In this document: in pieces, positions 1 through 64,000 of the stretch
How the letters are laid out: every line of letters begins with the position of its first letter
Position numbering within the stretch: position 1 is the first letter of the stretch
Translations under genes and position numbers: made by a program
Assembly (NCBI RefSeq): GCF_018362975.1
Contig: NZ_CP074371.1
Location: 7,378,001 to 7,442,000 of the forward strand
DNA length: 64,000 nucleotides
Direction of reading: 5' to 3'
Origin: Nocardia tengchongensis
GTDB taxonomy: Bacteria; Actinomycetota; Actinomycetes; Mycobacteriales; Mycobacteriaceae
Notes under the pieces: generated by a model
The model's database searches: none
What the model was told of the DNA's origin: nothing
The model's input: the letters and a program-made list of their open reading frames with translations, nothing else

Positions 1-165
1 GATGCTGGCCCGCAACTCACGGCAGGTGTGCGAGCGCAGCCCGGTGGTCTCGAGTTCCGTGCAGGCGGTCTGCGCGTCCTTGTTCCATTGCACGCTGGTG
101 TGCTGGTCGCTGAACTTCTCCACCAGCACGCAGGTCCCGCAGGACCGGCACGAAACCTTGTCCAT
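1..165 (-). CDS. small Cys-rich protein (3' part cut by window edge)
   Basis: The frame opens at an ATG with a GAGAGG ribosome site just upstream and runs 55 codons off the left edge. Its N-terminus carries a C-x-x-C-G-x-C cluster (residues 6-12), suggesting a small metal- or thiol-binding protein, but I cannot name a family. It follows kshA by 11 bp on the same strand, so it is almost certainly co-transcribed with the oxygenase. An accessory role in steroid hydroxylation is only inferred from position. Its C-terminus is not visible. Confidence 0.6.
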   Translation of the reverse strand, partial: MDKVSCRSCGTCVLVEKFSDQHTSVQWNKDAQTACTELETTGLRSHTCRELRASI

Positions 166-176
166 GGCAATGCCTC

Positions 177-1322
177 TCAGGCGTTCGCGGCGGCGTCGCG
201 CTTGGCCAGGTTGTCGGCGACCTCGGCCTCCCAGGCGGTGACCGCGCGGGTGGTGTCCACCTCGAACTCGAAGCGGTCGGTCATCTCGTCCGCGACCTCG
301 GCGGCATCCACGTAGAACTGCTCGTACCAGCGACGCAGCTGGTAGACCGGCCCGTCCTCCTCGCACAGCAGCGGGTTGTTGATGCGCGACTTGCGCTTCC
401 AGATGGCCGCGTCCTGCTCGAAGCCCTTGCCCAGGCCGCCGACGAACTTGGCGGCGATCTCCGCGGCCTGCTCGGCCGGGACGCCGTCGGGCTTGCGGGC
501 GATGGCGCCGTACATGAGCACGAACTGGTTCTCGTTGATCGGGTAGTGGCAGTTGATCAGGTAGCCCTCGACCACGAGACCGTTGGGGCTCTCGCTCTTG
601 AGGTAGTCGATCATGTAGGACGGCCCGTAGTAGGAGGCCTCCGACTGCAGCACGTTCTTGCCGCCCAGCGCCTTGGCGGTCTCGCCCATCATGTCCTCGC
701 GCGAGACGGAGGTCATGTACTGGCTGGCGGTGTGGCCCTCGAAGACGTTCTTGAAGAAGGTCGGGAAGCCGTAGTGCACGTAGAAGAAGTGCGCCATGTC
801 GACCACGTTGTCCACCACCTCGCGGCAGTTGGCGTCGACGATCATGGAGTTCCAGGTCCAGTCGGTCCACTGGTCGTCGAAGGCGGCATCGATGCGCGGG
901 ATGGCCAGCTCGGCGGGCGGCTGCTTGTTCTCCGGGTCGTGCCAGACGAACAGCTGCTTGTTCTCGACCATGGTCGGCCACGCCTTGGTGCGGGCCAGTG
1001 GGGGCACGCGGCGCGCGTAGGGGATGCCGGTGCACTTGCCCTTGCCGTTCCAGCGCCAGTCGTGGAACGGGCAGGCGATGGAGTCGCCCTTGACGGTGCC
1101 GTCGGCCAGATTGCCGCCCATGTGGGGGCAGTAGGCGTTGAGCACGTTCAGGTCGCCGTTCTCGGTCGCGAACACCACGATCTCGGTGCCGAAAGCCTTG
1201 ACGGTGTGCGGCTTTCCGTCGCGGAAGGAGTCGGCCAGGCCCAGGCAGTGCCAGCCGCGCGCGAATCGAGTCGGGGGCTTCCCGGCATCGATGACTCGCA
1301 CCTCACTGTCCGTGGTGGTCAT
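177..1322 (-). CDS. kshA: 3-ketosteroid 9-alpha-hydroxylase, oxygenase component (KshA)
   Basis: Rieske non-haem iron oxygenase that hydroxylates C9 of 3-ketosteroids; together with 1,2-dehydrogenation this opens ring B. The 381-aa protein has the Rieske ligands C65, H67, C84 and H87, then the mononuclear iron site in the motif around DNVVDMAHFFYVH (H178, H183) with D304 as the likely third ligand, and has the usual KshA length. The ATG is preceded by GGAGAGG. The gene lies downstream of the HsaB-like flavin reductase (109-bp gap) and upstream of the small Cys-rich gene, so the three probably form one leftward operon. The reductase partner KshB is not in the window. Family assignment is strong; substrate preference among KshA paralogues cannot be read from sequence. 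Confidence 0.92.
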   Translation of the reverse strand: MTTTDSEVRVIDAGKPPTRFARGWHCLGLADSFRDGKPHTVKAFGTEIVVFATENGDLNVLNAYCPHMGGNLADGTVKGDSIACPFHDWRWNGKGKCTGIPYARRVPPLARTKAWPTMVENKQLFVWHDPENKQPPAELAIPRIDAAFDDQWTDWTWNSMIVDANCREVVDNVVDMAHFFYVHYGFPTFFKNVFEGHTASQYMTSVSREDMMGETAKALGGKNVLQSEASYYGPSYMIDYLKSESPNGLVVEGYLINCHYPINENQFVLMYGAIARKPDGVPAEQAAEIAAKFVGGLGKGFEQDAAIWKRKSRINNPLLCEEDGPVYQLRRWYEQFYVDAAEVADEMTDRFEFEVDTTRAVTAWEAEVADNLAKRDAAANA

Positions 1323-1431
1323 GTGAATTCCTCTCCCTTGCCTTGCTTCGATGGTTGCGGCCGGTGTGACGGCGACGACAGCGCAGTCTCACTGGCCGGG
1401 CGGTGACTACTGATAGTCGAGACGGCTCCGT

Positions 1432-1926
1432 TTACGGATGCTCGAGACGACCGAACGCGGCGCGGTAGAACAGCAGCGGCTTGGCTTCGGAATGTTCATT
1501 CAAGCAGGTCACACGTCCGATGACGATGGTGTGGTCGCCGCCGTCGGCCTCGTCGTAGAGCTCGCAGTCGATCGAGGCCATGGCCCCGGCCAGCAGCGGC
1601 GAACCGTTGCCCGAGGGGGCCCACTCCACGCCGGCGAACTTGTCCGGGCCGGGGCGGCCCAGCTGCCGGCACACCTCGGCCTGGTCGTCGGCCAGAATGT
1701 TGACACAGAACTTCCCGATTTCGCGGATGCGCGGCCAGGTGCTCGAGCTGCGCGCCGGGAAGAAGCTCACCAGCGGCGGGTCGATGGACAGCGATGCGAA
1801 CGACTGGCAGGCGAAGCCGAGCGGCTCGTCCTCGTCGAGGGCGGTGATCACGGTGACCCCCGAGCAGAAGCGCCCGAGGACGGTCTTGAAGGCCGTCGCG
1901 TCGATGGCCGGGGACTGATCGAGCAC
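1432..1926 (-). CDS. flavin reductase, HsaB-like (two-component monooxygenase)
   Basis: Flavin reductase-like FMN-binding protein of about 164 aa. The run GFACQSFASLSIDPPLVSF and the later GGDHTIVIGRV are typical of HsaB/HpaC-type reductases that supply reduced flavin to an acyl-CoA-dehydrogenase-fold hydroxylase. A GTG at 1926 is chosen as start because a near-perfect AGGAGG sits just upstream (about 1932-1937); an ATG at 1968 would add 14 residues that overlap the palindrome discussed separately. First gene of the kshA operon. The HsaA-like oxygenase partner is not adjacent but 15 kb away, under what looks like the same operator. HsaB is the best guess; another monooxygenase partner is possible. 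Confidence 0.8.
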   Translation of the reverse strand: MLDQSPAIDATAFKTVLGRFCSGVTVITALDEDEPLGFACQSFASLSIDPPLVSFFPARSSSTWPRIREIGKFCVNILADDQAEVCRQLGRPGPDKFAGVEWAPSGNGSPLLAGAMASIDCELYDEADGGDHTIVIGRVTCLNEHSEAKPLLFYRAAFGRLEHP

Positions 1927-1937
1927 CGGCTCCTCCT

Positions 1938-1954
1938 TATTTCGATCCGAAATA
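1938..1954. promoter_or_regulatory. 17-bp palindromic operator, copy 1
   Basis: TATTTCG-ATC-CGAAATA is a perfect 7-bp inverted repeat with a 3-bp centre, lying directly upstream of the ribosome site of the HsaB-like gene and in the gap to the divergent IclR gene. A copy matching at 15 of 17 positions lies at 17856-17872 before the HsaA-like gene. It does not match the published KstR or KstR2 boxes as I know them. Binding by the adjacent IclR protein is inference. Confidence 0.6.
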
Positions 1955-2173
1955 TAGCTAGCAGTCATGACAGCAGGTCGTGCGCAGGAGGCGTCAACAC
2001 GGTGGTTCGGTGATCGGGACGCGGATCCGTAGGTTTTACGTAGTTCTCCCGATTCCGCAGGTTGTGGCGTGCGGCACTGTGATGGGTAGCACAAGCTCCG
2101 AGCTAGGTACATGCCTAATCGGAATAGCCCCATCCGATACACCCAGCCCGGATATGAACCAACGGAGGTACAT

Positions 2174-3007
2174 ATGTCCGTCGCCATGCTGCCGCCCGCG
2201 GATACTCGGCACCCCCACAACCCCATGCGCGCCAAGGAATCTCGCGCCAGTGCCGAGGTCCCCGTCTCGATGATCGAGCGCATGACGCTGATCCTGGACG
2301 CTTTCGACGCCTCCACCCCCACCCTCACGCTGCTCGGACTGGTCGAGCGCACCGGGCTGCCGCGGTCCACCGTGCACCGGATCCTGGACCAGATGATCAA
2401 GCTGCGCTGGCTGGCCCACACCTCGGGCGGCTACCGCCTGGGCATGCGCGCCCTCGAGCTCGGCGGACTCACCGCCGACCACAACGAGATCCGCGACGCC
2501 GTCTCCCCGCTGCTGCACGAGCTGAGCCAGCGCACCGGCATGGTCGGCCACCTGGCGGTGCTCGACGGCCGCGACGTGGTCTACCTGGACAAGGCCGGCG
2601 GCCGCTTCGCGGCGAGCCTGCCCACCCGTCTGGGTGGCCGGATGCCCGCGCACGCAACCGCTCTCGGCAAGGCCATGCTGGCCTGTCTCGAGCCCAATAT
2701 CGCCGAGGCCGCGCTGCGCACCCGCCTGCCGCGCCTCACCCCGCGCACCATCTGCGAGCCCGAGGCGCTGACCCGCGAGCTGCAGCAGATCCGCCTGCGC
2801 CAGGGCGTGGCCATCGACCGCGAGGAGGCCATCGCCGGAATCGCCTGTGTCGCCGCGCCGCTGCGGGGCCGGGGCACCGCGCCGGCCGCGCTGTCGCTGT
2901 CGGGCCGCGCCGAGGGCATGAGCTACGACCGGCTGGCCCGCGTCGTGCTCGAGGTCGCGCACGAGGCCGGCCGCACCCTGTTCCCGCGTCGCGCGCACTG
3001 GCGTTGA
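2174..3007 (+). CDS. IclR-family transcriptional regulator
   Basis: 277 aa. An N-terminal winged helix (helix-turn-helix around LLGLVERTGLPRSTVHRIL) is followed by the IclR effector-binding domain, with the characteristic RLGGRMPAHATALGKAML stretch. The ATG at 2174 is preferred over an upstream ATG at 2111 because GGAGG ends 5 bp before it. It is divergent from the flavin reductase/kshA operon, the usual arrangement for a local regulator, and the 17-bp palindrome sits between them. The regulator probably senses an aromatic or steroid intermediate; the ligand is unknown. Confidence 0.85.
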   Translation: MSVAMLPPADTRHPHNPMRAKESRASAEVPVSMIERMTLILDAFDASTPTLTLLGLVERTGLPRSTVHRILDQMIKLRWLAHTSGGYRLGMRALELGGLTADHNEIRDAVSPLLHELSQRTGMVGHLAVLDGRDVVYLDKAGGRFAASLPTRLGGRMPAHATALGKAMLACLEPNIAEAALRTRLPRLTPRTICEPEALTRELQQIRLRQGVAIDREEAIAGIACVAAPLRGRGTAPAALSLSGRAEGMSYDRLARVVLEVAHEAGRTLFPRRAHWR

Positions 3008-3020
3008 GCGGAGCGGGCAG

Positions 3021-3662
3021 ATGCCGGGGCGATACAGTTCGATGATGATCGATGGCGTGCCGTCCGCGGAGGCGCGGGCGATTCCGGACCTGCCCACGAC
3101 GGCGTGGGCGGTGCTCGGAATGCTCTCGCATGCCGAGGAACTCTCCGGATACGACCTCAAGAAATGGGCCGACTGGGGTCTGCAGTTCTTCTACTGGAGT
3201 CCCTCGTTCTCCCAGATCTACGCCGAGCTCAAGCGTTTGGAGAAGCACGGGTACGCGGTGTCGCGAACCGTGGTCTCCGAGGACGGCATGCGCGGTAAGC
3301 GCATGTACGCCATCACCGAAGCCGGGCGCGAGGCCGCCTCGGAGTGGGTCAATCACTCCCCCGTCGAGGCCCCGGTGCTCAAACACAGCGTGATGCTGCG
3401 GGCCTGGCTCGGTCATCTGGCCGAGCCGGACCGGATGCGCGAGATCCTGCATCAGCACATCGAATACACCGAGACCATGCGCCGCCGGGCCCAGGCCGAC
3501 GCCGAGGGCGCGGATGTGAATCCGGATTGGGCCTATCCGAGCGCGGTCTTGCGTTGGTGCGTCAAGCATTACGAGGCGGAGAAAGAATTCGCAGAGGACT
3601 TGCTGTCAGATTTGGACAAACTGGCGAGGCAGCGTAGCCGCCGGAAGACCACGAAGAAATAG
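3021..3662 (+). CDS. PadR-family transcriptional regulator
   Basis: 213 aa. The N-terminal PadR winged helix includes AVLGMLSHAEELSGYDLKKW and a wing near RGKRMYAITEAG, followed by a helical C-terminal dimerisation region with many charged residues and a Lys/Arg-rich tail. It starts 13 bp after the IclR stop; ATGs at 3042 and 3045 are alternative starts. The MFS exporter begins about 100 bp downstream, and an inverted repeat lies between, so local repression of the transporter is likely. This follows a common PadR-efflux arrangement and is not shown directly. Confidence 0.8.
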   Translation: MPGRYSSMMIDGVPSAEARAIPDLPTTAWAVLGMLSHAEELSGYDLKKWADWGLQFFYWSPSFSQIYAELKRLEKHGYAVSRTVVSEDGMRGKRMYAITEAGREAASEWVNHSPVEAPVLKHSVMLRAWLGHLAEPDRMREILHQHIEYTETMRRRAQADAEGADVNPDWAYPSAVLRWCVKHYEAEKEFAEDLLSDLDKLARQRSRRKTTKK

Positions 3663-3715
3663 AATTCCGGTAATTCCCACTGACCGGACTTTGTGATGGG
3701 CAGCACTCCCCGGGC

Positions 3716-3742
3716 GTGACACGGTTCACAGGATCGTGTTAC
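3716..3742. promoter_or_regulatory. inverted repeat in the MFS promoter (candidate PadR site)
   Basis: GTGACACG, an 11-bp spacer, then CGTGTTAC: 7 of 8 positions pair. It lies between the PadR gene and the MFS start. Just upstream, TGTGATGGGCAGCAC (3692-3706) repeats at 14 of 15 positions a string at 2078-2092 in front of the IclR gene. Confidence 0.4.
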
Positions 3743-3764
3743 TACCCACTCTGGAGGACGCACT

Positions 3765-5573
3765 ATGTCCACCTCCGTCGACACCGCGGTGCCGCCCGGA
3801 ACTGCGCCTGACGACTCGGGTCGTCTCGATGGCGCATCGAACCTGAGGATCTGGTCGGTCCTCGCAATCATCGTGCTGTTCACCGAGATCTCTCCGATGC
3901 AGTACGTCATGGTCGCCTCAGCCCTGCGCCAGATCGCGCCCACCTTCCCCGAGCAGGGCGCGAACATCAACTGGGCCATCATCGTCTTCGGCATTTTCGG
4001 TGCCGCGGTGTCCCCGCTGATCGGCAAGCTCAGTGACATCTACGGCAAGAAGCGGATGTTCCTGGTCTGCGGCGGGCTGTTCCTCATCGGCACTGTCATG
4101 TGCGCGCTGACCAGCACCTGGGCGATCTTCCTGGTGGGCCGCGCGCTGCAGGCTTCGGCTATCGCGACGACCGTGGTGTCCTACGGTCTGATCCGCGACC
4201 TGATGCCGCGCCGCATGGTTCCCATCGGCCTGGGCATCGCCTCCACGGGTCTGGGCGTCTCCGCGCTCGCGGGTCCGCTGATCGGCGGCTACATCACCGA
4301 TCACACCAGCTGGCGCGGACTGTTCTGGTTCCTGTTCATCTTCACCCTGGTGATGACCCCGTTGCTGATCCTGTTCGTGCCGGAGTCGAAGCTGCGCACC
4401 CCGCAGCGCCTGGACATCATCGGCGCGGTGCTGCTCGGCGCGGGCGCCACCCTCACCCTGCTGTACCTGGACAAGGGCCAGGACTGGGGCTGGAGCAAGC
4501 CCTCCACGCTGGTGTGGCTGATCGGCGGCCTGGTGCTGCTGGCCCTGTTCCCGATCGTGGAGATGCGCGCCAAGAACCCGATCATGGACATGAAGCTGCT
4601 GTTCAACCCGCGCGTCAGCGTGGTGCTGTTCATCGGCCTGCTGGCCTCGTTCATGATCGGATACCAGTCCTACGCAACCGGTTACATGACCCAGTCGCCG
4701 CCGTCCTCGGCGGTGGTCTCGCAGGTCAAGGACGCCACCTGGGAGCAGGTGAAGTCCGGTGCGCTGGCCCAAGCCCAAGCCCAGGCGCTCACCCAGGCGC
4801 GGGCCCAGGGCCTCGCTCAGGCCGAGGCGCAGGCCAAGGCCGCCATGCCGCCGGGCATGGACCTGCCGCCGGATCTGGTCAAGCAGTTGACCGAGAAGGT
4901 GAATGCTCAGGTGACCCCGGAGGTCGTCAATGCTCAGGTGCCGCCGGAGATGGTGTACCAGCACCTGCCGCCGGACATGGTCAAGGTCGATCTGGAGCCG
5001 GGCTACTCCTACGGCGACAACTTCACCCTGATGAAGTACGCCACGCACGTCACGCTCGCCCAGTCCTTGATCGCCATGCTCTTCGGCTTCCTCGGCGGTC
5101 TGTGGATCCGGCGCTCCGGTGCACGCTGGCCTCTCATCACGGCCCTGACCATCTCCGTCGGCTCCGGTCTGGCCTACGCGGCCATGTCGCACGGGTGGCA
5201 GACCATCACGCTGATCAGCGCGGTCTACGGTGTCGCGTTCGCGTTCTACTACGCGTCCACGCCGAACCTGATCGTGGAAGGTGTTCCGGCGCAACAGCAG
5301 GGCATCAGCGCGGGCATGCTGGGCGTCATGCAGGCCATGGGCGCGGCCGTCGGTCTCGCGGTGGCCACCGCGTTCCTGACCGCCAACCCGGTCAAGGCCG
5401 TGGTGTCGGTGACGGGCGCGCCGCCGGTCACCAAGGAGATCCCGATGCTCTACGCCGACAAGGGTTATGAGATGGGCTTCTACTTCGTGGCGGCCTCGGC
5501 CGCGGTGGCGCTGGTCGGAGCGCTCGTCATGAAGCACGGACGTACCCCCGCAACGGGCGGTGCCGCGCACTGA
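3765..5573 (+). CDS. MFS drug/metabolite exporter (DHA2 type) with Gln/Ala-rich insertion
   Basis: 602-aa proton-driven exporter of the major facilitator superfamily. The loop signature GKLSDIYGKKRMF after the second membrane segment and ASTGLGVSALAGPLIGGYI (motif C-like) support the drug:H+ antiporter-2 group. Residues about 313-422 form a long hydrophilic insertion between membrane segments: an AQAQAQ/ARAQ-type Ala-Gln-rich helix, then Pro/Val/Met-rich near-repeats of the form PPEMV/PPDMV. This part is unusual for the family and probably faces outside. SD GGAGG precedes the ATG at 3765, and a strong terminator follows. The PadR gene upstream is the likely regulator; the exported compound is unknown. 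Confidence 0.85.
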   Translation: MSTSVDTAVPPGTAPDDSGRLDGASNLRIWSVLAIIVLFTEISPMQYVMVASALRQIAPTFPEQGANINWAIIVFGIFGAAVSPLIGKLSDIYGKKRMFLVCGGLFLIGTVMCALTSTWAIFLVGRALQASAIATTVVSYGLIRDLMPRRMVPIGLGIASTGLGVSALAGPLIGGYITDHTSWRGLFWFLFIFTLVMTPLLILFVPESKLRTPQRLDIIGAVLLGAGATLTLLYLDKGQDWGWSKPSTLVWLIGGLVLLALFPIVEMRAKNPIMDMKLLFNPRVSVVLFIGLLASFMIGYQSYATGYMTQSPPSSAVVSQVKDATWEQVKSGALAQAQAQALTQARAQGLAQAEAQAKAAMPPGMDLPPDLVKQLTEKVNAQVTPEVVNAQVPPEMVYQHLPPDMVKVDLEPGYSYGDNFTLMKYATHVTLAQSLIAMLFGFLGGLWIRRSGARWPLITALTISVGSGLAYAAMSHGWQTITLISAVYGVAFAFYYASTPNLIVEGVPAQQQGISAGMLGVMQAMGAAVGLAVATAFLTANPVKAVVSVTGAPPVTKEIPMLYADKGYEMGFYFVAASAAVALVGALVMKHGRTPATGGAAH

Positions 5574-5599
5574 TCGCGAGGCACTGATCTGAAGGGAAG

Positions 5600-5632
5600 A
5601 CGGCCCGGAGGCATTCGCCTCCGGGCCGTTTT
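5600..5632 (+). terminator. Rho-independent terminator of the MFS gene
   Basis: A perfect 13-bp GC-rich stem (5600-5612 with 5617-5629), a 4-nt ATTC loop and a TTTT tail, 27 bp after the MFS stop. It separates this gene from ribBA. Confidence 0.85.
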
Positions 5633-5708
5633 CATGCCCGGTGAGCGAGATCTGACCTGGCTGTTCTCCGCCAGTCATATTTCTATTGGTAATAGGAGGT
5701 GGTCGACG

Positions 5709-6929
5709 ATGACCGGTGAACTCGACTCCATCGCGAGTGCGGTGGCGGCGGTGGCCCGCGGCGGCATGGTGTTGGTCGTGGACGATGAGAACCGCGAGAA
5801 CGAGGGTGATCTGATCCTGGCGGCGGAGCACGCGACCCCAGCCAACATCGCCTTCCTGGTCCGCCACACCAGCGGCGTCATCTGCGTGCCCATGACCGGC
5901 GAGGACTGCGACCGGCTCGGACTGCCGCCCATGACCGCGGTCAACGAGGACCCCAAGGGCACCGCGTACACCGTCTCCGTGGACGCCGTCACCGGTGTCA
6001 GCACGGGCATCTCGGCCGCCGACCGCGCGCACACCATGCGCCTGCTGGCCGACCCACGCACCACCGCCGAACAGCTCTCCCGCCCCGGCCACGTCTTCCC
6101 GCTGCGCGCGAACGACCGTGGCGTGCTGGGCCGTCCGGGCCACACCGAGGCCGCCGTCGATCTGATGCGCCTGGCCGGACTGCGGCCCGCCGGGGTGATC
6201 GCCGAGGTCGTCAATGACGACGGCACCATGGCGCGCCTGCCCGATCTGCTGATCATGGCGAAGGAGTGGGACATCCCGCTGGTCTCCATCGCCGACCTGA
6301 TCGAGTACCGCAAGCGGTTGGAGCACGGCATCTCCCGGGTGGTCGAGACCCGGCTGCCCACCCGCTTCGGCGATTTCCGCGTCTACGGTTACGCCGACGA
6401 GCACACCGGCGCGGACCACCTGGCCCTGGTTCTGGGTGATCCGTCGGGCGAGAACGCCTTGGCCCGAGTGCATTCCGAATGCCTGACCGGTGACGCGTTC
6501 GGGTCGCTGCGCTGCGATTGCGGCGAGCAGCTCGACGCCGCGCTGGAGGCTGTCGCCGCCGCGGGCCGCGGGGTCGTGGTCTACCTGCGCGGCCAGGAGG
6601 GTCGCGGGATCGGGCTGCTCAACAAGCTGCGCGCCTACGAACTCCAGGACGGCGGGGCGGACACGGTGGACGCCAATGTCCGGCTCGGGCTGCCCATCGA
6701 CGCCCGCGACTACCGGGCCGCCGCGCGGATCCTCGCGGATCTGGGCGTGAATTCGGTTCGGCTGCTGAGCAACAATCCCGCTAAGCAATCCGGATTGCAG
6801 GCCAACGGCATCGCGGTGCACGCCCGGATTCCGTTGCAGACCCAGCCGACCGAGCACAATGTGCACTACCTGGCCACCAAGCGGGATCGGATGAGCCATG
6901 AGCTGACCGAGATTCCGGCAGTCGGCTAG
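5709..6929 (+). CDS. ribBA: bifunctional riboflavin enzyme RibBA (DHBP synthase / GTP cyclohydrolase II)
   Basis: 406 aa catalysing both entry steps of riboflavin synthesis. The N-terminal half is 3,4-dihydroxy-2-butanone-4-phosphate synthase (acidic motif [12 protein letters not shown]). The C-terminal half is GTP cyclohydrolase II, with zinc ligands C258, C269 and C271 in the [17 protein letters not shown] region and GQEGRGIGL. The ATG at 5709 follows AGGAGGT by 8 bp; an earlier in-frame ATG at 5634 lies against the terminator and is less likely. The other rib genes are absent here, so this is a stand-alone copy, possibly additional to one in a rib operon. The 76-bp leader is too short for an FMN riboswitch. 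The large number of flavoenzymes nearby may be coincidental. Confidence 0.93.
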
Positions 6930-7979
6930 TCAGTCCTCGTCGGGCCGCTGCTCGTCCCAGCGGAGCCCGAGCCGGAAGGCCTGCAAGGCGGGCTGCGCCG
7001 GTGACAGCCAGGCCTGAAAACGCAAGTCCGACGGGTATTTCGCGCCCGATCGGCGGATTGCCGCCTTGGCCTCGGCCGCCATCCGGCGGGCGGCGGCGAC
7101 CCCGTGGTTGTACATCTGCCCGCGGGCGTGGTCGTCCTCGCGGACCTCGAGCCGGGACAGCGCGTTGGACGCGAAGAAGCCCTGCGCCACCCACTGCGGG
7201 CGATCGGCCAGGGTGATCACCCAGATCGCGTGCGGGACAAGCGGATGCAGCACCGGCAGATCGACGGTCAGCGACAGGAACAGCGCGTCGATGTGCTCCT
7301 CGAGCTCCTCGAGGGTGGCCGCGTCGGGTTCCTTGCGCCCCAGCGCCCCGATGTCCCAGGCCCGCGACTCGTCCGGCCATGCCAGCCAGCACTCCCCGGG
7401 CCAGTGGTCCTCGCGGTACTCCCAGTCGAATTCGCGCTCGGTCTCGCGCGGGCCGCGCGGTTCGATCCGCAGGCTGACCTCGATCGGCCGGATCGACCGG
7501 CCCAGCGTCACGATCTCCCGCTCGCGCCACCACATGGCTCGAGCGCCGGGGCCGCCGACGAGATCCGGTGCGCCCAGGACGGCGATGCATGCGGCCAGCG
7601 CTGTGGTGAAGACGTGGTCGACGAGGGCGGATTCGCAGGGGTAGTACACATTCAGTTGTTTGAACTCGCCGTATCCGAAGCCCGGAGCGGTGACCGATCG
7701 GGGCGTCTCGATCGCCACCAGTTCCACGCCGTCCGCGGTCGCGACGATCCGCCCGGTGGCGTCCCCGTCGGATTTCCATCCCAATTCCGCCTGGACGCCC
7801 TCGATCTCCCGCCGCGACCAGTCGCCGAACTCGTGGGCCACCAGGACCGCCAACGCATCCCCGAACGGGCCGAGTTCCACCCGCCGCCCGTAGTTGCGCG
7901 CCCACCACGCGTCCGCATCACGTTGCCGCCGTTGCTCTTCCGCCGGCTGCCGGAAGTCTTCCCCAAGGTCTTCACTCAC
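6930..7979 (-). CDS. hypothetical protein, about 349 aa
   Basis: I do not recognise the family. A GTG at 7979 is chosen over an ORF beginning 42 bp further upstream. The protein is acidic and soluble, rich in Trp and Glu, with no signal peptide or membrane segment. It has a central segment around residues 130-180 with small hydrophobic stretches and many W/E/R residues towards the C-terminus. It converges on ribBA with no gap and follows the erythromycin-esterase-like gene by 29 bp on the same strand, so the two may be co-transcribed. No function is proposed. Confidence 0.6.
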   Translation of the reverse strand: MSEDLGEDFRQPAEEQRRQRDADAWWARNYGRRVELGPFGDALAVLVAHEFGDWSRREIEGVQAELGWKSDGDATGRIVATADGVELVAIETPRSVTAPGFGYGEFKQLNVYYPCESALVDHVFTTALAACIAVLGAPDLVGGPGARAMWWREREIVTLGRSIRPIEVSLRIEPRGPRETEREFDWEYREDHWPGECWLAWPDESRAWDIGALGRKEPDAATLEELEEHIDALFLSLTVDLPVLHPLVPHAIWVITLADRPQWVAQGFFASNALSRLEVREDDHARGQMYNHGVAAARRMAAEAKAAIRRSGAKYPSDLRFQAWLSPAQPALQAFRLGLRWDEQRPDED

Positions 7980-8008
7980 CGGCGCAGCGTATGCGAGGTG
8001 GGGCGGGT

Positions 8009-9151
8009 TCAGGGCAGCCACCGTACAGCGGTGACTTCGCGCAGGTGAATCAGGAGGTCGAAGGCGGTGGGCAGATCACGAATCGCCAAGTGCTCGTCGG
8101 CATCCCGGACCGGGTCGTAGACGCCGCTGATCACCCGCAGCTTGGCGGGACCGGGGATCGGATCGACGCGCAGATCCCGCCAGAGCCGCGCCGGGCCCGC
8201 CGCGCCGAGCCGCGCGTCCAGGAAATCCGATGCCGGAGCGGGGATCTCGGCCACCCCGAGATCGCCGTGATGGAACCCGATCGCGACAGCGGCATAGTCG
8301 CTGCCGAAGTGCTCGCGCAGGACGCTGCCCACACTGGCGGTCGAGCCCTGTCCCCCGGCCAGGCCGATCGCGGCCGGCGCGGCGGAGACGTGGGAGATGC
8401 CGTCCCAGTACACGGTGCGCAGCCCCGAGCGCCGGTAGTGGTCGAGGATCGACGCCGCCCACAGCTCGGCCTCCCCGGCATAGCTGCCCCGGCCCGCGAC
8501 GCTGTGCCGATGGAAGTCCTCGATCAGAGCCATTCGGGCCCGGACGTTTTCGCCGATCCCCGGAATCGAGCTCACCAGTGCCGACGCGTCGCGGGCGTGC
8601 TCGGCGAAGGGACGCCCGGGGTGGACGCCGCGGGCCCGCTGGACGTGCTCGTCGAGGGTGTGCGCGGTCCGGATGGGGTCCAGGTGCGCGGCCAGCTCGG
8701 CCGCGCGGCCGGGAGCGTGGGCGCGGACCGCCTCGAGCACGGTGTCGTAGTCCTGCGGCTTGGCCTGCGCGGGTTTGACTCCGATGACGCGGATCTGATC
8801 GTCGGGGTGGGCCCGATTGAATTCCCGGATCCAGGTCAGGGCCTCCACCATTTCCGTTGTGCGCCAGGGCCGCCAGGCCGCATCGAGGGCCGAGGCCGCG
8901 GTGCTCACTCCCTGGCGGACGTATGCGTCGAGCGTCTCGCCGACATCGGCGCTGTCCTGCACCGCCAGCGTGCGGAAGCCGTGGCGCTCGACCAGATTCC
9001 GGAAGATGCGGTCCCGCACGGCGAAGGTCTCGTGGGCGAAGCGCGTCGATTCACCGATGCCGACGACGACCGCGCCGGACAGTGAGTGCGCCGAGGTCTC
9101 GATGGTCGCGGCGTCGAAGGGCGTGACTGCGAGGGTGGTTTCGATCGACAT
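8009..9151 (-). CDS. erythromycin esterase-like protein with altered active site
   Basis: 380 aa related to the Ere family (EreA/EreB and succinoglycan-synthesis relatives), which hydrolyse esters and macrolactones using essential Glu and His residues. The family motif appears as GIGESTRFAHE near residues 31-41, but the His normally after GEST/GEAT is Arg37. The downstream acidic position (usually A-x-E) reads AVQD. Both changes suggest loss or change of the classic activity. The ATG at 9151 is chosen over a TTG at 9172. It ends 29 bp before the unknown 349-aa gene and starts 17 bp after the TetR gene ends, so the three may form one leftward unit. Confidence 0.75.
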   Translation of the reverse strand: MSIETTLAVTPFDAATIETSAHSLSGAVVVGIGESTRFAHETFAVRDRIFRNLVERHGFRTLAVQDSADVGETLDAYVRQGVSTAASALDAAWRPWRTTEMVEALTWIREFNRAHPDDQIRVIGVKPAQAKPQDYDTVLEAVRAHAPGRAAELAAHLDPIRTAHTLDEHVQRARGVHPGRPFAEHARDASALVSSIPGIGENVRARMALIEDFHRHSVAGRGSYAGEAELWAASILDHYRRSGLRTVYWDGISHVSAAPAAIGLAGGQGSTASVGSVLREHFGSDYAAVAIGFHHGDLGVAEIPAPASDFLDARLGAAGPARLWRDLRVDPIPGPAKLRVISGVYDPVRDADEHLAIRDLPTAFDLLIHLREVTAVRWLP

Positions 9152-9168
9152 GACCCCACCCAACAACC

Positions 9169-9765
9169 TCAACCAATGTTCATGTCAAGCAGCGCGTCGA
9201 CACGCGCTCCCAGCGCTTTCCCGGCCGCCAGCAGCGGTTCGGTCGAGCGCAGGGTCCGGCTCATGACGAATGCCCCTTCCAGCGCACACAGAATGGCCAC
9301 CATCAATTCCCGGGCATCGGCGTCGCCCAGGCCGCGGCGCACGAAATAGCTTGCCCCCTCGTCGATCCACGAATTCATGACCTCGGCCGCCACCTCGCGG
9401 ATCCGGGGTTCGCTGTCGCCGACCTCCCCGGCGACGGTCGCGACCGGGCACATGTTCATCCAGCCGCTCTGCTCGATGGTCTCGGCGGCGGCCACGAAGG
9501 CGGCGGGAACCGCTTCGCGCAGATCGGCGTGCGCGTCCATCAGCAGCGGCAGCAGCTGGATGTACACCGCGCCCGAGGTGCGCAGCGCCTCGGCGGCGAT
9601 GGCCGATTTCCCGGCCGGGAAGTGGTGATAGAGCGAGCCCATCGGGGCCCCCGACGCGGCGGTGATCTGTTTGACGGTGATCGCGCTGTAGCCCTGCGCG
9701 CGCATGAGTTCGGCGACGGCGGTGACCAGGCGGTCACGGGTGGTGGTTGACAGTTTCTCGGGCAC
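9169..9765 (-). CDS. TetR regulator, LmrA/YxaF-like
   Basis: 198 aa. The N-terminal TetR helix-turn-helix includes QITAASGAPMGSLYHHFPAGK, a sequence typical of the LmrA/YxaF subgroup, and the helical ligand domain has the matching C-terminal type. It is divergent from the alpha/beta-hydrolase at 9820. The 54-bp gap holds TAGA-GCG-TCTA and CTAGAG/CTCTAG repeats resembling the TAGAC-type half-sites of that subgroup, so autoregulation and control of the hydrolase are likely. Confidence 0.85.
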   Translation of the reverse strand: MPEKLSTTTRDRLVTAVAELMRAQGYSAITVKQITAASGAPMGSLYHHFPAGKSAIAAEALRTSGAVYIQLLPLLMDAHADLREAVPAAFVAAAETIEQSGWMNMCPVATVAGEVGDSEPRIREVAAEVMNSWIDEGASYFVRRGLGDADARELMVAILCALEGAFVMSRTLRSTEPLLAAGKALGARVDALLDMNIG

Positions 9766-9773
9766 AGGTCCAG

Positions 9774-9806
9774 ACTAGAGCAAACGCACTAGAGCGTCTA
9801 CTCTAG
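9774..9806. promoter_or_regulatory. TetR operator cluster between divergent genes
   Basis: Contains two direct ACTAGAG copies (9774-9780 and 9788-9794), an inverted CTCTAG (9801-9806) and the inner palindrome TAGA-GCG-TCTA (9790-9800). It fills most of the gap between the TetR gene and the alpha/beta-hydrolase. Confidence 0.6.
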
Positions 9807-9819
9807 AGGGGAGAAGGCC

Positions 9820-10668
9820 ATGCCCGTAGTCGAGGTCAGCGCTGGACGAGTGCACTACACCGAGCGGGGCGAAGGGCCACCGGTGGTCTTGCTGCACGGC
9901 CTGCTGATGAACCACACGGTGTGGGACCAGGTGCTCGGCAAGCTGCCCGGCGGCTTCCGCTACGTGCTGCCGGATCTGCCGCTGGGCGCGCATCCCGAAC
10001 CCCTGCGCGCGGACGCCGACCTGACCATGCGGGGACTGAACCAGCTGGTCGCGGAGTTCCTGGCGGCGCTCGATCTCCGCGATGTGACGCTGGTGCACAG
10101 CGATTGGGGCGGCGGGCTGTTCCTCACCGCCTACGGCCTGGACGAACGCGTCGCACGCTTGATCGTGCTGCCCTGCGAGGCCTTCGGGAACTTCCCGCCC
10201 GGACTGCCCGGCAAGACGGCCGTCCTCGCGTGCGCGGTGCCCGGCGGAATCACGCTGGCGCTGCGGCAGTTACGGGTGCCGTGGCTGCGGTCCACCCCGG
10301 TGATGTTCGGCTGGATGGCGCGGCGCCGCCTCGACGACGACCTGGTCCGCGGCTGGACCGAACCGGGCCTGCGGGACAAGCGGATTCAGCGGGACCTGCT
10401 CGCGTATGCGCGCTCGCACCGCTCCAAGGCCGAGTTCGTCGCGAATACCGAAGCGCTGCGCGATTTCCCGGGCGAGGCGCTGATCCTGTGGTCCTCGGCG
10501 GGCAAGGTGATGCCGCGCGAGCACGGCCGCCGCCTGGCCGAACTGATCCCCAAGGCCCGGCTGGTCGAGATCGACGACGCCTATGTGCTGTCGATGCTCG
10601 ATCGACCCGATGCCGTGGCCGCGGCCATGTCGGCCTTTCTGACCGGGGCGGTCGTCGAACCCGGATAG
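9820..10668 (+). CDS. alpha/beta-hydrolase with Asp at the nucleophile position
   Basis: 282 aa with the fold signatures VVLLHG near residue 22 and a nucleophile elbow reading HSDWGGG (D95-W96-G97-G98). Asp-Trp here is the haloalkane-dehalogenase pattern rather than the Ser of esterases. The later elements are not canonical: the acid loop reads LWSSAGKVMP without an Asp, and where a GH is expected the sequence is IDDAYVLSML. It may therefore be a divergent dehalogenase/epoxide-hydrolase relative or catalytically altered. SD-like AGGGGAGAAGG precedes the ATG. It is divergent from an LmrA-like TetR gene that probably controls it. Confidence 0.75.
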   Translation: MPVVEVSAGRVHYTERGEGPPVVLLHGLLMNHTVWDQVLGKLPGGFRYVLPDLPLGAHPEPLRADADLTMRGLNQLVAEFLAALDLRDVTLVHSDWGGGLFLTAYGLDERVARLIVLPCEAFGNFPPGLPGKTAVLACAVPGGITLALRQLRVPWLRSTPVMFGWMARRRLDDDLVRGWTEPGLRDKRIQRDLLAYARSHRSKAEFVANTEALRDFPGEALILWSSAGKVMPREHGRRLAELIPKARLVEIDDAYVLSMLDRPDAVAAAMSAFLTGAVVEPG

Positions 10669-10744
10669 GGCGGGTCCGGTTTCGGTATCGTCGGCGGGAC
10701 GGGCCGCACAACGCCGTGTCGGCACTCGAACAGAGGGAGACACG

Positions 10745-11674
10745 ATGCCCAGCGCGCTCAGCCGGATCGTGCCCTGGTACCTGCGGGTCACCCGCGCCAA
10801 CCGGCCCTTCGTCACCGCGGCGGGCGCCCGGCAGCGCATTCGTGAGCGCACGCTGCGACCGCTGCCCTACGGCCCGCCGCGCCGGCTGCGCTCCGATGTC
10901 GAGATCACCGTGCGCCAGGATTCCGTCCGGCCCGTCTACACGCTGACACCGCGCTCCGGTCGCGCCCGCGGCAATGTCGTCTACGCGCACGGCGGCGGCT
11001 GGGTCAACGAGATCGCCCGGCAGCACTGGCAGCTGGCCGCCGAGATCGCGGCCCGCGCGGAAACCACTGTCACGCTTCCCATCTACCCGCTGATTCCGTT
11101 CGGGACCGCCGATCGGGTGATACCGGCCTTCGCCGAACTGGTCCTGGCCAACCGGGCCGAATACGGCGAGGTGTGCCTGGCCGGCGATTCGGCCGGCGGG
11201 CAGATCTCGCTCTCGACGGCGATCCTTTTGCGCGACGAATACGACGTGATCCTGCCGCGCACGGTGCTGATCTCGCCCGCGCTGGATCTCTCGCTGAGCA
11301 ATCCGGAGATCGCCGACGTACAGCCGCTCGACCCGTGGCTGGGCCGCGCCGGCGGCCTGGTGCTCGGCGACCGCTGGCGCGGGCCGCTGCCGATCACCGA
11401 CCCGCGGGTCAGCCCGCTGTTCGCCGACTTCGCCGGGCTCGGGCCGCTGACCGTCTTCAGCGGCACCCACGACATCCTGATGCCGGACGTGCGGCTGCTG
11501 GTCGGCAAGGCGCGGGCCGCGGGCGTGCGGGTCGACTATCACGAGGAGGCGGAGCTGGTGCACGTCTACCCGCTGACGCCGACCCCGGAAGGCCGTAAGG
11601 CGCGCGCCGTCATGATCGACAGCTTGCGCACGGCGCTGACCCGGCCGAACAGTTCGGAGCCCTCGGCTCGCTGA
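10745..11674 (+). CDS. alpha/beta-hydrolase, hormone-sensitive-lipase/esterase type
   Basis: 309 aa. The oxyanion motif YAHGGGW is followed by GDSAGG (nucleophile Ser), an acidic element GTHDILMPD and a candidate catalytic His in LVHVYPL, giving a complete triad of the HSL-type carboxylesterases. AGAGGGAGA precedes the ATG at 10745. It is separated from the preceding hydrolase by 76 bp and could be in the same unit. The substrate is probably an acyl ester; no closer assignment is possible. Confidence 0.85.
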   Translation: MPSALSRIVPWYLRVTRANRPFVTAAGARQRIRERTLRPLPYGPPRRLRSDVEITVRQDSVRPVYTLTPRSGRARGNVVYAHGGGWVNEIARQHWQLAAEIAARAETTVTLPIYPLIPFGTADRVIPAFAELVLANRAEYGEVCLAGDSAGGQISLSTAILLRDEYDVILPRTVLISPALDLSLSNPEIADVQPLDPWLGRAGGLVLGDRWRGPLPITDPRVSPLFADFAGLGPLTVFSGTHDILMPDVRLLVGKARAAGVRVDYHEEAELVHVYPLTPTPEGRKARAVMIDSLRTALTRPNSSEPSAR

Positions 11675-11677
11675 GCG

Positions 11678-12130
11678 TCAGTCCGTCCCGGGTCCCTGCT
11701 CGGCGAGCCACTTGCGGGCGCGGGTGGCCGAGGCGCGCGAGAGCCAGGCGTCCTGCACCACTTCGGTCAGCTCCGCCAGTGTCAGCTCGGGAATTCGGGT
11801 GCCGCGCACCAGAACCGACAGGTGGCCGTCGAAGTGCGGCGTCGTGAAGAAGGGTGAGCCCGGGTCCTGGGTCAAGGCCAGTTTGTCGTCCTCGGAGGGC
11901 ACCCAGAGGACGATGACGTCGTCGTAGCGTTCCCCGGTCTCCGGATCGAAGGCGTCCGGGCGCGGAGTGCGGAAGAAGATGAAGGACTTGCCGCCGACCT
12001 GATAGACCGGATTGCTCGCGGGCCCTTGGACGACGGTCACGTGCGGCATGGCTTTCGCCAGCGCGTGGACGTCGGCGAGGCGGGCGCGACGGGTTCTGCT
12101 CGGCACCCGGTCGAGTGTATCGCCGCTCAC
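11678..12130 (-). CDS. MmcQ/YjbR-family (DUF419) protein
   Basis: 150 aa resembling the MmcQ/YjbR family. It has a central FFTTPHFDGHLSVLVR segment and a C-terminal helix with DAWLSRASATRARKWLAE, matching the W-x-x-x-A-P/RA pattern of the family. Members have a CyaY-like fold; some are annotated as DNA-binding without firm evidence. The start is a GTG; a GTG 24 bp further in is an alternative. It converges with the esterase (3-bp gap) and is divergent from the LuxR regulator. Confidence 0.75.
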   Translation of the reverse strand: MSGDTLDRVPSRTRRARLADVHALAKAMPHVTVVQGPASNPVYQVGGKSFIFFRTPRPDAFDPETGERYDDVIVLWVPSEDDKLALTQDPGSPFFTTPHFDGHLSVLVRGTRIPELTLAELTEVVQDAWLSRASATRARKWLAEQGPGTD

Positions 12131-12205
12131 CTTCGCGAAGCCCGCGAGCTGTGTTTATGCGAGCCTGCTGGCACTGAATGCGGCAAATCACATAGGTTGG
12201 ACGCC

Positions 12206-14509
12206 ATGGCGCGGCGTGTCAATGGAAACCTCCCCGAGGAGGTCACTTCCTTCGTCGGCCGTCGAGCGGAGTTGGCAACCGCCAAGCGACTCCTGCCCAC
12301 GACCCGCGTGCTGACCCTGCTGGGCCCCGGCGGCATGGGCAAGACCCGCCTCTCGCGGCAGATCGGGCATCTGGTGTCGCGGGCCTTCCCGGACGGAGTG
12401 TGGCTGGTAGAGCTGGCCGACGTCCTGGATCCGGGACTGGTCACGCTGAGTGTGGCGGAGGCGCTGGATCTGCGCGACGAGTCCACCGCGCCGCTGCCCC
12501 GGCTCACCGAATTCCTGGCCGACAAGCGGCTGTTGCTGATTCTGGACAACTGTGAGCATCTGATCGAGGCGTGCGCCACGCTGGTCGGCCGGATCATCGC
12601 CACCACCCCCGATGTGCGGGTGCTGGCGACCAGCCGCGAGGTGCTCGGCATCCCCGGCGAACAGGTGATGCCGGTGCCGCCGCTGACCGTGTCCGACACC
12701 CCCGGCGAGGAGGGCGACGCGCTGCAGCTGTTCGTCGAACGCGCCAGCGCCGCCAATCCCGGCTTCGAGGCCACCGCCGCCAATCGGGCGGTGCTGGCCG
12801 AGATCTGCCGCCGGCTCGAGGGTATGCCGCTGGCGCTGGAGCTGGCGGCGTTGCGGCTGCGCATGTTCACCCCCGAGCAGATCCTGGACCGCCTCGACGA
12901 CACCATGGGGCTGCTCAGCGCCGGACCGCGCACCGCGCCGCAGCGGCAGCAGACCATCGAGGGTGCGATCCGCTGGAGCTACAACCTGTGCACCGCGGCC
13001 GAACAGACGCTGTGGGAACAGCTTTCGGTCTTCGCCGGCGGTTTCGACATCGACGCCGCGGAGGCGGTGTGCGAGCTCGCGCCGGGCGCGCTGATCGAGG
13101 CGCTCACCGGACTGGTGGACAAGTCGGTGGTGATGCTGCGCTTCGACGGCGACGTGGCGCGGTACTCGATGCTGGAGCCGATCCGCCAGTTCGCCGCCGA
13201 CCGGCTCGCCGAACGCGGTACCGCACAGCAGGTTCGGGCCCGCCACCGCGAGCACTATCGGCAGCTGGCCATGCGCGGGCAGACCGCGTACTGGACCGGC
13301 GAGGACGTGGACTGGTTCCGCGAACTGAGCCGCGAGCACGCGAATCTGCGCGCCGCGCTGCGTTCCGGGCTGGAAGACGATCCGTTGCGCACCATGGCCA
13401 CCGTCACGGTGCTGCGGCCGTTCTGGGAGCACAACCGGTTCCTGTCCGAGGGCTACCGCTGGCTCACCGATTCGCTCAGCCGCAACCCGGAGCGCACCGC
13501 CGAACGGGCCAAGGCGCTGTCCTCGGCGGCGTCGCTGGCGGCCCTGCTCGGTGATCAGGAGTCCGCGGCCCGGCTGGTGGCCGAGTGCATGGAATTGGCC
13601 GCCACCCTGGACGACGACGACATCCTCGCCGAGGTGGCGCTGGACCGGTCGCTGCTGGCTTTCGCCTCCGACCGCGAGCGTTCCCTGGAACTGGGCCGCA
13701 GCGCCATCGCGCTGGCGGCCGAGCACGGGCAGCGCGCCATCGAAATGGATTCGCACGCCTTCTCTTTCATGGCCGCCATGGTGCTCGAGGCGCCCGGCCG
13801 CACCGAACTGGCCGAACGTTTCCTGGAACTCACCGACCACTCCGGCTCGCATCTGCTGGGCGGGCTGGCGCTGTGGACGGTCGGGATCGACCACTGGCGG
13901 CGCGGCGAACTCGAGGCCGCCGCCGAGTTCCACGGCCGCGCCATCGAGCAGCTGGCCCTGTTCGAGCGCTGCATCTGGCTGTCGTCGGCCTTCGAGGGCC
14001 TGGCCTGGACGGTCTCCGCGGGCGGCGACCACGAGCGGGCCGCGCGCCTGCTGGGCGCGGCGGAATCGCTGCAGCGCAGCACGATCCGGCTGGCGCACAC
14101 CATCACCGTCGCGGTCGGCGAGAAGGAACGGCTCAAGGTTCGGGAAGCCCTGGGCGAGGACGCTTTCCGCACCGCGTTCGGGGCGGGCGCGAGCCTGCCG
14201 CTGAGCGAGGCCATCGACTACGCGCTCGGCCACACCGCCGCGCCCGAACCGGAGCCCGTCGCCGCGCCGCCTGCCCTCAAGCGCGCCGCCCGCACGACGA
14301 CCGCGACGCTGTCGGAGACCAATATGCTGACCCGCCGCCAGAAGGACGTGGCCCGGCTGGTCGCGGCCGGGCACAGCAACAAACGGATCGCCGCCGATCT
14401 GGTCATCTCGGTGCGCACCGCCGAGACCCATGTCGAGCACATCCTCACCAAACTGGGCCTGACCTCCCGCACCCAGCTCGCGGCCTGGGCCCACGAACAC
14501 GACCTGTAG
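12206..14509 (+). CDS. large ATP-binding LuxR-family regulator
   Basis: 767 aa. The N-terminal NTPase domain carries Walker A GPGGMGKTRL (about 40-49) and a Walker B-like LLILDNCEHL. A long helical, TPR-like middle follows. The C-terminus is a LuxR helix-turn-helix (TRRQKDVARLVAAGHSNKRI, then a recognition helix with VRTAETHVEHIL). The domain order is that of the LAL-like/AfsR-related STAND regulators of actinomycetes. The ATG at 12206 begins just before the conserved TSFVGR start of the NTPase. The unknown 209-aa gene follows by 22 bp and is probably co-transcribed. Target genes are unknown. Confidence 0.88.
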   Translation: MARRVNGNLPEEVTSFVGRRAELATAKRLLPTTRVLTLLGPGGMGKTRLSRQIGHLVSRAFPDGVWLVELADVLDPGLVTLSVAEALDLRDESTAPLPRLTEFLADKRLLLILDNCEHLIEACATLVGRIIATTPDVRVLATSREVLGIPGEQVMPVPPLTVSDTPGEEGDALQLFVERASAANPGFEATAANRAVLAEICRRLEGMPLALELAALRLRMFTPEQILDRLDDTMGLLSAGPRTAPQRQQTIEGAIRWSYNLCTAAEQTLWEQLSVFAGGFDIDAAEAVCELAPGALIEALTGLVDKSVVMLRFDGDVARYSMLEPIRQFAADRLAERGTAQQVRARHREHYRQLAMRGQTAYWTGEDVDWFRELSREHANLRAALRSGLEDDPLRTMATVTVLRPFWEHNRFLSEGYRWLTDSLSRNPERTAERAKALSSAASLAALLGDQESAARLVAECMELAATLDDDDILAEVALDRSLLAFASDRERSLELGRSAIALAAEHGQRAIEMDSHAFSFMAAMVLEAPGRTELAERFLELTDHSGSHLLGGLALWTVGIDHWRRGELEAAAEFHGRAIEQLALFERCIWLSSAFEGLAWTVSAGGDHERAARLLGAAESLQRSTIRLAHTITVAVGEKERLKVREALGEDAFRTAFGAGASLPLSEAIDYALGHTAAPEPEPVAAPPALKRAARTTTATLSETNMLTRRQKDVARLVAAGHSNKRIAADLVISVRTAETHVEHILTKLGLTSRTQLAAWAHEHDL

Positions 14510-14531
14510 GCCACCGAGGACGGGGTACCGC

Positions 14532-15161
14532 ATGATTCCGATCGACGACTACACCCGAACCCGCGAAAACCTGCACGCGGTGGCCGAACAGCTACTGGCC
14601 GGGCCGGAATACCGGCGCAGCAAGACGATTCGGCTGGCCCCGGCCGCCGGCGGGTTCGCCACGGTGAAAGCGCCGGAACTCGCGGTGCGCGAGGACGTCC
14701 TGCTGCTCGACGGCGCACCGGTCGGGACACTGCACGGCGCGACCATCGCCGACCTGGCCACAGCGGCGGGTGTCGAACCCGGGATGCCCGACGGCGTCTA
14801 TGCGGGCCGCACGACTGTCGACCCGAATACCCCATTGTGGATCGACACCGAGTCGTCCCGGATCCTCACCCGCGCTTACGAACTCGGCGATGCCGCGCTG
14901 CGCGCGCTGGCGCCCGATCACACGCCGGTGCTCTGGTCCGAGCACTTCGACCTCGGGATCGACGTCGACGAGGTCAACTACGGCGTCTCCCCCGGCGACA
15001 GCCTGATCCCCGAGCCGTACGCCTATGTCGGCCCGTGGACGCCCCGGACCGGAGACTTCTGGAACCAGTCCTTCGGGGCGGCCCGAACCATGCGCGAACT
15101 CGACGGGGCGGACGCCCTGCTCGAGTTCTTCAGCGACGGCCGCCGCAACGCCACGGCGTGA
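14532..15161 (+). CDS. hypothetical protein, 209 aa
   Basis: I do not recognise the family. Soluble and acidic, with no signal peptide or membrane helix. A conserved-looking C-terminal stretch contains GVSPGDSLIPEPYAYVGPW and FWNQSFGAARTMREL, which reads like a folded enzyme or ligand-binding domain. It starts 22 bp after the LuxR-type regulator and ends 10 bp before the convergent DinB gene. Co-transcription with the regulator is likely. Confidence 0.65.
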   Translation: MIPIDDYTRTRENLHAVAEQLLAGPEYRRSKTIRLAPAAGGFATVKAPELAVREDVLLLDGAPVGTLHGATIADLATAAGVEPGMPDGVYAGRTTVDPNTPLWIDTESSRILTRAYELGDAALRALAPDHTPVLWSEHFDLGIDVDEVNYGVSPGDSLIPEPYAYVGPWTPRTGDFWNQSFGAARTMRELDGADALLEFFSDGRRNATA

Positions 15162-15171
15162 CGCCGCCGCG

Positions 15172-15696
15172 TCACTGGTAGCCGGTGGCGCCGTCGATGC
15201 GTTCGCGCAGCAGGTCGGCGTGACCGGCGTGGCGGCCGTACTCCTCGATCATGTGCAGGTAGATCCAGCGCAGCGACAGATCCGTGCCGGTGCGGGGGTG
15301 GATGGCGGTGTGGTCCAGCGACAGATCGGCGATCGCCTTGTCGCACAGCGCGATCTCCTCGAGGAAGCGGGCGTGGTCGGCTTCGGCCTGCTCGGCGACG
15401 GTGTCGTCGAAATCGCCGTCGCGGTTCGACTCGTCGGAGTAGATGTACCCGAGTTCCTCACCCGCCGCGCGCATCCGGAACCAGCCGCGCTCCACCTCGG
15501 TCATGTGCCGGATCAGGCCCAGCAGCGACATGCTGGACGGTTCCACGCTGCGGGTCGCGAGCTGAGCGCCGGTGAGGCCCTGGCATTTCCACAGCAGGAT
15601 CTCGCGGCCACGGGTGAGCAGGGAGTGCAGCACGGCGCGCTCGTCGCCGACGAGCAGCTGCGGGGAACGGGTGACCTCGGGGGCTGTCCACGTCAT
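15172..15696 (-). CDS. DinB-family (DUF664) putative metal-dependent enzyme
   Basis: 174 aa four-helix-bundle protein. The metal-ligand His pattern of the DinB/DUF664 group is visible: LIRHMTEVERGWF near residue 60 and, at the C-terminus, HMIEEYGRHAGHADLLRE. Some relatives act in mycothiol-linked detoxification as thiol transferases or isomerases, but the substrate cannot be predicted here. It converges with the 209-aa gene. Confidence 0.85.
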   Translation of the reverse strand: MTWTAPEVTRSPQLLVGDERAVLHSLLTRGREILLWKCQGLTGAQLATRSVEPSSMSLLGLIRHMTEVERGWFRMRAAGEELGYIYSDESNRDGDFDDTVAEQAEADHARFLEEIALCDKAIADLSLDHTAIHPRTGTDLSLRWIYLHMIEEYGRHAGHADLLRERIDGATGYQ

Positions 15697-15736
15697 GATC
15701 GGACTCTAACGCCGGGCCCGAATCCGGGAAAACGAA

Positions 15737-15768
15737 ATTCGGGGGTGGGAAATCTCCCACCCCCGAAT
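15737..15768 (-). terminator. terminator after the HsaD-like gene
   Basis: A perfect 14-bp stem (15737-15750 with 15755-15768) around an AATC loop. Read on the minus strand it is followed by a T-rich stretch, as expected for the end of the leftward HsaA/HsaD-like pair, which stops at 15785. Confidence 0.8.
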
Positions 15769-15784
15769 CACGGGAAATCGCTTG

Positions 15785-16639
15785 CTACAGACCGTTGTTC
15801 AGGAAGTCGATCACCGAACGCTCGAAAGCATCCTTGCGCTCCACCATGACCCAGTGGCCGCAGCGGGCGAAGGTGCGCAGGTCCGCGTTGGGGATCTGCC
15901 GGGCCGCGAAGAGCGAGCCCTCCACCGGGGTGACCCGGTCGTCGCGACCCCACAGGATCAGCACTTCCTGCTTGATGCCCTTGAGCCGCGCCCACAGCGG
16001 AACCGGTTCGGCCAGCTTCGGGTTGTAGAAGGTGGCGTAGGCGTCGCGCAGCGCGGCCTGACCCTTCGGGTCGGCGGCGGCCTTCAGGCGCTTGGCGACG
16101 AGTTCCTCGGTCAGGGTGGCCGGGTTGGAGACCATGGCCCGCAGGAAGCCCATGGCCTTCTCGTCGCTGGGGTTCATGTTGAACTCCATGAGCCGGTTGA
16201 TGCCCTCGGACGGTTCGGGTCCGAGGATGTTCACCCCGACCCCGCCGGGGGCCATCAGCACCACGCGGTCCACGCGGCCCGGGTGCTCGAGCGCGAGCAG
16301 GGTCGCGACCGTGCCGCCCATGGAATTGCCCAGCACGTGCGCCTTTTCCAGGCCCAGCTCGTCGAGCAGCCCGATCACCGCGTCGGCGGCGATGCGCAGG
16401 TAGTTGCGCTCGTACACCTCCGGGCGGCCGCTCTCGCCGAAGCCCGGCTGATCCAGGATCAGGCAGCGGAAGTGCTGGGCCAGCACCGGCAGGTTCTCAC
16501 CGAAGTTGGCCCAGCCGGAGACGCCCGCGCCGGAGCCGTGCAGCAGCACCAGCGCCGGGCCCTCGCCGGCCTCGTGATAGCGGAGCTTGTGACCGTCGAC
16601 GGTCACCCACTTGGTGGTGCTCTCCGCGGTGAGGGTCAT
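15785..16639 (-). CDS. meta-cleavage-product hydrolase, HsaD-like
   Basis: 284 aa alpha/beta-hydrolase that cleaves C-C bonds in vinylogous 1,5-diketones. Oxyanion segment HGSGAGVSGWANFGENL, nucleophile S106 in GNSMGG, acid D234 in GRDDRV and H262 in GHWVMVE give a full triad of the BphD/HsaD group. It overlaps the stop of the HsaA-like gene by one base (TGATG), so translation is coupled. In sterol degradation HsaD acts on the 4,9-DSHA meta-cleavage product. No HsaC dioxygenase is adjacent, so its role could also be in another aromatic pathway. Confidence 0.85.
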   Translation of the reverse strand: MTLTAESTTKWVTVDGHKLRYHEAGEGPALVLLHGSGAGVSGWANFGENLPVLAQHFRCLILDQPGFGESGRPEVYERNYLRIAADAVIGLLDELGLEKAHVLGNSMGGTVATLLALEHPGRVDRVVLMAPGGVGVNILGPEPSEGINRLMEFNMNPSDEKAMGFLRAMVSNPATLTEELVAKRLKAAADPKGQAALRDAYATFYNPKLAEPVPLWARLKGIKQEVLILWGRDDRVTPVEGSLFAARQIPNADLRTFARCGHWVMVERKDAFERSVIDFLNNGL

Positions 16640-17799
16640 CAGAGCATCCGATCCGCGACCTCGAGGCCCATGGCGCCCTTGCCGTACATGGCCAGCGCGC
16701 GCTCCACGTCGTTGATCACGTGCACGCTGCCCGCGTGGGCGTCGCGCCAGTTGCGCTCGATGATGTTGGGCTGGCGGATGGCGTGGCCGCCGGAGTTCTT
16801 GAACAGCAGGTCGATCGCCTCGAGTGCGCGCTCGGTGCCGCGCACCTGGTCGCGGCGGGTGGCCAGACGCAGCTCGAACGGGATCTCCTCGCCGGCCTGC
16901 GCGTAACGCAGCTGCTCGGACATGTTGCGTTCCATCTGCAGCACGGCGGCGTCGATTTCCGAAGCGGCACGGGCGATCCGGACGTGGGCGAAGGGATCCT
17001 CGGACACCTTCTGGCCGCCGTAGGACAGCCGGACCCGCTCCCGCTGACGCTCGATGTGCGCGTCGTAGGCGCCCTGCGCCGCACCGATGATCGGGGCGGT
17101 GATGGTGTTGGAGAACAGCGCGCCGAACGAGATCTTGTACAGCGGGTTGGTGTTCACCGCCTGGCCGGGGCCGACCAGGTTGGCCTGATCCGCGGCCGAG
17201 TAGGCGCGGTAGGCCGGGACGAACGCCTTCTCGATGACGATGTCGTTGGAGCCGGTGCCGGCCAGGCCGGACACGTTCCAGGTGTCCTCGATGCGGTAGT
17301 CGGTGCGCGGCACCAGGACCGTGTAGTAGTCCATGCCGGTCGCGGTCGGCACCAGGGCGCCCAGGAACACCCACTGGCCGTGGTCGCAGCCGGAGGAGAA
17401 CTGCCAGCGGCCCGACAGCTCGTAGCCGCCGTCGACGACGGTCAGCTTGCCGGTCGGCGCGTAGGAGGACGACACCAGGGTGTCGGGGTTCTCGGCCCAC
17501 ACGTCCTGCTGGGCCTGATCCTCGAACAGGGCCAGCTGCCACGGGTGCGCGCCCAGCACCGAGGACACCCACGCGGTGGACGGGCACACGGTGCCGATCG
17601 CGCGGATCACCTCGTAGAAGGCGACCGGGGACTCCTCCATGCCGCCGAAGCGGGCCGGCTGCAGCATGCGGAACACACCGGCCTCGGTGAGCTCGGCGAT
17701 GCTGGCGTCGGGGACCCGCCGCTGCTCCTCGGCCTGCACCGCGCGTTCCCGGATCGCGGGCAGCAGATCGCGGACCCGATCGAGCACCTTGTTAGTCAT
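16639..17799 (-). CDS. acyl-CoA-dehydrogenase-fold flavin monooxygenase, HsaA-like
   Basis: 386 aa of the HsaA/group D flavin-dependent monooxygenases. Diagnostic stretches are LQPARFGGMEESP, TAWVSSVLGAHPWQLALF and the C-terminal RNWRDAHAGSVH, close to the pattern of HsaA, which hydroxylates 3-HSA to 3,4-DHSA with reduced flavin from HsaB. ATG at 17799 is chosen because GAGGAGG lies upstream; an upstream ATG extension would cover most of the gap. It is the first gene of a two-gene unit with the HsaD-like hydrolase. The operator-like palindrome 57 bp upstream matches the one before the HsaB-like gene, which supports HsaA-HsaB pairing. Confidence 0.85.
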   Translation of the reverse strand: MTNKVLDRVRDLLPAIRERAVQAEEQRRVPDASIAELTEAGVFRMLQPARFGGMEESPVAFYEVIRAIGTVCPSTAWVSSVLGAHPWQLALFEDQAQQDVWAENPDTLVSSSYAPTGKLTVVDGGYELSGRWQFSSGCDHGQWVFLGALVPTATGMDYYTVLVPRTDYRIEDTWNVSGLAGTGSNDIVIEKAFVPAYRAYSAADQANLVGPGQAVNTNPLYKISFGALFSNTITAPIIGAAQGAYDAHIERQRERVRLSYGGQKVSEDPFAHVRIARAASEIDAAVLQMERNMSEQLRYAQAGEEIPFELRLATRRDQVRGTERALEAIDLLFKNSGGHAIRQPNIIERNWRDAHAGSVHVINDVERALAMYGKGAMGLEVADRML

Positions 17800-17855
17800 G
17801 CGGGCGTTCCTCCTCGTGCCAGAGTTTCCTGCCATCGAAGTTATGGCCAACTAGG

Positions 17856-17872
17856 TGTTTCGAACCGAAATA
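17856..17872. promoter_or_regulatory. 17-bp palindromic operator, copy 2
   Basis: TGTTTCG-AAC-CGAAATA, identical at 15 of 17 positions to the perfect palindrome at 1938-1954. It lies in the promoter region of the HsaA-like gene. Together the two copies define a small regulon candidate. Confidence 0.6.
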
Positions 17873-17894
17873 GTCCCGATCATCGGAACATGGG

Positions 17895-19682
17895 TCACTT
17901 GTGGGCGTACTCCCAGGTGATGTCCTCGTCGAGGGCCTTGCGGACGGCGGCGTCGAGGCCGGGGTTCCAGTCGGCCGGCTGGGCGACGGCGATCCAGCCG
18001 TCCAGCACCAGATCACCGTAGCGATGGCCGTGACCCGACGGCACCCCCTGGGCGTTGGCCATGTCGGCGCTGATCTGCCAGAAGGTGACGATCGGCCACC
18101 AGCGGATGGATTTGGAGACGTCCTTGCCGCGTGGCTCCTTCAGCCAATCCGGTTGGGTGAACAGCAGATCCGGCGACCACCAGACGATCGGGTCGGAGGC
18201 GTGTTGCAGGTAGACCACGCGCGGGTCGGTCCATTGCCGGTCGGGGCGGCCCAGATCCGGCGCGGTGGCGGCGAAGCGGACGATCAGGCCGTCGGCGTAG
18301 GTCGGCAGGATCTCCGGGGTTCCGGGGTCGCGGCGCGCCTCGATCTGGCTCCAGAGGCGGTTCGAGTTGGGCGGGCCGACCCACAGCACGCCGTCCACCA
18401 GGGTGCGGATGTCGTCGAGGCCGGTGAACGCGCCCTCGGAGCCCTGCGAACCCAGGCTCTCGCCGTACACCAGCAGTTTCGGCCGATGTTCGGGCGCCAG
18501 CTGGGCCCAGCGCTGGTGGACGGCGTGGATGACCAGCCGCCCGGATTCGGTGGCCTTCTCCCGGTCGGACAGGAACGACAGCACACTCGGCAGGTACGAG
18601 TACTGGGTGGCGGCGATGGCGCTGTCGCCGCCGTACATGTACTCGATCGAGGAGGCGGTGGTGGAGTCCACCCAGCCGGTGCCGGTGGTGGTCACCACGA
18701 CCAGCACCTTGCGGTCGAAGGCGTGGGTGCGGTCGAGTTCACGCACCACGAGTGCGGCGATGTCCTCGGGCTCCGGCGCCGAGTCCAGGCCCGCGTAGAC
18801 CCGAATCGGTTCGCGCGCGGGCTTTCCCGTGACCTGCGCGATCCGCTCGGCGCTCGGCGCGGTGGCCACGAACCACCGGCCTTCGGAGCCGAGGGTGTCC
18901 CAGGCGGCGAGAGACTGTGGGCTGCCCGACCTTTCGGGCAGCTGCGGCTGCACGGCGCTGGGCGAGGTCTGGCCGTTGCGCAGGCTGAACGCCGAATTGG
19001 CGGTGGCGAAGAAGGCTTTCGCGAGCACGCCCTGGAACAGCAGCACCGCCAGCACCGCGACCACGAGCACCGCGCCCGGATAGGCGATGGTGCGCGGGAT
19101 CCGCAGGTCGAGGTTGAGCCGGCGCACGATGAGCCGGACCAGCCAACGCACCGCGCGATAGGCGGCAATCACCAGGGCCAGCGTCGCGGCGGCCAGCAGT
19201 TCGGCGCGCAGGTAGCTGGAGGTGGTGGTGGGCGGCATGCCCATCAGCACTTCGAGATCGCGCTGCCAGCGCGCCGACCGCGCCAGCACCAGCGCGGCGC
19301 CGACGATGGTGCCGACCAGGATCACCACCTTGCCGACGGCGCGGGTGGTGTCGCTCGGATTCCAGAGTTTGGCCAGACCTTCGGCGGAGTCGGGCAGTCG
19401 CGGCTGGATCCACTTCTTGAAGGCCCAGGCCCCCACGCAGCCCACGCCGTAGCCGATGGCCGCACTGATCCCGCAGACCAGGCCCTCGAACAGCCAGGTG
19501 CGCGGCAGCAGCGACGGCGAGACCGCCCACAGGAAGAAGATCCACGCGACCACCAGGCCGGGGTAGTTGGGATCGATGACCCGTTCGATGCGGGCGATGA
19601 CCGCCCAGATACGGGACGGGAGCGACGGGGGCCGCGGTTGGTCCACGTCCGGCTCGTCGATGTGCTGACCCTGCGCCGTCAT
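17895..19682 (-). CDS. membrane-anchored alpha/beta-hydrolase (Abhydrolase_9 type)
   Basis: 595 aa. About five hydrophobic segments fill the first half (including VVAWIFFLWAVSPSLL near the start and a cluster around residues 115-230). A C-terminal alpha/beta-hydrolase domain follows, with the nucleophile motif LLVYGESLGSQG. This is the architecture of the DUF/Abhydrolase_9 membrane proteins of actinobacteria. The ATG at 19682 is preferred to an upstream start inside the regulatory region. Its substrate is unknown; location in the membrane suggests a lipid or cell-wall ester. It is transcribed leftwards towards the HsaA-like gene, but 95 bp and an operator separate them. Confidence 0.85.
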   Translation of the reverse strand: MTAQGQHIDEPDVDQPRPPSLPSRIWAVIARIERVIDPNYPGLVVAWIFFLWAVSPSLLPRTWLFEGLVCGISAAIGYGVGCVGAWAFKKWIQPRLPDSAEGLAKLWNPSDTTRAVGKVVILVGTIVGAALVLARSARWQRDLEVLMGMPPTTTSSYLRAELLAAATLALVIAAYRAVRWLVRLIVRRLNLDLRIPRTIAYPGAVLVVAVLAVLLFQGVLAKAFFATANSAFSLRNGQTSPSAVQPQLPERSGSPQSLAAWDTLGSEGRWFVATAPSAERIAQVTGKPAREPIRVYAGLDSAPEPEDIAALVVRELDRTHAFDRKVLVVVTTTGTGWVDSTTASSIEYMYGGDSAIAATQYSYLPSVLSFLSDREKATESGRLVIHAVHQRWAQLAPEHRPKLLVYGESLGSQGSEGAFTGLDDIRTLVDGVLWVGPPNSNRLWSQIEARRDPGTPEILPTYADGLIVRFAATAPDLGRPDRQWTDPRVVYLQHASDPIVWWSPDLLFTQPDWLKEPRGKDVSKSIRWWPIVTFWQISADMANAQGVPSGHGHRYGDLVLDGWIAVAQPADWNPGLDAAVRKALDEDITWEYAHK

Positions 19683-19739
19683 GCCCCCGAGTCTGGTCGC
19701 CCGGACTCGCCTGTCCGGCAACGACACGCGCGGACGACA

Positions 19740-19788
19740 CCGGCGCCGCCGGACACCGGGGGCTCAGGCCGGGGTCCGGCGGCGCCGG
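19740..19788. terminator. long GC hairpin between LysR and membrane hydrolase
   Basis: A perfect 15-bp inverted repeat (19740-19754 with 19774-19788) with a 19-nt loop and no T-tract. It could terminate the leftward LysR transcript or lie in the leader of the membrane hydrolase. Confidence 0.5.
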
Positions 19789-19801
19789 CTATCCGAGATC
19801 A

Positions 19802-19843
19802 CCTCATCGGGCAATGAGGGGACCGCCTCATCAGGGAATGAGG
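19802..19843. promoter_or_regulatory. two tandem CCTCAT-N6-ATGAGG palindromes
   Basis: CCTCAT-N6-ATGAGG occurs at 19802-19819 and again at 19826-19843, centre to centre 24 bp. They are the clearest operator-like structure in the 297-bp gap (19683-19979) upstream of the membrane hydrolase. No other coding signal is seen in that gap. Confidence 0.5.
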
Positions 19844-19979
19844 CTCCACGAACCGCAGGGAGGTTCGCGGTGGACGACGCAGCCCCCCGCACCGTCCGCC
19901 CACGTTCAGCAACGGTAGAGCGCCCCACCAGAGAAGTGAAACAGCAAATTTTTGGTGATTGACAAGCCGCACTTGTGAG

Positions 19980-20929
19980 TCAGAGGTGGGCCGGTAGTGT
20001 CCGATCCGCGAAATCGGGTCGTTCCAGCAGTTCGACCAGCTCCGGATGGGCGGCCCGGACTTCGCGGCGATATCGACGAACGAACGCACCAGCGGTGTTT
20101 CGTGCTCGGTGTGCCAGGCGACGGTTACCTCGTTGCTCGGGGCGTCGACAATCGGCAGCAACCGGACGCGAGGGAAGGGCATCCAGCGTGCCGACGCGAC
20201 CGACAAGACGATGCCGACGCCCGCCGCGACTTTCTGCAACTCCTCGAGCAGCGACTTCGACCGCGACACCACCGGCGCCGGATTGCCGTCGCGGTGATCG
20301 TGCAACTCCCAGAAGGCATTCCACACCGGGTCGGTGGTGTCGGCGCCGAGCAGCGGCTGGTCCAGCAGATCCCGCACCCGCACCTCGGGCAGTTCGGTCA
20401 GCGGATGCGCGGCGGGCACCAGCGCCACCACCGGCTCGGTGAACAGCGGCTCGACGCGAATTCCCTCCGCGCGGAAGGGGAGTCGCACGAAGGCCACGTC
20501 CACGGTGCCGTCGGCCAGTCCGGCGGCGGGATCCTCGTAGGTGAACTGCCGCATGTCGACGGTCACGCCGGGATGTCGTTCCCGGAAGGCGGACAGGATC
20601 GGCTCGGTGAGGGTGAGCGCGGCCCCCTCGAGGAATCCCAGCACCAGCCGATCCGACTCCCGCCGCTGCGCCACCCGCGCCTGCTCGACCGCCAGCCCGA
20701 GGGTGGTCAGCGCGCTGCGCACGCCCTCGAGCAGCGCCTCCCCCGCGGCGGTGAGTTCGACGCTGCGCGTGGTCCGGGTGAACAGCACCAGGTCCAGCGC
20801 CTGCTCCAATTGCTTGATCTGCGCACTCAGTCCCTGCTGCGCCACGTGCAGCCGCTGCGCGGCCCGCGTGAAACTGAGGTCCTCCGCCACCGCGACGAAA
20901 TACCGCAACTGCCGCGAGTGCACATCCAT
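19980..20929 (-). pseudogene. LysR-family regulator, frameshifted near its C-terminus
   Basis: An ATG at 20929 opens a LysR protein: helix-turn-helix at residues about 16-40 (LSFTRAAQRLHVAQQGLSAQ) followed by the effector domain. After VRSFVDIA the frame drifts into unrelated sequence. In the neighbouring frame the expected tail continues (REVRAAHPELVELLERPDF...) and stops at 19980. Adding one C at about 20063-20069 restores a 316-aa protein of normal length. A single lost base in a G/C run suggests a consensus error rather than decay. It lies 87 bp downstream of the KstD-like flavoprotein on the same strand. Confidence 0.8.
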
Positions 20930-21016
20930 AGCGAGCGAGTCTAAGACCAACCCGCGGGCCCGATTCCCACTCTCGCGAATCAACTGGACTATTGACCAAT
21001 CCGATTCGAGCCCGGG

Positions 21017-22525
21017 TCAGGCGCGGCGGGCGGCGGCCGTGCCGGCGCGGCGGCCGAAGAAGGTGCCGTCGCCCAGGGAGGTGCCGGAGATGTAGCCGAA
21101 GCCGTGCAGGCCATTGGCGGCGCGGCCCGCCGCGTACAGACCCGGGATCGGTTTGGCGTCGTGGTCGAGGACGTGCCCGTCGAGGTCGGTGTGCAGGCCG
21201 CCGAGGGTGAACACCGAGGCCCCGGTGCCGCGGCGGTCGCCGGCCTCCGACGGCGGCCGGACCCCCGCCTTCACGTCGATGGCGGCCAGCGGCCCGGTGA
21301 GTTCCCGCAGCCAGCGCGAGGCCTTGTGGTGGTCGAGATCGACACCCGCGCGGGCGAATTCGTTGTAGCGCTCGATGCCCGCGGTCAGCGAGCCGATCGG
21401 CAGGCCGGTCAGGGCCTCCAGCTCCGCGGCGGTTTCGGCGACGTGGGTCGGGCGCACGCCCCAGCGCTGGGGTTCGGGCACGTCCTCGAATCCGTCCTCG
21501 TCCACGATCACCCAGACCGCGGTGTCGTCGCCCGCCCAGCTGCCGCCCATGTTCTGGCGGTAGAGCGCGTGCTGGCCGATGCGTCCGGGGTAGGTGTCCT
21601 CGTTGACGAAGCGGCGGCCCAGGGCATTGACCACCATGCCGCGCACGGCCAGCCCGGGGATCAGGGACATGCCGACCTGTCCGGCGGACATGTGGCGCAC
21701 GGCCGCGCCGAGGGCCTGCGCCATGCGGATACCGGACCCGTCGTCGGTGCCCGCGCTGACCTTGGTGTGGCCGAGCAGCTGCGGCGCGTGGGCGGCGAGC
21801 ATGTCGTCGTTGTCGACGAATCCGCCGGTGGTGAGCACGATTCCGCGGTGGGCGCGGATGGTGATCTCCTTGCCGTACTGCCGGGCGACCGCGCCCGTCA
21901 CGACCCCGTCCGCGTCCACGATCAAGGTGGTGGCGTAGGTGTCGAACAAGGCTGTCGCACCGGCGGATTCGGCCGCCGCGGTCAGGCATTCCATCAGCAG
22001 CTTGCCGCCGAAGTCGTTGGCGGTGGGCCGGTGCCCGCGCGGGGCGGGATGCGCGAGTTCGGTGAAGGGCCAGCTGTTCTCGCCCAGCCACATCAGGCCG
22101 TCGTCGGTGGGCGGCACCCAGGTGGGGGCGTCCCACATGGTCGGCTTGAACGGCACGCCGCGATCGACGAGCCAGTGGAAGTGCTCGACGCTGCCCGCGC
22201 AGTACTCGTCGATCTTGTCGGCGTCCGCGCCCGCGCCGAGCGCGGCCTTCAGGAACGCGGCCATGGCCTCGGGGGTGTCGTCGAAGCCGCAGGCCACCTG
22301 GATCGGGGTGCCGCCGCCGAGGTAGATCTCGCCGCCGGAGTTGGCCGACGCGCCGCCGGGCCCGCCGGCCCGGTCGATCACCAGCACCCGCGCGCCCGCG
22401 TGCGCGGCCTCGAAGGCCGCCGAGGCGCCCGCGGCGCCGTAGCCGACAACCAGCACATCGGTCTCGATGTCGTAGTGGCCCATCTCGCCGGCCGCCCGCG
22501 GCGTGACCGAATTCCGCACTGTCAT
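21017..22525 (-). CDS. FAD-dependent oxidoreductase, fumarate reductase/KstD-like
   Basis: 502 aa flavoprotein. The N-terminal Rossmann motif VVGYGAAGASAAFEA is followed by ASANSGGEIYLGGGTPIQ. The C-terminal FAD motif contains GLYAAGRAANGLHGFGYISG and GDGTFFGRRAG. The fold is that of the fumarate reductase/3-ketosteroid dehydrogenase group, and the neighbourhood suggests a steroid or similar alicyclic substrate. Compared with the true KstD at 46932 it lacks the KstD Tyr context, so a delta-4 dehydrogenase or other enone-forming enzyme is equally possible. It is divergent from the epimerase-PEP fusion. Confidence 0.8.
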   Translation of the reverse strand: MTVRNSVTPRAAGEMGHYDIETDVLVVGYGAAGASAAFEAAHAGARVLVIDRAGGPGGASANSGGEIYLGGGTPIQVACGFDDTPEAMAAFLKAALGAGADADKIDEYCAGSVEHFHWLVDRGVPFKPTMWDAPTWVPPTDDGLMWLGENSWPFTELAHPAPRGHRPTANDFGGKLLMECLTAAAESAGATALFDTYATTLIVDADGVVTGAVARQYGKEITIRAHRGIVLTTGGFVDNDDMLAAHAPQLLGHTKVSAGTDDGSGIRMAQALGAAVRHMSAGQVGMSLIPGLAVRGMVVNALGRRFVNEDTYPGRIGQHALYRQNMGGSWAGDDTAVWVIVDEDGFEDVPEPQRWGVRPTHVAETAAELEALTGLPIGSLTAGIERYNEFARAGVDLDHHKASRWLRELTGPLAAIDVKAGVRPPSEAGDRRGTGASVFTLGGLHTDLDGHVLDHDAKPIPGLYAAGRAANGLHGFGYISGTSLGDGTFFGRRAGTAAARRA

Positions 22526-22589
22526 GCCTGCACGGTGCCCGCTCCGACCGCCATCACTTAGCGCTCCATCTTGCTGACCGATTCACCGA

Positions 22590-22604
22590 TCCCGTTCAAC
22601 GGGA
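22590..22604. promoter_or_regulatory. 15-bp palindrome in divergent promoter
   Basis: TCCCGTT-C-AACGGGA, perfect 7-bp arms. It lies between the KstD-like flavoprotein (start 22525) and the epimerase-PEP gene (start 22692). Candidate operator for an unidentified regulator. Confidence 0.45.
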
Positions 22605-22691
22605 CTGCGACCCGTCACACCCTCTTCCAATAGGGATGGTGTGTGAACGGCGTCACTGTGGTTGGGGTCGCCTGCACGAGGAGGAGAGTCA

Positions 22692-25083
22692 ATGCGGATT
22701 CTGGTCACCGGTGTCACCGAGCCGAGCGGCCGCGCTGTCGCGCGCATGCTGCTGGCGGCCGGCCACGAGGTAACCGGTCTGGACCGGCAGCGTCACCGCT
22801 ACGTGGACCCGCGGGTCCAGGTGGCCGTCGGCGACCTGGCCGACGCGCAGGTGTGCGCGCGGGCCGTCGCCGGGGTGGACGCGGTGGTGCACCTGGCGGG
22901 CGCCGCGGTCGCGGCGATCGCGAAGGCGGCCCAGGAATCCGGTGCGCGCCTCGTCGTTCCCGTTGCGGCGGGCTCCGATTCGAGCATCGAGAAGATCGTG
23001 GCCAGCAGCGGTGCGGACGCCCTCGTGGTGCGCACCGCGCTGGTGGCGGGCCGGCGCGTCGACCACGGCGGCTGGCGCACCCTGGAGAGTCTGGCCGGCG
23101 GCGGCAAGGGCAGCATCCAGGTGCTGCACTACGACGACCTGGAGCGCTTCCTGGTGCAGGCGGCGCTGTCGCAGCGCTCCGGCGTGGTCGAGCTGGCCGC
23201 GCCCGGCGAGGTGTCCAGCGCCGACGTCAAGCGCATCCTGTCCGACGCGGGCGTGAAATACGGTGCGTGGCTGCCCAAGTCGTCGGTGAACCGGACCAAG
23301 GTGGACGCGAGCGCCGCCCGCGAGGAGTGGGGCTTCCGCTACGGCTGGACCGCCGCCGAGGTGATCACCGATACCGCGCGCGGCCTGCACGGCCGCAAGA
23401 GCGGCGGCTCCGGCTTCCGCAACCGCCGCGGCGCGATCCCGCTGCCCACCCACGTGGTGCCGCAGAACGCCCCGACCTCCGACGGCTACGCGCTGAAATC
23501 GGCCGCGCCCGAAGGACTTCAGGGCGAGTTCGACGATCTCGTCGACGACCGCATCCCCGTCTACACCGCCACCAACACCTCCGAGGCGCTGCCCGGCCCG
23601 CTCACCCCGCTCACCATCGACCTGCAGGCCGGGGCGATCCGGCTCGGCAACGAGGCGATGGGCCACATGATCGCCATCGAGGGCATCGCGCTCGAGCACT
23701 GGGTGTCGCGCGTGACCAGCGTGCTGGGCCACCACATGTACATCAACGCCTCGATCGGCGTCTTCTCGGCCGAGAACATGCCCGGTTGGGACGAGGAGAG
23801 CGTGCGCCGCGACGTCTACGGCACCATCGGCGATATCGAGCTGCATCCCAAGGGCCGCCCGGCCATGCCGACCGGTATGGCCGCCCGCGCGGGCACCTTC
23901 AAGGCGCTGGGCCGGGTCGCCTCCACCGCCCTGAGCTACTCCAAGACCGCCGAGCTGATCAATGCCGCCTCGCACGCGGAGGCGCTGAACCGCGACCAGA
24001 TCTCGGATCTGAGCGACGAGCAGCTGCACGCCCGCGCCCTGCTGTGGCGCGACCGGCTCAACCAGGCGTGGCAGGCGGCCTCCATCGGCGTCATGATGAC
24101 CGGCGCGGCCACCGCCGCCCACAAGGGCGAGGTCAAGATCGACCTGAACCGCCTGGAGTCGGCCAAGACCATGCTGGCCGTGGAGCGGCTGGCGGGCCTG
24201 TGCCGCAAGGACGCCGGGCTGCAGGCGCTGGCCAAGACCGGTGACGTCGGCGCGGCGCGGGAGAAGTCGCCGGAGTTCTCGAAGGCCCTCGACCAGGAGC
24301 TGGCCAAGATCGGCCATCGCGGTCCGGGCGAGTGCGAGCTGATCAACACCACCTTCGGCGACCGCCCCGAACTGCTGGTCACCGCCGCCGGGCGGGCCGC
24401 GGAAATGCCCGCGCCGCACCGCGAGCCGGTGCCGGAGCCGACCAGCCGCACCGCCAAGATGGCCGTCGGCGCGACGGTCTACCGCGAGCGGGCCCGTGAC
24501 GCGGTCGTGCGCGTCACCAACTGCCTGCGCCTGGCCACCCAGGAGCGGGCGGCGCGCCTGGTGAAGGCGGGCAAGCTCACCGAGATCGAGGACTCGGTGT
24601 TCCTGAACCTCGACGAGATCCTCTGGGCCCCCGCGGATCTGCAGGAGCGCGTCGCGCGCCGCCGCGCCGAGCGCACCCGCTTCCAGGCGATCCGCATGCC
24701 CGACGTGGTCAACGGACCCTGGGAGCCGGAGGAGATCTCCGGCGCGATCGCGGTGGGCGAGACCATCACCGGGCTGGGTGTGAGCCCGGGCGTGGTGGAG
24801 GGCACCGTCAAGCTGGTCTTGACCCTCGACGACGACATCGAGCCGGGCGACATCCTGGTCGCCTCGGTCACCGACACCGGCCACACCGCGATGTTCGCCT
24901 ACGCGGGCGCGGTGGTCACCGACATCGGCGGCTCGGCCTCGCACGCGGCCATCGTGGGCCCGCGAGTTCGGCGTGCCGTGCGTGGTGGACGTCAAGACCG
25001 CCAGCACCGGCCTGCGGGACGGCCAGCGAGTCCGGGTGGACGGCGCGGCCGGGACCATCACGTTGCTGGCCGACGCCGAATAG
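22692..25083 (+). pseudogene. NAD(P)-epimerase / PEP-utilising mobile-domain fusion, frameshifted near 3' end
   Basis: With one surplus G removed at about 24956-24958 the product is 796 aa. The N-terminus is a short NAD(P)-binding epimerase-type domain (MRILVTGVTEPSGRAVARML). The long middle resembles the helical substrate domain of PEP synthase/rifampicin-phosphotransferase relatives. The C-terminus is the swivelling His domain (TDIGGSASHAAIV with the phospho-His, then VPCVVDVKTAS in the restored frame). The ATP-grasp domain normally feeding that His is absent. The same architecture is known in mycobacteria (Rv2047c type) without an assigned function. GAGGAGG precedes the ATG. A secreted MptpB-like phosphatase follows. 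Confidence 0.8.
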
Positions 25084-25101
25084 GCGGGCCCGCAACCGAA
25101 T

Positions 25102-25136
25102 CCGCCTCGGACGCGCCGCGCTCGCGTCCGGGGCGG
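25102..25136 (+). terminator. terminator after the epimerase-PEP gene
   Basis: 14-bp stem (25102-25115 with 25123-25136, one mismatch), 7-nt loop, no T-run, 18 bp after the stop. It implies that the following phosphatase has its own promoter or depends on read-through. Confidence 0.6.
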
Positions 25137-25235
25137 CTCGGTCTCAAATCAATACCGACCAGTCTCCCCGCAAAAGCGCTCATGCCCGGACCGGCCACAC
25201 CCACTACCCGGTCCGTGATCGAAAGGAAACCCCTA

Positions 25236-26149
25236 GTGACGATCTCGCGCGCCGTACGCGGCACACTCACCGGTGTAGCCGCCGCGCTCATCGCCATCAC
25301 ACCGATCGCGGTCACCCCGGCGTTCGCCGCGCCCGTGCCGGTGCTGCAGTCGCCCAAGGGCGTCTCGCTGGACCTGCCTACCGCCCCGAATGCCCGTGAC
25401 CTGAGCGGCATCCCGACCCAGGGCGGCGGCGGCAAGGTCAAGGCCGGTTCGGTCTACCGCACCGACGCGCTCAACAAGCTCAGCGAGGCCGAGCAGCAGC
25501 AGCTGGTGTCGGCGGGCATCGTCGAGATCATCGACTTCCGCAGCCCGACCGAACGCGGCCAGAACCCGGACAAGCTGCCGGCCTCCATCCCCGCGAAGTC
25601 GCTGCCGGTCTACGACCCGAACAATGACTTCTACCTGTTCTTCGCAAAGGCCGTGCAGGGCGGTCCCGCCCTGCAGCAGCAGCTGCTCGGCGACGGCAAG
25701 GGCCGGCAGTTCATGATCGACTACTACAAGTGGATGGTCACCGACTCCGCCGCCCGCGGTCAGTTCAGCGCCGCGCTGAAGGAGATCGCCGCCGCCAACG
25801 GCCCGGTGCTGTACCACTGCACCGCGGCAAGGACCGCACCGGCTGGATGTCGGCCATCCTGCTCAGCGCCCTGGGCGCGCCGAAGGGCCAGATCTACAAC
25901 AACTACCTCGAGTCCAACGACAACCTGGCCGCCGCCAACAAGGCGACGCTGGACGGTCTGGTCGCCTCGGGCCGGGTCACCGACCCGTCGCTGTTCGAGC
26001 CGGTGCTCGGTGTCGATCGCGCGTTCCTGGACTCCTCCTTCGACGCGGTTCAGGCGAACTACGGTTCCATGGACAACTTCCTGTCGCAGGGCCTGGGCAT
26101 CGACGACGCGACCATCGCGACCCTGAAGTCCAAGCTGGTCGGCAAGTAA
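25236..26149 (+). pseudogene. secreted MptpB-like tyrosine/triple-specificity phosphatase, frameshifted
   Basis: A GTG at 25236, after AAAGGAAA, opens a protein with a signal peptide (Arg near the start, hydrophobic core, cleavage after a PAFAAP-like site around residue 32). The mature part belongs to the protein-tyrosine-phosphatase family of M. tuberculosis PtpB. The P-loop reads HCTAGKDRTGW once a G is restored at about 25826-25828; without it the frame breaks inside the P-loop. The corrected length is 304 aa. Secretion of this class in mycobacteria targets host phosphoproteins and phosphoinositides; that role is not demonstrated here. A terminator follows. Confidence 0.85.
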
Positions 26150-26157
26150 TTCCCGGC

Positions 26158-26190
26158 ATGCCGGCGCCGTGTGTGGGACGGCGTCGGCAT
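26158..26190 (+). terminator. terminator after the secreted phosphatase
   Basis: 13-bp stem with one mismatch (26158-26170 with 26178-26190), 7-nt loop, 8 bp after the stop codon; no T-run. Confidence 0.65.
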
Positions 26191-26245
26191 TCGCATGTCC
26201 GCCCCATGTCCGCTTCACTTTTCCGATCTCCGTGCGAAAATTCCG

Positions 26246-27253
26246 ATGGTGCACGAGATCTGGCAGCTGGACGGGCGGCGCACCCGCTCGGTGAGCGCGG
26301 AGAACCCGACCGGTGAGCCCGGTGGGGGCGGACGAGCCATCTCCGGGACCGGTGCGTACGCGGCCGCGGGGCTGGGGCGGGGCTGGAAGGTCTCGCCCTC
26401 CATCGATCTGCGGCCGGGTGAAACCGCCACGCTCGCCGATATTTCCGGGCCGGGCGTGATCCGGCACCTGTGGCTCACCACCGATCGCGCGCTGCTGCGC
26501 GACTTCACGCTCCAGATGTATTGGGACGATGCGCCCGAACCGGCCGTCGCGGTGCCGCTGGGCGACTTCTTCTGCAACGGCTGGGAGCAGCTGGCCCTCG
26601 TGAATTCCGCCATGGTGGTGGTCGCGCCCGCGGGCGGGCTGAACAGCTACTGGCCCATGCCGTTCCACGACCGCGCGCTGATCACCCTGCACAACGGGTC
26701 CGAGCAGGCCGCGCCGGTGTACTACCAGATCACCTATCTGGAAGAGGAGTTACCGGGCGCCGTCGGGTATCTGCACACCCGGTGGCGCTGCTCCGATCCG
26801 CTGGGCACCCCCGCGGAGCATCCGATCGTCGAGATCGACGGCGGTCCCGGGCGGTATGCCGGAACGTATCTGGCCGTGCAGCCGCGGGCGACCGGCTGGT
26901 GGGGCGAGGGCGAGCTCAAGTTCTATCTCGACGACGACACCGAATTCCCCACGCTGTGCGGCACCGGGACCGAGGACTATTTCGGCGGCGCCTGGAATTT
27001 CGATCTCGACGGCGCTTATCGCCCCTACTCGACCCCCTATCTGGGCATGCCGCAGGTGCTGCCGCCGCATCGAATCTACGAACCGCACCAGCGATTCGGC
27101 ATGTACCGCTGGCACATTCCCGACCCCATCTGTTTCGAGTCCGGGCTGCGCGCCACCGTGCAAGCGCTCGGTTGGCGCGAGGACGGGCATTACCTACCGC
27201 TGGACCAGGCCCACGTGGCTTCCACCGCCTTCTGGTATCAGGCGCACCCCTGA
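26246..27253 (+). CDS. GH172 (DUF2961) glycoside hydrolase
   Basis: 335 aa of the DUF2961/GH172 family. Signatures are ISGPGVIRHLWLT, PLGDFF and GTGTEDYFGGAWNF (with a conserved Glu), then MYRWHIPDPICF near the end. GH172 contains fructofuranosidases and exo-acting alpha-D-arabinofuranosidases, the latter active on mycobacterial arabinan. There is no signal peptide, so it probably acts in the cytosol on imported or released oligosaccharides. An ATG at 26171 would add 25 residues lying in the terminator loop and is rejected. It heads a rightward unit with the polyol dehydrogenase and an FGGY kinase, which favours a pentose-containing substrate. Confidence 0.85.
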   Translation: MVHEIWQLDGRRTRSVSAENPTGEPGGGGRAISGTGAYAAAGLGRGWKVSPSIDLRPGETATLADISGPGVIRHLWLTTDRALLRDFTLQMYWDDAPEPAVAVPLGDFFCNGWEQLALVNSAMVVVAPAGGLNSYWPMPFHDRALITLHNGSEQAAPVYYQITYLEEELPGAVGYLHTRWRCSDPLGTPAEHPIVEIDGGPGRYAGTYLAVQPRATGWWGEGELKFYLDDDTEFPTLCGTGTEDYFGGAWNFDLDGAYRPYSTPYLGMPQVLPPHRIYEPHQRFGMYRWHIPDPICFESGLRATVQALGWREDGHYLPLDQAHVASTAFWYQAHP

Positions 27254-27355
27254 TCCCCTGCTGTTCCCCGTAACGATTGCGGGACAGCAGAAAGAATGCG
27301 ATTGCTATTGCGTAAAACGCGTCGAGGGCGGGGCGCGCGGGTGCATGGTATTGCT

Positions 27356-28363
27356 ATGCGCGCCTTGGTCGTCGAGAAGCCCGGACAGTTCTCGGTCGAA
27401 TCCGTGCCCGATCCGCTACCCGGCACCGGTGAGGTGGTGGTCCGGGTGGACGCGGTCGGCATATGCGGCACCGATATCCATATCGTCGAGGGCGAATTCC
27501 CGCCCACGCCCTATCCGATCGTGCCCGGACACGAATTTGCCGGGGAGGTGGTGGCACTCGGCGTGGACGCGGCCGGGGTGCGGATCGGCGATCGGGTCGC
27601 GGTGGATCCCTCGCTGTTCTGCGGACGCTGCCACTATTGCGCGATCGGGCGCGGCAACCTGTGCGAGAACTGGGGCGCGATCGGCGACACCGTGGACGGC
27701 GCCATGGCCGAGTACGTGAAAGTGCCCGCCGCCAATTGTTATCGGCTGCCGGGCCATCTCTCGCCCGCGCACGGCGCACTGGTGGAACCGCTCTCGTGCG
27801 CGGTGCACGGATTCGACGGGCTGCCACGGCGACTCGGCTCGCATTACTTGATCTACGGCGCGGGCACCATGGGGCTGCTCATGCAGCAGCTGGCCATCGC
27901 GGCGGGCGCGGCGTCGGTGTCGATGGTGGACACCAATGCCGACCGGCTGGCCATCGCCCGCACCCTGGGCGCGGACGCGGCCACCGTGTCCGCCGACGAC
28001 ATGGACCGGCCCGAGGGCTGGGAGATCGTGATCGATTGCAGCGGAACGGTGGCCGCCATCGAGGACGGGCTCACCCGGGTCCGGCGCGGCGGCACCTATC
28101 TGCAGTTCGGGGTGGCCCCGGCGGCCGCGCGGGCGAACATCTCGCCCTTCCAGATCTACAACGACGAGATCACCATCGTCGGATCCATGGCGGTACTGCA
28201 CAGTTTCGGTCGGGCGGTGGACCTGCTCGGCGAGGGCGTCATCGACGCGGACACCGTGATCACCCATGATTTCGCGCTCGAGGAATTCGACGAGGCCCTG
28301 CGGACCTTCCGCGCGGGCACCGGACGCAAGATCCAGCTGCATCCCGGACGGGCGGCACGATAG
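27356..28363 (+). CDS. zinc-dependent polyol/sugar dehydrogenase (MDR family)
   Basis: 335 aa medium-chain dehydrogenase/reductase. Catalytic zinc site ICGTDIH and PGHEFAGEVVALG near residues 37-70, structural zinc cysteines in FCGRCHYCAIGRGNLC, and a nucleotide-binding GAGTMGLLMQQLA. This is the pattern of sorbitol/arabinitol/threonine-type dehydrogenases. The ATG at 27356 begins directly at the domain. The FGGY kinase follows by 15 bp, so oxidation of a pentitol (for example D-arabitol to D-xylulose) followed by phosphorylation is a sensible but unproven pathway. Confidence 0.87.
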   Translation: MRALVVEKPGQFSVESVPDPLPGTGEVVVRVDAVGICGTDIHIVEGEFPPTPYPIVPGHEFAGEVVALGVDAAGVRIGDRVAVDPSLFCGRCHYCAIGRGNLCENWGAIGDTVDGAMAEYVKVPAANCYRLPGHLSPAHGALVEPLSCAVHGFDGLPRRLGSHYLIYGAGTMGLLMQQLAIAAGAASVSMVDTNADRLAIARTLGADAATVSADDMDRPEGWEIVIDCSGTVAAIEDGLTRVRRGGTYLQFGVAPAAARANISPFQIYNDEITIVGSMAVLHSFGRAVDLLGEGVIDADTVITHDFALEEFDEALRTFRAGTGRKIQLHPGRAAR

Positions 28364-28378
28364 AAGGTTGGCGGACCA

Positions 28379-29767
28379 ATGACGGTCGTTGCCGGGGTGG
28401 ACTCGTCCACTCAGTCCTGCAAGATCGTGGTGTGCGACGCCGATACCGGAACGGTATTGCGCCAGCGCCAGATTCCGCATCACGAGGGGACCGAGGTGCC
28501 GCCCGGCATGTGGTGGGAGGCGTTGCGGGCGGCGTGTGATCGGATGATGCGCGATGTCGAGGCCATCGCGGTGGCCGGGCAGCAGCACGGGATGGTGGCG
28601 CTCGACGCCGCCGGGCAGCCGGTGCGGGACGCCTTGCTGTGGAACGACACTCGCTCGGCGGAGGCGGCCGGGCAGCTGGTCGGGGAGCTGGGCGGGCCGC
28701 AGGCCTGGGCGGACGCGGTCGGCAGTGTGCCGCTGGCGGCGCACACGGTGGCCAAGCTGCGCTGGTTCGCCGACCACGAACCCGAACTGGCCGACAAGAC
28801 GGTCCGGGTGTTGCTCCCGCACGACTATCTGACCTGGCAGTTGCGGGGCGGTGATCCGGACACCGAGCCGACCACCGATCGGGGTGACGCCTCGGGCACC
28901 GGGTACTGGTCCCCGGCGGCCGGCGCCTACCGGCCCGATCTGCTGGCCCTGGCCTTCCGCGGCCGCAGTCCGGCGCTGCCGCGGGTGCTCGCGCCCGCCG
29001 AGATCGCCGGGCACACGCCGGGAGGGCGGCTGGTGGCCGCGGGTACCGGCGACAATGCCGCGGCCGCGCTCGGTCTGGGCATCGGCGACGGTGATGTGGT
29101 GGTGTCGCTGGGCACCAGCGGCACCGTCTTCACCCGCGCCACGCACCCCAGCGCCGATCCCTCGGGCGCGGTCAACGGCTTCGCCGACGCCACCGGCGCG
29201 TTCCTGCCGCTGGTCTGCACGCTCAATGCCGCCCGGGTGCTGGACGCGACCGCGGTGCTGCTCGGCACCGACGTGTCGGGTCTGGAAGTGCTGGCCGCCC
29301 AATCCCCCGCGGGCGCGGACGGTCTCACCCTGCTCCCCTATCTCGCCGGGGAGCGCACCCCGAATCTTCCGCACGCCACCGGCAGCCTGCACGGCCTGCG
29401 GGCGCACACCATGCGGCCGCATCACCTGGCCCGGGCCGCCATCGAGGGGATGCTCTGCAATATCGCCGAGGCGCTGGACCGGCTGCCCACGGTGCCGCAT
29501 CGAATCCTGCTGATCGGCGGCGCATCCCGCTCCCGCCTCATCGCGCACGCCGCGGCCACCATCTTCGGCCGCACCGTGACGGTGCCCAACCCGAGCGAGT
29601 ACGTCGCGCTGGGAGCTGCCCGGCAGGCGGCCTGGGCGCTGCGCGGGGGTCCGCGCCCACCCCGCTGGCCCACGCCGGCCGGCACCGAATTCCATACGCT
29701 GGCAGCGGGAGTCGGCGCGGCCGTTCGCCAGCGCTATGCCGAGATCAGAGACACGTATTACCCGTAG
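28379..29767 (+). CDS. xylB: FGGY-family carbohydrate kinase, xylulokinase-like
   Basis: 462 aa. The first FGGY domain begins VVAGVDSSTQSCKIVV, with the catalytic region VAGQQHGMVALD and LLWNDTRSAEAAGQL typical of xylulokinase. The second domain has SLGTSGTVF and the ATP-side motif LLIGGASRSRLIAHAAA. It phosphorylates a ketopentose, probably D-xylulose to xylulose-5-phosphate. The ATG is 15 bp after the dehydrogenase stop. The 3' end overlaps the convergent RHH gene by 10 bp. Substrate assignment is moderate; membership of the family is certain. Confidence 0.87.
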   Translation: MTVVAGVDSSTQSCKIVVCDADTGTVLRQRQIPHHEGTEVPPGMWWEALRAACDRMMRDVEAIAVAGQQHGMVALDAAGQPVRDALLWNDTRSAEAAGQLVGELGGPQAWADAVGSVPLAAHTVAKLRWFADHEPELADKTVRVLLPHDYLTWQLRGGDPDTEPTTDRGDASGTGYWSPAAGAYRPDLLALAFRGRSPALPRVLAPAEIAGHTPGGRLVAAGTGDNAAAALGLGIGDGDVVVSLGTSGTVFTRATHPSADPSGAVNGFADATGAFLPLVCTLNAARVLDATAVLLGTDVSGLEVLAAQSPAGADGLTLLPYLAGERTPNLPHATGSLHGLRAHTMRPHHLARAAIEGMLCNIAEALDRLPTVPHRILLIGGASRSRLIAHAAATIFGRTVTVPNPSEYVALGAARQAAWALRGGPRPPRWPTPAGTEFHTLAAGVGAAVRQRYAEIRDTYYP

Positions 29768-29955
29768 ACGACAGGCGGATCCGACAGATAGTCATCCCAC
29801 GTCTTGTTCCGCGTGATGTAGTTCCGGATGGCGTCGCGGGCGATCTCCTGTTTGGATCGCCCTTCCATCGCCGCCTGCGCACCCAGCGCAGCTTCTTCGT
29901 CCTCGCTGAGCCGCAAAGTCCATGCCACCGCGAATTCATACCACCCCGGGGTCAC
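29758..29955 (-). CDS. small ribbon-helix-helix protein (orphan antitoxin-like)
   Basis: 65 aa. A short beta-strand (AWTLRLSEDEE) is followed by two helices (AALGAQAAMEGRSKQEIARDAI), the CopG/ParD-type RHH DNA-binding layout, and a C-terminal tail NKTWDDYLSDPP. Such proteins are usually antitoxins, but no toxin gene lies on either side: xylulokinase overlaps its 3' end and metY is divergent. A GTG at 29928 is an alternative start that removes nine residues. Confidence 0.65.
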   Translation of the reverse strand: MTPGWYEFAVAWTLRLSEDEEAALGAQAAMEGRSKQEIARDAIRNYITRNKTWDDYLSDPPVVYG

Positions 29956-30095
29956 CCTGTCTGCCGAACGACCGTCCAGTTGGTAACTGTCACACGAACA
30001 CGTGGTGACCGACCCCGGGATCGGGCGCCAGGGTTACGCTCACGCCGAGCGAAACCATGGCTCGCACCGGTAGCCCGGTCGTAGCTTCACCCGGT

Positions 30096-31397
30096 ATGAC
30101 GACGGCCCCCGAAGATCTCACCGCCACCTGGAGTTTCGAGACCAAGCAGATCCACGCCGGGCAGCAGCCCGACGCCGCGACCGGCGCCCGCGCGCTGCCG
30201 ATCTACCAGACCACCTCCTACGCCTTCCGCGACACCGAGCACGCCGCGGCGCTGTTCGGGCTAACCGAGCCGGGCAACATCTACACGCGCATCATGAATC
30301 CCACCCAGGACGCGGTGGAGCAGCGGATCGCCGCGCTGGAGGGCGGGGTGGCGGCGCTGCTGCTGGCCTCGGGTCAGGCGGCGGAGACCTTCGCGATCCT
30401 GAACCTCGCGGGCGCGGGCGATCACGTCGTGTCCAGCCCGCGGCTGTACGGCGGCACCTACAACCTGTTCCGGTACACGCTGCCGAAGCTGGGTATCGAG
30501 GTGAGCTTCGTCGAGGATCCCGACGATCTCGAGCAGTGGCGGGACGCGATCCGGCCGAACACCAAGGCCTTCTACGGGGAGACGGTGTCGAACCCGCAGA
30601 ACCATATTCTCGACATTCCCGGCATCGCCGAGGTCGCGCACGGGTCCGGGATTCCGCTCATCGTCGACAACACCGTCGCCACCCCGTATCTGATCCAGCC
30701 GTTCGCGCACGGCGCGGACATCGTCGTGCATTCGGCGACCAAGTACCTGGGCGGGCACGGGGCGGCGGTCGCGGGCGTGATCGTCGACGGCGGCACCTTC
30801 GACTGGCGCAGTGGACGTTTCGCGGGCTTCACCGAGCCCGACCCCAGCTACCACGGTGTGGTGTACGCCGACCTGGGCGCGCCCGCCTACGCGCTCAAGG
30901 CGCGGGTGCAGCTGCTGCGTGACCTGGGTTCGGCGATCTCACCGTTCAATGCCTTCCTGATCAGCCAGGGACTGGAGACGCTCAGCCTGCGCCTGGAACG
31001 GCATGTCGCCAATGCCGCGGCGGTGGCCGAATTCCTCGCCGAGCGCCCCGAGGTCACGGCCGTCTCCTACGCGGGTCTGCCGTCCTCACCGTGGTACGAG
31101 CGCGGAAAGCAGCTGGCACCCAAGGGCGTCGGCGCGATCATCGGCTTCGAGCTGGCGGGTGGCGTCGACGCGGGCAAGCGTTTCGTCGACGCTCTGACCC
31201 TGCACAGCCATGTCGCCAATATCGGTGACGTCCGCTCCCTGGTCATCCACCCCGCCTCGACGACTCACTCCCAGCTCACCCCGGAACAGCAGCTCGCGGC
31301 GGGTGTCACGCCCGGCCTGATCCGCCTGGCCGTCGGGATCGAGGGCATCGACGACATCCTCGCCGACCTGCGCGCCGGATTCGCCGCCACGGCCTGA
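30096..31397 (+). CDS. metY: O-acetylhomoserine sulfhydrylase (MetY), PLP enzyme
   Basis: 433 aa Cys/Met-metabolism PLP-dependent enzyme that makes homocysteine from O-acetylhomoserine and sulfide. Landmarks are YQTTSYAFRDTEHAA, NIYTRIMNPTQDAVEQRIAA, the PLP-lysine motif HSATKYLGGHG and the C-terminal IHPASTTHSQL, all typical of MetY. The ATG at 30096 is chosen over an upstream start because the homologous region begins there. The leader (29956-30095) contains a small CAGTT-GGT-AACTG palindrome at 29977-29989 but no SAM-riboswitch-like fold that I could recognise. metX, its usual partner, is not present nearby. Confidence 0.92.
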   Translation: MTTAPEDLTATWSFETKQIHAGQQPDAATGARALPIYQTTSYAFRDTEHAAALFGLTEPGNIYTRIMNPTQDAVEQRIAALEGGVAALLLASGQAAETFAILNLAGAGDHVVSSPRLYGGTYNLFRYTLPKLGIEVSFVEDPDDLEQWRDAIRPNTKAFYGETVSNPQNHILDIPGIAEVAHGSGIPLIVDNTVATPYLIQPFAHGADIVVHSATKYLGGHGAAVAGVIVDGGTFDWRSGRFAGFTEPDPSYHGVVYADLGAPAYALKARVQLLRDLGSAISPFNAFLISQGLETLSLRLERHVANAAAVAEFLAERPEVTAVSYAGLPSSPWYERGKQLAPKGVGAIIGFELAGGVDAGKRFVDALTLHSHVANIGDVRSLVIHPASTTHSQLTPEQQLAAGVTPGLIRLAVGIEGIDDILADLRAGFAATA

Positions 31398-31403
31398 CCG
31401 AGA

Positions 31404-32879
31404 TCAGGTGGCGGCGCGACGCTGCTCGCGGGCGAGGAAGTGGGCGGTGGATTTCGTTGTCTCGTACAGGGATCGGTAGTGGCGGTAGTACGGGCCGTAG
31501 TGGGCGTGGACCTCGGGGTCGGGCTCGATCGTGGTGATGATCGGGTTCCAGGCCGAGGTGTCGAGGCCGAGGGCCTCGGCGGCGAGCAGGGCGTCGCCGA
31601 GGGCCGCGCCGACGGTGTCGGCCGGAAGTTGCTGCGGCAGGCCGGTGATGTCGGAGACGATGCGGGTCCACAGGCCGCCCTTGGTGCCGCCGCCGACCGC
31701 GACCAGGCGGGTGGCGGGGGTGCCGGCCGCGGCCATCGCCTCCAGGTTATGGCGGACCCCGTAACCGATGCCTTCCAGGACGGCTCGATACAGGTCGGCG
31801 CGCTGATGGGTGAGGGTGAGGCCCGCGATGATGCCGCGGGCGTCGGGATCGAACAGCGGGGTGCGTTCGCCCGCGAAGTAGGGCAGCACCAGCAGGCCGC
31901 GCGAGCCGGGCGGGACGTGGGATGCCTCGTCGACGAGTTCGGTGAAGTCGCTGCCGGTGAGGGTGCGCAGCCAATCGGTCACCGCGCCAGAGGTGGCCAT
32001 GCCGGCGGCGGAGGTGTAGGTGCCGGGCCAGGTTCCGCAGGTGGTCCACAGGCCGGGCTGGGGGTGCGGGTCGGTGAGCACCTGGGTGAGGAACATGGTG
32101 GTGCCGTACATGATCATGCAGTCGCCGGGGGCGCGGACGCCGACTCCGGCGGCCTCGGCCCAGGCGTCGATGGTGCCGGTGGCGACGGGGAGCCCGGCGG
32201 GCAGGCCGGTGGCCGCGGCGGCCTCCGCGGTGATGTGGCCGACTATCTCGGTGGGCCAGGCCAATTCGGGTAGTCGCAGGCCCGGGGCGACGGATTCGGC
32301 CCAGTCGGTGGCCCAGTCGCGGGCCGTCAGGTCGTACATGGGCACGCATTGGCTGGCGGACTGGTGGTCGAGGACGTAGCGGCCGGTCAGGCGGTGGACG
32401 AGAAATGAGCTCGCCATCAACAGCAGGCGGGTGGCGGCCCACACCCGCGGCTCGTGCCGCATGAGCCAGCGGAGTTTCGGGCCGACGGCCTGGCTGGTGA
32501 GCGGTGACCCGCAGCGTTCCAGCACCGTGTGCGCACCCAATTCCGCGTCCAGTTCCGCGATTTCGACGGTCGCGCGGGTGTCGACGCCGTAGAGGATGGC
32601 GGGCCGCAGCGGGCGGCCGGACGCGTCGGCGGGCAGCAGGCAGGGGCCGATGCCGCTGACCGCGAGCGCGTCGACGGGTTCGCCGTCGGCGGCGGCCATC
32701 AGTTCGCGGGCGATCGCCGTGAAGTCCGCCCACCACACCGTTTCCGCGTCGTGTTCCACCCAGCCGGGCCGGGGCGTCGACACCCCGTGCGGGCGTTCGA
32801 CTCTCGCCGCGACCAGGCCGTCGCGGCCGACCAGGACACCCTTGGATCCGGAGGTGCCGATATCGATGCCGAGGAGCAT
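31404..32879 (-). CDS. FGGY-family pentulose kinase, second copy
   Basis: 491 aa. N-terminal MLLGIDIGTSGSKGVLV, substrate region around ILYGVDTRATVEIAEL, and a second domain with MIMYGTTMFLTQVL, YFAGERTPLFDPDARG and the ATP motif LVAVGGGTKGGLWTRI. The kinase starts one base after the stop of the isomerase, so the two are translationally linked. An isomerase-kinase pair of this kind could convert D-arabinose to D-ribulose-5-phosphate via ribulose; L-fucose/fuculose is the alternative. It converges with metY with only 6 bp between. Confidence 0.87.
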   Translation of the reverse strand: MLLGIDIGTSGSKGVLVGRDGLVAARVERPHGVSTPRPGWVEHDAETVWWADFTAIARELMAAADGEPVDALAVSGIGPCLLPADASGRPLRPAILYGVDTRATVEIAELDAELGAHTVLERCGSPLTSQAVGPKLRWLMRHEPRVWAATRLLLMASSFLVHRLTGRYVLDHQSASQCVPMYDLTARDWATDWAESVAPGLRLPELAWPTEIVGHITAEAAAATGLPAGLPVATGTIDAWAEAAGVGVRAPGDCMIMYGTTMFLTQVLTDPHPQPGLWTTCGTWPGTYTSAAGMATSGAVTDWLRTLTGSDFTELVDEASHVPPGSRGLLVLPYFAGERTPLFDPDARGIIAGLTLTHQRADLYRAVLEGIGYGVRHNLEAMAAAGTPATRLVAVGGGTKGGLWTRIVSDITGLPQQLPADTVGAALGDALLAAEALGLDTSAWNPIITTIEPDPEVHAHYGPYYRHYRSLYETTKSTAHFLAREQRRAAT

Positions 32880-32880
32880 G

Positions 32881-34298
32881 TCAGCTCGCCCTGGTGAATT
32901 CGTCCAGGGTGACACCGAGTAGGTCGCAGGTCGCGCGCACGGTGGCGCGCTGATCACCGGGGACGGCGTGAATGTGGTTGGCGCCGAAGCGGGACAGGAA
33001 CGCTCCCGCGTCGGCGTCCAGGCGGGCGAAGGCGTGCGGCCATTCCCAGGTGGACTGTTTCATCAGCGCTTCGTTGGTGGCCTGGTCGTAGGTTTCGAAC
33101 GCGCCGAGCATCAGCTGCATGCGGTAGGCGCCGTCGCGGCGGGTGAGGCGGGCGAAGGTCATCTCCCCGGGCGCGGCCAGGTGGTGCACGGACGCGCCGC
33201 CGGCGGGGAAGAAGAACACCTCCGGGTACAGGTGGACGCGCCCCAGGTTCTCGGCCGGGTCGTCGCTGCGGGCCGCGTACCAGGTGGCGTGCTGGCCGGA
33301 GTTGCACAGATCCCAGATGTCGCGGTCGGCGTGATAGTGACGGACGTCGGCGAAAAGCACCGGGGTGCCGGTGATCTGCTTGAGCAGCTGCATGGTGAGC
33401 GCACCGTCCATATCGGCTTCGGTGGCGCACACGTGCGGCTGTTTGGGGCCGTTCCAGTCGTAGGGGTCGTTGAGGAACGCCTCGGTGATGTCCATGGTGG
33501 CGAAGTACTGGGTCAGTTCCGGCTGCCCTTTGATACCGGAGAAGTCGAGCCGCCATTCCGCGATCAGGTCCCGCACCGCCAGATACGAGCGGAGCTGCCG
33601 TTCCAGCAGTTCCGGGTCAGCTTGACGCCGTCGTAATGGACTCCGGCGGTGGTGCGCTCCAGCCATTCCCGCGCCGCCCGCGCCTCACCGGCGTCGGCGA
33701 GTTCGGCGCGGCGCACGATCTCCCACTGGTCGATCTCCTCGACGTCGACACCGAACACCCGCTGCCACTGATCGGTATTGGCGACCGTCGTGTTCATCCC
33801 CATCGGCCGCCCGCCGAACCGCCCGAACGTACTCCCGCGCAGACTCGCCACCGCCGCCGCGGCCCGCGCCCGCACCCCGATCGCCGCGATCAGCTCCGGG
33901 TCGGCCGGATCACCCCACAGCCGGGCATGCTCACGCCCGACCTGATCCAGCGCCCCACCCGCCGCCAGCATCCCCACCATGCCCGGCTGTACGGGGTCGA
34001 TATTGGACAGCAGCAGCAACGGCCCGCTCAGCGCGCCCGCCGCCAGCATGGTGAAGTGCGGAAACGCCCACACCGCGTAGTGCAGCACGGTCAGATCCAC
34101 CCCCGCCGCCTCCACCTGCCGGGCCACCGACACGGCCTGGTCGTTCCGGCCGACCGGTTCCACACCGCGGATCACGGTGTGCCCCGCCGCGGTCAGCTCG
34201 GCCACCAGCCGATCCTCCGCGGTTCGAATGAATCCGACGATGCCGCCGTGCACATAGTCACGGCCGTCGGAAAGACTGATCACGCCGATTCGGGCCAT
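32881..34298 (-). pseudogene. L-fucose/L-arabinose isomerase-family protein, frameshifted
   Basis: Two overlapping frames form one protein. The first runs from the ATG at 34298 to YDGVKLT, and the other continues PELLERQLRSYLAVRDL to the stop at 32881. Restoring one C in the run at about 33614-33616 gives 472 aa, the normal size of this family. The motifs GNxxxD-like GMNTTVANTDQWQRVFGVDVEEID and KGQPELTQYFATMDITEAFLND support a ketol-isomerase of the FucI/AraA superfamily. D-arabinose is a known alternative substrate for FucI-type enzymes. The kinase follows at once; the GH43-like gene lies 106 bp upstream on the same strand. Confidence 0.8.
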
Positions 34299-34404
34299 CG
34301 TGCCTGCCTCCCCGCAACGTTCTACTCGTCTGGGTGGGACTCTCGACTGCCCGTCCAGAATCCCAGTTCAGACCGCACGCCACGCCCGAAATCGGATTTT
34401 CACG

Positions 34405-35250
34405 TCAGCTCGGGAAATACAAGGGAGCCAGCGCCACTCCCCCCTGCCCCCAGCCCGCATGAGTAACCCAGTACGCCCCGCCGTGCACGATCACCTCCGC
34501 CGCATGGGCACGCACATGCCCCACGCGGTCGGACGTGTCGAAATGAAAAGGGTTGTCGCTGCGGAAGATGTCGGTGCCGACGTAATCCGGCCGCGGACCG
34601 ATGAACAGATACCAGTGCGCGCCGTGCCGCGCGACGAACGGCGATTCGGTATTGCCCGCATCCGTGCCCGTCGTGGGATCGATGTAAGCGATCCGCCGGT
34701 CACTCCACCGCAGCAGGTCCCGGCTGGTGCGATAGGCGACGACATGATTCCCGCCGCCCGGAGCACTGGTTGCGCAGTAGTAAATGACCCACTCGTCCCC
34801 CACCCGCAACACCATCGGGTCACGCGCGTCATAACCGTCCCGGAACACCGGGCTCGCCGGATGCCGAACCCAATGGAACAGATCGGTGGAAACAGCCAGC
34901 CCCATACCCGTTGCCGTGCGGTCGCTTCCACCACCGTCATAGAACATCCAGTACAGATCGCGGTCACGCACCACGAACGGAGCCCACAAATGCCGCTCCC
35001 CACGCTCCCGATCCACCGCCAACACCGGCGGATGCTTCACCCACGGACCGCTCGGATCGTCGGCGGTAGCGTGCGCGAACTCGGTCTCGTCGAACGGATC
35101 GGCCGGCTCCGGATGTGTGATTCCGAACAGATGCCAGGATCCGCCGGGCTCCTGGATCAAGGTGTGGTCGTTGATATACCAGCGTTGTCCGGGCTCGCTG
35201 GGGTCATAGACATGCCGGAACCGCCCCGCTGTGACGCCAGCCGAATTCAT
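34405..35250 (-). CDS. five-bladed beta-propeller glycosidase, GH43/GH32-like
   Basis: 281 aa. Repeated blade features are DHTLIQEPGGSWHLFGI, LWAPFVVRDRDLYWMFYDGG, YDARDPMVLRVGDEWVIYY and NTESPFVARHGAHWYLF. The acidic residues at these positions fit the Asp/Glu triad of GH43-type enzymes. No signal peptide, so it is probably cytosolic. The ATG at 35250 is favoured; a GTG 15 bp upstream is possible. It shares strand and neighbourhood with the isomerase/kinase pair, suggesting release of a pentose (arabinose or xylose) from an oligosaccharide. Confidence 0.78.
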   Translation of the reverse strand: MNSAGVTAGRFRHVYDPSEPGQRWYINDHTLIQEPGGSWHLFGITHPEPADPFDETEFAHATADDPSGPWVKHPPVLAVDRERGERHLWAPFVVRDRDLYWMFYDGGGSDRTATGMGLAVSTDLFHWVRHPASPVFRDGYDARDPMVLRVGDEWVIYYCATSAPGGGNHVVAYRTSRDLLRWSDRRIAYIDPTTGTDAGNTESPFVARHGAHWYLFIGPRPDYVGTDIFRSDNPFHFDTSDRVGHVRAHAAEVIVHGGAYWVTHAGWGQGGVALAPLYFPS

Positions 35251-35361
35251 GTTCTCCACTATCACCGCTGGGGTTGATTCGAAATGACAGATTGTCTGAA
35301 ATAGGTTGCATCACAATGAAATTCGACTGATATTGGGCTGCGAAAGAGGTAGAATTAGCAC

Positions 35362-36918
35362 ATGGATTCGAATGGGGTGACACTCGACGACTGCGGCATC
35401 GCTGAACTGGCGGCCGCGGTTGCGACCCTTTCGAACTCCGTTCAGAACGCGACGATGACTCAGTTCTCCGATGAGGATGTCGTGGCGTTGATGCAGCAGC
35501 TCGAAGCCTGCAAGCGGCAGCTGGCTGCGCTGGATACGCGGCTGATTATCGAAGCTGGAGAACGGTCGCTGCATGCACGTTCAGGCGCGGGGAAGATGGT
35601 GCCGTTCCTGCGCCACACTCTCGGACTGTCCCGGTATGACGCCGCCCTGCGGGTGAAGGTCACTCATCACTGCGGAGAGTTCTTCGAGCCGTCGGGCCAC
35701 CTGCGTCCGGCGACCCTGCCGGTGACGGCGGAAGCCTTTGCTGCCGGGGATATCTCGCGGGATCACGTGCGCAACATCATGGACGTGATGGACCACCTCC
35801 CGACCGACATCCCCACCGAAGCACGTGTAGAGGCCGAGGAGATCCTCGTTTCGTACTCGCGTGAAGGCTGGCCCGATGACCTGCCGAAGATCGGCCGGGA
35901 CATTCTGGCGCGCCTGGATCCGGACGGGAAGGTTGTCTCCGACGCCGACCGTCGGCGTCGCCGCGGGATCACCCTGTGCCGCCCCGGCGTGGATGGCATG
36001 TCGCGGATCGAAGGCTGGATCACTCCCGAACTCCGTGCCTGCCTGGATGCTGTGTTCGCCAAGCTCGCACGCCCGGGAATGTGCAACGTCGAGGATGCGG
36101 AAAGCCCCACGGCCAGTGGCGGGTTCATCGCCGACAGCATTCTCGATGCTGCCGCGCGGCGTGACCGTCGTGATGCCGGGCAGCGCACCCACGACGCGCT
36201 GATGGCTCTGGTACAGCCGGGTGTGAACATGCGCGCCCTTGGGATGCACCGGGGCCTGCCGGTCGAGGTTGTCCTCACGATGAGCCTGACCGACCTGGAG
36301 AACGGGACCGGGGTGGCCACCACCAACACCGGCACCCAGATCTCCATCAACGAAGCCCTCAAGATGGCCGAAGGCACCCACCCGATCATCGCGGTCCTCG
36401 ACGGCGACGGGATGCCGCTGTACCTGCAGCGGTCCCGCCGCACCGCCAACCGGGCCCAACGCCTCGCGCTGATTGCCCGCGACAAGGGATGTACCCGTCC
36501 GGGTTGTGAACAACCCGCCTCGATGTGCGCCGCCCACCACGTGAACGGTTGGGCAAAAGGCGGACCCACCGATATCAACAACCTGACCTTGGCGTGCGAT
36601 CACTGCCACGCGTTGATCAACGATGGGCCCGATGGCTGGAAAACCGTTGTCATGGGCAAGGACTCACCCGATCGGGGTCGAACGGGGTGGATTGCACCGA
36701 AGAGTGTTGATCCCACCGGCACGCCGCGCGGTGAACGATCGCCATCACGTGGGGCAGTCGATCGCGGCTGCGATCGATTCGAGCTGTCGAAAGTGGCGCT
36801 CACGGGTGGCATGAATCCAGTGCTGCTCGTGTCCTGCTGGCGTGCGCAAAACTACATAGAGTGTGGTCGCCTCGCCTGCCCTACCGCACTTGGGCTGACG
36901 CCAAGCCGGGTGCCGTGA
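35362..36918 (+). CDS. DUF222/HNH endonuclease-domain protein (13E12-type)
   Basis: 518 aa as read. DUF222 spans residues about 30-380 and the HNH motif follows: CTRPGCEQPASMCAAHHVNG, then LTLACDHCHALIND. These proteins belong to the multi-copy 13E12-type family of mycolic-acid actinobacteria; their role is unknown, and transposition has been suggested but not shown. The end looks wrong: the typical tail (TPRVNDRHH...) appears in the next frame if one G at about 36730 is removed, giving a stop at 36814. The 500-bp neighbourhood is less GC-rich than the rest of the window. Confidence 0.82.
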   Translation: MDSNGVTLDDCGIAELAAAVATLSNSVQNATMTQFSDEDVVALMQQLEACKRQLAALDTRLIIEAGERSLHARSGAGKMVPFLRHTLGLSRYDAALRVKVTHHCGEFFEPSGHLRPATLPVTAEAFAAGDISRDHVRNIMDVMDHLPTDIPTEARVEAEEILVSYSREGWPDDLPKIGRDILARLDPDGKVVSDADRRRRRGITLCRPGVDGMSRIEGWITPELRACLDAVFAKLARPGMCNVEDAESPTASGGFIADSILDAAARRDRRDAGQRTHDALMALVQPGVNMRALGMHRGLPVEVVLTMSLTDLENGTGVATTNTGTQISINEALKMAEGTHPIIAVLDGDGMPLYLQRSRRTANRAQRLALIARDKGCTRPGCEQPASMCAAHHVNGWAKGGPTDINNLTLACDHCHALINDGPDGWKTVVMGKDSPDRGRTGWIAPKSVDPTGTPRGERSPSRGAVDRGCDRFELSKVALTGGMNPVLLVSCWRAQNYIECGRLACPTALGLTPSRVP

Positions 36919-37213
36919 GCCGCCGATCCCGGCCCACGGACTGCACGCATCACCTACTCGAGACATAGCCCAAAGACTCAAAGACCCAAAGATCTCGAGG
37001 ACGCGGGACGACCCCCAACCCTTCCCTCCCAGCACACTTCACAGTGCGTGTACCTCGACAACTCCAGAGTGCTTGTACCCCCACACCGGGCCGATCCACG
37101 GCCGAGCCGTAATGGGGCTGGAAGGCGAGCGAGCGTCCCAACCCAGCCAGCCCCTCTCCCTTCTCCAGGCGTCTTTTATCTTTTGGTCCTTGATCTTTTG
37201 TCCCCGTCCTTTT
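36919..37213. other. non-coding gap with low-complexity AAAG/CTTTT tracts
   Basis: No gene is supported here. The stretch contains AAAGACTC/AAAGACCC-like repeats around 36970, a direct repeat AGTGCGTGTACC / AGTGCTTGTACC (37043 and 37068), an 8-bp inverted repeat (37114-37121 with 37147-37154) and pyrimidine tracts of the form CTTTTRTC before the palindrome at 37214. Confidence 0.5.
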
Positions 37214-37238
37214 ATCTAGGACCGAATCAGTCCTAGAT
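37214..37238. promoter_or_regulatory. 25-bp palindrome upstream of AlkZ-like gene
   Basis: ATCTAGGAC, 7-bp spacer, GTCCTAGAT: perfect 9-bp arms, ending 18 bp before the ATG. Candidate operator, perhaps for autoregulation because the downstream protein is a winged-helix type. Confidence 0.55.
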
Positions 37239-37256
37239 GCCTCCGACAATCGACTC

Positions 37257-38359
37257 ATGCCGGAACAACTCTCGCTGCGCACCCTCAACCGCACCCTCCT
37301 GCTGCGTCAGAGGTTGAACGAGCGGGTGGATATGCCCGCCGCCGACCTGATCCGCCACCTCGTCGCAGTGCAGGCGCAGGAGCCGAACTGGCCGTACGTC
37401 GGACTGTGTTCGCGGCTCAGCGACTTTCGACCGGATGAGCTGTCGGGGCTGCTGGAGGATCGAACCATTTTGCGCGCCACCACGATTCGACGGACTGTCC
37501 ACCTGACGGAAGCCCAGGACTATCGCTGGCTGTATCCGACGGTCCGGCCCGCCATCGAACCCACACTGCGTTCAGTCCACCTCCGGGATGCGACAGAGGG
37601 CTTGGATATCTCCGAATTCACCTCGGCTGGACGAGAATTGCTGACCGGGGCCACCGTCTCCCGCCGCGAGCTCGGCAAGCAGTTGTCGGAACGATTCCCC
37701 AATCGCGAGCCCCGCGACCTGGTCCATGCCCTCGGCATCATCCACCCGTTGGTGCACCACGCCGCTGCGGGCACCTGGGGTGCTTGGCGCGGCCGGTCGG
37801 TCTCGGTGTCGCTGGCGGAGGAAGTGGTGGGGGCGCCGCTGGCGGGTGGGCCGGAGCCGGAGATGTTGGTGCGGCGGTATCTGGCCGCGTACGGTCCGGC
37901 TACCGCTGCCGATATTCAGGAGTTCGCGGGCGTCACCAAGCTCGCGGCGGTGTTGAACACGATGCGTGCGGAACTCCGGGTGCTGCAGGATGATTCGGGG
38001 CGGGAGCTGTTCGATCTTCCGGATGCCGTGATCGCGGAACCGGATCTTCCGGCGCCGGTCCGGTTCCTGCCCGCGTTCGACAACTCGTGCCTCGGGCACC
38101 GGGATCGGCGTCGGATCATCGGCGACCAGGACCGCGCACGTATCGCGAAGATCGCTTCCGGCGGGGTGTACCGATGTATTTGGTCGACGGGTTCGTGCAC
38201 GGCCGTTGGGATTTGAACGGGTCGACCATTCGGGTCACGCCGTGGCATCCGCTCGCGGCCGGCGACGCGGACGCCCTGCACGCTGAGGCTGAAAGACTGC
38301 TTCCCCTCCTCGCGCCTGGCGAGAAGGGGAAGCTGGTGATCGAGAAGGTCGCTGCTTAG
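37257..38359 (+). pseudogene. AlkZ-like winged-helix (HTH_42) protein, frameshifted
   Basis: 367 aa after correction of one missing base between about 38150 and 38190: the frame breaks in KIASGGV and resumes MYLVDGFVHGRW in the next frame. It belongs to the winged-helix superfamily that includes the AlkZ DNA glycosylases. The stretch HLVAVQAQEPNWPYVGL contains the Q-A-Q motif that corresponds to the catalytic QxQ of AlkZ/AlkX proteins. It may therefore repair alkylated bases or interstrand cross-links; regulatory function is an alternative. It ends in a 3-bp overlap with the convergent phosphatase. Confidence 0.75.
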
Positions 38360-39147
38360 CCGACCAGGACTTCGCGGAGTCGCTGGAGTTCGGCGGGCGA
38401 AAGGCCGTTGGCGAGTAGCCATTCGGCGGCGCCACCGCGCTCGGCGTGCAGGTTGTGCAGGAAGCCGAGCATGACCTCCGGGGAGACGGCCAGGATGCCG
38501 GTGTTGGTCTGCGGCAGGCCCTCGTAGGAAGGGAGGGCGTCGAGACGGTCGCGGACCCGCTGGATGCGCTCGTTGGTGAGGGCGTAGTCGTGGGCGATCG
38601 CCTCGGCGGAGACGCCGACCGCATCCAGGAGGATGGCGGCCAGCACGCCGGTGCGGTCTTTGCCTGCGGCACAGTGGAACAGGACCGAGTGGCGAGCCGG
38701 GTCGATGATGAGCCGGACCGACTCCACGATGTGCTCGCCGCTACCGCCGAGGAGCTGGCCGTACAGCTCGGTGAGGTCCACGCGGGTCTTGTCGGGGACC
38801 AGATCGCGGGCCGCCAAGGACGACTGCGGCGACTTGCGGATCGGCAGGTTCGCGATGTGCACCTCGGAGTCGCCGATCAGGCCGTAGCCTTCACGCTCCA
38901 CCTCGTCGGGCAGGCGCAGGTCGATGACCGTGCGCAGGCCCAGCTTGTCCACCAGGTGCGACAGGTCATCGCAGGTGGCCTGCTGCAACGTGCTCGAGCG
39001 CAGGACCACGCCGAAGCGGGTGGCGCCGCCGCCCGCGACCGGGAGCCCGCCCAGGTCGCGAACATTGTCGATCTGGTCGAAGTCGATCCAGCGGCTGGTC
39101 ATGTGCTGGGACACAGGATGCTGGGACGTTGAATGATCAGTGGGCAC
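38356..39147 (-). CDS. MptpB-like tyrosine phosphatase, cytosolic
   Basis: 263 aa. The P-loop FHCAAGKDRTG, the N-terminal FDQIDNVRDLGGLPVAGGG and DLRLPDEVEREG match the PtpB/LipA phosphatase family. There is no signal peptide, unlike its relative at 25236. The start is a GTG at 39147 overlapping the last 11 bases of the dikinase-like gene, so the two are translationally coupled. The pairing suggests the phosphatase acts together with, or on the product of, the phosphotransfer protein; this is inference. Confidence 0.85.
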   Translation of the reverse strand: MPTDHSTSQHPVSQHMTSRWIDFDQIDNVRDLGGLPVAGGGATRFGVVLRSSTLQQATCDDLSHLVDKLGLRTVIDLRLPDEVEREGYGLIGDSEVHIANLPIRKSPQSSLAARDLVPDKTRVDLTELYGQLLGGSGEHIVESVRLIIDPARHSVLFHCAAGKDRTGVLAAILLDAVGVSAEAIAHDYALTNERIQRVRDRLDALPSYEGLPQTNTGILAVSPEVMLGFLHNLHAERGGAAEWLLANGLSPAELQRLREVLVG

Positions 39148-41302
39148 GGCCGGCCGCCGCCTCTTCGGCGCGGGTCAGGCCGCACAGGCCGATCAGGTCT
39201 TCGTGCAGCTCGAACCACACGGTGTGGTAGCTGTCCATGATGGGACGCGCCACGTAGGTGTGGTCACCCTCGCCGATGCGCTCGACAGCGCGGTCGAGGC
39301 GATCCAGGTAGCGGGACAGGCGCGGGGCCAGGCCGCCCAGGCGGGCGATCAGCGGGCGCAGCGTCTGGTGGGTCCCGTTGAGGCGGGCCAGCACCGAGGC
39401 GTCGTAGTCGGCGTCGGCGTGGTCGTTGACCGTGGCCGGGTCCTTCATCTGCCAGTCGGTGATGATCACCTTGAGGTCGGCGTTGTAGACGCAGAACTCG
39501 TCGTAGGCGGCGGTCATGGCCGCGGCGTCCACGGTGCCGCGCTCCTCGGCGAGCAGCTGCTCCAGGCGCGGACGACCCTCGGGGGTGATGCGGAAACCGG
39601 CCGGGGTGGTGGCACAGAAGCCCGCGGCCACCAGATCCTCACAGCAGGAGGCGATCTCGGCGGCATCGGAGAACAGGCTGGCCGCCAGATTGTCGGCGTT
39701 CACCCGGCCCTTGATGCCCACCAGCCGCAGCACGGCCAGTTCGGTGACAGGAACCTGCACGGCGGTCACTTCCTCCTGCTCGACATTCTCGGTTGCGGCG
39801 GAACGGTTTTCCAGACGCTCGGCCAGCTGTGCGCCCTCGACGCCCGCCCACTGGGCCAGCTGGCGCACATCGTCGAGCACGGCCTGCTCGACCGGCTTGG
39901 CGACGACCTCGCCGGGCAGCACCAGGCCGGCGCCGCCGTCGACGGTCACGGTCTTGCCGGTCAGCGCGGCGACCACACCGGGCCCGCAGCCGACCACACA
40001 CGGGCGGCCGAGCTCGCGGCTCACCAGCGCGGCATGCGAAGTGGTGCCGCCCAATTCGGTGACGATGGCCCGCGCGGCGATCATGCCGTGCAGATCGTCG
40101 GGGCTGGTGGTGGGACGCACCAGGATGATGTCCTCGCCCGCTTCGGCGCGGGTCTCGGCCTCGTCGGGATCGGTCACGACAACACCGGAAGCCAGTCCGG
40201 GGCAGGCGGATTCGCCGCGCGCCAGCGGCTCGTGACCGGCACTGTCGCCGGAGGCCGGGCGCAGCACCTCACGCACCTGATCGGGGGTGACCCGATCCAG
40301 GGCCTCGTCGGCGCTGATCAGGCCCTCTTCCACCATGGCGACCGCGGTACGCACCGCCGCCCGCGCCGACCGCTTGGCCGGACGCGACTGCAGCAGCCAC
40401 AAGATGCCGGATTCGACGGTGAACTCGATGTCCTGAAGATCGCGGCCGTCCCGCTCCAGCAACTGCGCGGCGGCGATCAGCCGCTCGTGCACCGCGGGCT
40501 GGCTGACGGCCAGGTCGCCGAGGGGGCGCGGGGTCAGGCGGCCGGACACCACGTCCTCGCCCTGCCCGCCGACCAGCCACTCGCCGTAGACGGGGCCGTC
40601 GCCGGTGTTGGGGTTGCGGCTGAAAAGCACTCCGGTGCCGGACGATTCGTCGAGGTTGCCGAACACCATGGCCTGCACGGTGACGGCGGTGCCCATCGTG
40701 TCGGCCAGGCCGCGGTGGGCGCGATAGGTCTTGGCGCGCGGGGAGTCCCAGGACCGGAAGACGGCCTCGACCGCGCCGCGCAGCTGCTCCCACGGATCGG
40801 TCGGGACCGCGCCGTTCGCGTCGCCGAGCACGGTCTCGCGGTACTGGTGCACGAAACGGTCGCGGGTGTCCTGCGCGTAGCCGGGGTTGCGGGTCTCGGC
40901 GGCCAGCGCCTGCTGCACCGCGTCGGTCATACCCAGGTTGAGGACGGTGTCCATCATGCCGGGCATGGAGATGGCCGCACCCGAACGGACCGACACCAGC
41001 AGCGGGCGATCCGCCGAACCGAAGCGGCGGCCCGTGCCGCGCTCGATCACGGCGATGCCCGCGAGCACCTGCGCCCAGATCTCATCGGCGATCGAGCCGC
41101 GCTCGGTGTAGTCGGCCCAGCCGTCGGTGGTGATCACGAACGCGGGCGGCACCGGCAGCCCGAGCGCCCGCATGTGATCGATGCTCCACGCCTTGCCGCC
41201 GATCTTGTCCCGCGACAGTCCACACGCGCCGTCGAGTTCGACAACGGTCGTCGCGCCCGCCGCAAGGTCCAGGCGCTGCGCAAGCTCCGTTCCGGCCGTC
41301 AT
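39137..41302 (-). CDS. ppdK: truncated pyruvate phosphate dikinase-like protein (ATP and His domains only)
   Basis: 721 aa. The ATP-grasp domain has DKIGGKAWSIDHMRALGLPVPP, VSVRSGAAISMPGMMDTVLN and LLQSRPAKR. The swivelling domain has the phospho-His in TELGGTTSHAALV. The C-terminal PEP/pyruvate-binding barrel of true PPDK is missing. In its place lies about 220 aa with a winged-helix-like part (TELAVLRLVGIKGRV...) and an Asp/His-rich end. A short PPDK-like protein is also known in M. tuberculosis. AAGGAG precedes the ATG at 41302. It is the first gene of a unit with the MptpB-like phosphatase and is divergent from a FadD3-like ligase. Confidence 0.82.
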   Translation of the reverse strand: MTAGTELAQRLDLAAGATTVVELDGACGLSRDKIGGKAWSIDHMRALGLPVPPAFVITTDGWADYTERGSIADEIWAQVLAGIAVIERGTGRRFGSADRPLLVSVRSGAAISMPGMMDTVLNLGMTDAVQQALAAETRNPGYAQDTRDRFVHQYRETVLGDANGAVPTDPWEQLRGAVEAVFRSWDSPRAKTYRAHRGLADTMGTAVTVQAMVFGNLDESSGTGVLFSRNPNTGDGPVYGEWLVGGQGEDVVSGRLTPRPLGDLAVSQPAVHERLIAAAQLLERDGRDLQDIEFTVESGILWLLQSRPAKRSARAAVRTAVAMVEEGLISADEALDRVTPDQVREVLRPASGDSAGHEPLARGESACPGLASGVVVTDPDEAETRAEAGEDIILVRPTTSPDDLHGMIAARAIVTELGGTTSHAALVSRELGRPCVVGCGPGVVAALTGKTVTVDGGAGLVLPGEVVAKPVEQAVLDDVRQLAQWAGVEGAQLAERLENRSAATENVEQEEVTAVQVPVTELAVLRLVGIKGRVNADNLAASLFSDAAEIASCCEDLVAAGFCATTPAGFRITPEGRPRLEQLLAEERGTVDAAAMTAAYDEFCVYNADLKVIITDWQMKDPATVNDHADADYDASVLARLNGTHQTLRPLIARLGGLAPRLSRYLDRLDRAVERIGEGDHTYVARPIMDSYHTVWFELHEDLIGLCGLTRAEEAAAGRAH

Positions 41303-41495
41303 GTCACTCCTTCGAGATTCTGGATTCATTCGCACTCCAGCGTTTTCCGCCGCTGATGGAGCGGCCTGCCGGGCAATATCCGTCCCCCCGACGGTTCCAC
41401 TACAACGAGGGTGCCGTGTGACGCCCCGCACCCCCAAGTCCCATCCCGATGACCGGAACGGTGTTTAATTTGCCCCTCCGCTTCGCTGCGGGGCG

Positions 41496-41590
41496 GGTTC
41501 GCGGCGCTGGGGGTCTCGTTCTTCCCTCCCTCCGCTCCTCCGCTTCGCTCCCCCGCTCCACTCAGTCCAGAACGAGACGCGCCGCGAACC
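41496..41590. repeat. large inverted repeat / hairpin
   Basis: Left arm 41496-41507 and 41513-41522 pair perfectly with 41579-41590 and 41569-41578 respectively, giving 22 bp of stem interrupted only by a 5-nt bulge (TGGGG). The 46-nt loop is C/T-rich. It could fold as RNA on either strand, extrude as a cruciform, or be a REP/MITE-like element. Confidence 0.65.
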
Positions 41591-41605
41591 ATGGGCGCAT
41601 CTTTT

Positions 41606-41639
41606 ATCGGCGGCTGACGCGCATCGGCGGCTGACGCGC
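41606..41639. repeat. perfect 17-bp tandem duplication
   Basis: ATCGGCGGCTGACGCGC occurs twice in direct tandem (41606-41622 and 41623-41639), about 85 bp before the FadD3-like start. Confidence 0.75.
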
Positions 41640-41724
41640 TGCATCGCTGTGTGGCACGCCCGGTCAGCGGGATGGCACGGCGAAAGCGGGCAAGGGGGTG
41701 TGCCGGGTGGGGCAGGATGGGCGG

Positions 41725-43335
41725 ATGGATCGGCGGCACTCGGGCGGCATCTCCGCGGTCGGACCTGTGACGACCATTCCGGCGCTGGTGGCGGATCGGG
41801 CGCGACGCTATCCCGAAGCGCTGGCCATCGCGGGGCCCGCCGGACGGCTCACCTTCTCCGAACTAGCCGACGAGGTGGCCGCGGTGACACGGGCCGCCAT
41901 CGCCTCCGGGATCGAGGTCGGCGACCGGGTCGGCATCTGGGCTCCCAACAGTGTGCGCTGGATCGTGACGGCTCTGGGCATGCTCGGCGCGGGCGCCACC
42001 CTGGTGCCGATCAGCACCCGGCTACGCGGCCCCGAAACCGCCGATGTGCTGGCCCGCAGCCACGCCAAGGCGCTGTGCACGGTGCAGGAGTTCCTGGGTG
42101 CGGATTATCCGGCGATGCTCGCCGAATCCGGCCGCCCGCTACCGGATCTGGAACATCTCATCCTGCTCGACGACACCCGCGGCGAGAGCGGCGCCGGCTG
42201 GGACATCAGCTCGTGGGCCGGATTCCTGGCCCCCGGCGCGGTGATCGAACCGCAGTCCGCGATCGAACGCTCCACCGGCGTGGACCCGGAGTCCTTCTCC
42301 GACATCCTGTTCACCTCCGGCACCACCGGCGCACCCCGCGGCGTGCTCGCCACCCACCGCCAGACCCTCGAGGTTTTCGCGCAGTGGTCCGACACCGTGA
42401 CCCTGCGCCCGCGTGACCGATATTTGCTGGTGAATCCGTTCTCGCACACCTTCGGCTACAAGGCCGGCATCCTGGCCTGCCTGCTACGCACCGCCACCAT
42501 GGTGCCGATGGAACGCTTCGACCCCGTCCGCGCGCTGGAGCTGATCGAGACCGAGCGGATCACCGTGCTGGCCGGGCCGCCAACCCTTTTCACCGACCTG
42601 CTCGCCGCCGGCCACGAGGACTACATGCTCGGCTCGCTACGCCTGGCGGGCACCGGCGGCGCGACCATCCCCGCCGAACTGGTCCGCCGCATCTGTGAAG
42701 ATCTGCGCATCCCCGCCGTGTTCACCGCCTACGGCCTCACCGAGTCGATCGGCGTCGTCTCCATCTGCGCACCCGGCTCCCCCATCGAACTCGCCACCGA
42801 GACGGTCGGAAAACCCTTACACGGCAGCGAGATCCGCATCGTCGACCGCGAAGGCAAACCGCTGGAATCGGGCGAGCCTGGCGAGATCACCGTCAAGGGC
42901 CCGAATGTCATGCACGGCTATCTCGACGATCCGGAAGCCACCGCTGCAGCCATCGACGCCGACGGCTTCCTGCACACCGGCGACGTCGGCACCCTCGAGG
43001 CGGACGGCTCCCTGCGCATCACCGACCGGCTCAAGGACATGTTCATCGTCGGCGGCTTCAACGCCTACCCCGCCGAAATCGAGCGGGTCCTGCTGCAACA
43101 CCCCGATATTCGTGATGTCGCCGTCATCGGCGTCCCCGACGAGCGACTCGGCGAGGTCGGCCGGGCCTACATCGTCCCGCGCGCCGGAGCCCCCACCGAC
43201 CCGGCCCCCATCCTGGAATGGTCCCGCGCCCGGCTCGCGGGCTACAAAGTGCCGCGGGAGATCGTCTTCACCGACGACCTCCCGCGCAATGCCGGCGGCA
43301 AGGTGCTCAAACAGCGCCTGCGCGACCCGGCCTGA
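41725..43335 (+). CDS. acyl-CoA ligase, FadD3-like
   Basis: 536 aa ANL-superfamily adenylating enzyme. The AMP-binding P-loop reads ILFTSGTTGAPRGVLATHRQ, then NPFSHTFGYKAGILACLLRT, the motif FTAYGLTES and the C-terminal LHTGDVGTLEADGSLRITDR and catalytic-lysine region NAGGKVLKQ. The detailed pattern, especially FGYKAGILACL, resembles FadD3, which activates the HIP rings C/D propionate of sterol degradation. The ATG at 41725 is used; a GTG at 41766 also fits the domain start. It is divergent from the dikinase-like gene. Confidence 0.82.
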   Translation: MDRRHSGGISAVGPVTTIPALVADRARRYPEALAIAGPAGRLTFSELADEVAAVTRAAIASGIEVGDRVGIWAPNSVRWIVTALGMLGAGATLVPISTRLRGPETADVLARSHAKALCTVQEFLGADYPAMLAESGRPLPDLEHLILLDDTRGESGAGWDISSWAGFLAPGAVIEPQSAIERSTGVDPESFSDILFTSGTTGAPRGVLATHRQTLEVFAQWSDTVTLRPRDRYLLVNPFSHTFGYKAGILACLLRTATMVPMERFDPVRALELIETERITVLAGPPTLFTDLLAAGHEDYMLGSLRLAGTGGATIPAELVRRICEDLRIPAVFTAYGLTESIGVVSICAPGSPIELATETVGKPLHGSEIRIVDREGKPLESGEPGEITVKGPNVMHGYLDDPEATAAAIDADGFLHTGDVGTLEADGSLRITDRLKDMFIVGGFNAYPAEIERVLLQHPDIRDVAVIGVPDERLGEVGRAYIVPRAGAPTDPAPILEWSRARLAGYKVPREIVFTDDLPRNAGGKVLKQRLRDPA

Positions 43336-43935
43336 TCAGTTCCCCAGCACCGGGTCCCGCGCCCACCGGTACAGGTGGGCGATCGCCGGTTCCACGATGG
43401 AGCCGGGGATCTCGGCGTCGAACCAGCGGTCCACATGCGTCCAGTGGTACGGGTGCAGTAGGTAGTCGCCGTTGAGCCCGTCCGGATCGGTGAACTCCTG
43501 CTCCCAGACGTGCGTCCAGCGGGCGTGGCCGGGCACCCGGCTCAACGACCAGGACTTGATCGCCGGGATGTGCGCGGGCATGGCCATCAGGTCGGATTCG
43601 AAGCGCGACACCGTCTCCGGCGAGGTGCCCTCTCGCACCGTGAGCAGCAGGGTCCGCTTGACCCGGCGGCGCGCGTCCAGCCGCACCACCCGGGCGTGCA
43701 CGGGAGCCAGCGGCACCACATCGGCGGCCGCGGTCAGTCCCGGCAGCACCGCGGCGGGCGCGGAATCGGTGGTCAGGTCCCACACCGCGCCCTGCCCGCC
43801 GGTGCTGCCCGGCAGGTCGACCCCGGCCGAGCAGTGCGTGACGCGGGGACTCGCGGCGGCCGCCGAGGCGAAGGCGGCCAGCCGGTCGTCGGTGTCGTCC
43901 GGGTGCGGGGCGGTGAGAATCACCCAGCGGCTCAT
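43336..43935 (-). CDS. Dabb-domain (stress-responsive A/B barrel) protein
   Basis: 199 aa. The C-terminal half (RRVKRTLLLTVREGTSPETV, then DLMAMPAHIPAIKSWSLSRV and WTHVWEQEFTDPDGLNGDYL) has the ferredoxin-like layout and aromatic residues of Dabb proteins, small dimeric barrels sometimes found with oxidoreductases of aromatic and lipid pathways. Its ATG overlaps the preceding stop as ATGA, so it is the third gene of a coupled unit after the LLM oxidoreductase and the 108-aa protein. The function is not known. Confidence 0.7.
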   Translation of the reverse strand: MSRWVILTAPHPDDTDDRLAAFASAAAASPRVTHCSAGVDLPGSTGGQGAVWDLTTDSAPAAVLPGLTAAADVVPLAPVHARVVRLDARRRVKRTLLLTVREGTSPETVSRFESDLMAMPAHIPAIKSWSLSRVPGHARWTHVWEQEFTDPDGLNGDYLLHPYHWTHVDRWFDAEIPGSIVEPAIAHLYRWARDPVLGN

Positions 43936-44258
43936 ACCGGTTCCTCCTGCATCGCCATGACGTGCCGTTCGCGGGTCAGCGCGACGGCATCGGTGTCCGA
44001 CCAGAACGCCGCCACCGCGGGATCGGCCGCCGCGGCGGCGCGCATGCCGTAGAAGTCGTAGATGCCGGGCAGTTCCCAGATGATCTGCAGGGCCACCGAA
44101 TCGGTTCCGGTGTGCTCGCGCAGCACCTGCGGGGCGCGCAGGCCGCGGGCGGTCGCGCCGGGCAGGTAGTCGCCGCGCCAGCGGGCCAGCCAGTCCTGGG
44201 CCCGGTCGGCGGGCAGCACGACCCGGTCGAGGACGCGGACGGGGGTCGCCGGGTTCAC
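43932..44258 (-). CDS. small hypothetical protein, 108 aa
   Basis: Starts at a GTG that overlaps the stop of the LLM gene (GTGA) and ends overlapping the start of the Dabb gene (ATGA). It has no recognised domain; the pattern VLDRVVLPADRAQDWLARWR and IIWELPGIYDFYGMR is compatible with another small ferredoxin-like (NIPSNAP/Dabb-type) barrel. The tight coupling on both sides argues it is real and functionally tied to the oxidoreductase. Confidence 0.7.
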   Translation of the reverse strand: MNPATPVRVLDRVVLPADRAQDWLARWRGDYLPGATARGLRAPQVLREHTGTDSVALQIIWELPGIYDFYGMRAAAAADPAVAAFWSDTDAVALTRERHVMAMQEEPV

Positions 44259-45160
44259 AGCTTCGCCTCCACGTCGTTGCGGTAGCGATCTACGTACGCC
44301 GCAAGGCTTTCCACACCGTTGAGCAGCGACTCCGGGCCGAACATGGGCGGGGTCAGCACGATGCGGCTCGCGCCGGCGGTGACGTAGGGGCGGACGTAGT
44401 CGGCGTCGAACTCGCGCACGAAGTCGCAGGAGCCGGGCCAGATGGTCATCTCGACGGCGTTCTCGGAACGTCCGGCGGCCGCTGACAATTCGCGGATCTT
44501 GTCCGCGCCGTGCGCGAAATCCTCCGACGAGATCGTGTACGGGAACCAGCCGTCGCCCTCCCGGGCCGCCCGGCGCACGGCCGGAGCGCTGTTGCCGCCC
44601 AGCACGATCGGGATGGACCGTTCCGGCTGCGGCTGGCAGAACTGCCGGTCGAACGTCACGTGCTTGCCGTGATAGTTCGCCGGGGCTTCCGTCCACAGGG
44701 CGCGCATCGCCCCGATGCAGTCGTCGAGGCGGCCGCCGCGGTCCTCGAACGGGACGCCGATGGCCGCGTATTCCTCTTTCTGCCAGCCGATTCCGAGGCC
44801 CAGCAGCAGCCGCCCGTCCGAGATCCGGTCGAGGGTGGCCGCCCGCTTGGCCAGCACCACCGGACTGTGCAGCGGGGCCACCATCATGGCGGTGCCCAGC
44901 TTCACGGTGTGCGACGCCGCCGCCACGAACGCGAGGGTCTCCAGCGGATCGGTCATCGGCACCCCGATGCCGCCGCCGCCCGGCATCCGCCCGTCCGGCG
45001 AGTACGGGTACAGCGGCTCGTAATCCTGGGCCACCACAACGTGTTCCACGGTCCAGATCGATTCCAGCCCGCATTCCTCGGCCGCCGCGGCGAACTCCCG
45101 TAGGAATCCGCCCGAGGTCACCAGGCCGTCGAGATATGGCATGAGCATGCCGATGCGCAT
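44255..45160 (-). CDS. LLM-class F420/flavin-dependent oxidoreductase
   Basis: 301 aa luciferase-like TIM barrel. Motifs are ESIWTVEHVVVAQDYEPLYPYSP (N-terminal His for cofactor/substrate), KLGTAMMVAPLHSPVVLAKR, DGRLLLGLGIGWQKEEYAAIG and PIVLGGNSAPAVRRAA. The group is typically F420-dependent in mycolic-acid actinomycetes. The ATG at 45160 is used; an upstream ATG extension lies in regulatory DNA. First gene of a three-gene coupled unit and neighbour of the steroid SDR/kstD block. The substrate is unknown. Confidence 0.82.
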   Translation of the reverse strand: MRIGMLMPYLDGLVTSGGFLREFAAAAEECGLESIWTVEHVVVAQDYEPLYPYSPDGRMPGGGGIGVPMTDPLETLAFVAAASHTVKLGTAMMVAPLHSPVVLAKRAATLDRISDGRLLLGLGIGWQKEEYAAIGVPFEDRGGRLDDCIGAMRALWTEAPANYHGKHVTFDRQFCQPQPERSIPIVLGGNSAPAVRRAAREGDGWFPYTISSEDFAHGADKIRELSAAAGRSENAVEMTIWPGSCDFVREFDADYVRPYVTAGASRIVLTPPMFGPESLLNGVESLAAYVDRYRNDVEAKL

Positions 45161-45244
45161 CGGCCGCCTCCGTCCTTCCGGGTAACGGCCCGTCAGTGGG
45201 CCACGCGTCGATCGTGGCGTGTTGCCGAGGTCACAATCAGGAAG

Positions 45245-45263
45245 GGTCTCGTTCACTGAGACC
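45245..45263. promoter_or_regulatory. inverted repeat GGTCTC-N7-GAGACC
   Basis: A perfect 6-bp inverted repeat, 85 bp before the LLM gene. Its right half belongs to a 15-bp string also found before kstD's operon (49466-49480) and, on the minus strand, before kshA (1386-1400). Confidence 0.5.
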
Positions 45264-45302
45264 ATATATAACTGCAGGTCAGGTCTATTTTTCGGACAAT
45301 GA

Positions 45303-45337
45303 CCGGTAGCCCCGCACCTGGGGTGCGGGGCTACCGG
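45303..45337 (-). terminator. terminator of the SDR/kstD operon
   Basis: A perfect 15-bp GC-rich stem (45303-45317 with 45323-45337) with a 5-nt loop, 17 bp beyond the last SDR stop. There is no T-tract, which is common for strong hairpins in these genomes. Confidence 0.75.
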
Positions 45338-45353
45338 AACGAACGTGAGTTGC

Positions 45354-46169
45354 CTAGATTTCCTTGCGCATCTGGGCGGTCAGGGGCTTCATGTAGCCCG
45401 AACCCAGCAGACGGCGCATGACGTTCATCGCCTTGGCGTCCTTGCCGATCAGGATGAGCGGCTTGTTCTTGCGGATGCCGTTGACGATGGTCTTGGCGCA
45501 GTCCTCGGCGCTGGTCTGGGCCAGGCTGTCGAAGTTGGCGGCCAGCGAGTCACGGTCGCGGTTGGCCGCGGCCCGTGCCTTCCAGGCGATCTCGGTCTTG
45601 ATCATGCCCGGGTGCACGCTGGAGACGCCCACGTTGTGCCCGGCGATGATCATCTCCTGGCGCAGCGCGTCGGTGACGGCGTGCATGGCGTACTTGGAGG
45701 AGCTGTAGCCGGCCTGGCTGGGGCAGGCCACCAGACCGAACATGCTGGAGACATTGGCGAAATGCCCGTCACCGGAGGCGATCACGTGCGGCAGGAACGC
45801 CTTCACACCGTGCAGGGTGCCCCAGTAGTTGATGCCGAAGATCCACTCCAGATCTTCCCAGGAGACTTCCTCGATATTGGCGGTCAGCGAGACACCGGCA
45901 TTGTTGATGACCAGGTTGACCTTGCCGAAGTCGGCGGCCACCTCGTCGGCGTGCGCGTAGACGGCGGCGCGGTCGGCCACGTCCAGCTTGTAGGCGCGGG
46001 CCTTGACGCCCTCCTTCTCGCACAGCGCCGCGGTCTCGGCGACGTTCTCGAGATTGCGGCCGGACAGCGCGAGCTGCGCCCCGTTGCGAGCCAGCTCGAG
46101 GGCCAGCGCGCGGCCGATGCCCGCGCCCGCACCGGTGATCACAGCGACTTTGCCGTGGAAGTCCTTCAT
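45354..46169 (-). CDS. short-chain dehydrogenase/reductase
   Basis: 271 aa classical SDR. Cofactor motif TGAGAGIGRALA, NNAG in LVINNAGVS, catalytic Ser in NVSSMFGLVACPSQAG and Y-x-x-x-K in YSSSKYAMH. The C-terminal extension with a Lys/Arg-rich tail (MNVMRRLLGSG... QMRKEI) suggests a loose membrane association as in some steroid/retinol-type SDRs. AAGGAAA precedes the ATG at 46169. It is the last gene of the leftward SDR-kstD unit that begins at 49396. Confidence 0.85.
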   Translation of the reverse strand: MKDFHGKVAVITGAGAGIGRALALELARNGAQLALSGRNLENVAETAALCEKEGVKARAYKLDVADRAAVYAHADEVAADFGKVNLVINNAGVSLTANIEEVSWEDLEWIFGINYWGTLHGVKAFLPHVIASGDGHFANVSSMFGLVACPSQAGYSSSKYAMHAVTDALRQEMIIAGHNVGVSSVHPGMIKTEIAWKARAAANRDRDSLAANFDSLAQTSAEDCAKTIVNGIRKNKPLILIGKDAKAMNVMRRLLGSGYMKPLTAQMRKEI

Positions 46170-46198
46170 GGGTGTTTCCTTGTCTCGCAACGGAGTTG

Positions 46199-46930
46199 TT
46201 ACTGGGTGGTGAAGCCGCCGTCGGCGATGAATTCGGCGCCGGTGCTGTAGGAGGAGTCGTCGGAGATGAGGAACAGCACCATGTTGGCGAGTTCCTCGGG
46301 GGTGGCCGGGCGGGCGATGGGCTGGTTGGCCGCGATGCTCGCCGACCGCTCGGACGCCGCGACCATCTCGGTGGCGACGATGCCCGGGTGCACGGAGTTG
46401 ACGCGGACATTGTCGGCCGCGAATTCCTGTGCGGCGGTTTTGCTCATGCCGCGCACCGCCCACTTGGAGGCCACGTAGCCCAGGATGTTCGAGTAACCGA
46501 TCAGGCCGCCGGTCGAGGAGATATTCACGATGGAACCGACCCCGGCGCGACGCATGGAGCCGATAACGGCCTTCATGCCCAGGAAAACCCCGACCTGGTT
46601 GACGTCGATCACCTTGCGGTAGTCGGCCTCCGAGAGCTTTTCGATCGGGTCGACGTGCACGATGCCCGCGTTGTTGACCAGGCCCGAGATCGGCCCGAAG
46701 GCCGCCTCGGTCTGCGCGACCACGTCGTTCCAGGCCGCCTCGTCGGTCACGTCGAGCGGGAAGAACCGTGCGGCGTCACCGATTTCGGCGGCGACGGCCT
46801 GCCCGGCCTCGGTGAGCACGTCGGTGATGACCACCTTCGCGCCCTCGGCTGCGAGCTTGCGGGCGAAGGCCGCCCCCATGCCGCGCGCGCCGCCGGTGAC
46901 GATGACGACCTTCGAATCAACCCTTCCCAT
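46199..46930 (-). CDS. short-chain dehydrogenase/reductase (hydroxysteroid-type)
   Basis: 243 aa SDR. TGGARGMGAAFARKL, then LVNNAGIV, catalytic NISSTGGLIGYSNILGYVASKWA (Ser and Tyr-x-x-x-Lys) and HPGIVATEM. The GGARGMG start is typical for the 3-alpha/20-beta-hydroxysteroid dehydrogenase group. The ATG at 46930 ends immediately against the kstD stop at 46932, so coupling is likely. Together with kstD and the SDR upstream it probably oxidises or reduces steroid hydroxy/keto positions. Confidence 0.85.
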   Translation of the reverse strand: MGRVDSKVVIVTGGARGMGAAFARKLAAEGAKVVITDVLTEAGQAVAAEIGDAARFFPLDVTDEAAWNDVVAQTEAAFGPISGLVNNAGIVHVDPIEKLSEADYRKVIDVNQVGVFLGMKAVIGSMRRAGVGSIVNISSTGGLIGYSNILGYVASKWAVRGMSKTAAQEFAADNVRVNSVHPGIVATEMVAASERSASIAANQPIARPATPEELANMVLFLISDDSSYSTGAEFIADGGFTTQ

Positions 46931-46931
46931 G

Positions 46932-48629
46932 TCAGTTCTCCTGTGCCGCTCGGGATTCCGATGCCACGACGGCTTCCGCGTCCGCCAGGTGGTTGGCCGC
47001 GATGAAGCCGAACACCATGGCGGGGCCGATGGTCGCGCCGGCGCCGGCGTAGTCGTTGCCCATGACGGCGGCGGAGTTGTTGCCCGCCGCGTACAGGCCG
47101 TTGATGACGGTGCCCTGGTCGTCGAGCACACGGGCGTACTCGTCGGTGACCAGGCCGCCTTTGGTGCCCAGATCGCCCGGCACCATCTCGACCGCGTAGA
47201 ACGGGCCGCGCTCGAGCGGGGCCAGGGTCGGGTTGGGCTTGACGGTCGGGTCGCCGTAGTAGCGGTCGTAGGCCGAATCGCCGCGACCGAAGTCCTCGTC
47301 GCGGCCGTTGCGGGCGAAGCCGTTGAAACGGTTCACCGTCGAGGCCAGGGTGTCGGCCGGGACGCCCAGCTTGGCAGCCAGCTCGGCGAGGGTGTCGGCC
47401 TGCTTGATGATGCCCGCGTCGAAGTACTTCTGGGGCAGCGGCCGCTTGGGGAAGTTGCCCAGGAACAGGTACCGGTCACGGAAGTTCTGGTCGAAGATGA
47501 AGTGCGCGGGAATGCTGCCCGGCACCTTCTTCTCCTCCTCGTACATGGTGTGCACGACGTTCACGTACGGCGCGGACTCGTTGACGAACCGCTCGCCCTT
47601 GGCGTTGACCACGATGGCGCCCGGCTGCGAACGCTCGGCCAGCATGAAGAACGGCGGGCCGTCGGGGTTGCGCACCGACGGACCCCACCAGGCGTCGTCC
47701 ATCAGATCGACCGCGGCGCCGGCCTTCTGGCCCGCCACGATGCCCTCGCCGACATTCTCGGTCGCGCCCACGGTCCAGCCGGTGTTCTGCGGGCCGTCGA
47801 TGTACTGCTCGCGCATCTGCAGGTTGTGCTCGAAGCCGCCCGCGGCCAGCACCACGCCGCGGCGCGCCTTGATGGTGACCGTGCGGCCCTCGTGCTCGGC
47901 GCGCACGCCGACCACGGTGCCGCCCTCCACGACCAGGTCGGTGAGCGGGGTGTTCAGCCACACCGGCACGCCCGCGTCGCGCAGCGACAGCCACAGCCGC
48001 GCGGCCAGCGCCTTGCCCAGGCTCAGCGGCTTGGCGCCCTTGATCATGTTCAGCGCGGTCTGGGCGCCGACCTTCATGGCGGTCTTCTTGCCGGCCCAGG
48101 TGCGGGCGATCATGTTCAGGTCGTGGAAGTCCTTGACCGTGATCGCGATGCCCTTGGGGGCGGACATGGTCGGGCGGTTGATCTTGTCCAGATCCGCGCC
48201 GAGCAGCCGGCCGTCGATGATCTTGGGCTCGATGCTGCGGCCCTGCGCCAGACCACCCGGGAACTCCGGGTGGTAGTCGGAGTAGCCGCGGTCATAGGCG
48301 AAGGCCCAGTGCTTGGAGCGGGCGCCGATGTAGCGGAACATCTCCGGGCCCTGCTCCAGGAAGGCGCGCTGCTTGGCTTCCGGAACCCGGTCGCCGACAA
48401 CGGCTTTCAGATAGGTGCGGGCCATCTCCGGGCTGTCCGGCACGCCCGCGGCCTGCAGCACCGGGTTGTTCGGCACCCAGATGCCGCCGCCCGAACGCGC
48501 GGTGGACCCGCCGAACAGGGCGCTCTTCTCGATCAGGGTGACCGACAGGCCCCGGTAGGCGGCGGTCAGCGCGGCGGTCATGCCGGCCGCGCCGGAACCC
48601 ACCACAACGACGTCGAATTCGAATTCCAT
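46932..48629 (-). CDS. kstD: 3-ketosteroid delta-1-dehydrogenase (KstD)
   Basis: 565 aa FAD enzyme that introduces the C1-C2 double bond in 3-ketosteroids. Rossmann motif VVGSGAAGMTAALTAA, GGSTARSGGGIWVPNNP, the active-site Tyr119 in GYSDYHPEF, Tyr478 in FYAVEMVPGDLGTKGG and the C-terminal GNDYAGAGATIGPAM are hallmark KstD elements. It sits between two steroid-type SDR genes on the same strand. With KshA (near the left end) it forms the pair of enzymes that opens ring B. Which of the several KstD isoforms it equals cannot be decided. Confidence 0.92.
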   Translation of the reverse strand: MEFEFDVVVVGSGAAGMTAALTAAYRGLSVTLIEKSALFGGSTARSGGGIWVPNNPVLQAAGVPDSPEMARTYLKAVVGDRVPEAKQRAFLEQGPEMFRYIGARSKHWAFAYDRGYSDYHPEFPGGLAQGRSIEPKIIDGRLLGADLDKINRPTMSAPKGIAITVKDFHDLNMIARTWAGKKTAMKVGAQTALNMIKGAKPLSLGKALAARLWLSLRDAGVPVWLNTPLTDLVVEGGTVVGVRAEHEGRTVTIKARRGVVLAAGGFEHNLQMREQYIDGPQNTGWTVGATENVGEGIVAGQKAGAAVDLMDDAWWGPSVRNPDGPPFFMLAERSQPGAIVVNAKGERFVNESAPYVNVVHTMYEEEKKVPGSIPAHFIFDQNFRDRYLFLGNFPKRPLPQKYFDAGIIKQADTLAELAAKLGVPADTLASTVNRFNGFARNGRDEDFGRGDSAYDRYYGDPTVKPNPTLAPLERGPFYAVEMVPGDLGTKGGLVTDEYARVLDDQGTVINGLYAAGNNSAAVMGNDYAGAGATIGPAMVFGFIAANHLADAEAVVASESRAAQEN

Positions 48630-48641
48630 GAATCTCTATCC

Positions 48642-49396
48642 TTAGTAGCCGCAGCTGGTCAGCATGCCGCCGTCGACGACGAATTCGCCCCCGGTGCAAT
48701 AGCTCGAGGCGTCGGAGGCCAGGAACAACGCCACCTCGGACACCTCGACCGGCTGACCCCAGCGCGGAATGGGCAATTCGGAGAAGAAGGAGTTGCCGTC
48801 CACCCCGGACGCGCCGCCACGGACGCGGTCATGGGGGTGGCGATGCCGCCGGGATGAATCGAGTTCACCCGGATGCCCGAGTGGCCCAGCTCCCGGGCGG
48901 CCGACTTGGTGAGACCGCGCAGCGCGAACTTGCTCGCGCTGTAGGCGGACAGACCGGCCGCACCGACGAAGCCCTCGACCGAGGACACGTTCACGATGGA
49001 CCCGCCACCGGCGGCGATCAGCGCGGGCGCGGCGGTCTTGATACCGAGGAACGCGCCGGTGACGTTGATGTTCATGATGGTGTTGAACTCGTCCAGGCCC
49101 ATCTCGAGGATGCGCTTGAACCGCAGGATCCCGGCATTGTTGACCAGCACGTCCAGCTTGCCGAACGTCTCGGTGGCGGCGGAAACCGCTGCCTGCCAGT
49201 CGGATTCGCTGGTGATGTCGTGGTGCACGTAGTGGACGGCGTCGCCCAGCTCGGCGGCCAGCGCCTTGCCCTCGTCATCGAGCACGTCACCGAACACGAC
49301 CCGCGCGCCCTCGGCCACGAAACGGCGCACATGCTCCGCTCCCATGCCGCGAGCGCCACCGGTCACCAGTGCCACCTTGCCGTCCAGCTGTCCCAC
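48642..49396 (-). pseudogene. SDR, FabG3 (3-alpha/20-beta-HSD)-like, frameshifted
   Basis: The intact N-terminal two thirds read as a classical [46 protein letters not shown] and [10 protein letters not shown]. The last part is out of frame. Adding one G at about 48817-48818 restores [28 protein letters not shown] and the end [14 protein letters not shown], stopping at 48642 (251 aa). It is the first gene of the leftward unit with kstD and two further SDRs. The close pattern to FabG3 suggests hydroxysteroid oxidation. Confidence 0.82.
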
Positions 49397-49462
49397 CTGA
49401 TCCCGTCCTTCCTCCGCTGTTCAACCGACGCTAAGTCCCGATGCGGAGGACCGGCACGGTGT

Positions 49463-49529
49463 GGTCCCGGCCACTGAGACAACCTCATGACCTGAGGCTA
49501 TGGGTGCCGTTGTATTTCGTTTAGGCATA
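49463..49529. promoter_or_regulatory. divergent promoter region with two operator-like strings
   Basis: Between the SDR/kstD unit and the rightward LLM gene. It contains CCCGGCCACTGAGAC (49466-49480), matching 14 of 15 bases to a site before kshA, and TATTTCG-TTT-AGGCATA (49513-49529), a degenerate form of the 17-bp palindrome found before the HsaB- and HsaA-like genes. Confidence 0.4.
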
Positions 49530-49550
49530 GCGGCGCGGTAAGGAGCTCGG

Positions 49551-50678
49551 ATGAAGTTCTCGATGATCTTCGAAGCGCAGATGACCGACCCCACCGCCGC
49601 CCACGAAGCCCAGGTGCTGCGCGACTGCGTCGAACAGGCCGTGCTCGCCGACCGGGTCGGCTTCGACACCGTGTGGGCCGTCGAACACCACGGACTCAAG
49701 TGGTACGCGCACATGAGCGCACCGGAGATCTTCCTGACCTGGGTCGCCGCCCAGACCACCCGGATCCGCATCGGGCACGGCGTGGTGTGCATGCCGTTCA
49801 ACTTCAACCACCCCGTCCGCGCCGCCGAACGCGCCGCCATGCTCGACGTGCTCTCCGGCGGCCGGCTGAACCTGGGCGCGGGCCGCGGCGCGACCGCCGT
49901 CGAAACCTCCATGTGCGGCGTCGACCCCGACCGCACCTACCAGGAGGTCGAGGAATCGCTGCGGATGATCGCCGCCGCCTGGCAGGACCCTGAGGGCGAA
50001 TTCGAGTACCACGGTGAACTGCTCGACATCGGCCCGCACCACCTGCTGCCCCGGCCGGTACAGCGTCCCCATCCCCCGCTGTTCATGGCCTGCACCAAGA
50101 AGGACACGCTGAAACTGGCCGCCGACTACGGAATCGGCGCGCTCGTGCTGGGCTTCGCCGGCATCGAGGAGATCGCCGAACTGCGTCGTATCTACGACGC
50201 CGCCATCGCGGCCCGCACCGGCGAACGCTTCGTCTCCACCGTCGTCAACGACCACTTCGCGGCGCTGTGCCCGACCATCGTCCTCGACGATCGCGAGCGG
50301 GCCCGCCAGATCGGCGCGCGCGGGCAGCGGTTCTTCGCGCAGTCCATCAAGTACTACTACGGCGCGGGCCCGGTGCCCGACGAGGCTGTGGACCCGGGCG
50401 CGGACGAGCTCGCCAAGATGCGCGAGGTCGCCGACGAGCACGTCGCCTACCTGCACGAGGCCAAGATCCCGGTGAAGACCGGGGCGACGGCCATCTTCAA
50501 CACCGAGCACGCCTACGGCACCGCCGAGGACGCCATCGCCTACGTCGAGCGGCTGCGCGACGCCGGGGCCGACGAGATCCTGTGCCTCATCCAGATGGGC
50601 ACCGTGCCCCAAGAGGCGTGCCTGGAAACCATCCGTCAGTGGGGGGAGAAGGTCATCCCTCACTTCGTTGAGAAATAA
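49551..50678 (+). CDS. LLM-class flavin-dependent oxidoreductase
   Basis: 375 aa luciferase-like protein. Signature regions include FDTVWAVEHHGLKWYAHMSAP, IGHGVVCMPFNFNHPVRAAER, LSGGRLNLGAGRGATAVETS and the C-terminal ADEILCLIQMGTVPQ. AAGGAG precedes the ATG. Compared with the other LLM protein (44255) it belongs to the longer, bacterial-luciferase-type group, probably FMN-dependent. It begins a rightward unit with an SDR and an esterase in the steroid block. Confidence 0.85.
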   Translation: MKFSMIFEAQMTDPTAAHEAQVLRDCVEQAVLADRVGFDTVWAVEHHGLKWYAHMSAPEIFLTWVAAQTTRIRIGHGVVCMPFNFNHPVRAAERAAMLDVLSGGRLNLGAGRGATAVETSMCGVDPDRTYQEVEESLRMIAAAWQDPEGEFEYHGELLDIGPHHLLPRPVQRPHPPLFMACTKKDTLKLAADYGIGALVLGFAGIEEIAELRRIYDAAIAARTGERFVSTVVNDHFAALCPTIVLDDRERARQIGARGQRFFAQSIKYYYGAGPVPDEAVDPGADELAKMREVADEHVAYLHEAKIPVKTGATAIFNTEHAYGTAEDAIAYVERLRDAGADEILCLIQMGTVPQEACLETIRQWGEKVIPHFVEK

Positions 50679-50719
50679 CACCGTCGAAATCAGTATCGGA
50701 CACAGAGAAGGAACCCGTA

Positions 50720-51471
50720 ATGGCTGATCTGACAGGCAAAGTCGCCCTGATCACCGGTGCCGCTCGCGGCCAGGGCGCGGCCGAGGCCCGCCTGTTCGTC
50801 GAGCGCGGCGCGCAGGTGGTCATCACCGACGTGCTCGAGACCGAGGGCAAGGAACTCGCCGAATCCCTGGGCGAGAACGCGCGTTTCGTGCGCCACGACG
50901 TCACCGACAGTGACAGCTGGGACGCCGCCGTCGCGGTCGCCGTCGACACCTTCGGCAAGCTGGATGTGCTGGTCAACAACGCGGCCATCTACACCATGAA
51001 GCCGATCGCCGAGACCACTCCCGAAGAGCTGGAACGGATTCTGTCGGTCAACCTGGTCGGCGCGTTCCGCGGCATCAAGGCGGTGCTGCCGGCGATGACC
51101 GCCAACGGCGGCGGTTCCATCGTGAACATCTCCTCGCAGTCCGGGCTCGAGGGTCTGATGAACCACTCCGCCTACGGCTCCTCCAAGTGGGGCCTGCGCG
51201 GCCTGTCCAAGGTCGCCGCGCTGGAGCTGGGTCTGTCCCAGATCCGGGTCAACTCGGTCTATCCCGGCCCCATCGCCACCCCGATGGTCCCCTACCTGAC
51301 CACCGGACCCGGCAGCTTCCCGACGCTGCCGCTGGAGCGCACCGGTCTGCCCGAGGAGGTCGCCGAACTGGTCGCCTTCCTCGCCTCCGACGCCTCGGCT
51401 ACATCACCGGCGCCGAAGTGGCGGTCGACGGCGGCCTGGCCGCGGGCAAGTTCATTCCGCGCGGCATGTAG
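50720..51471 (+). pseudogene. SDR (steroid/FabG-type), frameshifted near end
   Basis: Classical SDR to residue about 225: TGAARGQGAAEARLFV, DVLVNNAA, NISSQSGLEGLMNHSAYGSS, YPGPIATPMV. Then the frame slips. Restoring one G at about 51397-51398 gives SGYITGAEVAVDGG and the stop at 51471 (250 aa). In the uncorrected frame the product would run on into the next gene as a false fusion. AAGGAA precedes the ATG. The esterase starts 49 bp after the corrected stop. Confidence 0.82.
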
Positions 51472-51520
51472 CAGCCCCGCGGAACCCGAACCACGACAGC
51501 GCGATCCAGGAAGGCCCGAA

Positions 51521-52474
51521 ATGACCCTGTCCCCCGAATGGCAGACCTTCGTCGACGCTGCCACCGCGGCGTTCCCGGCGCTGGGCACCGAGGTGTTCGA
51601 CGCCGCCGAAGCCCGGGCCTTCCTGGCCGCCCGCAAGGCCGCTCCGGTCGAGCCGATTCCCGTTGCGGGAGTGGAAGACTGGCTGGTGCCCGGCCGGATC
51701 GGCGCACCGGAGGTGCCGGTGCGGGTGTACCGGCCGCTGGACGCCGAAGCCGTTCCGGCCGTGGTGGTCTTCTACCACGGCGGCGGTTTCGTGCTGTGCG
51801 GCTTGGACTCTCACGACCGCTTCTGCCGCACGATGGCCAACGACGCCGGGGTCATCGTGGTGTCGGTCGACTACCGGCGCGCCCCCGACGCGCGCTTTCC
51901 GGCCGCGGCCGACGACGCCTACGCGGTGCTGCGCTGGGTCGCCGACCACGCCGAAGCCCTGGGCGGGGACCCGGATCGGATCGCGGTGGCCGGGGACAGC
52001 GCGGGCGGCAATCTCGCCACCGTCTCCGCCATCACCGCGCGCGACAACGGCGGGCCCGATATCGCCTTCCAGCTGCTCATGTACCCGATGCTGGATCCGG
52101 CCTGCGACCGCCCGTCGCACACCGAGAACGCCGAGGGCTACTTCACCACCGCGGCGCACATCCGCTGGTACTGGGAGCAGTACCTGTTCTCCGACGCCGA
52201 CAAGTCCGACCCCTACGCCAATCCCGCCATCGCCGACCTGACCGGCCTGCCGCCCGCCCACATCGCCACCGCGGAATTCGATCCGCTGCGTGACGAGGGC
52301 GAGGCCTACGGACAGCGGCTGCGCGCGGCCGGGGTGGAGACCGAGATCCACCGCTGGGACGGCACCGTGCACGGGTTCATGTCGATGGCGTTCCATCTGC
52401 CGGAAACCCAGCGCGCCAACGCTTCCGCGTTCTCCGCGCTGCGCCGGGCGCTGTCGCGCACACCCGTCGTCTGA
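51521..52474 (+). CDS. alpha/beta-hydrolase, HSL-type esterase
   Basis: 317 aa with a complete hormone-sensitive-lipase-type set. Oxyanion motif FYHGGGFVLCG, nucleophile in GDSAGGNLATVS, catalytic acid in EFDPLRDEG and His in VHGFMSM. CCAGGAAGG precedes the ATG at 51521. Last gene of the rightward LLM-SDR unit; an ester or lactone of a steroid-like compound is a plausible substrate. Confidence 0.88.
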   Translation: MTLSPEWQTFVDAATAAFPALGTEVFDAAEARAFLAARKAAPVEPIPVAGVEDWLVPGRIGAPEVPVRVYRPLDAEAVPAVVVFYHGGGFVLCGLDSHDRFCRTMANDAGVIVVSVDYRRAPDARFPAAADDAYAVLRWVADHAEALGGDPDRIAVAGDSAGGNLATVSAITARDNGGPDIAFQLLMYPMLDPACDRPSHTENAEGYFTTAAHIRWYWEQYLFSDADKSDPYANPAIADLTGLPPAHIATAEFDPLRDEGEAYGQRLRAAGVETEIHRWDGTVHGFMSMAFHLPETQRANASAFSALRRALSRTPVV

Positions 52475-52547
52475 ATTTCGGCGTTCGTTCACGGGCCGAC
52501 CGGTTAGCATCACCTACGTTCGCCCGTTTGAAACGTCAGGAATTCAG

Positions 52548-52979
52548 TTGCCGGTTGCACGCCCCACCCCGACCGTCACCGGAGCGGCCGCGCTCACCGC
52601 GGCCATGGCTCTCACCGCCGCACTGGCCGGCAGCGCCGACGCCGCCCCCCAGGGCTACGGCACGCTGGCCCTGTCCCGGCTGCGCAACGCCGCGGTCGCG
52701 CTCACCGACACCAACAAGGTCGTCGCCGACGCCGCCGCCATCCGCGACTGCGCCAGCTACGACTGCGAGATCGTGCTCCGCTTCACCGACGGCTGCGGCG
52801 CCGTCGCACAGGGCGCCGACGGCACCTGGGGCTGGGCCCTCGGCCCGAGCCTCGCCGAGGCCGAACAGAACGCGGTCACCGGCCTGGGCCAGAGCGCTCC
52901 CCCGTTCCCCGACCTGGGCAGCGCCCAGCCACGCGCCGCCCGCGTCGCGGCCAGCGCGTGCACCAATGGCGTGCAGTAG
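52548..52979 (+). CDS. secreted DUF4189-like protein
   Basis: 143 aa. A TTG start at 52548 follows AGGAA by 6 bp. A signal peptide (Thr/Ala-rich hydrophobic core ending in an ADA-like cleavage site near residue 33) is followed by a small domain with paired Cys (CASYDCEIVLRFTDGCGAVAQG) and the repeated Ala/Trp features GTWGWALGPSLAEAEQNAV. This is the DUF4189 layout, common in secreted proteins of mycolic-acid actinobacteria. Function unknown. Confidence 0.72.
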   Translation: MPVARPTPTVTGAAALTAAMALTAALAGSADAAPQGYGTLALSRLRNAAVALTDTNKVVADAAAIRDCASYDCEIVLRFTDGCGAVAQGADGTWGWALGPSLAEAEQNAVTGLGQSAPPFPDLGSAQPRAARVAASACTNGVQ

Positions 52980-53009
52980 CAGCGAGATTCGCGAGTTCGC
53001 GACCGGGGC

Positions 53010-53378
53010 TCAGTGCGGGTACTGGGCCTCGTAGGCCGCGCGTTCGGCAGCCCGGCGCGCGGCCCGGGCCGGACTCTCCAGATCCTGCGGGAAGCCATGC
53101 TTCATCAGCCGATGCGCACGGTTCATCGGCATGTACGCCACGATGTAGAACAGCGCCAGCAGCAGGCCCAGCAGAATCACCGCCAGCTGCAACCACAGCT
53201 CACCCGGCAGCAGGAACGCCAGCGCGAACACCGGCAGCAGCGGCACCAGCTGACGCACCACGTGCCGGGGTCCGGCCCAGGGGCCGGTCAGGTCGTTGCG
53301 GACCCACTCGCGCAGCTCCTCGGGCAGCACCGCGCCGCACGAGTAGCCGATCCACTGAACAGGGTTGGGGCGCTTCAT
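53010..53378 (-). CDS. DUF5313 membrane protein
   Basis: 122 aa. N-terminal KRPNPVQWIGYSCGAVLPE and EWVRNDLTGPW, then two hydrophobic segments (about residues 44-85) and a basic/Ala-rich cytosolic tail with RAARRAAERAAYEAQYPH. This is the conserved plan of the small DUF5313 membrane proteins of actinobacteria. Its ATG overlaps the MarR stop as ATGA; the two are coupled. Function unknown. Confidence 0.78.
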   Translation of the reverse strand: MKRPNPVQWIGYSCGAVLPEELREWVRNDLTGPWAGPRHVVRQLVPLLPVFALAFLLPGELWLQLAVILLGLLLALFYIVAYMPMNRAHRLMKHGFPQDLESPARAARRAAERAAYEAQYPH

Positions 53379-53881
53379 TTCCGGGTTCCCTTCTGCGATC
53401 CGGCCTGCTCGGGCTCCACCGAAACCGACTGCCGCGCCGCGGCATTCACCCGGTTCAGCACATCGCGCAGTTCTTCGAGGTCCGCCAGGCCGACGCCGAG
53501 CCGAGCCACCACCGCCGGCGGGATCTTCTCCGCCTCGTTGCGCAGCTCCCGCCCGGCGGCGGTCAGGTCGACGACCAGGTTGCGCTCGTCGTGGCTGTCG
53601 CGGCGGCGGGTGATCAGACCCGCCGCCTCCAGCCGCTTGAGCAGCGGCGAAAGGGTCGGCGAATCGAGCTGAATGGCCTCGCCGATGTCCTTGACCGACA
53701 TCGGCGCCTCACCCCACAGCGCCAGCATCACCAGATACTGCGGATGCGTCAGGCCCATCGGCTCGAGCAGCGGCCGATACACCGCCAGCACCGCCCGATT
53801 CGCCACCGCCAGCGCGAAACACACCTGCCGGTCCAGCCGCAGCGGGTCGTCGACCTCCACCGTTCCGCCCTCCTCGCTCAC
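53375..53881 (-). CDS. MarR-family regulator
   Basis: 168 aa winged-helix dimer. MSVKDIGEAIQLDSPTLSPL is the recognition region and LEAAGLITRRRDSHDERNLVV is the wing. An autoregulatory palindrome lies 19 bp upstream (53900-53915). It is followed and overlapped by the DUF5313 gene, so it may control that membrane protein. The effector is unknown. Confidence 0.87.
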   Translation of the reverse strand: MSEEGGTVEVDDPLRLDRQVCFALAVANRAVLAVYRPLLEPMGLTHPQYLVMLALWGEAPMSVKDIGEAIQLDSPTLSPLLKRLEAAGLITRRRDSHDERNLVVDLTAAGRELRNEAEKIPPAVVARLGVGLADLEELRDVLNRVNAAARQSVSVEPEQAGSQKGTRK

Positions 53882-53899
53882 CTTCGTTAGGGCAATAAT

Positions 53900-53915
53900 A
53901 GTTAATGCACTAACT
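53900..53915. promoter_or_regulatory. MarR-type operator
   Basis: AGTTAATGCACTAACT: 14 of 16 positions are palindromic and it lies just upstream of the MarR start. A further half-site, ACTGTTAG, follows. Confidence 0.6.
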
Positions 53916-53950
53916 GTTAGTCGACGACCCGGTGCGTAATTGGCGTCACA

Positions 53951-54373
53951 TCACCCGCGCGAGGCCCGCATCGCCGCGATCCGGCCGGTGTCCATGTAGT
54001 CGCGGAACAGCGTGACCAGGCCGTTCTCGACGCGAATCACATTGACCGAGGTGCGCACCCACTGCCGGTCGGAGCCCGGGCGGGTGACGTCGACGTCGAT
54101 CTCGGTGATGAGCAGGCCCGGATCCGCGGTCTCGTGAATGACCGGGCGGATGGCGTGCACCTCGACGCCGGGCATGTTCGACCAGCGCGCGGCCAGGTAG
54201 GCGCGAATCTGCTCGCGGCCCTCGATGCGGGTCGGCTCACCCGGAATCGGGAAGGGGATCTCGAAGACGACATCCGGGGCGAGCAGCGCGGCGAATCGAT
54301 CCGCGTCGCGCGAGGGCAGCACATCGAAGAGCCGGACAACCAGGTCGCGAGGGGTTTCTACAGCAGTGGACAC
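53951..54373 (-). CDS. SnoaL/NTF2-like protein
   Basis: 140 aa. The cone-shaped NTF2-like fold is indicated by DLVVRLFDVLPSRDADRFAALLAPDVVFEIPFP, the core REQIRAYLAARW and the C-terminal VENGLVTLFRDYMDTGRI. Members are polyketide cyclases, isomerases or ligand-binding proteins; no catalytic assignment is possible here. AGGAGG precedes the ATG. It is divergent from the TetR gene at 54458, which may control it. Confidence 0.8.
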   Translation of the reverse strand: MSTAVETPRDLVVRLFDVLPSRDADRFAALLAPDVVFEIPFPIPGEPTRIEGREQIRAYLAARWSNMPGVEVHAIRPVIHETADPGLLITEIDVDVTRPGSDRQWVRTSVNVIRVENGLVTLFRDYMDTGRIAAMRASRG

Positions 54374-54457
54374 GAAAGCCTCCTAAACGGAACGTTGGAC
54401 CCGCTTAATAATCGGGGCGTGCGCCCCGCTTGTCAACGGCTGGGTAGGCTGTCGAAC

Positions 54458-55015
54458 GTGACGGACCGACCCCTGCGCGCCGACGCCCGCCGCAATCGCG
54501 AGCGGGTACTGGCCGCCGCCCAGGAAGCCTTTGCCGCCGAAGGCATCTCGGTGCCACTCGACGAGATCGCGCGACGCGCGGGCGTCGGGGCGGGCACGGT
54601 GTACCGCCACTTCCCCACCAAGGAAGCACTTTTCGAGGCCGCCATCCTGGATCAGGTCGAGAAGATCACCGCGCACGCGCGCGCACTGACCGCGGCCGAG
54701 GATCCCGGCACGGTGTTCTTCGAGTTCCTCGCGATGATGGTGCTCGAGGGCGGGATCAAGCGCGATCTGGCCGACGCGCTGCGCTCCGGCGGCGGTGAAT
54801 ATCCGCGCACGGTGTCCCACGATCTGAAAGCGGCGCTGGGCACGCTGCTGGCCCGCGCCCAGGATGCCGGGGCGGTGCGGCCCGAGATCAGCGTCGACGA
54901 TCTGCTGACCATCATCAAGGGCGTCTTCCTCGCCGTCCACGAGGCCGGAGCCGCACCGGGATTGCGCGAACGCACCTTCGCTGTGATTGCGGATGGATTG
55001 CGCGCGACCCGCTGA
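54458..55015 (+). CDS. TetR-family regulator
   Basis: 185 aa. DNA-binding domain with RRNRERVLAAAQEAFAAEG and IARRAGVGAGTVYRHFPTKE, followed by a helical ligand domain with VDDLLTIIKGVFLAVHEAG. The GTG at 54458 is used because the homologous part begins there. It is divergent from the SnoaL-like gene and lies 144 bp upstream of the CqsA-like gene on the same strand. Control of either is possible. Confidence 0.85.
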   Translation: MTDRPLRADARRNRERVLAAAQEAFAAEGISVPLDEIARRAGVGAGTVYRHFPTKEALFEAAILDQVEKITAHARALTAAEDPGTVFFEFLAMMVLEGGIKRDLADALRSGGGEYPRTVSHDLKAALGTLLARAQDAGAVRPEISVDDLLTIIKGVFLAVHEAGAAPGLRERTFAVIADGLRATR

Positions 55016-55158
55016 CCTGCGACAAGGAGGCGGACAGCGCTGTCTGGCACCCTGTTCGGGACATGCACGGGCCAGTACACATCCTGGCCAATCGCCCAGG
55101 CCCGGTGCTTCCATCGGAAGGCACGCCGAGAAGTAGCCAGCCGATCCAGGAGGCTTTG

Positions 55159-55233
55159 ATGCTCGCGAACCTTCCCCCTCGAATCCGCGCCCGGGCAGAC
55201 CGATTCCACTCCGTCCGTGTGGGCCGGGAATGA
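55159..55233 (+). other. short frame: N-terminal segment of the CqsA-like gene ended by TGA
   Basis: AGGAGG (55148-55153) is followed after 5 bp by ATG and 24 codons, then TGA (55231-55233). The frame is the same as that of the CqsA-like protein, which restarts at ATG 55243. Read through the TGA, this segment (NLPPRIRARADRFHSVRVGR) lines up without gaps with the N-terminal helix of Vibrio CqsA as I recall it (LPDFIQNKIDHY...). It is either a true leader peptide or the first part of a gene interrupted by one nonsense base. Confidence 0.6.
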
Positions 55234-55242
55234 GGCGGCCGG

Positions 55243-56346
55243 ATGATCCTGCACGGCAAGCGCAAATCCTCCGGGGCCATCGAAGTCGACAGCAACGACT
55301 ATCTGGCGCTCACCGGGGACACCCGGATCACCGGAGCCATGCGCGAGGCGCTCGTCAGCGGCGCCACCCTCGCCTCCGGCGTCTTCCTGCACGGCGAGCA
55401 TCCGCAACTCCGGCTCGAGAACGACCTCGCCACCTTCCTCGACGCCCCGGCCGGAGTCCTGTGTCAATCGGGCCTCGAGGCCAATGTCGGCCTGCTCCAG
55501 GCGATCTGCGATGCCGAGACCCCGGTGTACATCGACTATCTGGCCCACATGTCGCTGTGGCAAGGCGCGAAACTCGCCGGAGCTCCGATCCATCCGTTCC
55601 GCCACAACGATGCCGAGCAGTTGCGCGCCCAGGTGGACAAGTACGGGCCCGGCGTCATCGCCGTCGACTCGCTGTACTCCACCAATGGCAGCCGCGCCCC
55701 ACTGGTCGAGCTGTGTGCCGTGGCCGCCGACACCGGCAGCGTCCTGGTCGTGGACGAATCCCACACCCTGGGCATCTACGGACCGGACGGCGCAGGACTG
55801 GTGGTTGAGGAAAACCTCGCCGACCGAGTGCATTTCCGCACCGCAAGCCTGTCCAAAGCCTTCGGCGGGCGCGCCGGATTCATCACCGCACCCGACCGCA
55901 AGTTCGCCGACTACTTCAAGATGGAGTCCTACCCGGCGATCTTCTCCTCCACCCTGCAACCGCACGACATCGCCGGGCCGGCCGCCGCGCTCGCCGTGAT
56001 CCGCGGCGCCGACCAGCGGCGGTCCCGGCTCCGGGAGGTCGGCGCGCGCCTTCGAAACGGGCTGCGGCACATGGGATTCGATCTGGAAGACTCGGTCGGC
56101 CAAATCATCCCGGTGCTCGGCGGACCCGAGCAGCGCACGATGGCCGTGCGCGACCTGCTCGAGGAACACAACGTGTTCGGGTCGGTCTTCTGCGCGCCCG
56201 CCACCTCCCAGGATCGAGCGATCATCCGGCTCTCGCTGCACGCCGCCCTGACCGACGACGATGTCGACCAGATCCTGACCGCTTGCCGAACGGTTCGCGA
56301 CACCCTGGGCGCGCGCCCGCCCGTACGCCTCCGGCGCGCCTCCTGA
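55243..56346 (+). CDS. cqsA: CqsA-like alpha-hydroxyketone autoinducer synthase (PLP, alpha-oxoamine synthase family)
   Basis: 367 aa from this ATG (about 395 if the upstream segment is included). A PLP enzyme that in Vibrio condenses an acyl-CoA with an amino acid or SAM-derived donor to make the CAI-1 signal. Features shared specifically with CqsA rather than with biotin or sphingolipid synthases are QSGLEANVGLLQAIC, VYIDYLAHMSLWQGAK, SYPAIFSSTL and VFGSVFCAPATS. PLP lysine K205 lies in TASLSKAFGG, with D171 and H174 in DESHTLG. A GAGG site 7 bp upstream could restart translation. A TetR gene lies upstream and a solute-binding lipoprotein downstream; no CqsS sensor is seen. Related LqsA/JqsA enzymes are the alternative names. 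Confidence 0.82.
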   Translation: MILHGKRKSSGAIEVDSNDYLALTGDTRITGAMREALVSGATLASGVFLHGEHPQLRLENDLATFLDAPAGVLCQSGLEANVGLLQAICDAETPVYIDYLAHMSLWQGAKLAGAPIHPFRHNDAEQLRAQVDKYGPGVIAVDSLYSTNGSRAPLVELCAVAADTGSVLVVDESHTLGIYGPDGAGLVVEENLADRVHFRTASLSKAFGGRAGFITAPDRKFADYFKMESYPAIFSSTLQPHDIAGPAAALAVIRGADQRRSRLREVGARLRNGLRHMGFDLEDSVGQIIPVLGGPEQRTMAVRDLLEEHNVFGSVFCAPATSQDRAIIRLSLHAALTDDDVDQILTACRTVRDTLGARPPVRLRRAS

Positions 56347-56397
56347 TTCCGCTCGCAGCGGCGAAGCAACGATCGCTGAAATATTGCGGAATTAACT

Positions 56398-56426
56398 GAA
56401 GCATGGGCGAATCGCGCCCATGCTTC
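56398..56426 (+). terminator. terminator after the CqsA-like gene
   Basis: 12-bp stem (56398-56409 with 56415-56426), 5-nt loop and an AATTTCC stretch afterwards; an outer ATTGCGG/CCGCAAT pair lengthens it. It separates the synthase from the lipoprotein gene. Confidence 0.7.
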
Positions 56427-56518
56427 CGCAATTTCCGGGCATTTCCCCGAATCTGATGCTTTGATGCTTCCTGTGCTGAACAATTGCCACCGGAGCTGAT
56501 GACAGGAGATCAGATTCG

Positions 56519-57742
56519 ATGAAGCGTGCGATCCGCGCCGTCGCCCTCACCGCCGGTCTGACATTGGCAGCCTGCGGCAATAGTCCGAAACCCGACGACG
56601 CGCCGCCACCGCCGCCACCGCAGACGCTGACCATCGGCATCAAATTCGACCAACCCGGCCTGTCGGTCAAGGGAATCGACGGCCGGCCGCGCGGCTTCGA
56701 CATCGACATCGCCACCTACATCGCCGGGAAGCTGGGCGTCACCCCCGAACACATCACCTGGCGCGAGGCCCGCTCCGACCAGCGCGAAACCCTGCTGACC
56801 TCCGAGGCCGTCGATTTCATCGTCGCCTCCTACTCCATCACCGCCGCCCGCCAGCAGCTGGTGTCCTTCGCCGGGCCCTACCTGATGGCCGGTCAGGACC
56901 TGCTGGTGCGGCAGAGCGAGCGTGCCATCGACGCACCCGAGGACCTGGACGGGCGTACCGTCTGCACCGCCGAGGGCTCCACCTCCGCCGACAAGATCCG
57001 GCGCAGCTTCGCCCGCTTCGTCAGACTGACCACCCGCGAGACCTACCCGCAGTGCGTCGCCGACCTGATCGCCGGCACCGTCGACGCCGTCACCACCGAC
57101 GACGTCATTCTCGCCGGCTACGCCCACGAACAACCCGGGATGCTGCGCCTGGTCGGGCACCGATTCACCCGCGAACGGTACGGGGTCGGCGTGCGCAAAG
57201 GGGATCTCGAATTGCAGAGTCGCATCACCGCGATCATCCAGACGATGATCGACGACGGCAGCTGGCGGCGCGCATTGGAAGCCCACCTCTTCGCGACCGG
57301 CTACAAGCCGCTACCCGCACCGGTGGTTTTCAACGCCCCCGACAGAACTGTCGAACCCGGCGACCCGGCCACCCTCGATCCCGCATTGGTGAATGCCGCC
57401 AAAGCCGTCGCCGCCACCTCCAATGCCCGTGACTGGGAAGGATTCCGCTCCCTGGTCTGCCCGGAGAACGCCGACGCCATCGACGAAATCGTTTTCCAAT
57501 ACACCCCCCAATACGACCGGAGCCTGGGCGCGGAAATACGCAATGCCGGGTATACCAATACCGTCACCGGCGTCACCCAATCCGATCCGAACTCCGGCAC
57601 CTTCGCATTCCACGAAACCTTCACCAACGTCCCCGAGAAATACCGCGCATACTTCAAGGACATCGATTACACCGGAACGATGGTCCGCCGCGACGGCGCC
57701 TGGAAGCTGTGTGGCCTCACCGCCGACTTCGTCGAACCCTGA
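56519..57742 (+). CDS. amino-acid-type solute-binding lipoprotein with extra C-terminal domain
   Basis: 407 aa. Lipobox LTLAAC with the lipidated Cys at residue 19, then a proline-rich linker and a periplasmic-binding-protein type 3 domain (TLTIGIKFDQPGLSVKG, GFDIDIATYIAGKLGV, LMAGQDLLV) to about residue 265. This is the GlnH/glutamate-type fold. Residues about 280-407 form a second domain with two Cys (LVCPEN and LCGLTADF) resembling the small Mtb12-like secreted domains. There are no ABC permease or ATPase genes beside it, so it is an orphan binding protein. CAGGAGA precedes the ATG. Confidence 0.82.
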   Translation: MKRAIRAVALTAGLTLAACGNSPKPDDAPPPPPPQTLTIGIKFDQPGLSVKGIDGRPRGFDIDIATYIAGKLGVTPEHITWREARSDQRETLLTSEAVDFIVASYSITAARQQLVSFAGPYLMAGQDLLVRQSERAIDAPEDLDGRTVCTAEGSTSADKIRRSFARFVRLTTRETYPQCVADLIAGTVDAVTTDDVILAGYAHEQPGMLRLVGHRFTRERYGVGVRKGDLELQSRITAIIQTMIDDGSWRRALEAHLFATGYKPLPAPVVFNAPDRTVEPGDPATLDPALVNAAKAVAATSNARDWEGFRSLVCPENADAIDEIVFQYTPQYDRSLGAEIRNAGYTNTVTGVTQSDPNSGTFAFHETFTNVPEKYRAYFKDIDYTGTMVRRDGAWKLCGLTADFVEP

Positions 57743-57816
57743 CCGCCGAATAATGCGGTGCGCCGGGACGGGCGGTGCACCTACCGTGAACGGCAGTCGA
57801 AAGAAAGGACTGTCCA

Positions 57817-59040
57817 ATGTTTCCCGTCGAGCTGCGCGGTACTCGAGCGCAGACGCTCATGTGGGCCCACGAGCACGAAGTCGGAGCGGCCGCGTTGCAG
57901 CAGCTGCGCGACATCTCACAGCTGAAATGGGTGTACGGCGTCCGCGTGATGCCGGACGTGCACCTGGGCAAGGGTGCGACGGTCGGATCGGTCATCGCCA
58001 TGCGGGACGCGGTCGCGCCGGCCGCCGTCGGAGTGGACATCGGGTGCGGCATGGAAGCCGTGCTGACCTCGCTGACCGCGTCCGACCTGCCCGACAACCT
58101 GCACTCGCTGCGATCGCGGATCGAGGCGGCGCTGCCGGTCGGGTTCGCGGCGCACCGCGAACCGGTGGACGTGAACCGGCTGAACGCCGAGGTCTTCGGC
58201 CAGCGCGCCGCGGGCACCACCATGCGGGCCGGCTGGGAGCGATTCTGGAAGGCCTTCGACTCGCTGGATCCGATCGTGCGGCCCCGGGAATCCAAGGCCC
58301 ACAACCAGATGGGAACCCTCGGCGGCGGCAACCACTTCCAGGAACTCTGCGTCGACACCGAGGATCGAGTCTGGATCCTGCTGCACTCCGGGAGCCGCAA
58401 TATCGGCAACGAGATCGCGCAGCGGCACATGGCCGTCGCGCGCACGCTGCCGCACAACCAGGACCTGCCGCATCGCGACCTGTCCGTATTCCTTTCCGGC
58501 ACCCCGGAAATGGACGCCTACCGGCGCGACCTGACCTGGGCCCAGGAATACGCGGCCCGCAACCGGGCCGTCATCCTGGCACTGGTCTGCAAGGCCGTCC
58601 GCGATGAATTCGACGGTTTGGCAGTGCATTTCGACGAGCCCATCTCCTGCCACCACAACTATGTGGCGGAAGAGGTCATCGACGGAATCCCCATGCTGGT
58701 CACCCGCAAGGGCGCGGTCCGAGCGGGCGCGGGCGACCTCGCGCTGATTCCCGGTTCCATGGGGACGCGCTCGTATGTGGTGCGAGGCAAGGGAAATCCG
58801 GCCTCGTTCCAGTCGGCGTCGCACGGCGCGGGGCGGCGGATGAGCCGCAACGCGGCCAAGAAGCAGTTCACGGTGGCCGACCTGGTCGCGCAGACCGAGG
58901 GCGTGGAGTCCCGCAAGGACGCCGGGGTGATCGACGAGATTCCCGCGGCCTACAAGGACATCGACCAGGTCATCGCGGCACAGTCCGACCTGGTGGACGT
59001 CGTCGCCACGCTGCGGCAGGTGCTGTGCGTGAAGGGGTGA
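57817..59040 (+). CDS. rtcB: RtcB-family RNA-splicing ligase
   Basis: 407 aa. The metal-binding and guanylylation motifs are in order: MPDVHLGKGATVGSV, GVDIGCGMEAV, GTLGGGNHFQEL, CHHNYV, LIPGSMGTRSYVV and the active His in SHGAGRRMSRN. RtcB joins 2',3'-cyclic-phosphate and 5'-OH RNA ends in tRNA repair or splicing. The common partners RtcA and archease are not beside it. GAAAGGA precedes the ATG. Converges with a membrane protein 6 bp away. Confidence 0.93.
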   Translation: MFPVELRGTRAQTLMWAHEHEVGAAALQQLRDISQLKWVYGVRVMPDVHLGKGATVGSVIAMRDAVAPAAVGVDIGCGMEAVLTSLTASDLPDNLHSLRSRIEAALPVGFAAHREPVDVNRLNAEVFGQRAAGTTMRAGWERFWKAFDSLDPIVRPRESKAHNQMGTLGGGNHFQELCVDTEDRVWILLHSGSRNIGNEIAQRHMAVARTLPHNQDLPHRDLSVFLSGTPEMDAYRRDLTWAQEYAARNRAVILALVCKAVRDEFDGLAVHFDEPISCHHNYVAEEVIDGIPMLVTRKGAVRAGAGDLALIPGSMGTRSYVVRGKGNPASFQSASHGAGRRMSRNAAKKQFTVADLVAQTEGVESRKDAGVIDEIPAAYKDIDQVIAAQSDLVDVVATLRQVLCVKG

Positions 59041-59046
59041 GCCGGG

Positions 59047-59526
59047 TCAGCGGCGACGGAAGGTCGCCGCTGCACCCGCACCCACCAGCAGAATTCCCAC
59101 GATGAGCGGGAATCCGGTTTGCAGCCACTGGTACAGCGCGACATGCATCTCATCGGACAGCGGGAGATCGCCGATCAATCGGAACGTGTCGTCCGGGAAG
59201 ATGAAATGGATGATCCCGGGCAGCACGCCCCACACCAGTCCGGCCACGATGGTGCCCGCCGGCGAGTAGGCGGCCAGGGCCGCGACCACCAGGAAAAGGG
59301 CTGCGGCCAGCAGAATCTGGATGGTCGAACCGACACGGTCGGCGAAATCACCCAGAATCGTCCACTGCCTGGTGCCGGCCGCGCCCCGCGCGGCCAGGGC
59401 GATACCGACGGGCGTGATGAGCAACCCCGTCAGTGTGCCGGCCACCGTCCGCGAAACATTGCCACTGCTGCGGAACTGCGCCCCCGGCGGAGTCCACCCC
59501 GCGGGCGACGGAAACTTCTCCGGCAT
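59047..59526 (-). CDS. hypothetical membrane protein, 159 aa
   Basis: Four hydrophobic segments (about residues 28-46, 68-88, 92-110 and 138-155) with a short N-terminal soluble part and a positively charged C-terminus (FRRR). No recognised family. A small integral membrane protein converging with rtcB; nothing in the context suggests a role. Confidence 0.65.
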   Translation of the reverse strand: MPEKFPSPAGWTPPGAQFRSSGNVSRTVAGTLTGLLITPVGIALAARGAAGTRQWTILGDFADRVGSTIQILLAAALFLVVAALAAYSPAGTIVAGLVWGVLPGIIHFIFPDDTFRLIGDLPLSDEMHVALYQWLQTGFPLIVGILLVGAGAAATFRRR

Positions 59527-59645
59527 ATGCGTCTCCCTGCGCGCCCCCGGACGCCCTTCGTGCCCGGAACCCTATTGTCCGTCCGCACACCGGATTCCGC
59601 GCGATCTTGACGGCACCGCAATCAATGCGTGTGTCCAGCGGCGTC

Positions 59646-60392
59646 CTAGACCTCTAATGACTGTCCGGTTTGGAGTATTTGCACGGTTGTCTGCGGGGCC
59701 AGATCGGCTGCGGCGACACGGAAGTGCTCGGCGCCCGCGCGATCACCCTTCGTCATGACGCGATCGCCGAGCCGGCCGCTGGAGAAGGCGTAGTGAATCG
59801 GGACCGCCAGGCGCGGGCGCAGTACCCGGGCCAGATCGGCGGCCTCGACGGCGTCCATGACCACCTGCTTGTTGAGCGCCGGGCGGATGCGCAGACCGTT
59901 GACCGGCAGCAAGGCCAGGTCCAGATCCGGGAAACGCCGAGCGATCTCGTCGAGTTCGGCGATGCGCAGGGTGTCCGCGCCGAAGAAGACGGTGTGGCCG
60001 TCGGCGCGCAGAACGAAGGTGACCTCCGGGACGCCGTGACTGGCCGGGGCGGCGGTCACCTCGACGGGGCCGAGGCGGGTGCGCTGCCAGGGGGCCAGTT
60101 CGGTGACGTTCGGGAAGCCCGCGGCGCGTACGCGTTTCGCCAGGCCGGGGACCACCGCGAAAGGTACCGACTTGTCGGGATAGGTGATGAGGGCGTCCAG
60201 ATCGCAGTGGTCGTAATGGCCGTGACTGATCACGATGCCGGAGAGCTCGGGCAGGTCGGCCGCGGTCGCGAAAGCGCGCGGCTCGCCCTGGCGATAGAAG
60301 CGGGTCTCCGACAGCCAGGGGTCGGTGAGGATGCGGGCGCCCCCGAAGTCGAGCAGGGCGCTGGCATGGACGACGCGGGTCACGGTGAGCAT
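59646..60392 (-). CDS. MBL-fold metal-dependent hydrolase
   Basis: 248 aa metallo-beta-lactamase-fold enzyme. The metal motif HGHYDHCD, then a second His in ASHGVPEV, an acidic position in FGADTLR and a late His in PIHYAF give a complete binuclear site, as in UlaG/UPF0173-like phosphodiesterases or lactonases. It is divergent from a TetR gene, with a 51-bp inverted repeat between that covers both promoters. Likely an inducible detoxifying hydrolase. Confidence 0.85.
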   Translation of the reverse strand: MLTVTRVVHASALLDFGGARILTDPWLSETRFYRQGEPRAFATAADLPELSGIVISHGHYDHCDLDALITYPDKSVPFAVVPGLAKRVRAAGFPNVTELAPWQRTRLGPVEVTAAPASHGVPEVTFVLRADGHTVFFGADTLRIAELDEIARRFPDLDLALLPVNGLRIRPALNKQVVMDAVEAADLARVLRPRLAVPIHYAFSSGRLGDRVMTKGDRAGAEHFRVAAADLAPQTTVQILQTGQSLEV

Positions 60393-60401
60393 GCGGGTTC
60401 C

Positions 60402-60452
60402 TTAACAAGACAGCCGTCTACTTACTTTTCAAGTAGACGGCTGTCTTGTTAA
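60402..60452. promoter_or_regulatory. 22-bp-arm inverted repeat, TetR operator
   Basis: Perfect arms 60402-60423 and 60431-60452 around a 7-bp spacer. Each arm also holds AGAC-N4-GTCT, itself a small palindrome. The repeat starts 9 bp before the MBL gene and ends 9 bp before the TetR start, so one binding event could block both. Confidence 0.75.
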
Positions 60453-60461
60453 CCTGTCAAG

Positions 60462-61070
60462 GTGACCGAGCCATCCGCCACCGCCCGCAACCGCAACCGG
60501 CGCGGCCAAGGGTCCCTCCTGCGCGACGAACTCGTCACCGCCGCCAGCGGCCTCCTCGAGGACCTCGACGGCCAGGAAGCGCTGTCCCTGCGCGCCGTCG
60601 CCCGCGCCGCCGGAGTCGCCCCGCAAAGCGTCTACCTGCACTTCGCCGACAAACGCGAACTTCTGACGGCCGTCTACCGGCTCCGGTTCGGCGAGCTGCG
60701 CACGGCACTGGAGGCCGCACTCGAACCGCTGCCCGAAACGGCCACCGCCGAACGCCTTTCGGCCCTGTGCCGCGCCTTCGTCGACTACGGCGTCAGCCAC
60801 CCGGGCCACTACCGTGTGCTGTTCGGCACCGCCGGCACCCCCGGCTGGGAACCCACCGAGGGGCAGCTCCCCGGCCTGCCCACCATGGACCTGCTGGTCG
60901 ACACGGCGGCCGCCGCCGGCGCACCCGACCCCGCCGCCACCGCCCAATGCCTGTGGGCGGGCATGCACGGCCTCATCACGCTGCGCCAGGACCGGCCCAG
61001 CTTCCCCTGGCTGCCCCTCGACCGGTTGGTCGACGCCCTCGTCTCGGCGCACCTGGCCGCCGCACGCTGA
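60462..61070 (+). CDS. TetR-family regulator (WHG-domain type)
   Basis: 202 aa. DNA-binding part has LRAVARAAGVAPQSVYLHF; the ligand domain contains GHYRVLFGTAGTPGWEP and a C-terminal AQCLWAGMHGLITL, the WHG-type C-domain. The GTG at 60462 sits right after the inverted repeat. It almost certainly represses the divergent MBL-fold gene and itself. Confidence 0.87.
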   Translation: MTEPSATARNRNRRGQGSLLRDELVTAASGLLEDLDGQEALSLRAVARAAGVAPQSVYLHFADKRELLTAVYRLRFGELRTALEAALEPLPETATAERLSALCRAFVDYGVSHPGHYRVLFGTAGTPGWEPTEGQLPGLPTMDLLVDTAAAAGAPDPAATAQCLWAGMHGLITLRQDRPSFPWLPLDRLVDALVSAHLAAAR

Positions 61071-61288
61071 TCCCCGCCACTCCCGCGCCCACGCCACCGG
61101 TGGCTGGGCGCAGCGGGCGGAAACGGCACGCTGCCGCTCGCACGGCCTCGACCGGCCATAGCCACGTCGCGGCCGGGTGGCACGGTCGGCCGACGCGGCT
61201 CGCGCGCGGCGGCGGGACATGCCTCAGGGGTGCGAAGTCGGTCGAAGAATCGGACGGCGAACGTGAGGTGTCGGTGCGGTGAGGCACG

Positions 61289-63433
61289 ATGGTCGGCGTG
61301 ACCTCAGCCGACCCGAACATCTCCGACCTCGAACTGTCCGATGCCGCCGCGCAGCCCGGCGCGGGTGGCTTGCGCGAGGATGCGGAGCGGCTGCTGCGGG
61401 AGCTGGCCGGACCGGCGGCGCGGTTACGGGAAGACCAGTGGGTCGCGATCGAGGCGCTGGTGGTGCAGCGGCGACGAGCCCTGGTGGTGCAGCGCACCGG
61501 GTGGGGTAAGTCCGCGGTGTACTTCATCTCCGCGAAACTGCTGCGGGCGCAGGGGCGGGGCCCGACGGTGATCGTGTCGCCGCTGCTGGCGTTGATGCGC
61601 AACCAGGTGTCCTCCGCCGAACGGGCGGGAGTCGTTGCGGCGACCATCAATTCGGGCAACGTCACCGAGTGGGACGAGATCCACGCGCGGATGGCCGCGG
61701 GGGACGTCGACGTGCTGCTGGTGAGCCCGGAACGGTTGAACAATCCGGACTTCCGGGATTCGGTGCTGCCCAAGCTGGCCGCCGACGCCGGGCTGGTGGT
61801 GATCGACGAAGCGCACTGCGTCTCGGACTGGGGGCACGACTTCCGGCCCGACTATCGCCGGATCCGCACCCTCATCGCCGATCTCGGCTCGGAGGTGCCG
61901 GTGCTGGCCACCACGGCCACCGCCAACGACCGGGTGGTGACCGACGTCGCCACCCAGATCGGCACGGACACACTCGTTCTGCGCGGCAGCCTGGACCGCG
62001 AGTCGCTGCACCTGTCGGTGGTGCGGATTCCCGACGCGGTGCAGCGCACCGCCTGGCTCAGCAAACGGCTGCACGAACTGCCCGGTTCGGGCATCGTCTA
62101 CGCGCTCACCGTGGCCGCCGCCCACGATCTCGCCGACGTATTGAACTCGCACGGACACCACGTCGCCGCCTACACCGGGCAGACCGATCCCACCGAACGC
62201 GAAGCGCTCGAGGCCGCGCTGTTGAACAACGAGGTGAAGGCGCTGATCGCCACCTCCGCGCTCGGAATGGGTTTCGACAAGCCGGATCTCGGGTTCGTGG
62301 TGCACCTGGGCGCGCCCTCCTCCCCCATCTCCTACTACCAGCAGGTGGGCCGTGCGGGCCGCGGCACCGAGCGGGCCGAGGTGGTGCTGCTGCCCGGCCA
62401 CGAGGACCGCCAGATCTGGAGCTACTTCGCGTCGGTGGCCTTCCCGCGCGAGCACATCGTGCGCTCGGTGCTGGCCGCCCTGGACACCGAGCGCCCGCTG
62501 TCCACCGCCGCCCTGGAACCCTTGGTGGAGCTGAATCGCTCCCGCCTGGAGATGGTGCTCAAGGTGCTCGACGTGGACGGCGCGGTACGCCGGGTGCGCG
62601 GCGGCTGGCTCGGCACCGGCGAACCCTGGGTCTACGACACCGAGCGCTACGAGCGCCTCAGCGTCGCGCGCGAGGCCGAGCAGCAGGCCATGATCGACTA
62701 CCAGTCCACCGCCGAATGCCGGATGACGTTCCTGCGCAGCCAACTCGACGATCCGGGCCTGGTGCTCGGCACCCACTGCGGCCGCTGCGACAACTGCACC
62801 GGCGCCCGCCAGGACACCGCCGTCGACGACACCGAACTGGCCGAGATCCGCACCCGCCTGGACCGCCCCGGCATCGATCTCGCGCCCCGCAAGCAGTGGC
62901 CCACCGGCCTGGCCAAACTCGGAATCTCGCTGTCCGGCAAGATCACCGACGGCCCCGAGACCGGCCGCGTGCTGGGCCGCCTGAGCAATCTCGGCTGGGG
63001 CCAGCGCCTGCGCCCCCTGCTCGACGGCCCCGACGCCCCGGTCCCCGACGAGGTCTTCCGCGCCTGCACCATCGTGCTGCGCGAATGGGATTGGGCCCAG
63101 CGCCCCACCGCCGTCCTGGCCCTGGACTCCGGCACCCGCCCCCTGCTGACCCGATCCCTGGCCGCCCGCCTCGCCGAGATCGGCCGCCTCCAGGACCTCG
63201 GCGTCCTCTCGCTACGCCCCGATCTACCGCCGGTGTCGGCCGCCAACTCGGCCCACCGCGTCGCCGCCCTCCACAATGCTTGGGAGACACCGGATCTCAC
63301 CGCGGTCGGCGGCCCGATCCTGCTGGTCGACGCCCTCACCGACACCGGCTGGACCTTCACCATGGCTGCCCGCCAGCTCCGCTCCGCCGGAGCCGACGCC
63401 ATCCTCCCCTTCGCATTGGCCACCCCTTCCTGA
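61289..63433 (+). CDS. rqlH: RecQ-like DNA helicase with C-terminal PRTase-like domain (RqlH)
   Basis: 714 aa. RecQ ATPase motifs are Walker A QRTGWGKSAV, DEAH in VIDEAHCVSDWGHDFRPDY and QVGRAGRGTERAEVVLLPG. A four-Cys zinc-type element occurs around C-R-M ... THCGRCDNC. The C-terminus (about residues 570-714) ends in a phosphoribosyltransferase-like domain, with the PRPP-loop resemblance ILLVDALTDTGWTF. This tripartite layout is that of M. smegmatis RqlH, an ATP-dependent 3'-5' helicase clade. The PRTase part probably has no synthetic role. A GTG 12 bp downstream of the ATG is an alternative start. Confidence 0.9.
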   Translation: MVGVTSADPNISDLELSDAAAQPGAGGLREDAERLLRELAGPAARLREDQWVAIEALVVQRRRALVVQRTGWGKSAVYFISAKLLRAQGRGPTVIVSPLLALMRNQVSSAERAGVVAATINSGNVTEWDEIHARMAAGDVDVLLVSPERLNNPDFRDSVLPKLAADAGLVVIDEAHCVSDWGHDFRPDYRRIRTLIADLGSEVPVLATTATANDRVVTDVATQIGTDTLVLRGSLDRESLHLSVVRIPDAVQRTAWLSKRLHELPGSGIVYALTVAAAHDLADVLNSHGHHVAAYTGQTDPTEREALEAALLNNEVKALIATSALGMGFDKPDLGFVVHLGAPSSPISYYQQVGRAGRGTERAEVVLLPGHEDRQIWSYFASVAFPREHIVRSVLAALDTERPLSTAALEPLVELNRSRLEMVLKVLDVDGAVRRVRGGWLGTGEPWVYDTERYERLSVAREAEQQAMIDYQSTAECRMTFLRSQLDDPGLVLGTHCGRCDNCTGARQDTAVDDTELAEIRTRLDRPGIDLAPRKQWPTGLAKLGISLSGKITDGPETGRVLGRLSNLGWGQRLRPLLDGPDAPVPDEVFRACTIVLREWDWAQRPTAVLALDSGTRPLLTRSLAARLAEIGRLQDLGVLSLRPDLPPVSAANSAHRVAALHNAWETPDLTAVGGPILLVDALTDTGWTFTMAARQLRSAGADAILPFALATPS

Positions 63434-63469
63434 CCATCGGCGTACCGTCGAACGGGGAGGGGAGAGAGC

Positions 63470-63649
63470 ATGAGTACGGGGAACAGCGGGGACGAGGCCA
63501 ACGATCCACGGGCGCGCTGGCGCAAGCTACCGCCCGAGCCGACGCAGTGGATCGAGGAGGTCGACCGGGAGCATTCGGCCGTCGACTTCGGCACGGACCA
63601 CGATCCGGACGGCAAGGCCGCCATCTATGGGGGAACTGCCGGGCCCTGA
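63470..63649 (+). CDS. small conserved-looking protein, 59 aa
   Basis: GGGGAGGGGAGAGAGC precedes the ATG. The 59-aa product is acidic with a central RARWRKLPPEPTQWIEEV stretch resembling small proteins seen in other mycolic-acid actinobacteria. It starts 37 bp after the rqlH stop and could be co-transcribed. It converges with the MarR gene (5-bp gap). Function unknown. Confidence 0.65.
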   Translation: MSTGNSGDEANDPRARWRKLPPEPTQWIEEVDREHSAVDFGTDHDPDGKAAIYGGTAGP

Positions 63650-63654
63650 CGCGC

Positions 63655-64000
63655 TCAGGCGTCGTGGGCGGGCCGCCGGTTCTCGAGGTTCTCGATGGCG
63701 TCGACGTAGCGCAACATGAGGCGCGCGAAGTCGAGGCGGTCCTGTTCCGGCCACTCGGCCGTGATGTATTCGAAGGCGACGCGCTGCTGTCCACGGAAGC
63801 GGGTCATGAACTCCAGGCCCTCGGGGCTGAGCTCGAGGACGGCGCGGCGGCCGTCGAGCTGTGAGGGGACCCGCAGCAGGTAGCCCGCCTTGATGTTGTC
63901 GGTGACCATGCGACTCGCCACCGACGGGTCCACACACATGGCCGCGGCGATACCGCCGACGGTCATCTCCCCCGGCTGGTCCTGCCCGCAGCCCAGGACC
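63655..64000 (-). CDS. MarR-family regulator (N-terminus cut by window edge)
   Basis: The frame runs unbroken from the right window edge to the stop at 63655. Visible part: the recognition helix region GGIAAAMCVDPSVASRMV, the wing VPSQLDGRRAVLELSPEG and the C-terminal dimer helix ending NLENRRPAHDA. The ATG at 63966 is internal to the winged helix, so the true start lies outside. Effector and targets cannot be judged. Confidence 0.8.
   Translation of the reverse strand, partial: VLGCGQDQPGEMTVGGIAAAMCVDPSVASRMVTDNIKAGYLLRVPSQLDGRRAVLELSPEGLEFMTRFRGQQRVAFEYITAEWPEQDRLDFARLMLRYVDAIENLENRRPAHDA

Follow-up and report, generated by a model that had tools for sequence, protein, structure and literature searches.

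Does the gene that begins near position 55,159 of this stretch of Nocardia tengchongensis DNA (the window, 64,000 nucleotides from a genome carried on a single contig of 8.0 Mb) belong to the CqsA family of autoinducer synthases, can this copy still make a product, and by what receptor would a resulting signal be perceived? The initial annotation had proposed a 367-aa PLP protein sharing three motifs with Vibrio CqsA (AHMSLWQGAK, SYPAIFSSTL and VFGSVFCAPATS), and both the open reading frame and all three motifs were recovered from the sequence.

The window encodes a real alpha-oxoamine synthase (AOS) of the CqsA/LqsA/JqsA family. Analysis with hmmscan gave 465.7 bits for NCBIfam NF005526 (alpha-hydroxyketone-type autoinducer synthase; cut-off 428, E 9.9e-140), compared with 224 for the bioF model (cut-off 426), 208 for the KBL model (glycine C-acetyltransferase, NF005394; cut-off 460) and 204 for the SPT model (NF047599; cut-off 500). 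Among the 54 solved sequences matched at E <= 0.001, three entries for V. cholerae CqsA came first (about 1e-88; 1.6e-88 for 2wk8), followed by a match at E 4.7e-40. The model of P0001, a 395-aa N. tengchongensis protein with 99% identity over the window's 367 residues (pLDDT 90.8, for this intact relative and not for the window's shortened form), found six V. cholerae CqsA chains as its best PDB matches in Foldseek (3hqt, 2wk9, 2wk7 and 2wk8; E 1.7e-42 to 1.8e-39), with the next match at 1.0e-30. In a tree of 65 rows, the 60 family rows were set apart at 100/100 from the five outgroup rows (E. coli BioF, E. coli KBL and three paralogues from the window's own genome), and ten positions that hardly vary among CqsA-family proteins and are not found in these outgroup rows were all retained in the window protein. 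Of the families proposed for a tree at the outset, its rows cover CqsA, JqsA, BioF and KBL, and for these it bears out the grouping with CqsA and JqsA, apart from BioF and KBL. An ordinary primary metabolism enzyme of the BioF, KBL or serine palmitoyltransferase type, with which the window synthase has the AOS fold, the type of PLP chemistry and an Aminotran_1_2 domain in common, is highly improbable given scores far below the curated cut-offs, the separation from BioF and KBL in the tree and the ten retained family positions. NCBI already names proteins of Nocardia, Streptomyces, Herbidospora and Rhodococcus alpha-hydroxyketone-type autoinducer synthase, a name which the initial annotation had overlooked; finding the gene is therefore no discovery as such.

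Within the family, the window was placed in a 36-row actinobacterial clade (100/98). A second Nocardia copy (L072) and Tistrella fell outside this clade, and the actinobacterial members as a whole therefore do not form one clade. The Vibrio CqsA proteins (V. cholerae 2wk7, 2wk8 and 3hqt; V. campbellii L075, 45% identity to the window protein) have the fold, the PLP site, most acyl-pocket residues and the NCBIfam equivalog in common with the window synthase; unlike them, the latter has no CqsS alongside or found elsewhere, and its N-terminal frame is broken by a TGA in this assembly. The JqsA-type synthases found in Burkholderiales and their relatives (Paraburkholderia, Janthinobacterium and Massilia; L086, L147 and L156) belong to the same family node, with identities to the window protein of 53-54% for the beta-proteobacterial proteins P0091, P0093, P0096 and P0102 and of 45% for Cupriavidus (L076).

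The distribution of cqsA is patchy and enriched in Nocardia. The gene was found in 41 of 150 genomes of the genus, in one of them twice (E <= 1e-60), and in 7 of 401 genomes of a family sample (E <= 1e-80), all seven from this same genus, one of 31 genera. A phylum sample searched with a family model at E <= 1e-90 returned 1 of 396 genomes, the window's own, and the genus of G172, which we took as Streptomyces, had the gene in 3 of 392 (E <= 1e-70). A protein search gave 1709 matches at E <= 1e-30, and the best 120 of these added members from Rhodococcus, Spirillospora, Herbidospora, Streptomyces, Lentzea and Streptacidiphilus; where these proteins have an NCBI name, it is mostly that of this synthase. 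The single-contig, Streptomyces-type genome G786 has two equal-scoring cqsA copies in opposite orientation (L188 and L191), one about 4.3 kb from the contig start and the other near the opposite end, as if in terminal inverted repeats.

The span of 55159..56346 originally assigned to the gene stands in part: a 367-aa protein does run to 56346 (Table 1), whereas the span as a whole is not one open frame, because an in-frame TGA at 55231-55233, which had been overlooked, shuts the frame opened at ATG 55159 after 24 codons. This ATG lies in the same frame as ATG 55243 and has the better ribosome-binding site of the two. The window's first 24 codons match residues 1-24 of P0001, which has the same database name and is open across the TGA point over its full 395-aa frame, unlike the interrupted window copy. 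The TGA occupies the position of P0001 W25, a Trp found in all 29 proteins aligned, P0001 among them, and residues 7-24 are helical in the P0001 model. Owing to the TGA, the window cqsA has no uninterrupted frame from the conserved N-terminus in this assembly, and with a stop at codon 25 it is doubtful that an active product is made. A restart at ATG 55243 (codon 29) would give the sole possible product, which would be without the N-terminal helix and would keep the catalytic core; judged from the sequence, the window's copy is probably weak or dead. The TGA was considered as a general family trait and this was rejected, since the TGAs flagged in G083, G076, G084 and G086 lie where genes of 371 aa end, the matches running on for 0-15 nt after the gene calls.

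Table 1. Features at and around the synthase gene (window positions), with EF-hand genes given in the positions of their own loci.
Feature	Position	Strand	Remark
TetR-family regulator (TetR_N and SbtR-like C-terminal domain)	54134..55015	+	start uncertain, downstream of 54134
DNA absent from collinear site in four relatives (approximate extent)	55017..56366	.	single-gene presence/absence
AGGAGG, ribosome-binding-site-like, 5 nt before ATG 55159	55148..55153	+	read directly
N-terminal 24 codons of CqsA frame, ended by TGA 55231-55233	55159..55233	+	sequence
GAGG, 7 nt upstream of ATG 55243, possible ribosome-binding site for reinitiation	55232..55235	+	read directly; function inferred
cqsA-type alpha-oxoamine synthase, 367 aa, PLP lysine codon 55855-55857	55243..56346	+	
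Inverted repeat between cqsA and SBP gene, 23-nt arms, 83% complementary	56387..56437	.	
SBP_bac_3 solute-binding protein (SBP), lipoprotein-like by N-terminus	56519..57742	+	
RtcB-family protein, adjoins SBP gene with or without cqsA	57817..59040	+	
EF-hand genes	L083:9033-9575, L090:9213-9776, L101:9212-9736, L141:9158-9727, L190:733-1308, L072:8520-9221		

The residues K205, D171, H174 and H102 were retained in the window synthase; from the alignment, we take K205 to be the PLP lysine and D171 and H174 to be the PLP-contacting Asp and His. Nine acyl-pocket residues of V. cholerae CqsA are given in PMC3285556, and six of the eight pocket positions that could be aligned with them are identical in the window (F48, I233, F234, C317, P319 and A320); the remaining two differ as L3 for V32 and M227 for F257, which counts against the synthase reading. 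When the alignment is extended from L3 at V32, the restart Met corresponds to V. cholerae H30, itself one of the listed pocket residues, and the pocket-lining core therefore begins at the restart Met.

As described in two papers, the synthase adjoins its sensor kinase in all organisms with cqsA, jqsA or lqsA then known (PMC3566124), and the synthase and sensor genes, which are usually adjacent, are thought to co-evolve as a cassette (PMC3376566). We searched for linked sensors with an iterated profile of the CqsS 6TM domain, seeded with the V. campbellii and Cupriavidus kinases, at two sets of loci. The best 80 of 506 relatives comprised 63 proteobacterial, 16 actinobacterial (7 Nocardia and 9 others) and one myxobacterial (Corallococcus) locus, and the 41 Nocardia loci comprised the window and 40 further stretches; one of 42 matches, on a 3.9-kb contig, was not taken, L074, cut at cqsA by a contig end, was counted, and six of the seven Nocardia loci in the first set repeat genomes of the 41. 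A CqsS-type sensor was linked at 59 of the 63 proteobacterial loci, and at the other four (L113, L131, L150 and L154) the contig ends 0.1-1.4 kb downstream of the gene. Unlike these loci, the JqsA-type ones among them with their linked CqsS/JqsS-type kinase, the actinobacterial loci had none: no linked sensor was detected by the 6TM profile at any of the 41 Nocardia loci (L074 being cut at the gene) or the 9 other actinobacterial loci, nor in Corallococcus. The suspicion that no CqsS/LqsS-type sensor would lie nearby was thus well founded, and a search of the complete genome, as had been recommended, extended it. A full-length CqsS query gave 30 matches at E <= 1e-5, all from query residue 184 on and covering only the kinase-core and receiver regions, and a 15-row sensor profile found nothing in this genome. 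Across 148 Nocardia genomes the same profile, whose control was positive for five of five records that were all already in the profile, gave one weak partial match (G112, E 0.007, 18.2 bits) in a genome that is not one of the 41 with cqsA; a two-row profile, run without a control, gave none in 148.

The actinobacterial loci examined are therefore a consistent exception to the adjacency stated in PMC3566124, and they may not be the sole one. A survey that defines homology more loosely than we do gives 362 CqsA homologues in CPR bacteria, 51 of them beside a CqsS-type kinase, and 11 in DPANN (PMC7567580); with 51 of 362 linked, unlinked homologues may exist there too. By term search, neither "CqsA" nor "hydroxyketone" occurs in a review on quorum sensing in Actinobacteria (PMC4748050), and no paper found in the literature was, by its title or the opening of its abstract, about actinobacterial CqsA, which is no proof of absence.

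With no CqsS-type sensor beside the synthase, any signal must act via another receptor or on other species. The upstream TetR-family regulator had been suggested as such a receptor, and the comparison of related genomes speaks against it. Their gene order is tetR - SBP - rtcB without cqsA, and tetR was found beside the SBP gene with no intervening cqsA in seven genomes (L159-L162 and L164-L166). Homology to L159-L162 breaks off at 54996-55017 and picks up again at 56366-56373, with only 20-60 nt between these points in the relatives, so that the window has about 1.35 kb, carrying no more than cqsA and its leader, which the relatives lack; the difference may be a gain here or a loss there. This extra DNA starts about where tetR ends. 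Since tetR also flanks the site that has no cqsA, it is a poor receptor candidate, and we rejected it as a specific cognate partner.

The adjacency of the SBP gene on the other side hints at a functional partnership without proving one. An SBP-type gene adjoins cqsA at 5 of the 41 Nocardia loci and is lacking beside it at 36. Full-length relatives of the window SBP (at least 398 of 407 residues) occurred, among the matches listed, in 15 of 148 Nocardia genomes, five of which have cqsA, with an SBP gene adjacent to it in all five. One of the five, G149, whose tetR-SBP site is without cqsA, has the gene elsewhere, in a 4-nt overlap with a shorter second SBP gene, and the same 4-nt overlap was seen at yet another place in G130. 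In a tree of the SBPs, four cqsA-linked proteins lay outside a group holding 10 of the 11 unlinked ones, and the window SBP lay inside it; because the window SBP, which belongs to a lineage usually without cqsA, falls within this mostly unlinked group, the cqsA-SBP pairing must have arisen at least twice or been reshuffled. At the window itself, 172 nt and the inverted repeat separate the two genes; this spacing, the lineage of the window SBP and the 36 Nocardia loci without such a neighbour all weaken the case for a pair. For the C-terminal part of the window SBP, the Rv0361-like match reached 23.4 bits where the family cut-off is 37. The called neighbours of the SBP gene include neither an ABC permease nor an ATPase gene.

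Our preferred reading, to which we assign a probability of about two in three, is that the window holds an orphan member of the CqsA/LqsA/JqsA family whose signal would pass through a receptor not of the CqsS type or to other species, the window's own copy probably being weak or dead. In Vibrio, CqsA condenses SAM with C8- or C10-CoA, and the amino-enone so formed is the precursor of CAI-1 (PMC3285556). By analogy with the Vibrio enzymes, an intact copy would use PLP to couple an acyl-CoA of medium chain length, about C8-C10, with either S-adenosylmethionine or 2-aminobutyrate, releasing CoA and CO2, and the resulting amino-enone would, as family and active site suggest, be turned into an alpha-hydroxyketone. 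Candidate receptors for such a signal would be the SBP protein, a class III adenylate cyclase such as L202 (see below) or receptors of other species. The actinobacteria examined hold a branch of the CqsA signal-making family without its usual sensor partner. Should its intact members produce alpha-hydroxyketones, signalling of this class would reach Gram-positive soil bacteria, and either there is a second type of receptor still to be discovered or neighbouring species are the intended recipients.

A different light is cast on the clade by homologues without the PLP lysine, which the initial annotation had missed. At the 41 Nocardia loci the position is K in 33, T in five (L037 and L040-L043), G in two (L038 and L039) and A in one (L073, which is also shortened), as compared with K in 107 of the best 120 of 1709 protein matches and in 22 of 22 proteobacterial tree rows. 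Each of the eight lysine-less genomes has a single match at E <= 1e-60. Seven lysine-less pairs, of which six come from the five-locus Thr lineage and one is a Gly pair, had Nei-Gojobori dN/dS values of 0.108-0.223; the values were 0.107-0.265 in ten pairs that bear the lysine and 0.066-0.258 in 16 comparisons of neighbouring genes. The overlap of these ranges indicates that the Thr and Gly proteins are held about as strictly as the rest, and their conservation suggests that synthase chemistry may not be the clade's only role. The eukaryotic SPT subunit LCB1/SPTLC1 is likewise a lysine-less AOS protein. It is conceivable, though on balance unlikely, that the actinobacterial clade is leaving signal synthesis, by loss, for which the stop in the window and the shortened L073 would stand, or by conversion to a non-catalytic binding or regulatory protein, for which the lysine-less lineages, gone from K at 8 of 41 loci, constrained, with no second match in their genomes and with a precedent in LCB1/SPTLC1, would stand. 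Set against this are the lysine kept at 33 of the 41 loci, the window included, the restriction of its loss to a few lineages and the shortening of L073, which is as expected in plain decay. A signal synthase that became a pseudoenzyme would be unusual, and constrained homologues without the lysine would be such a case. At L041 and L043 a convergent histidine kinase gene comes to within 2 nt of the end of the cqsA homologue. The two-component systems flanking the lysine-less loci L037 and L040-L043 were considered as cognate kinases and are unlikely as such, as a homologue of the downstream kinase occurs in 102 of 108 Nocardia genomes (E <= 1e-100); of 30 loci of these homologues examined (L207-L236), cqsA adjoins the kinase gene only at L207 and L208.

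The TGA might also be an assembly error, in which case the copy could be intact and active. Two short-chain dehydrogenase (SDR) genes within 10 kb of cqsA look frameshifted (48659-49396, minus strand, and 50720-52474, plus strand), the C-terminal motif continuing in another frame; the second runs into the next gene, and both frameshifts may be real or sequencing-derived. That the window's gene is intact and active, with the TGA a sequencing error or bypassed via M29, and that the strain produces a CAI-1-like molecule perceived through a receptor other than CqsS, is a reading that we hold to be rather doubtful. The catalytic residues are kept, a GAGG precedes the restart ATG at a distance of 7 nt, the pocket-lining core starts at the Met equivalent to H30, and the SDR genes suggest sequence errors nearby; against these points, the stop deletes helix 7-24 and the invariant Trp, and the reading frame does not change across the TGA, which is thus not an indel, unlike the SDR defects. 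On the receptor side, L202 (1097653-1098153 of the same genome) has a class III adenylate cyclase domain and, by simple hydropathy, six hydrophobic stretches in an Rv1625c-like layout. In PMC4821796, a mycobacterial cyclase became CAI-1-responsive when CqsS replaced its membrane anchor, so that an anchor of this kind has worked with a receptor put in its place; L202 itself has the standing of a candidate.

In addition to the preferred reading of an orphan synthase, its genomic company was considered across the clade. The orphan actinobacterial clade, the constrained lysine-less Nocardia lineages and the recurrent SBP_bac_3 or EF-hand neighbours look to be new. A broader proposal, which we put forward as speculative and do not expect to hold in full, is that this receptor-less branch was rewired, with an extracellular SBP_bac_3 partner in some Nocardia, a calcium-binding EF-hand partner in Streptomycetaceae and a conserved lysine-less binding or regulatory pseudoenzyme in several Nocardia lineages. 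A gene for an EF-hand protein of about 175-230 aa directly adjoins cqsA at L083, L090, L101, L141, L190 and L072, the identity having been checked by Pfam for L083, L141 and L072. It was missing in 5 of 5 Herbidospora loci, at L188 and L191 and at 40 of the 41 Nocardia loci; L189 lies close to a contig end. The linkage amounts to 4 of the 9 non-Nocardia actinobacterial loci (best 80 of 506), 1 of 4 loci from the genus of G172 and 1 of 41 in Nocardia, and the EF-hand neighbour is thus found mainly in Streptomycetaceae, plus the one Nocardia copy at L072.
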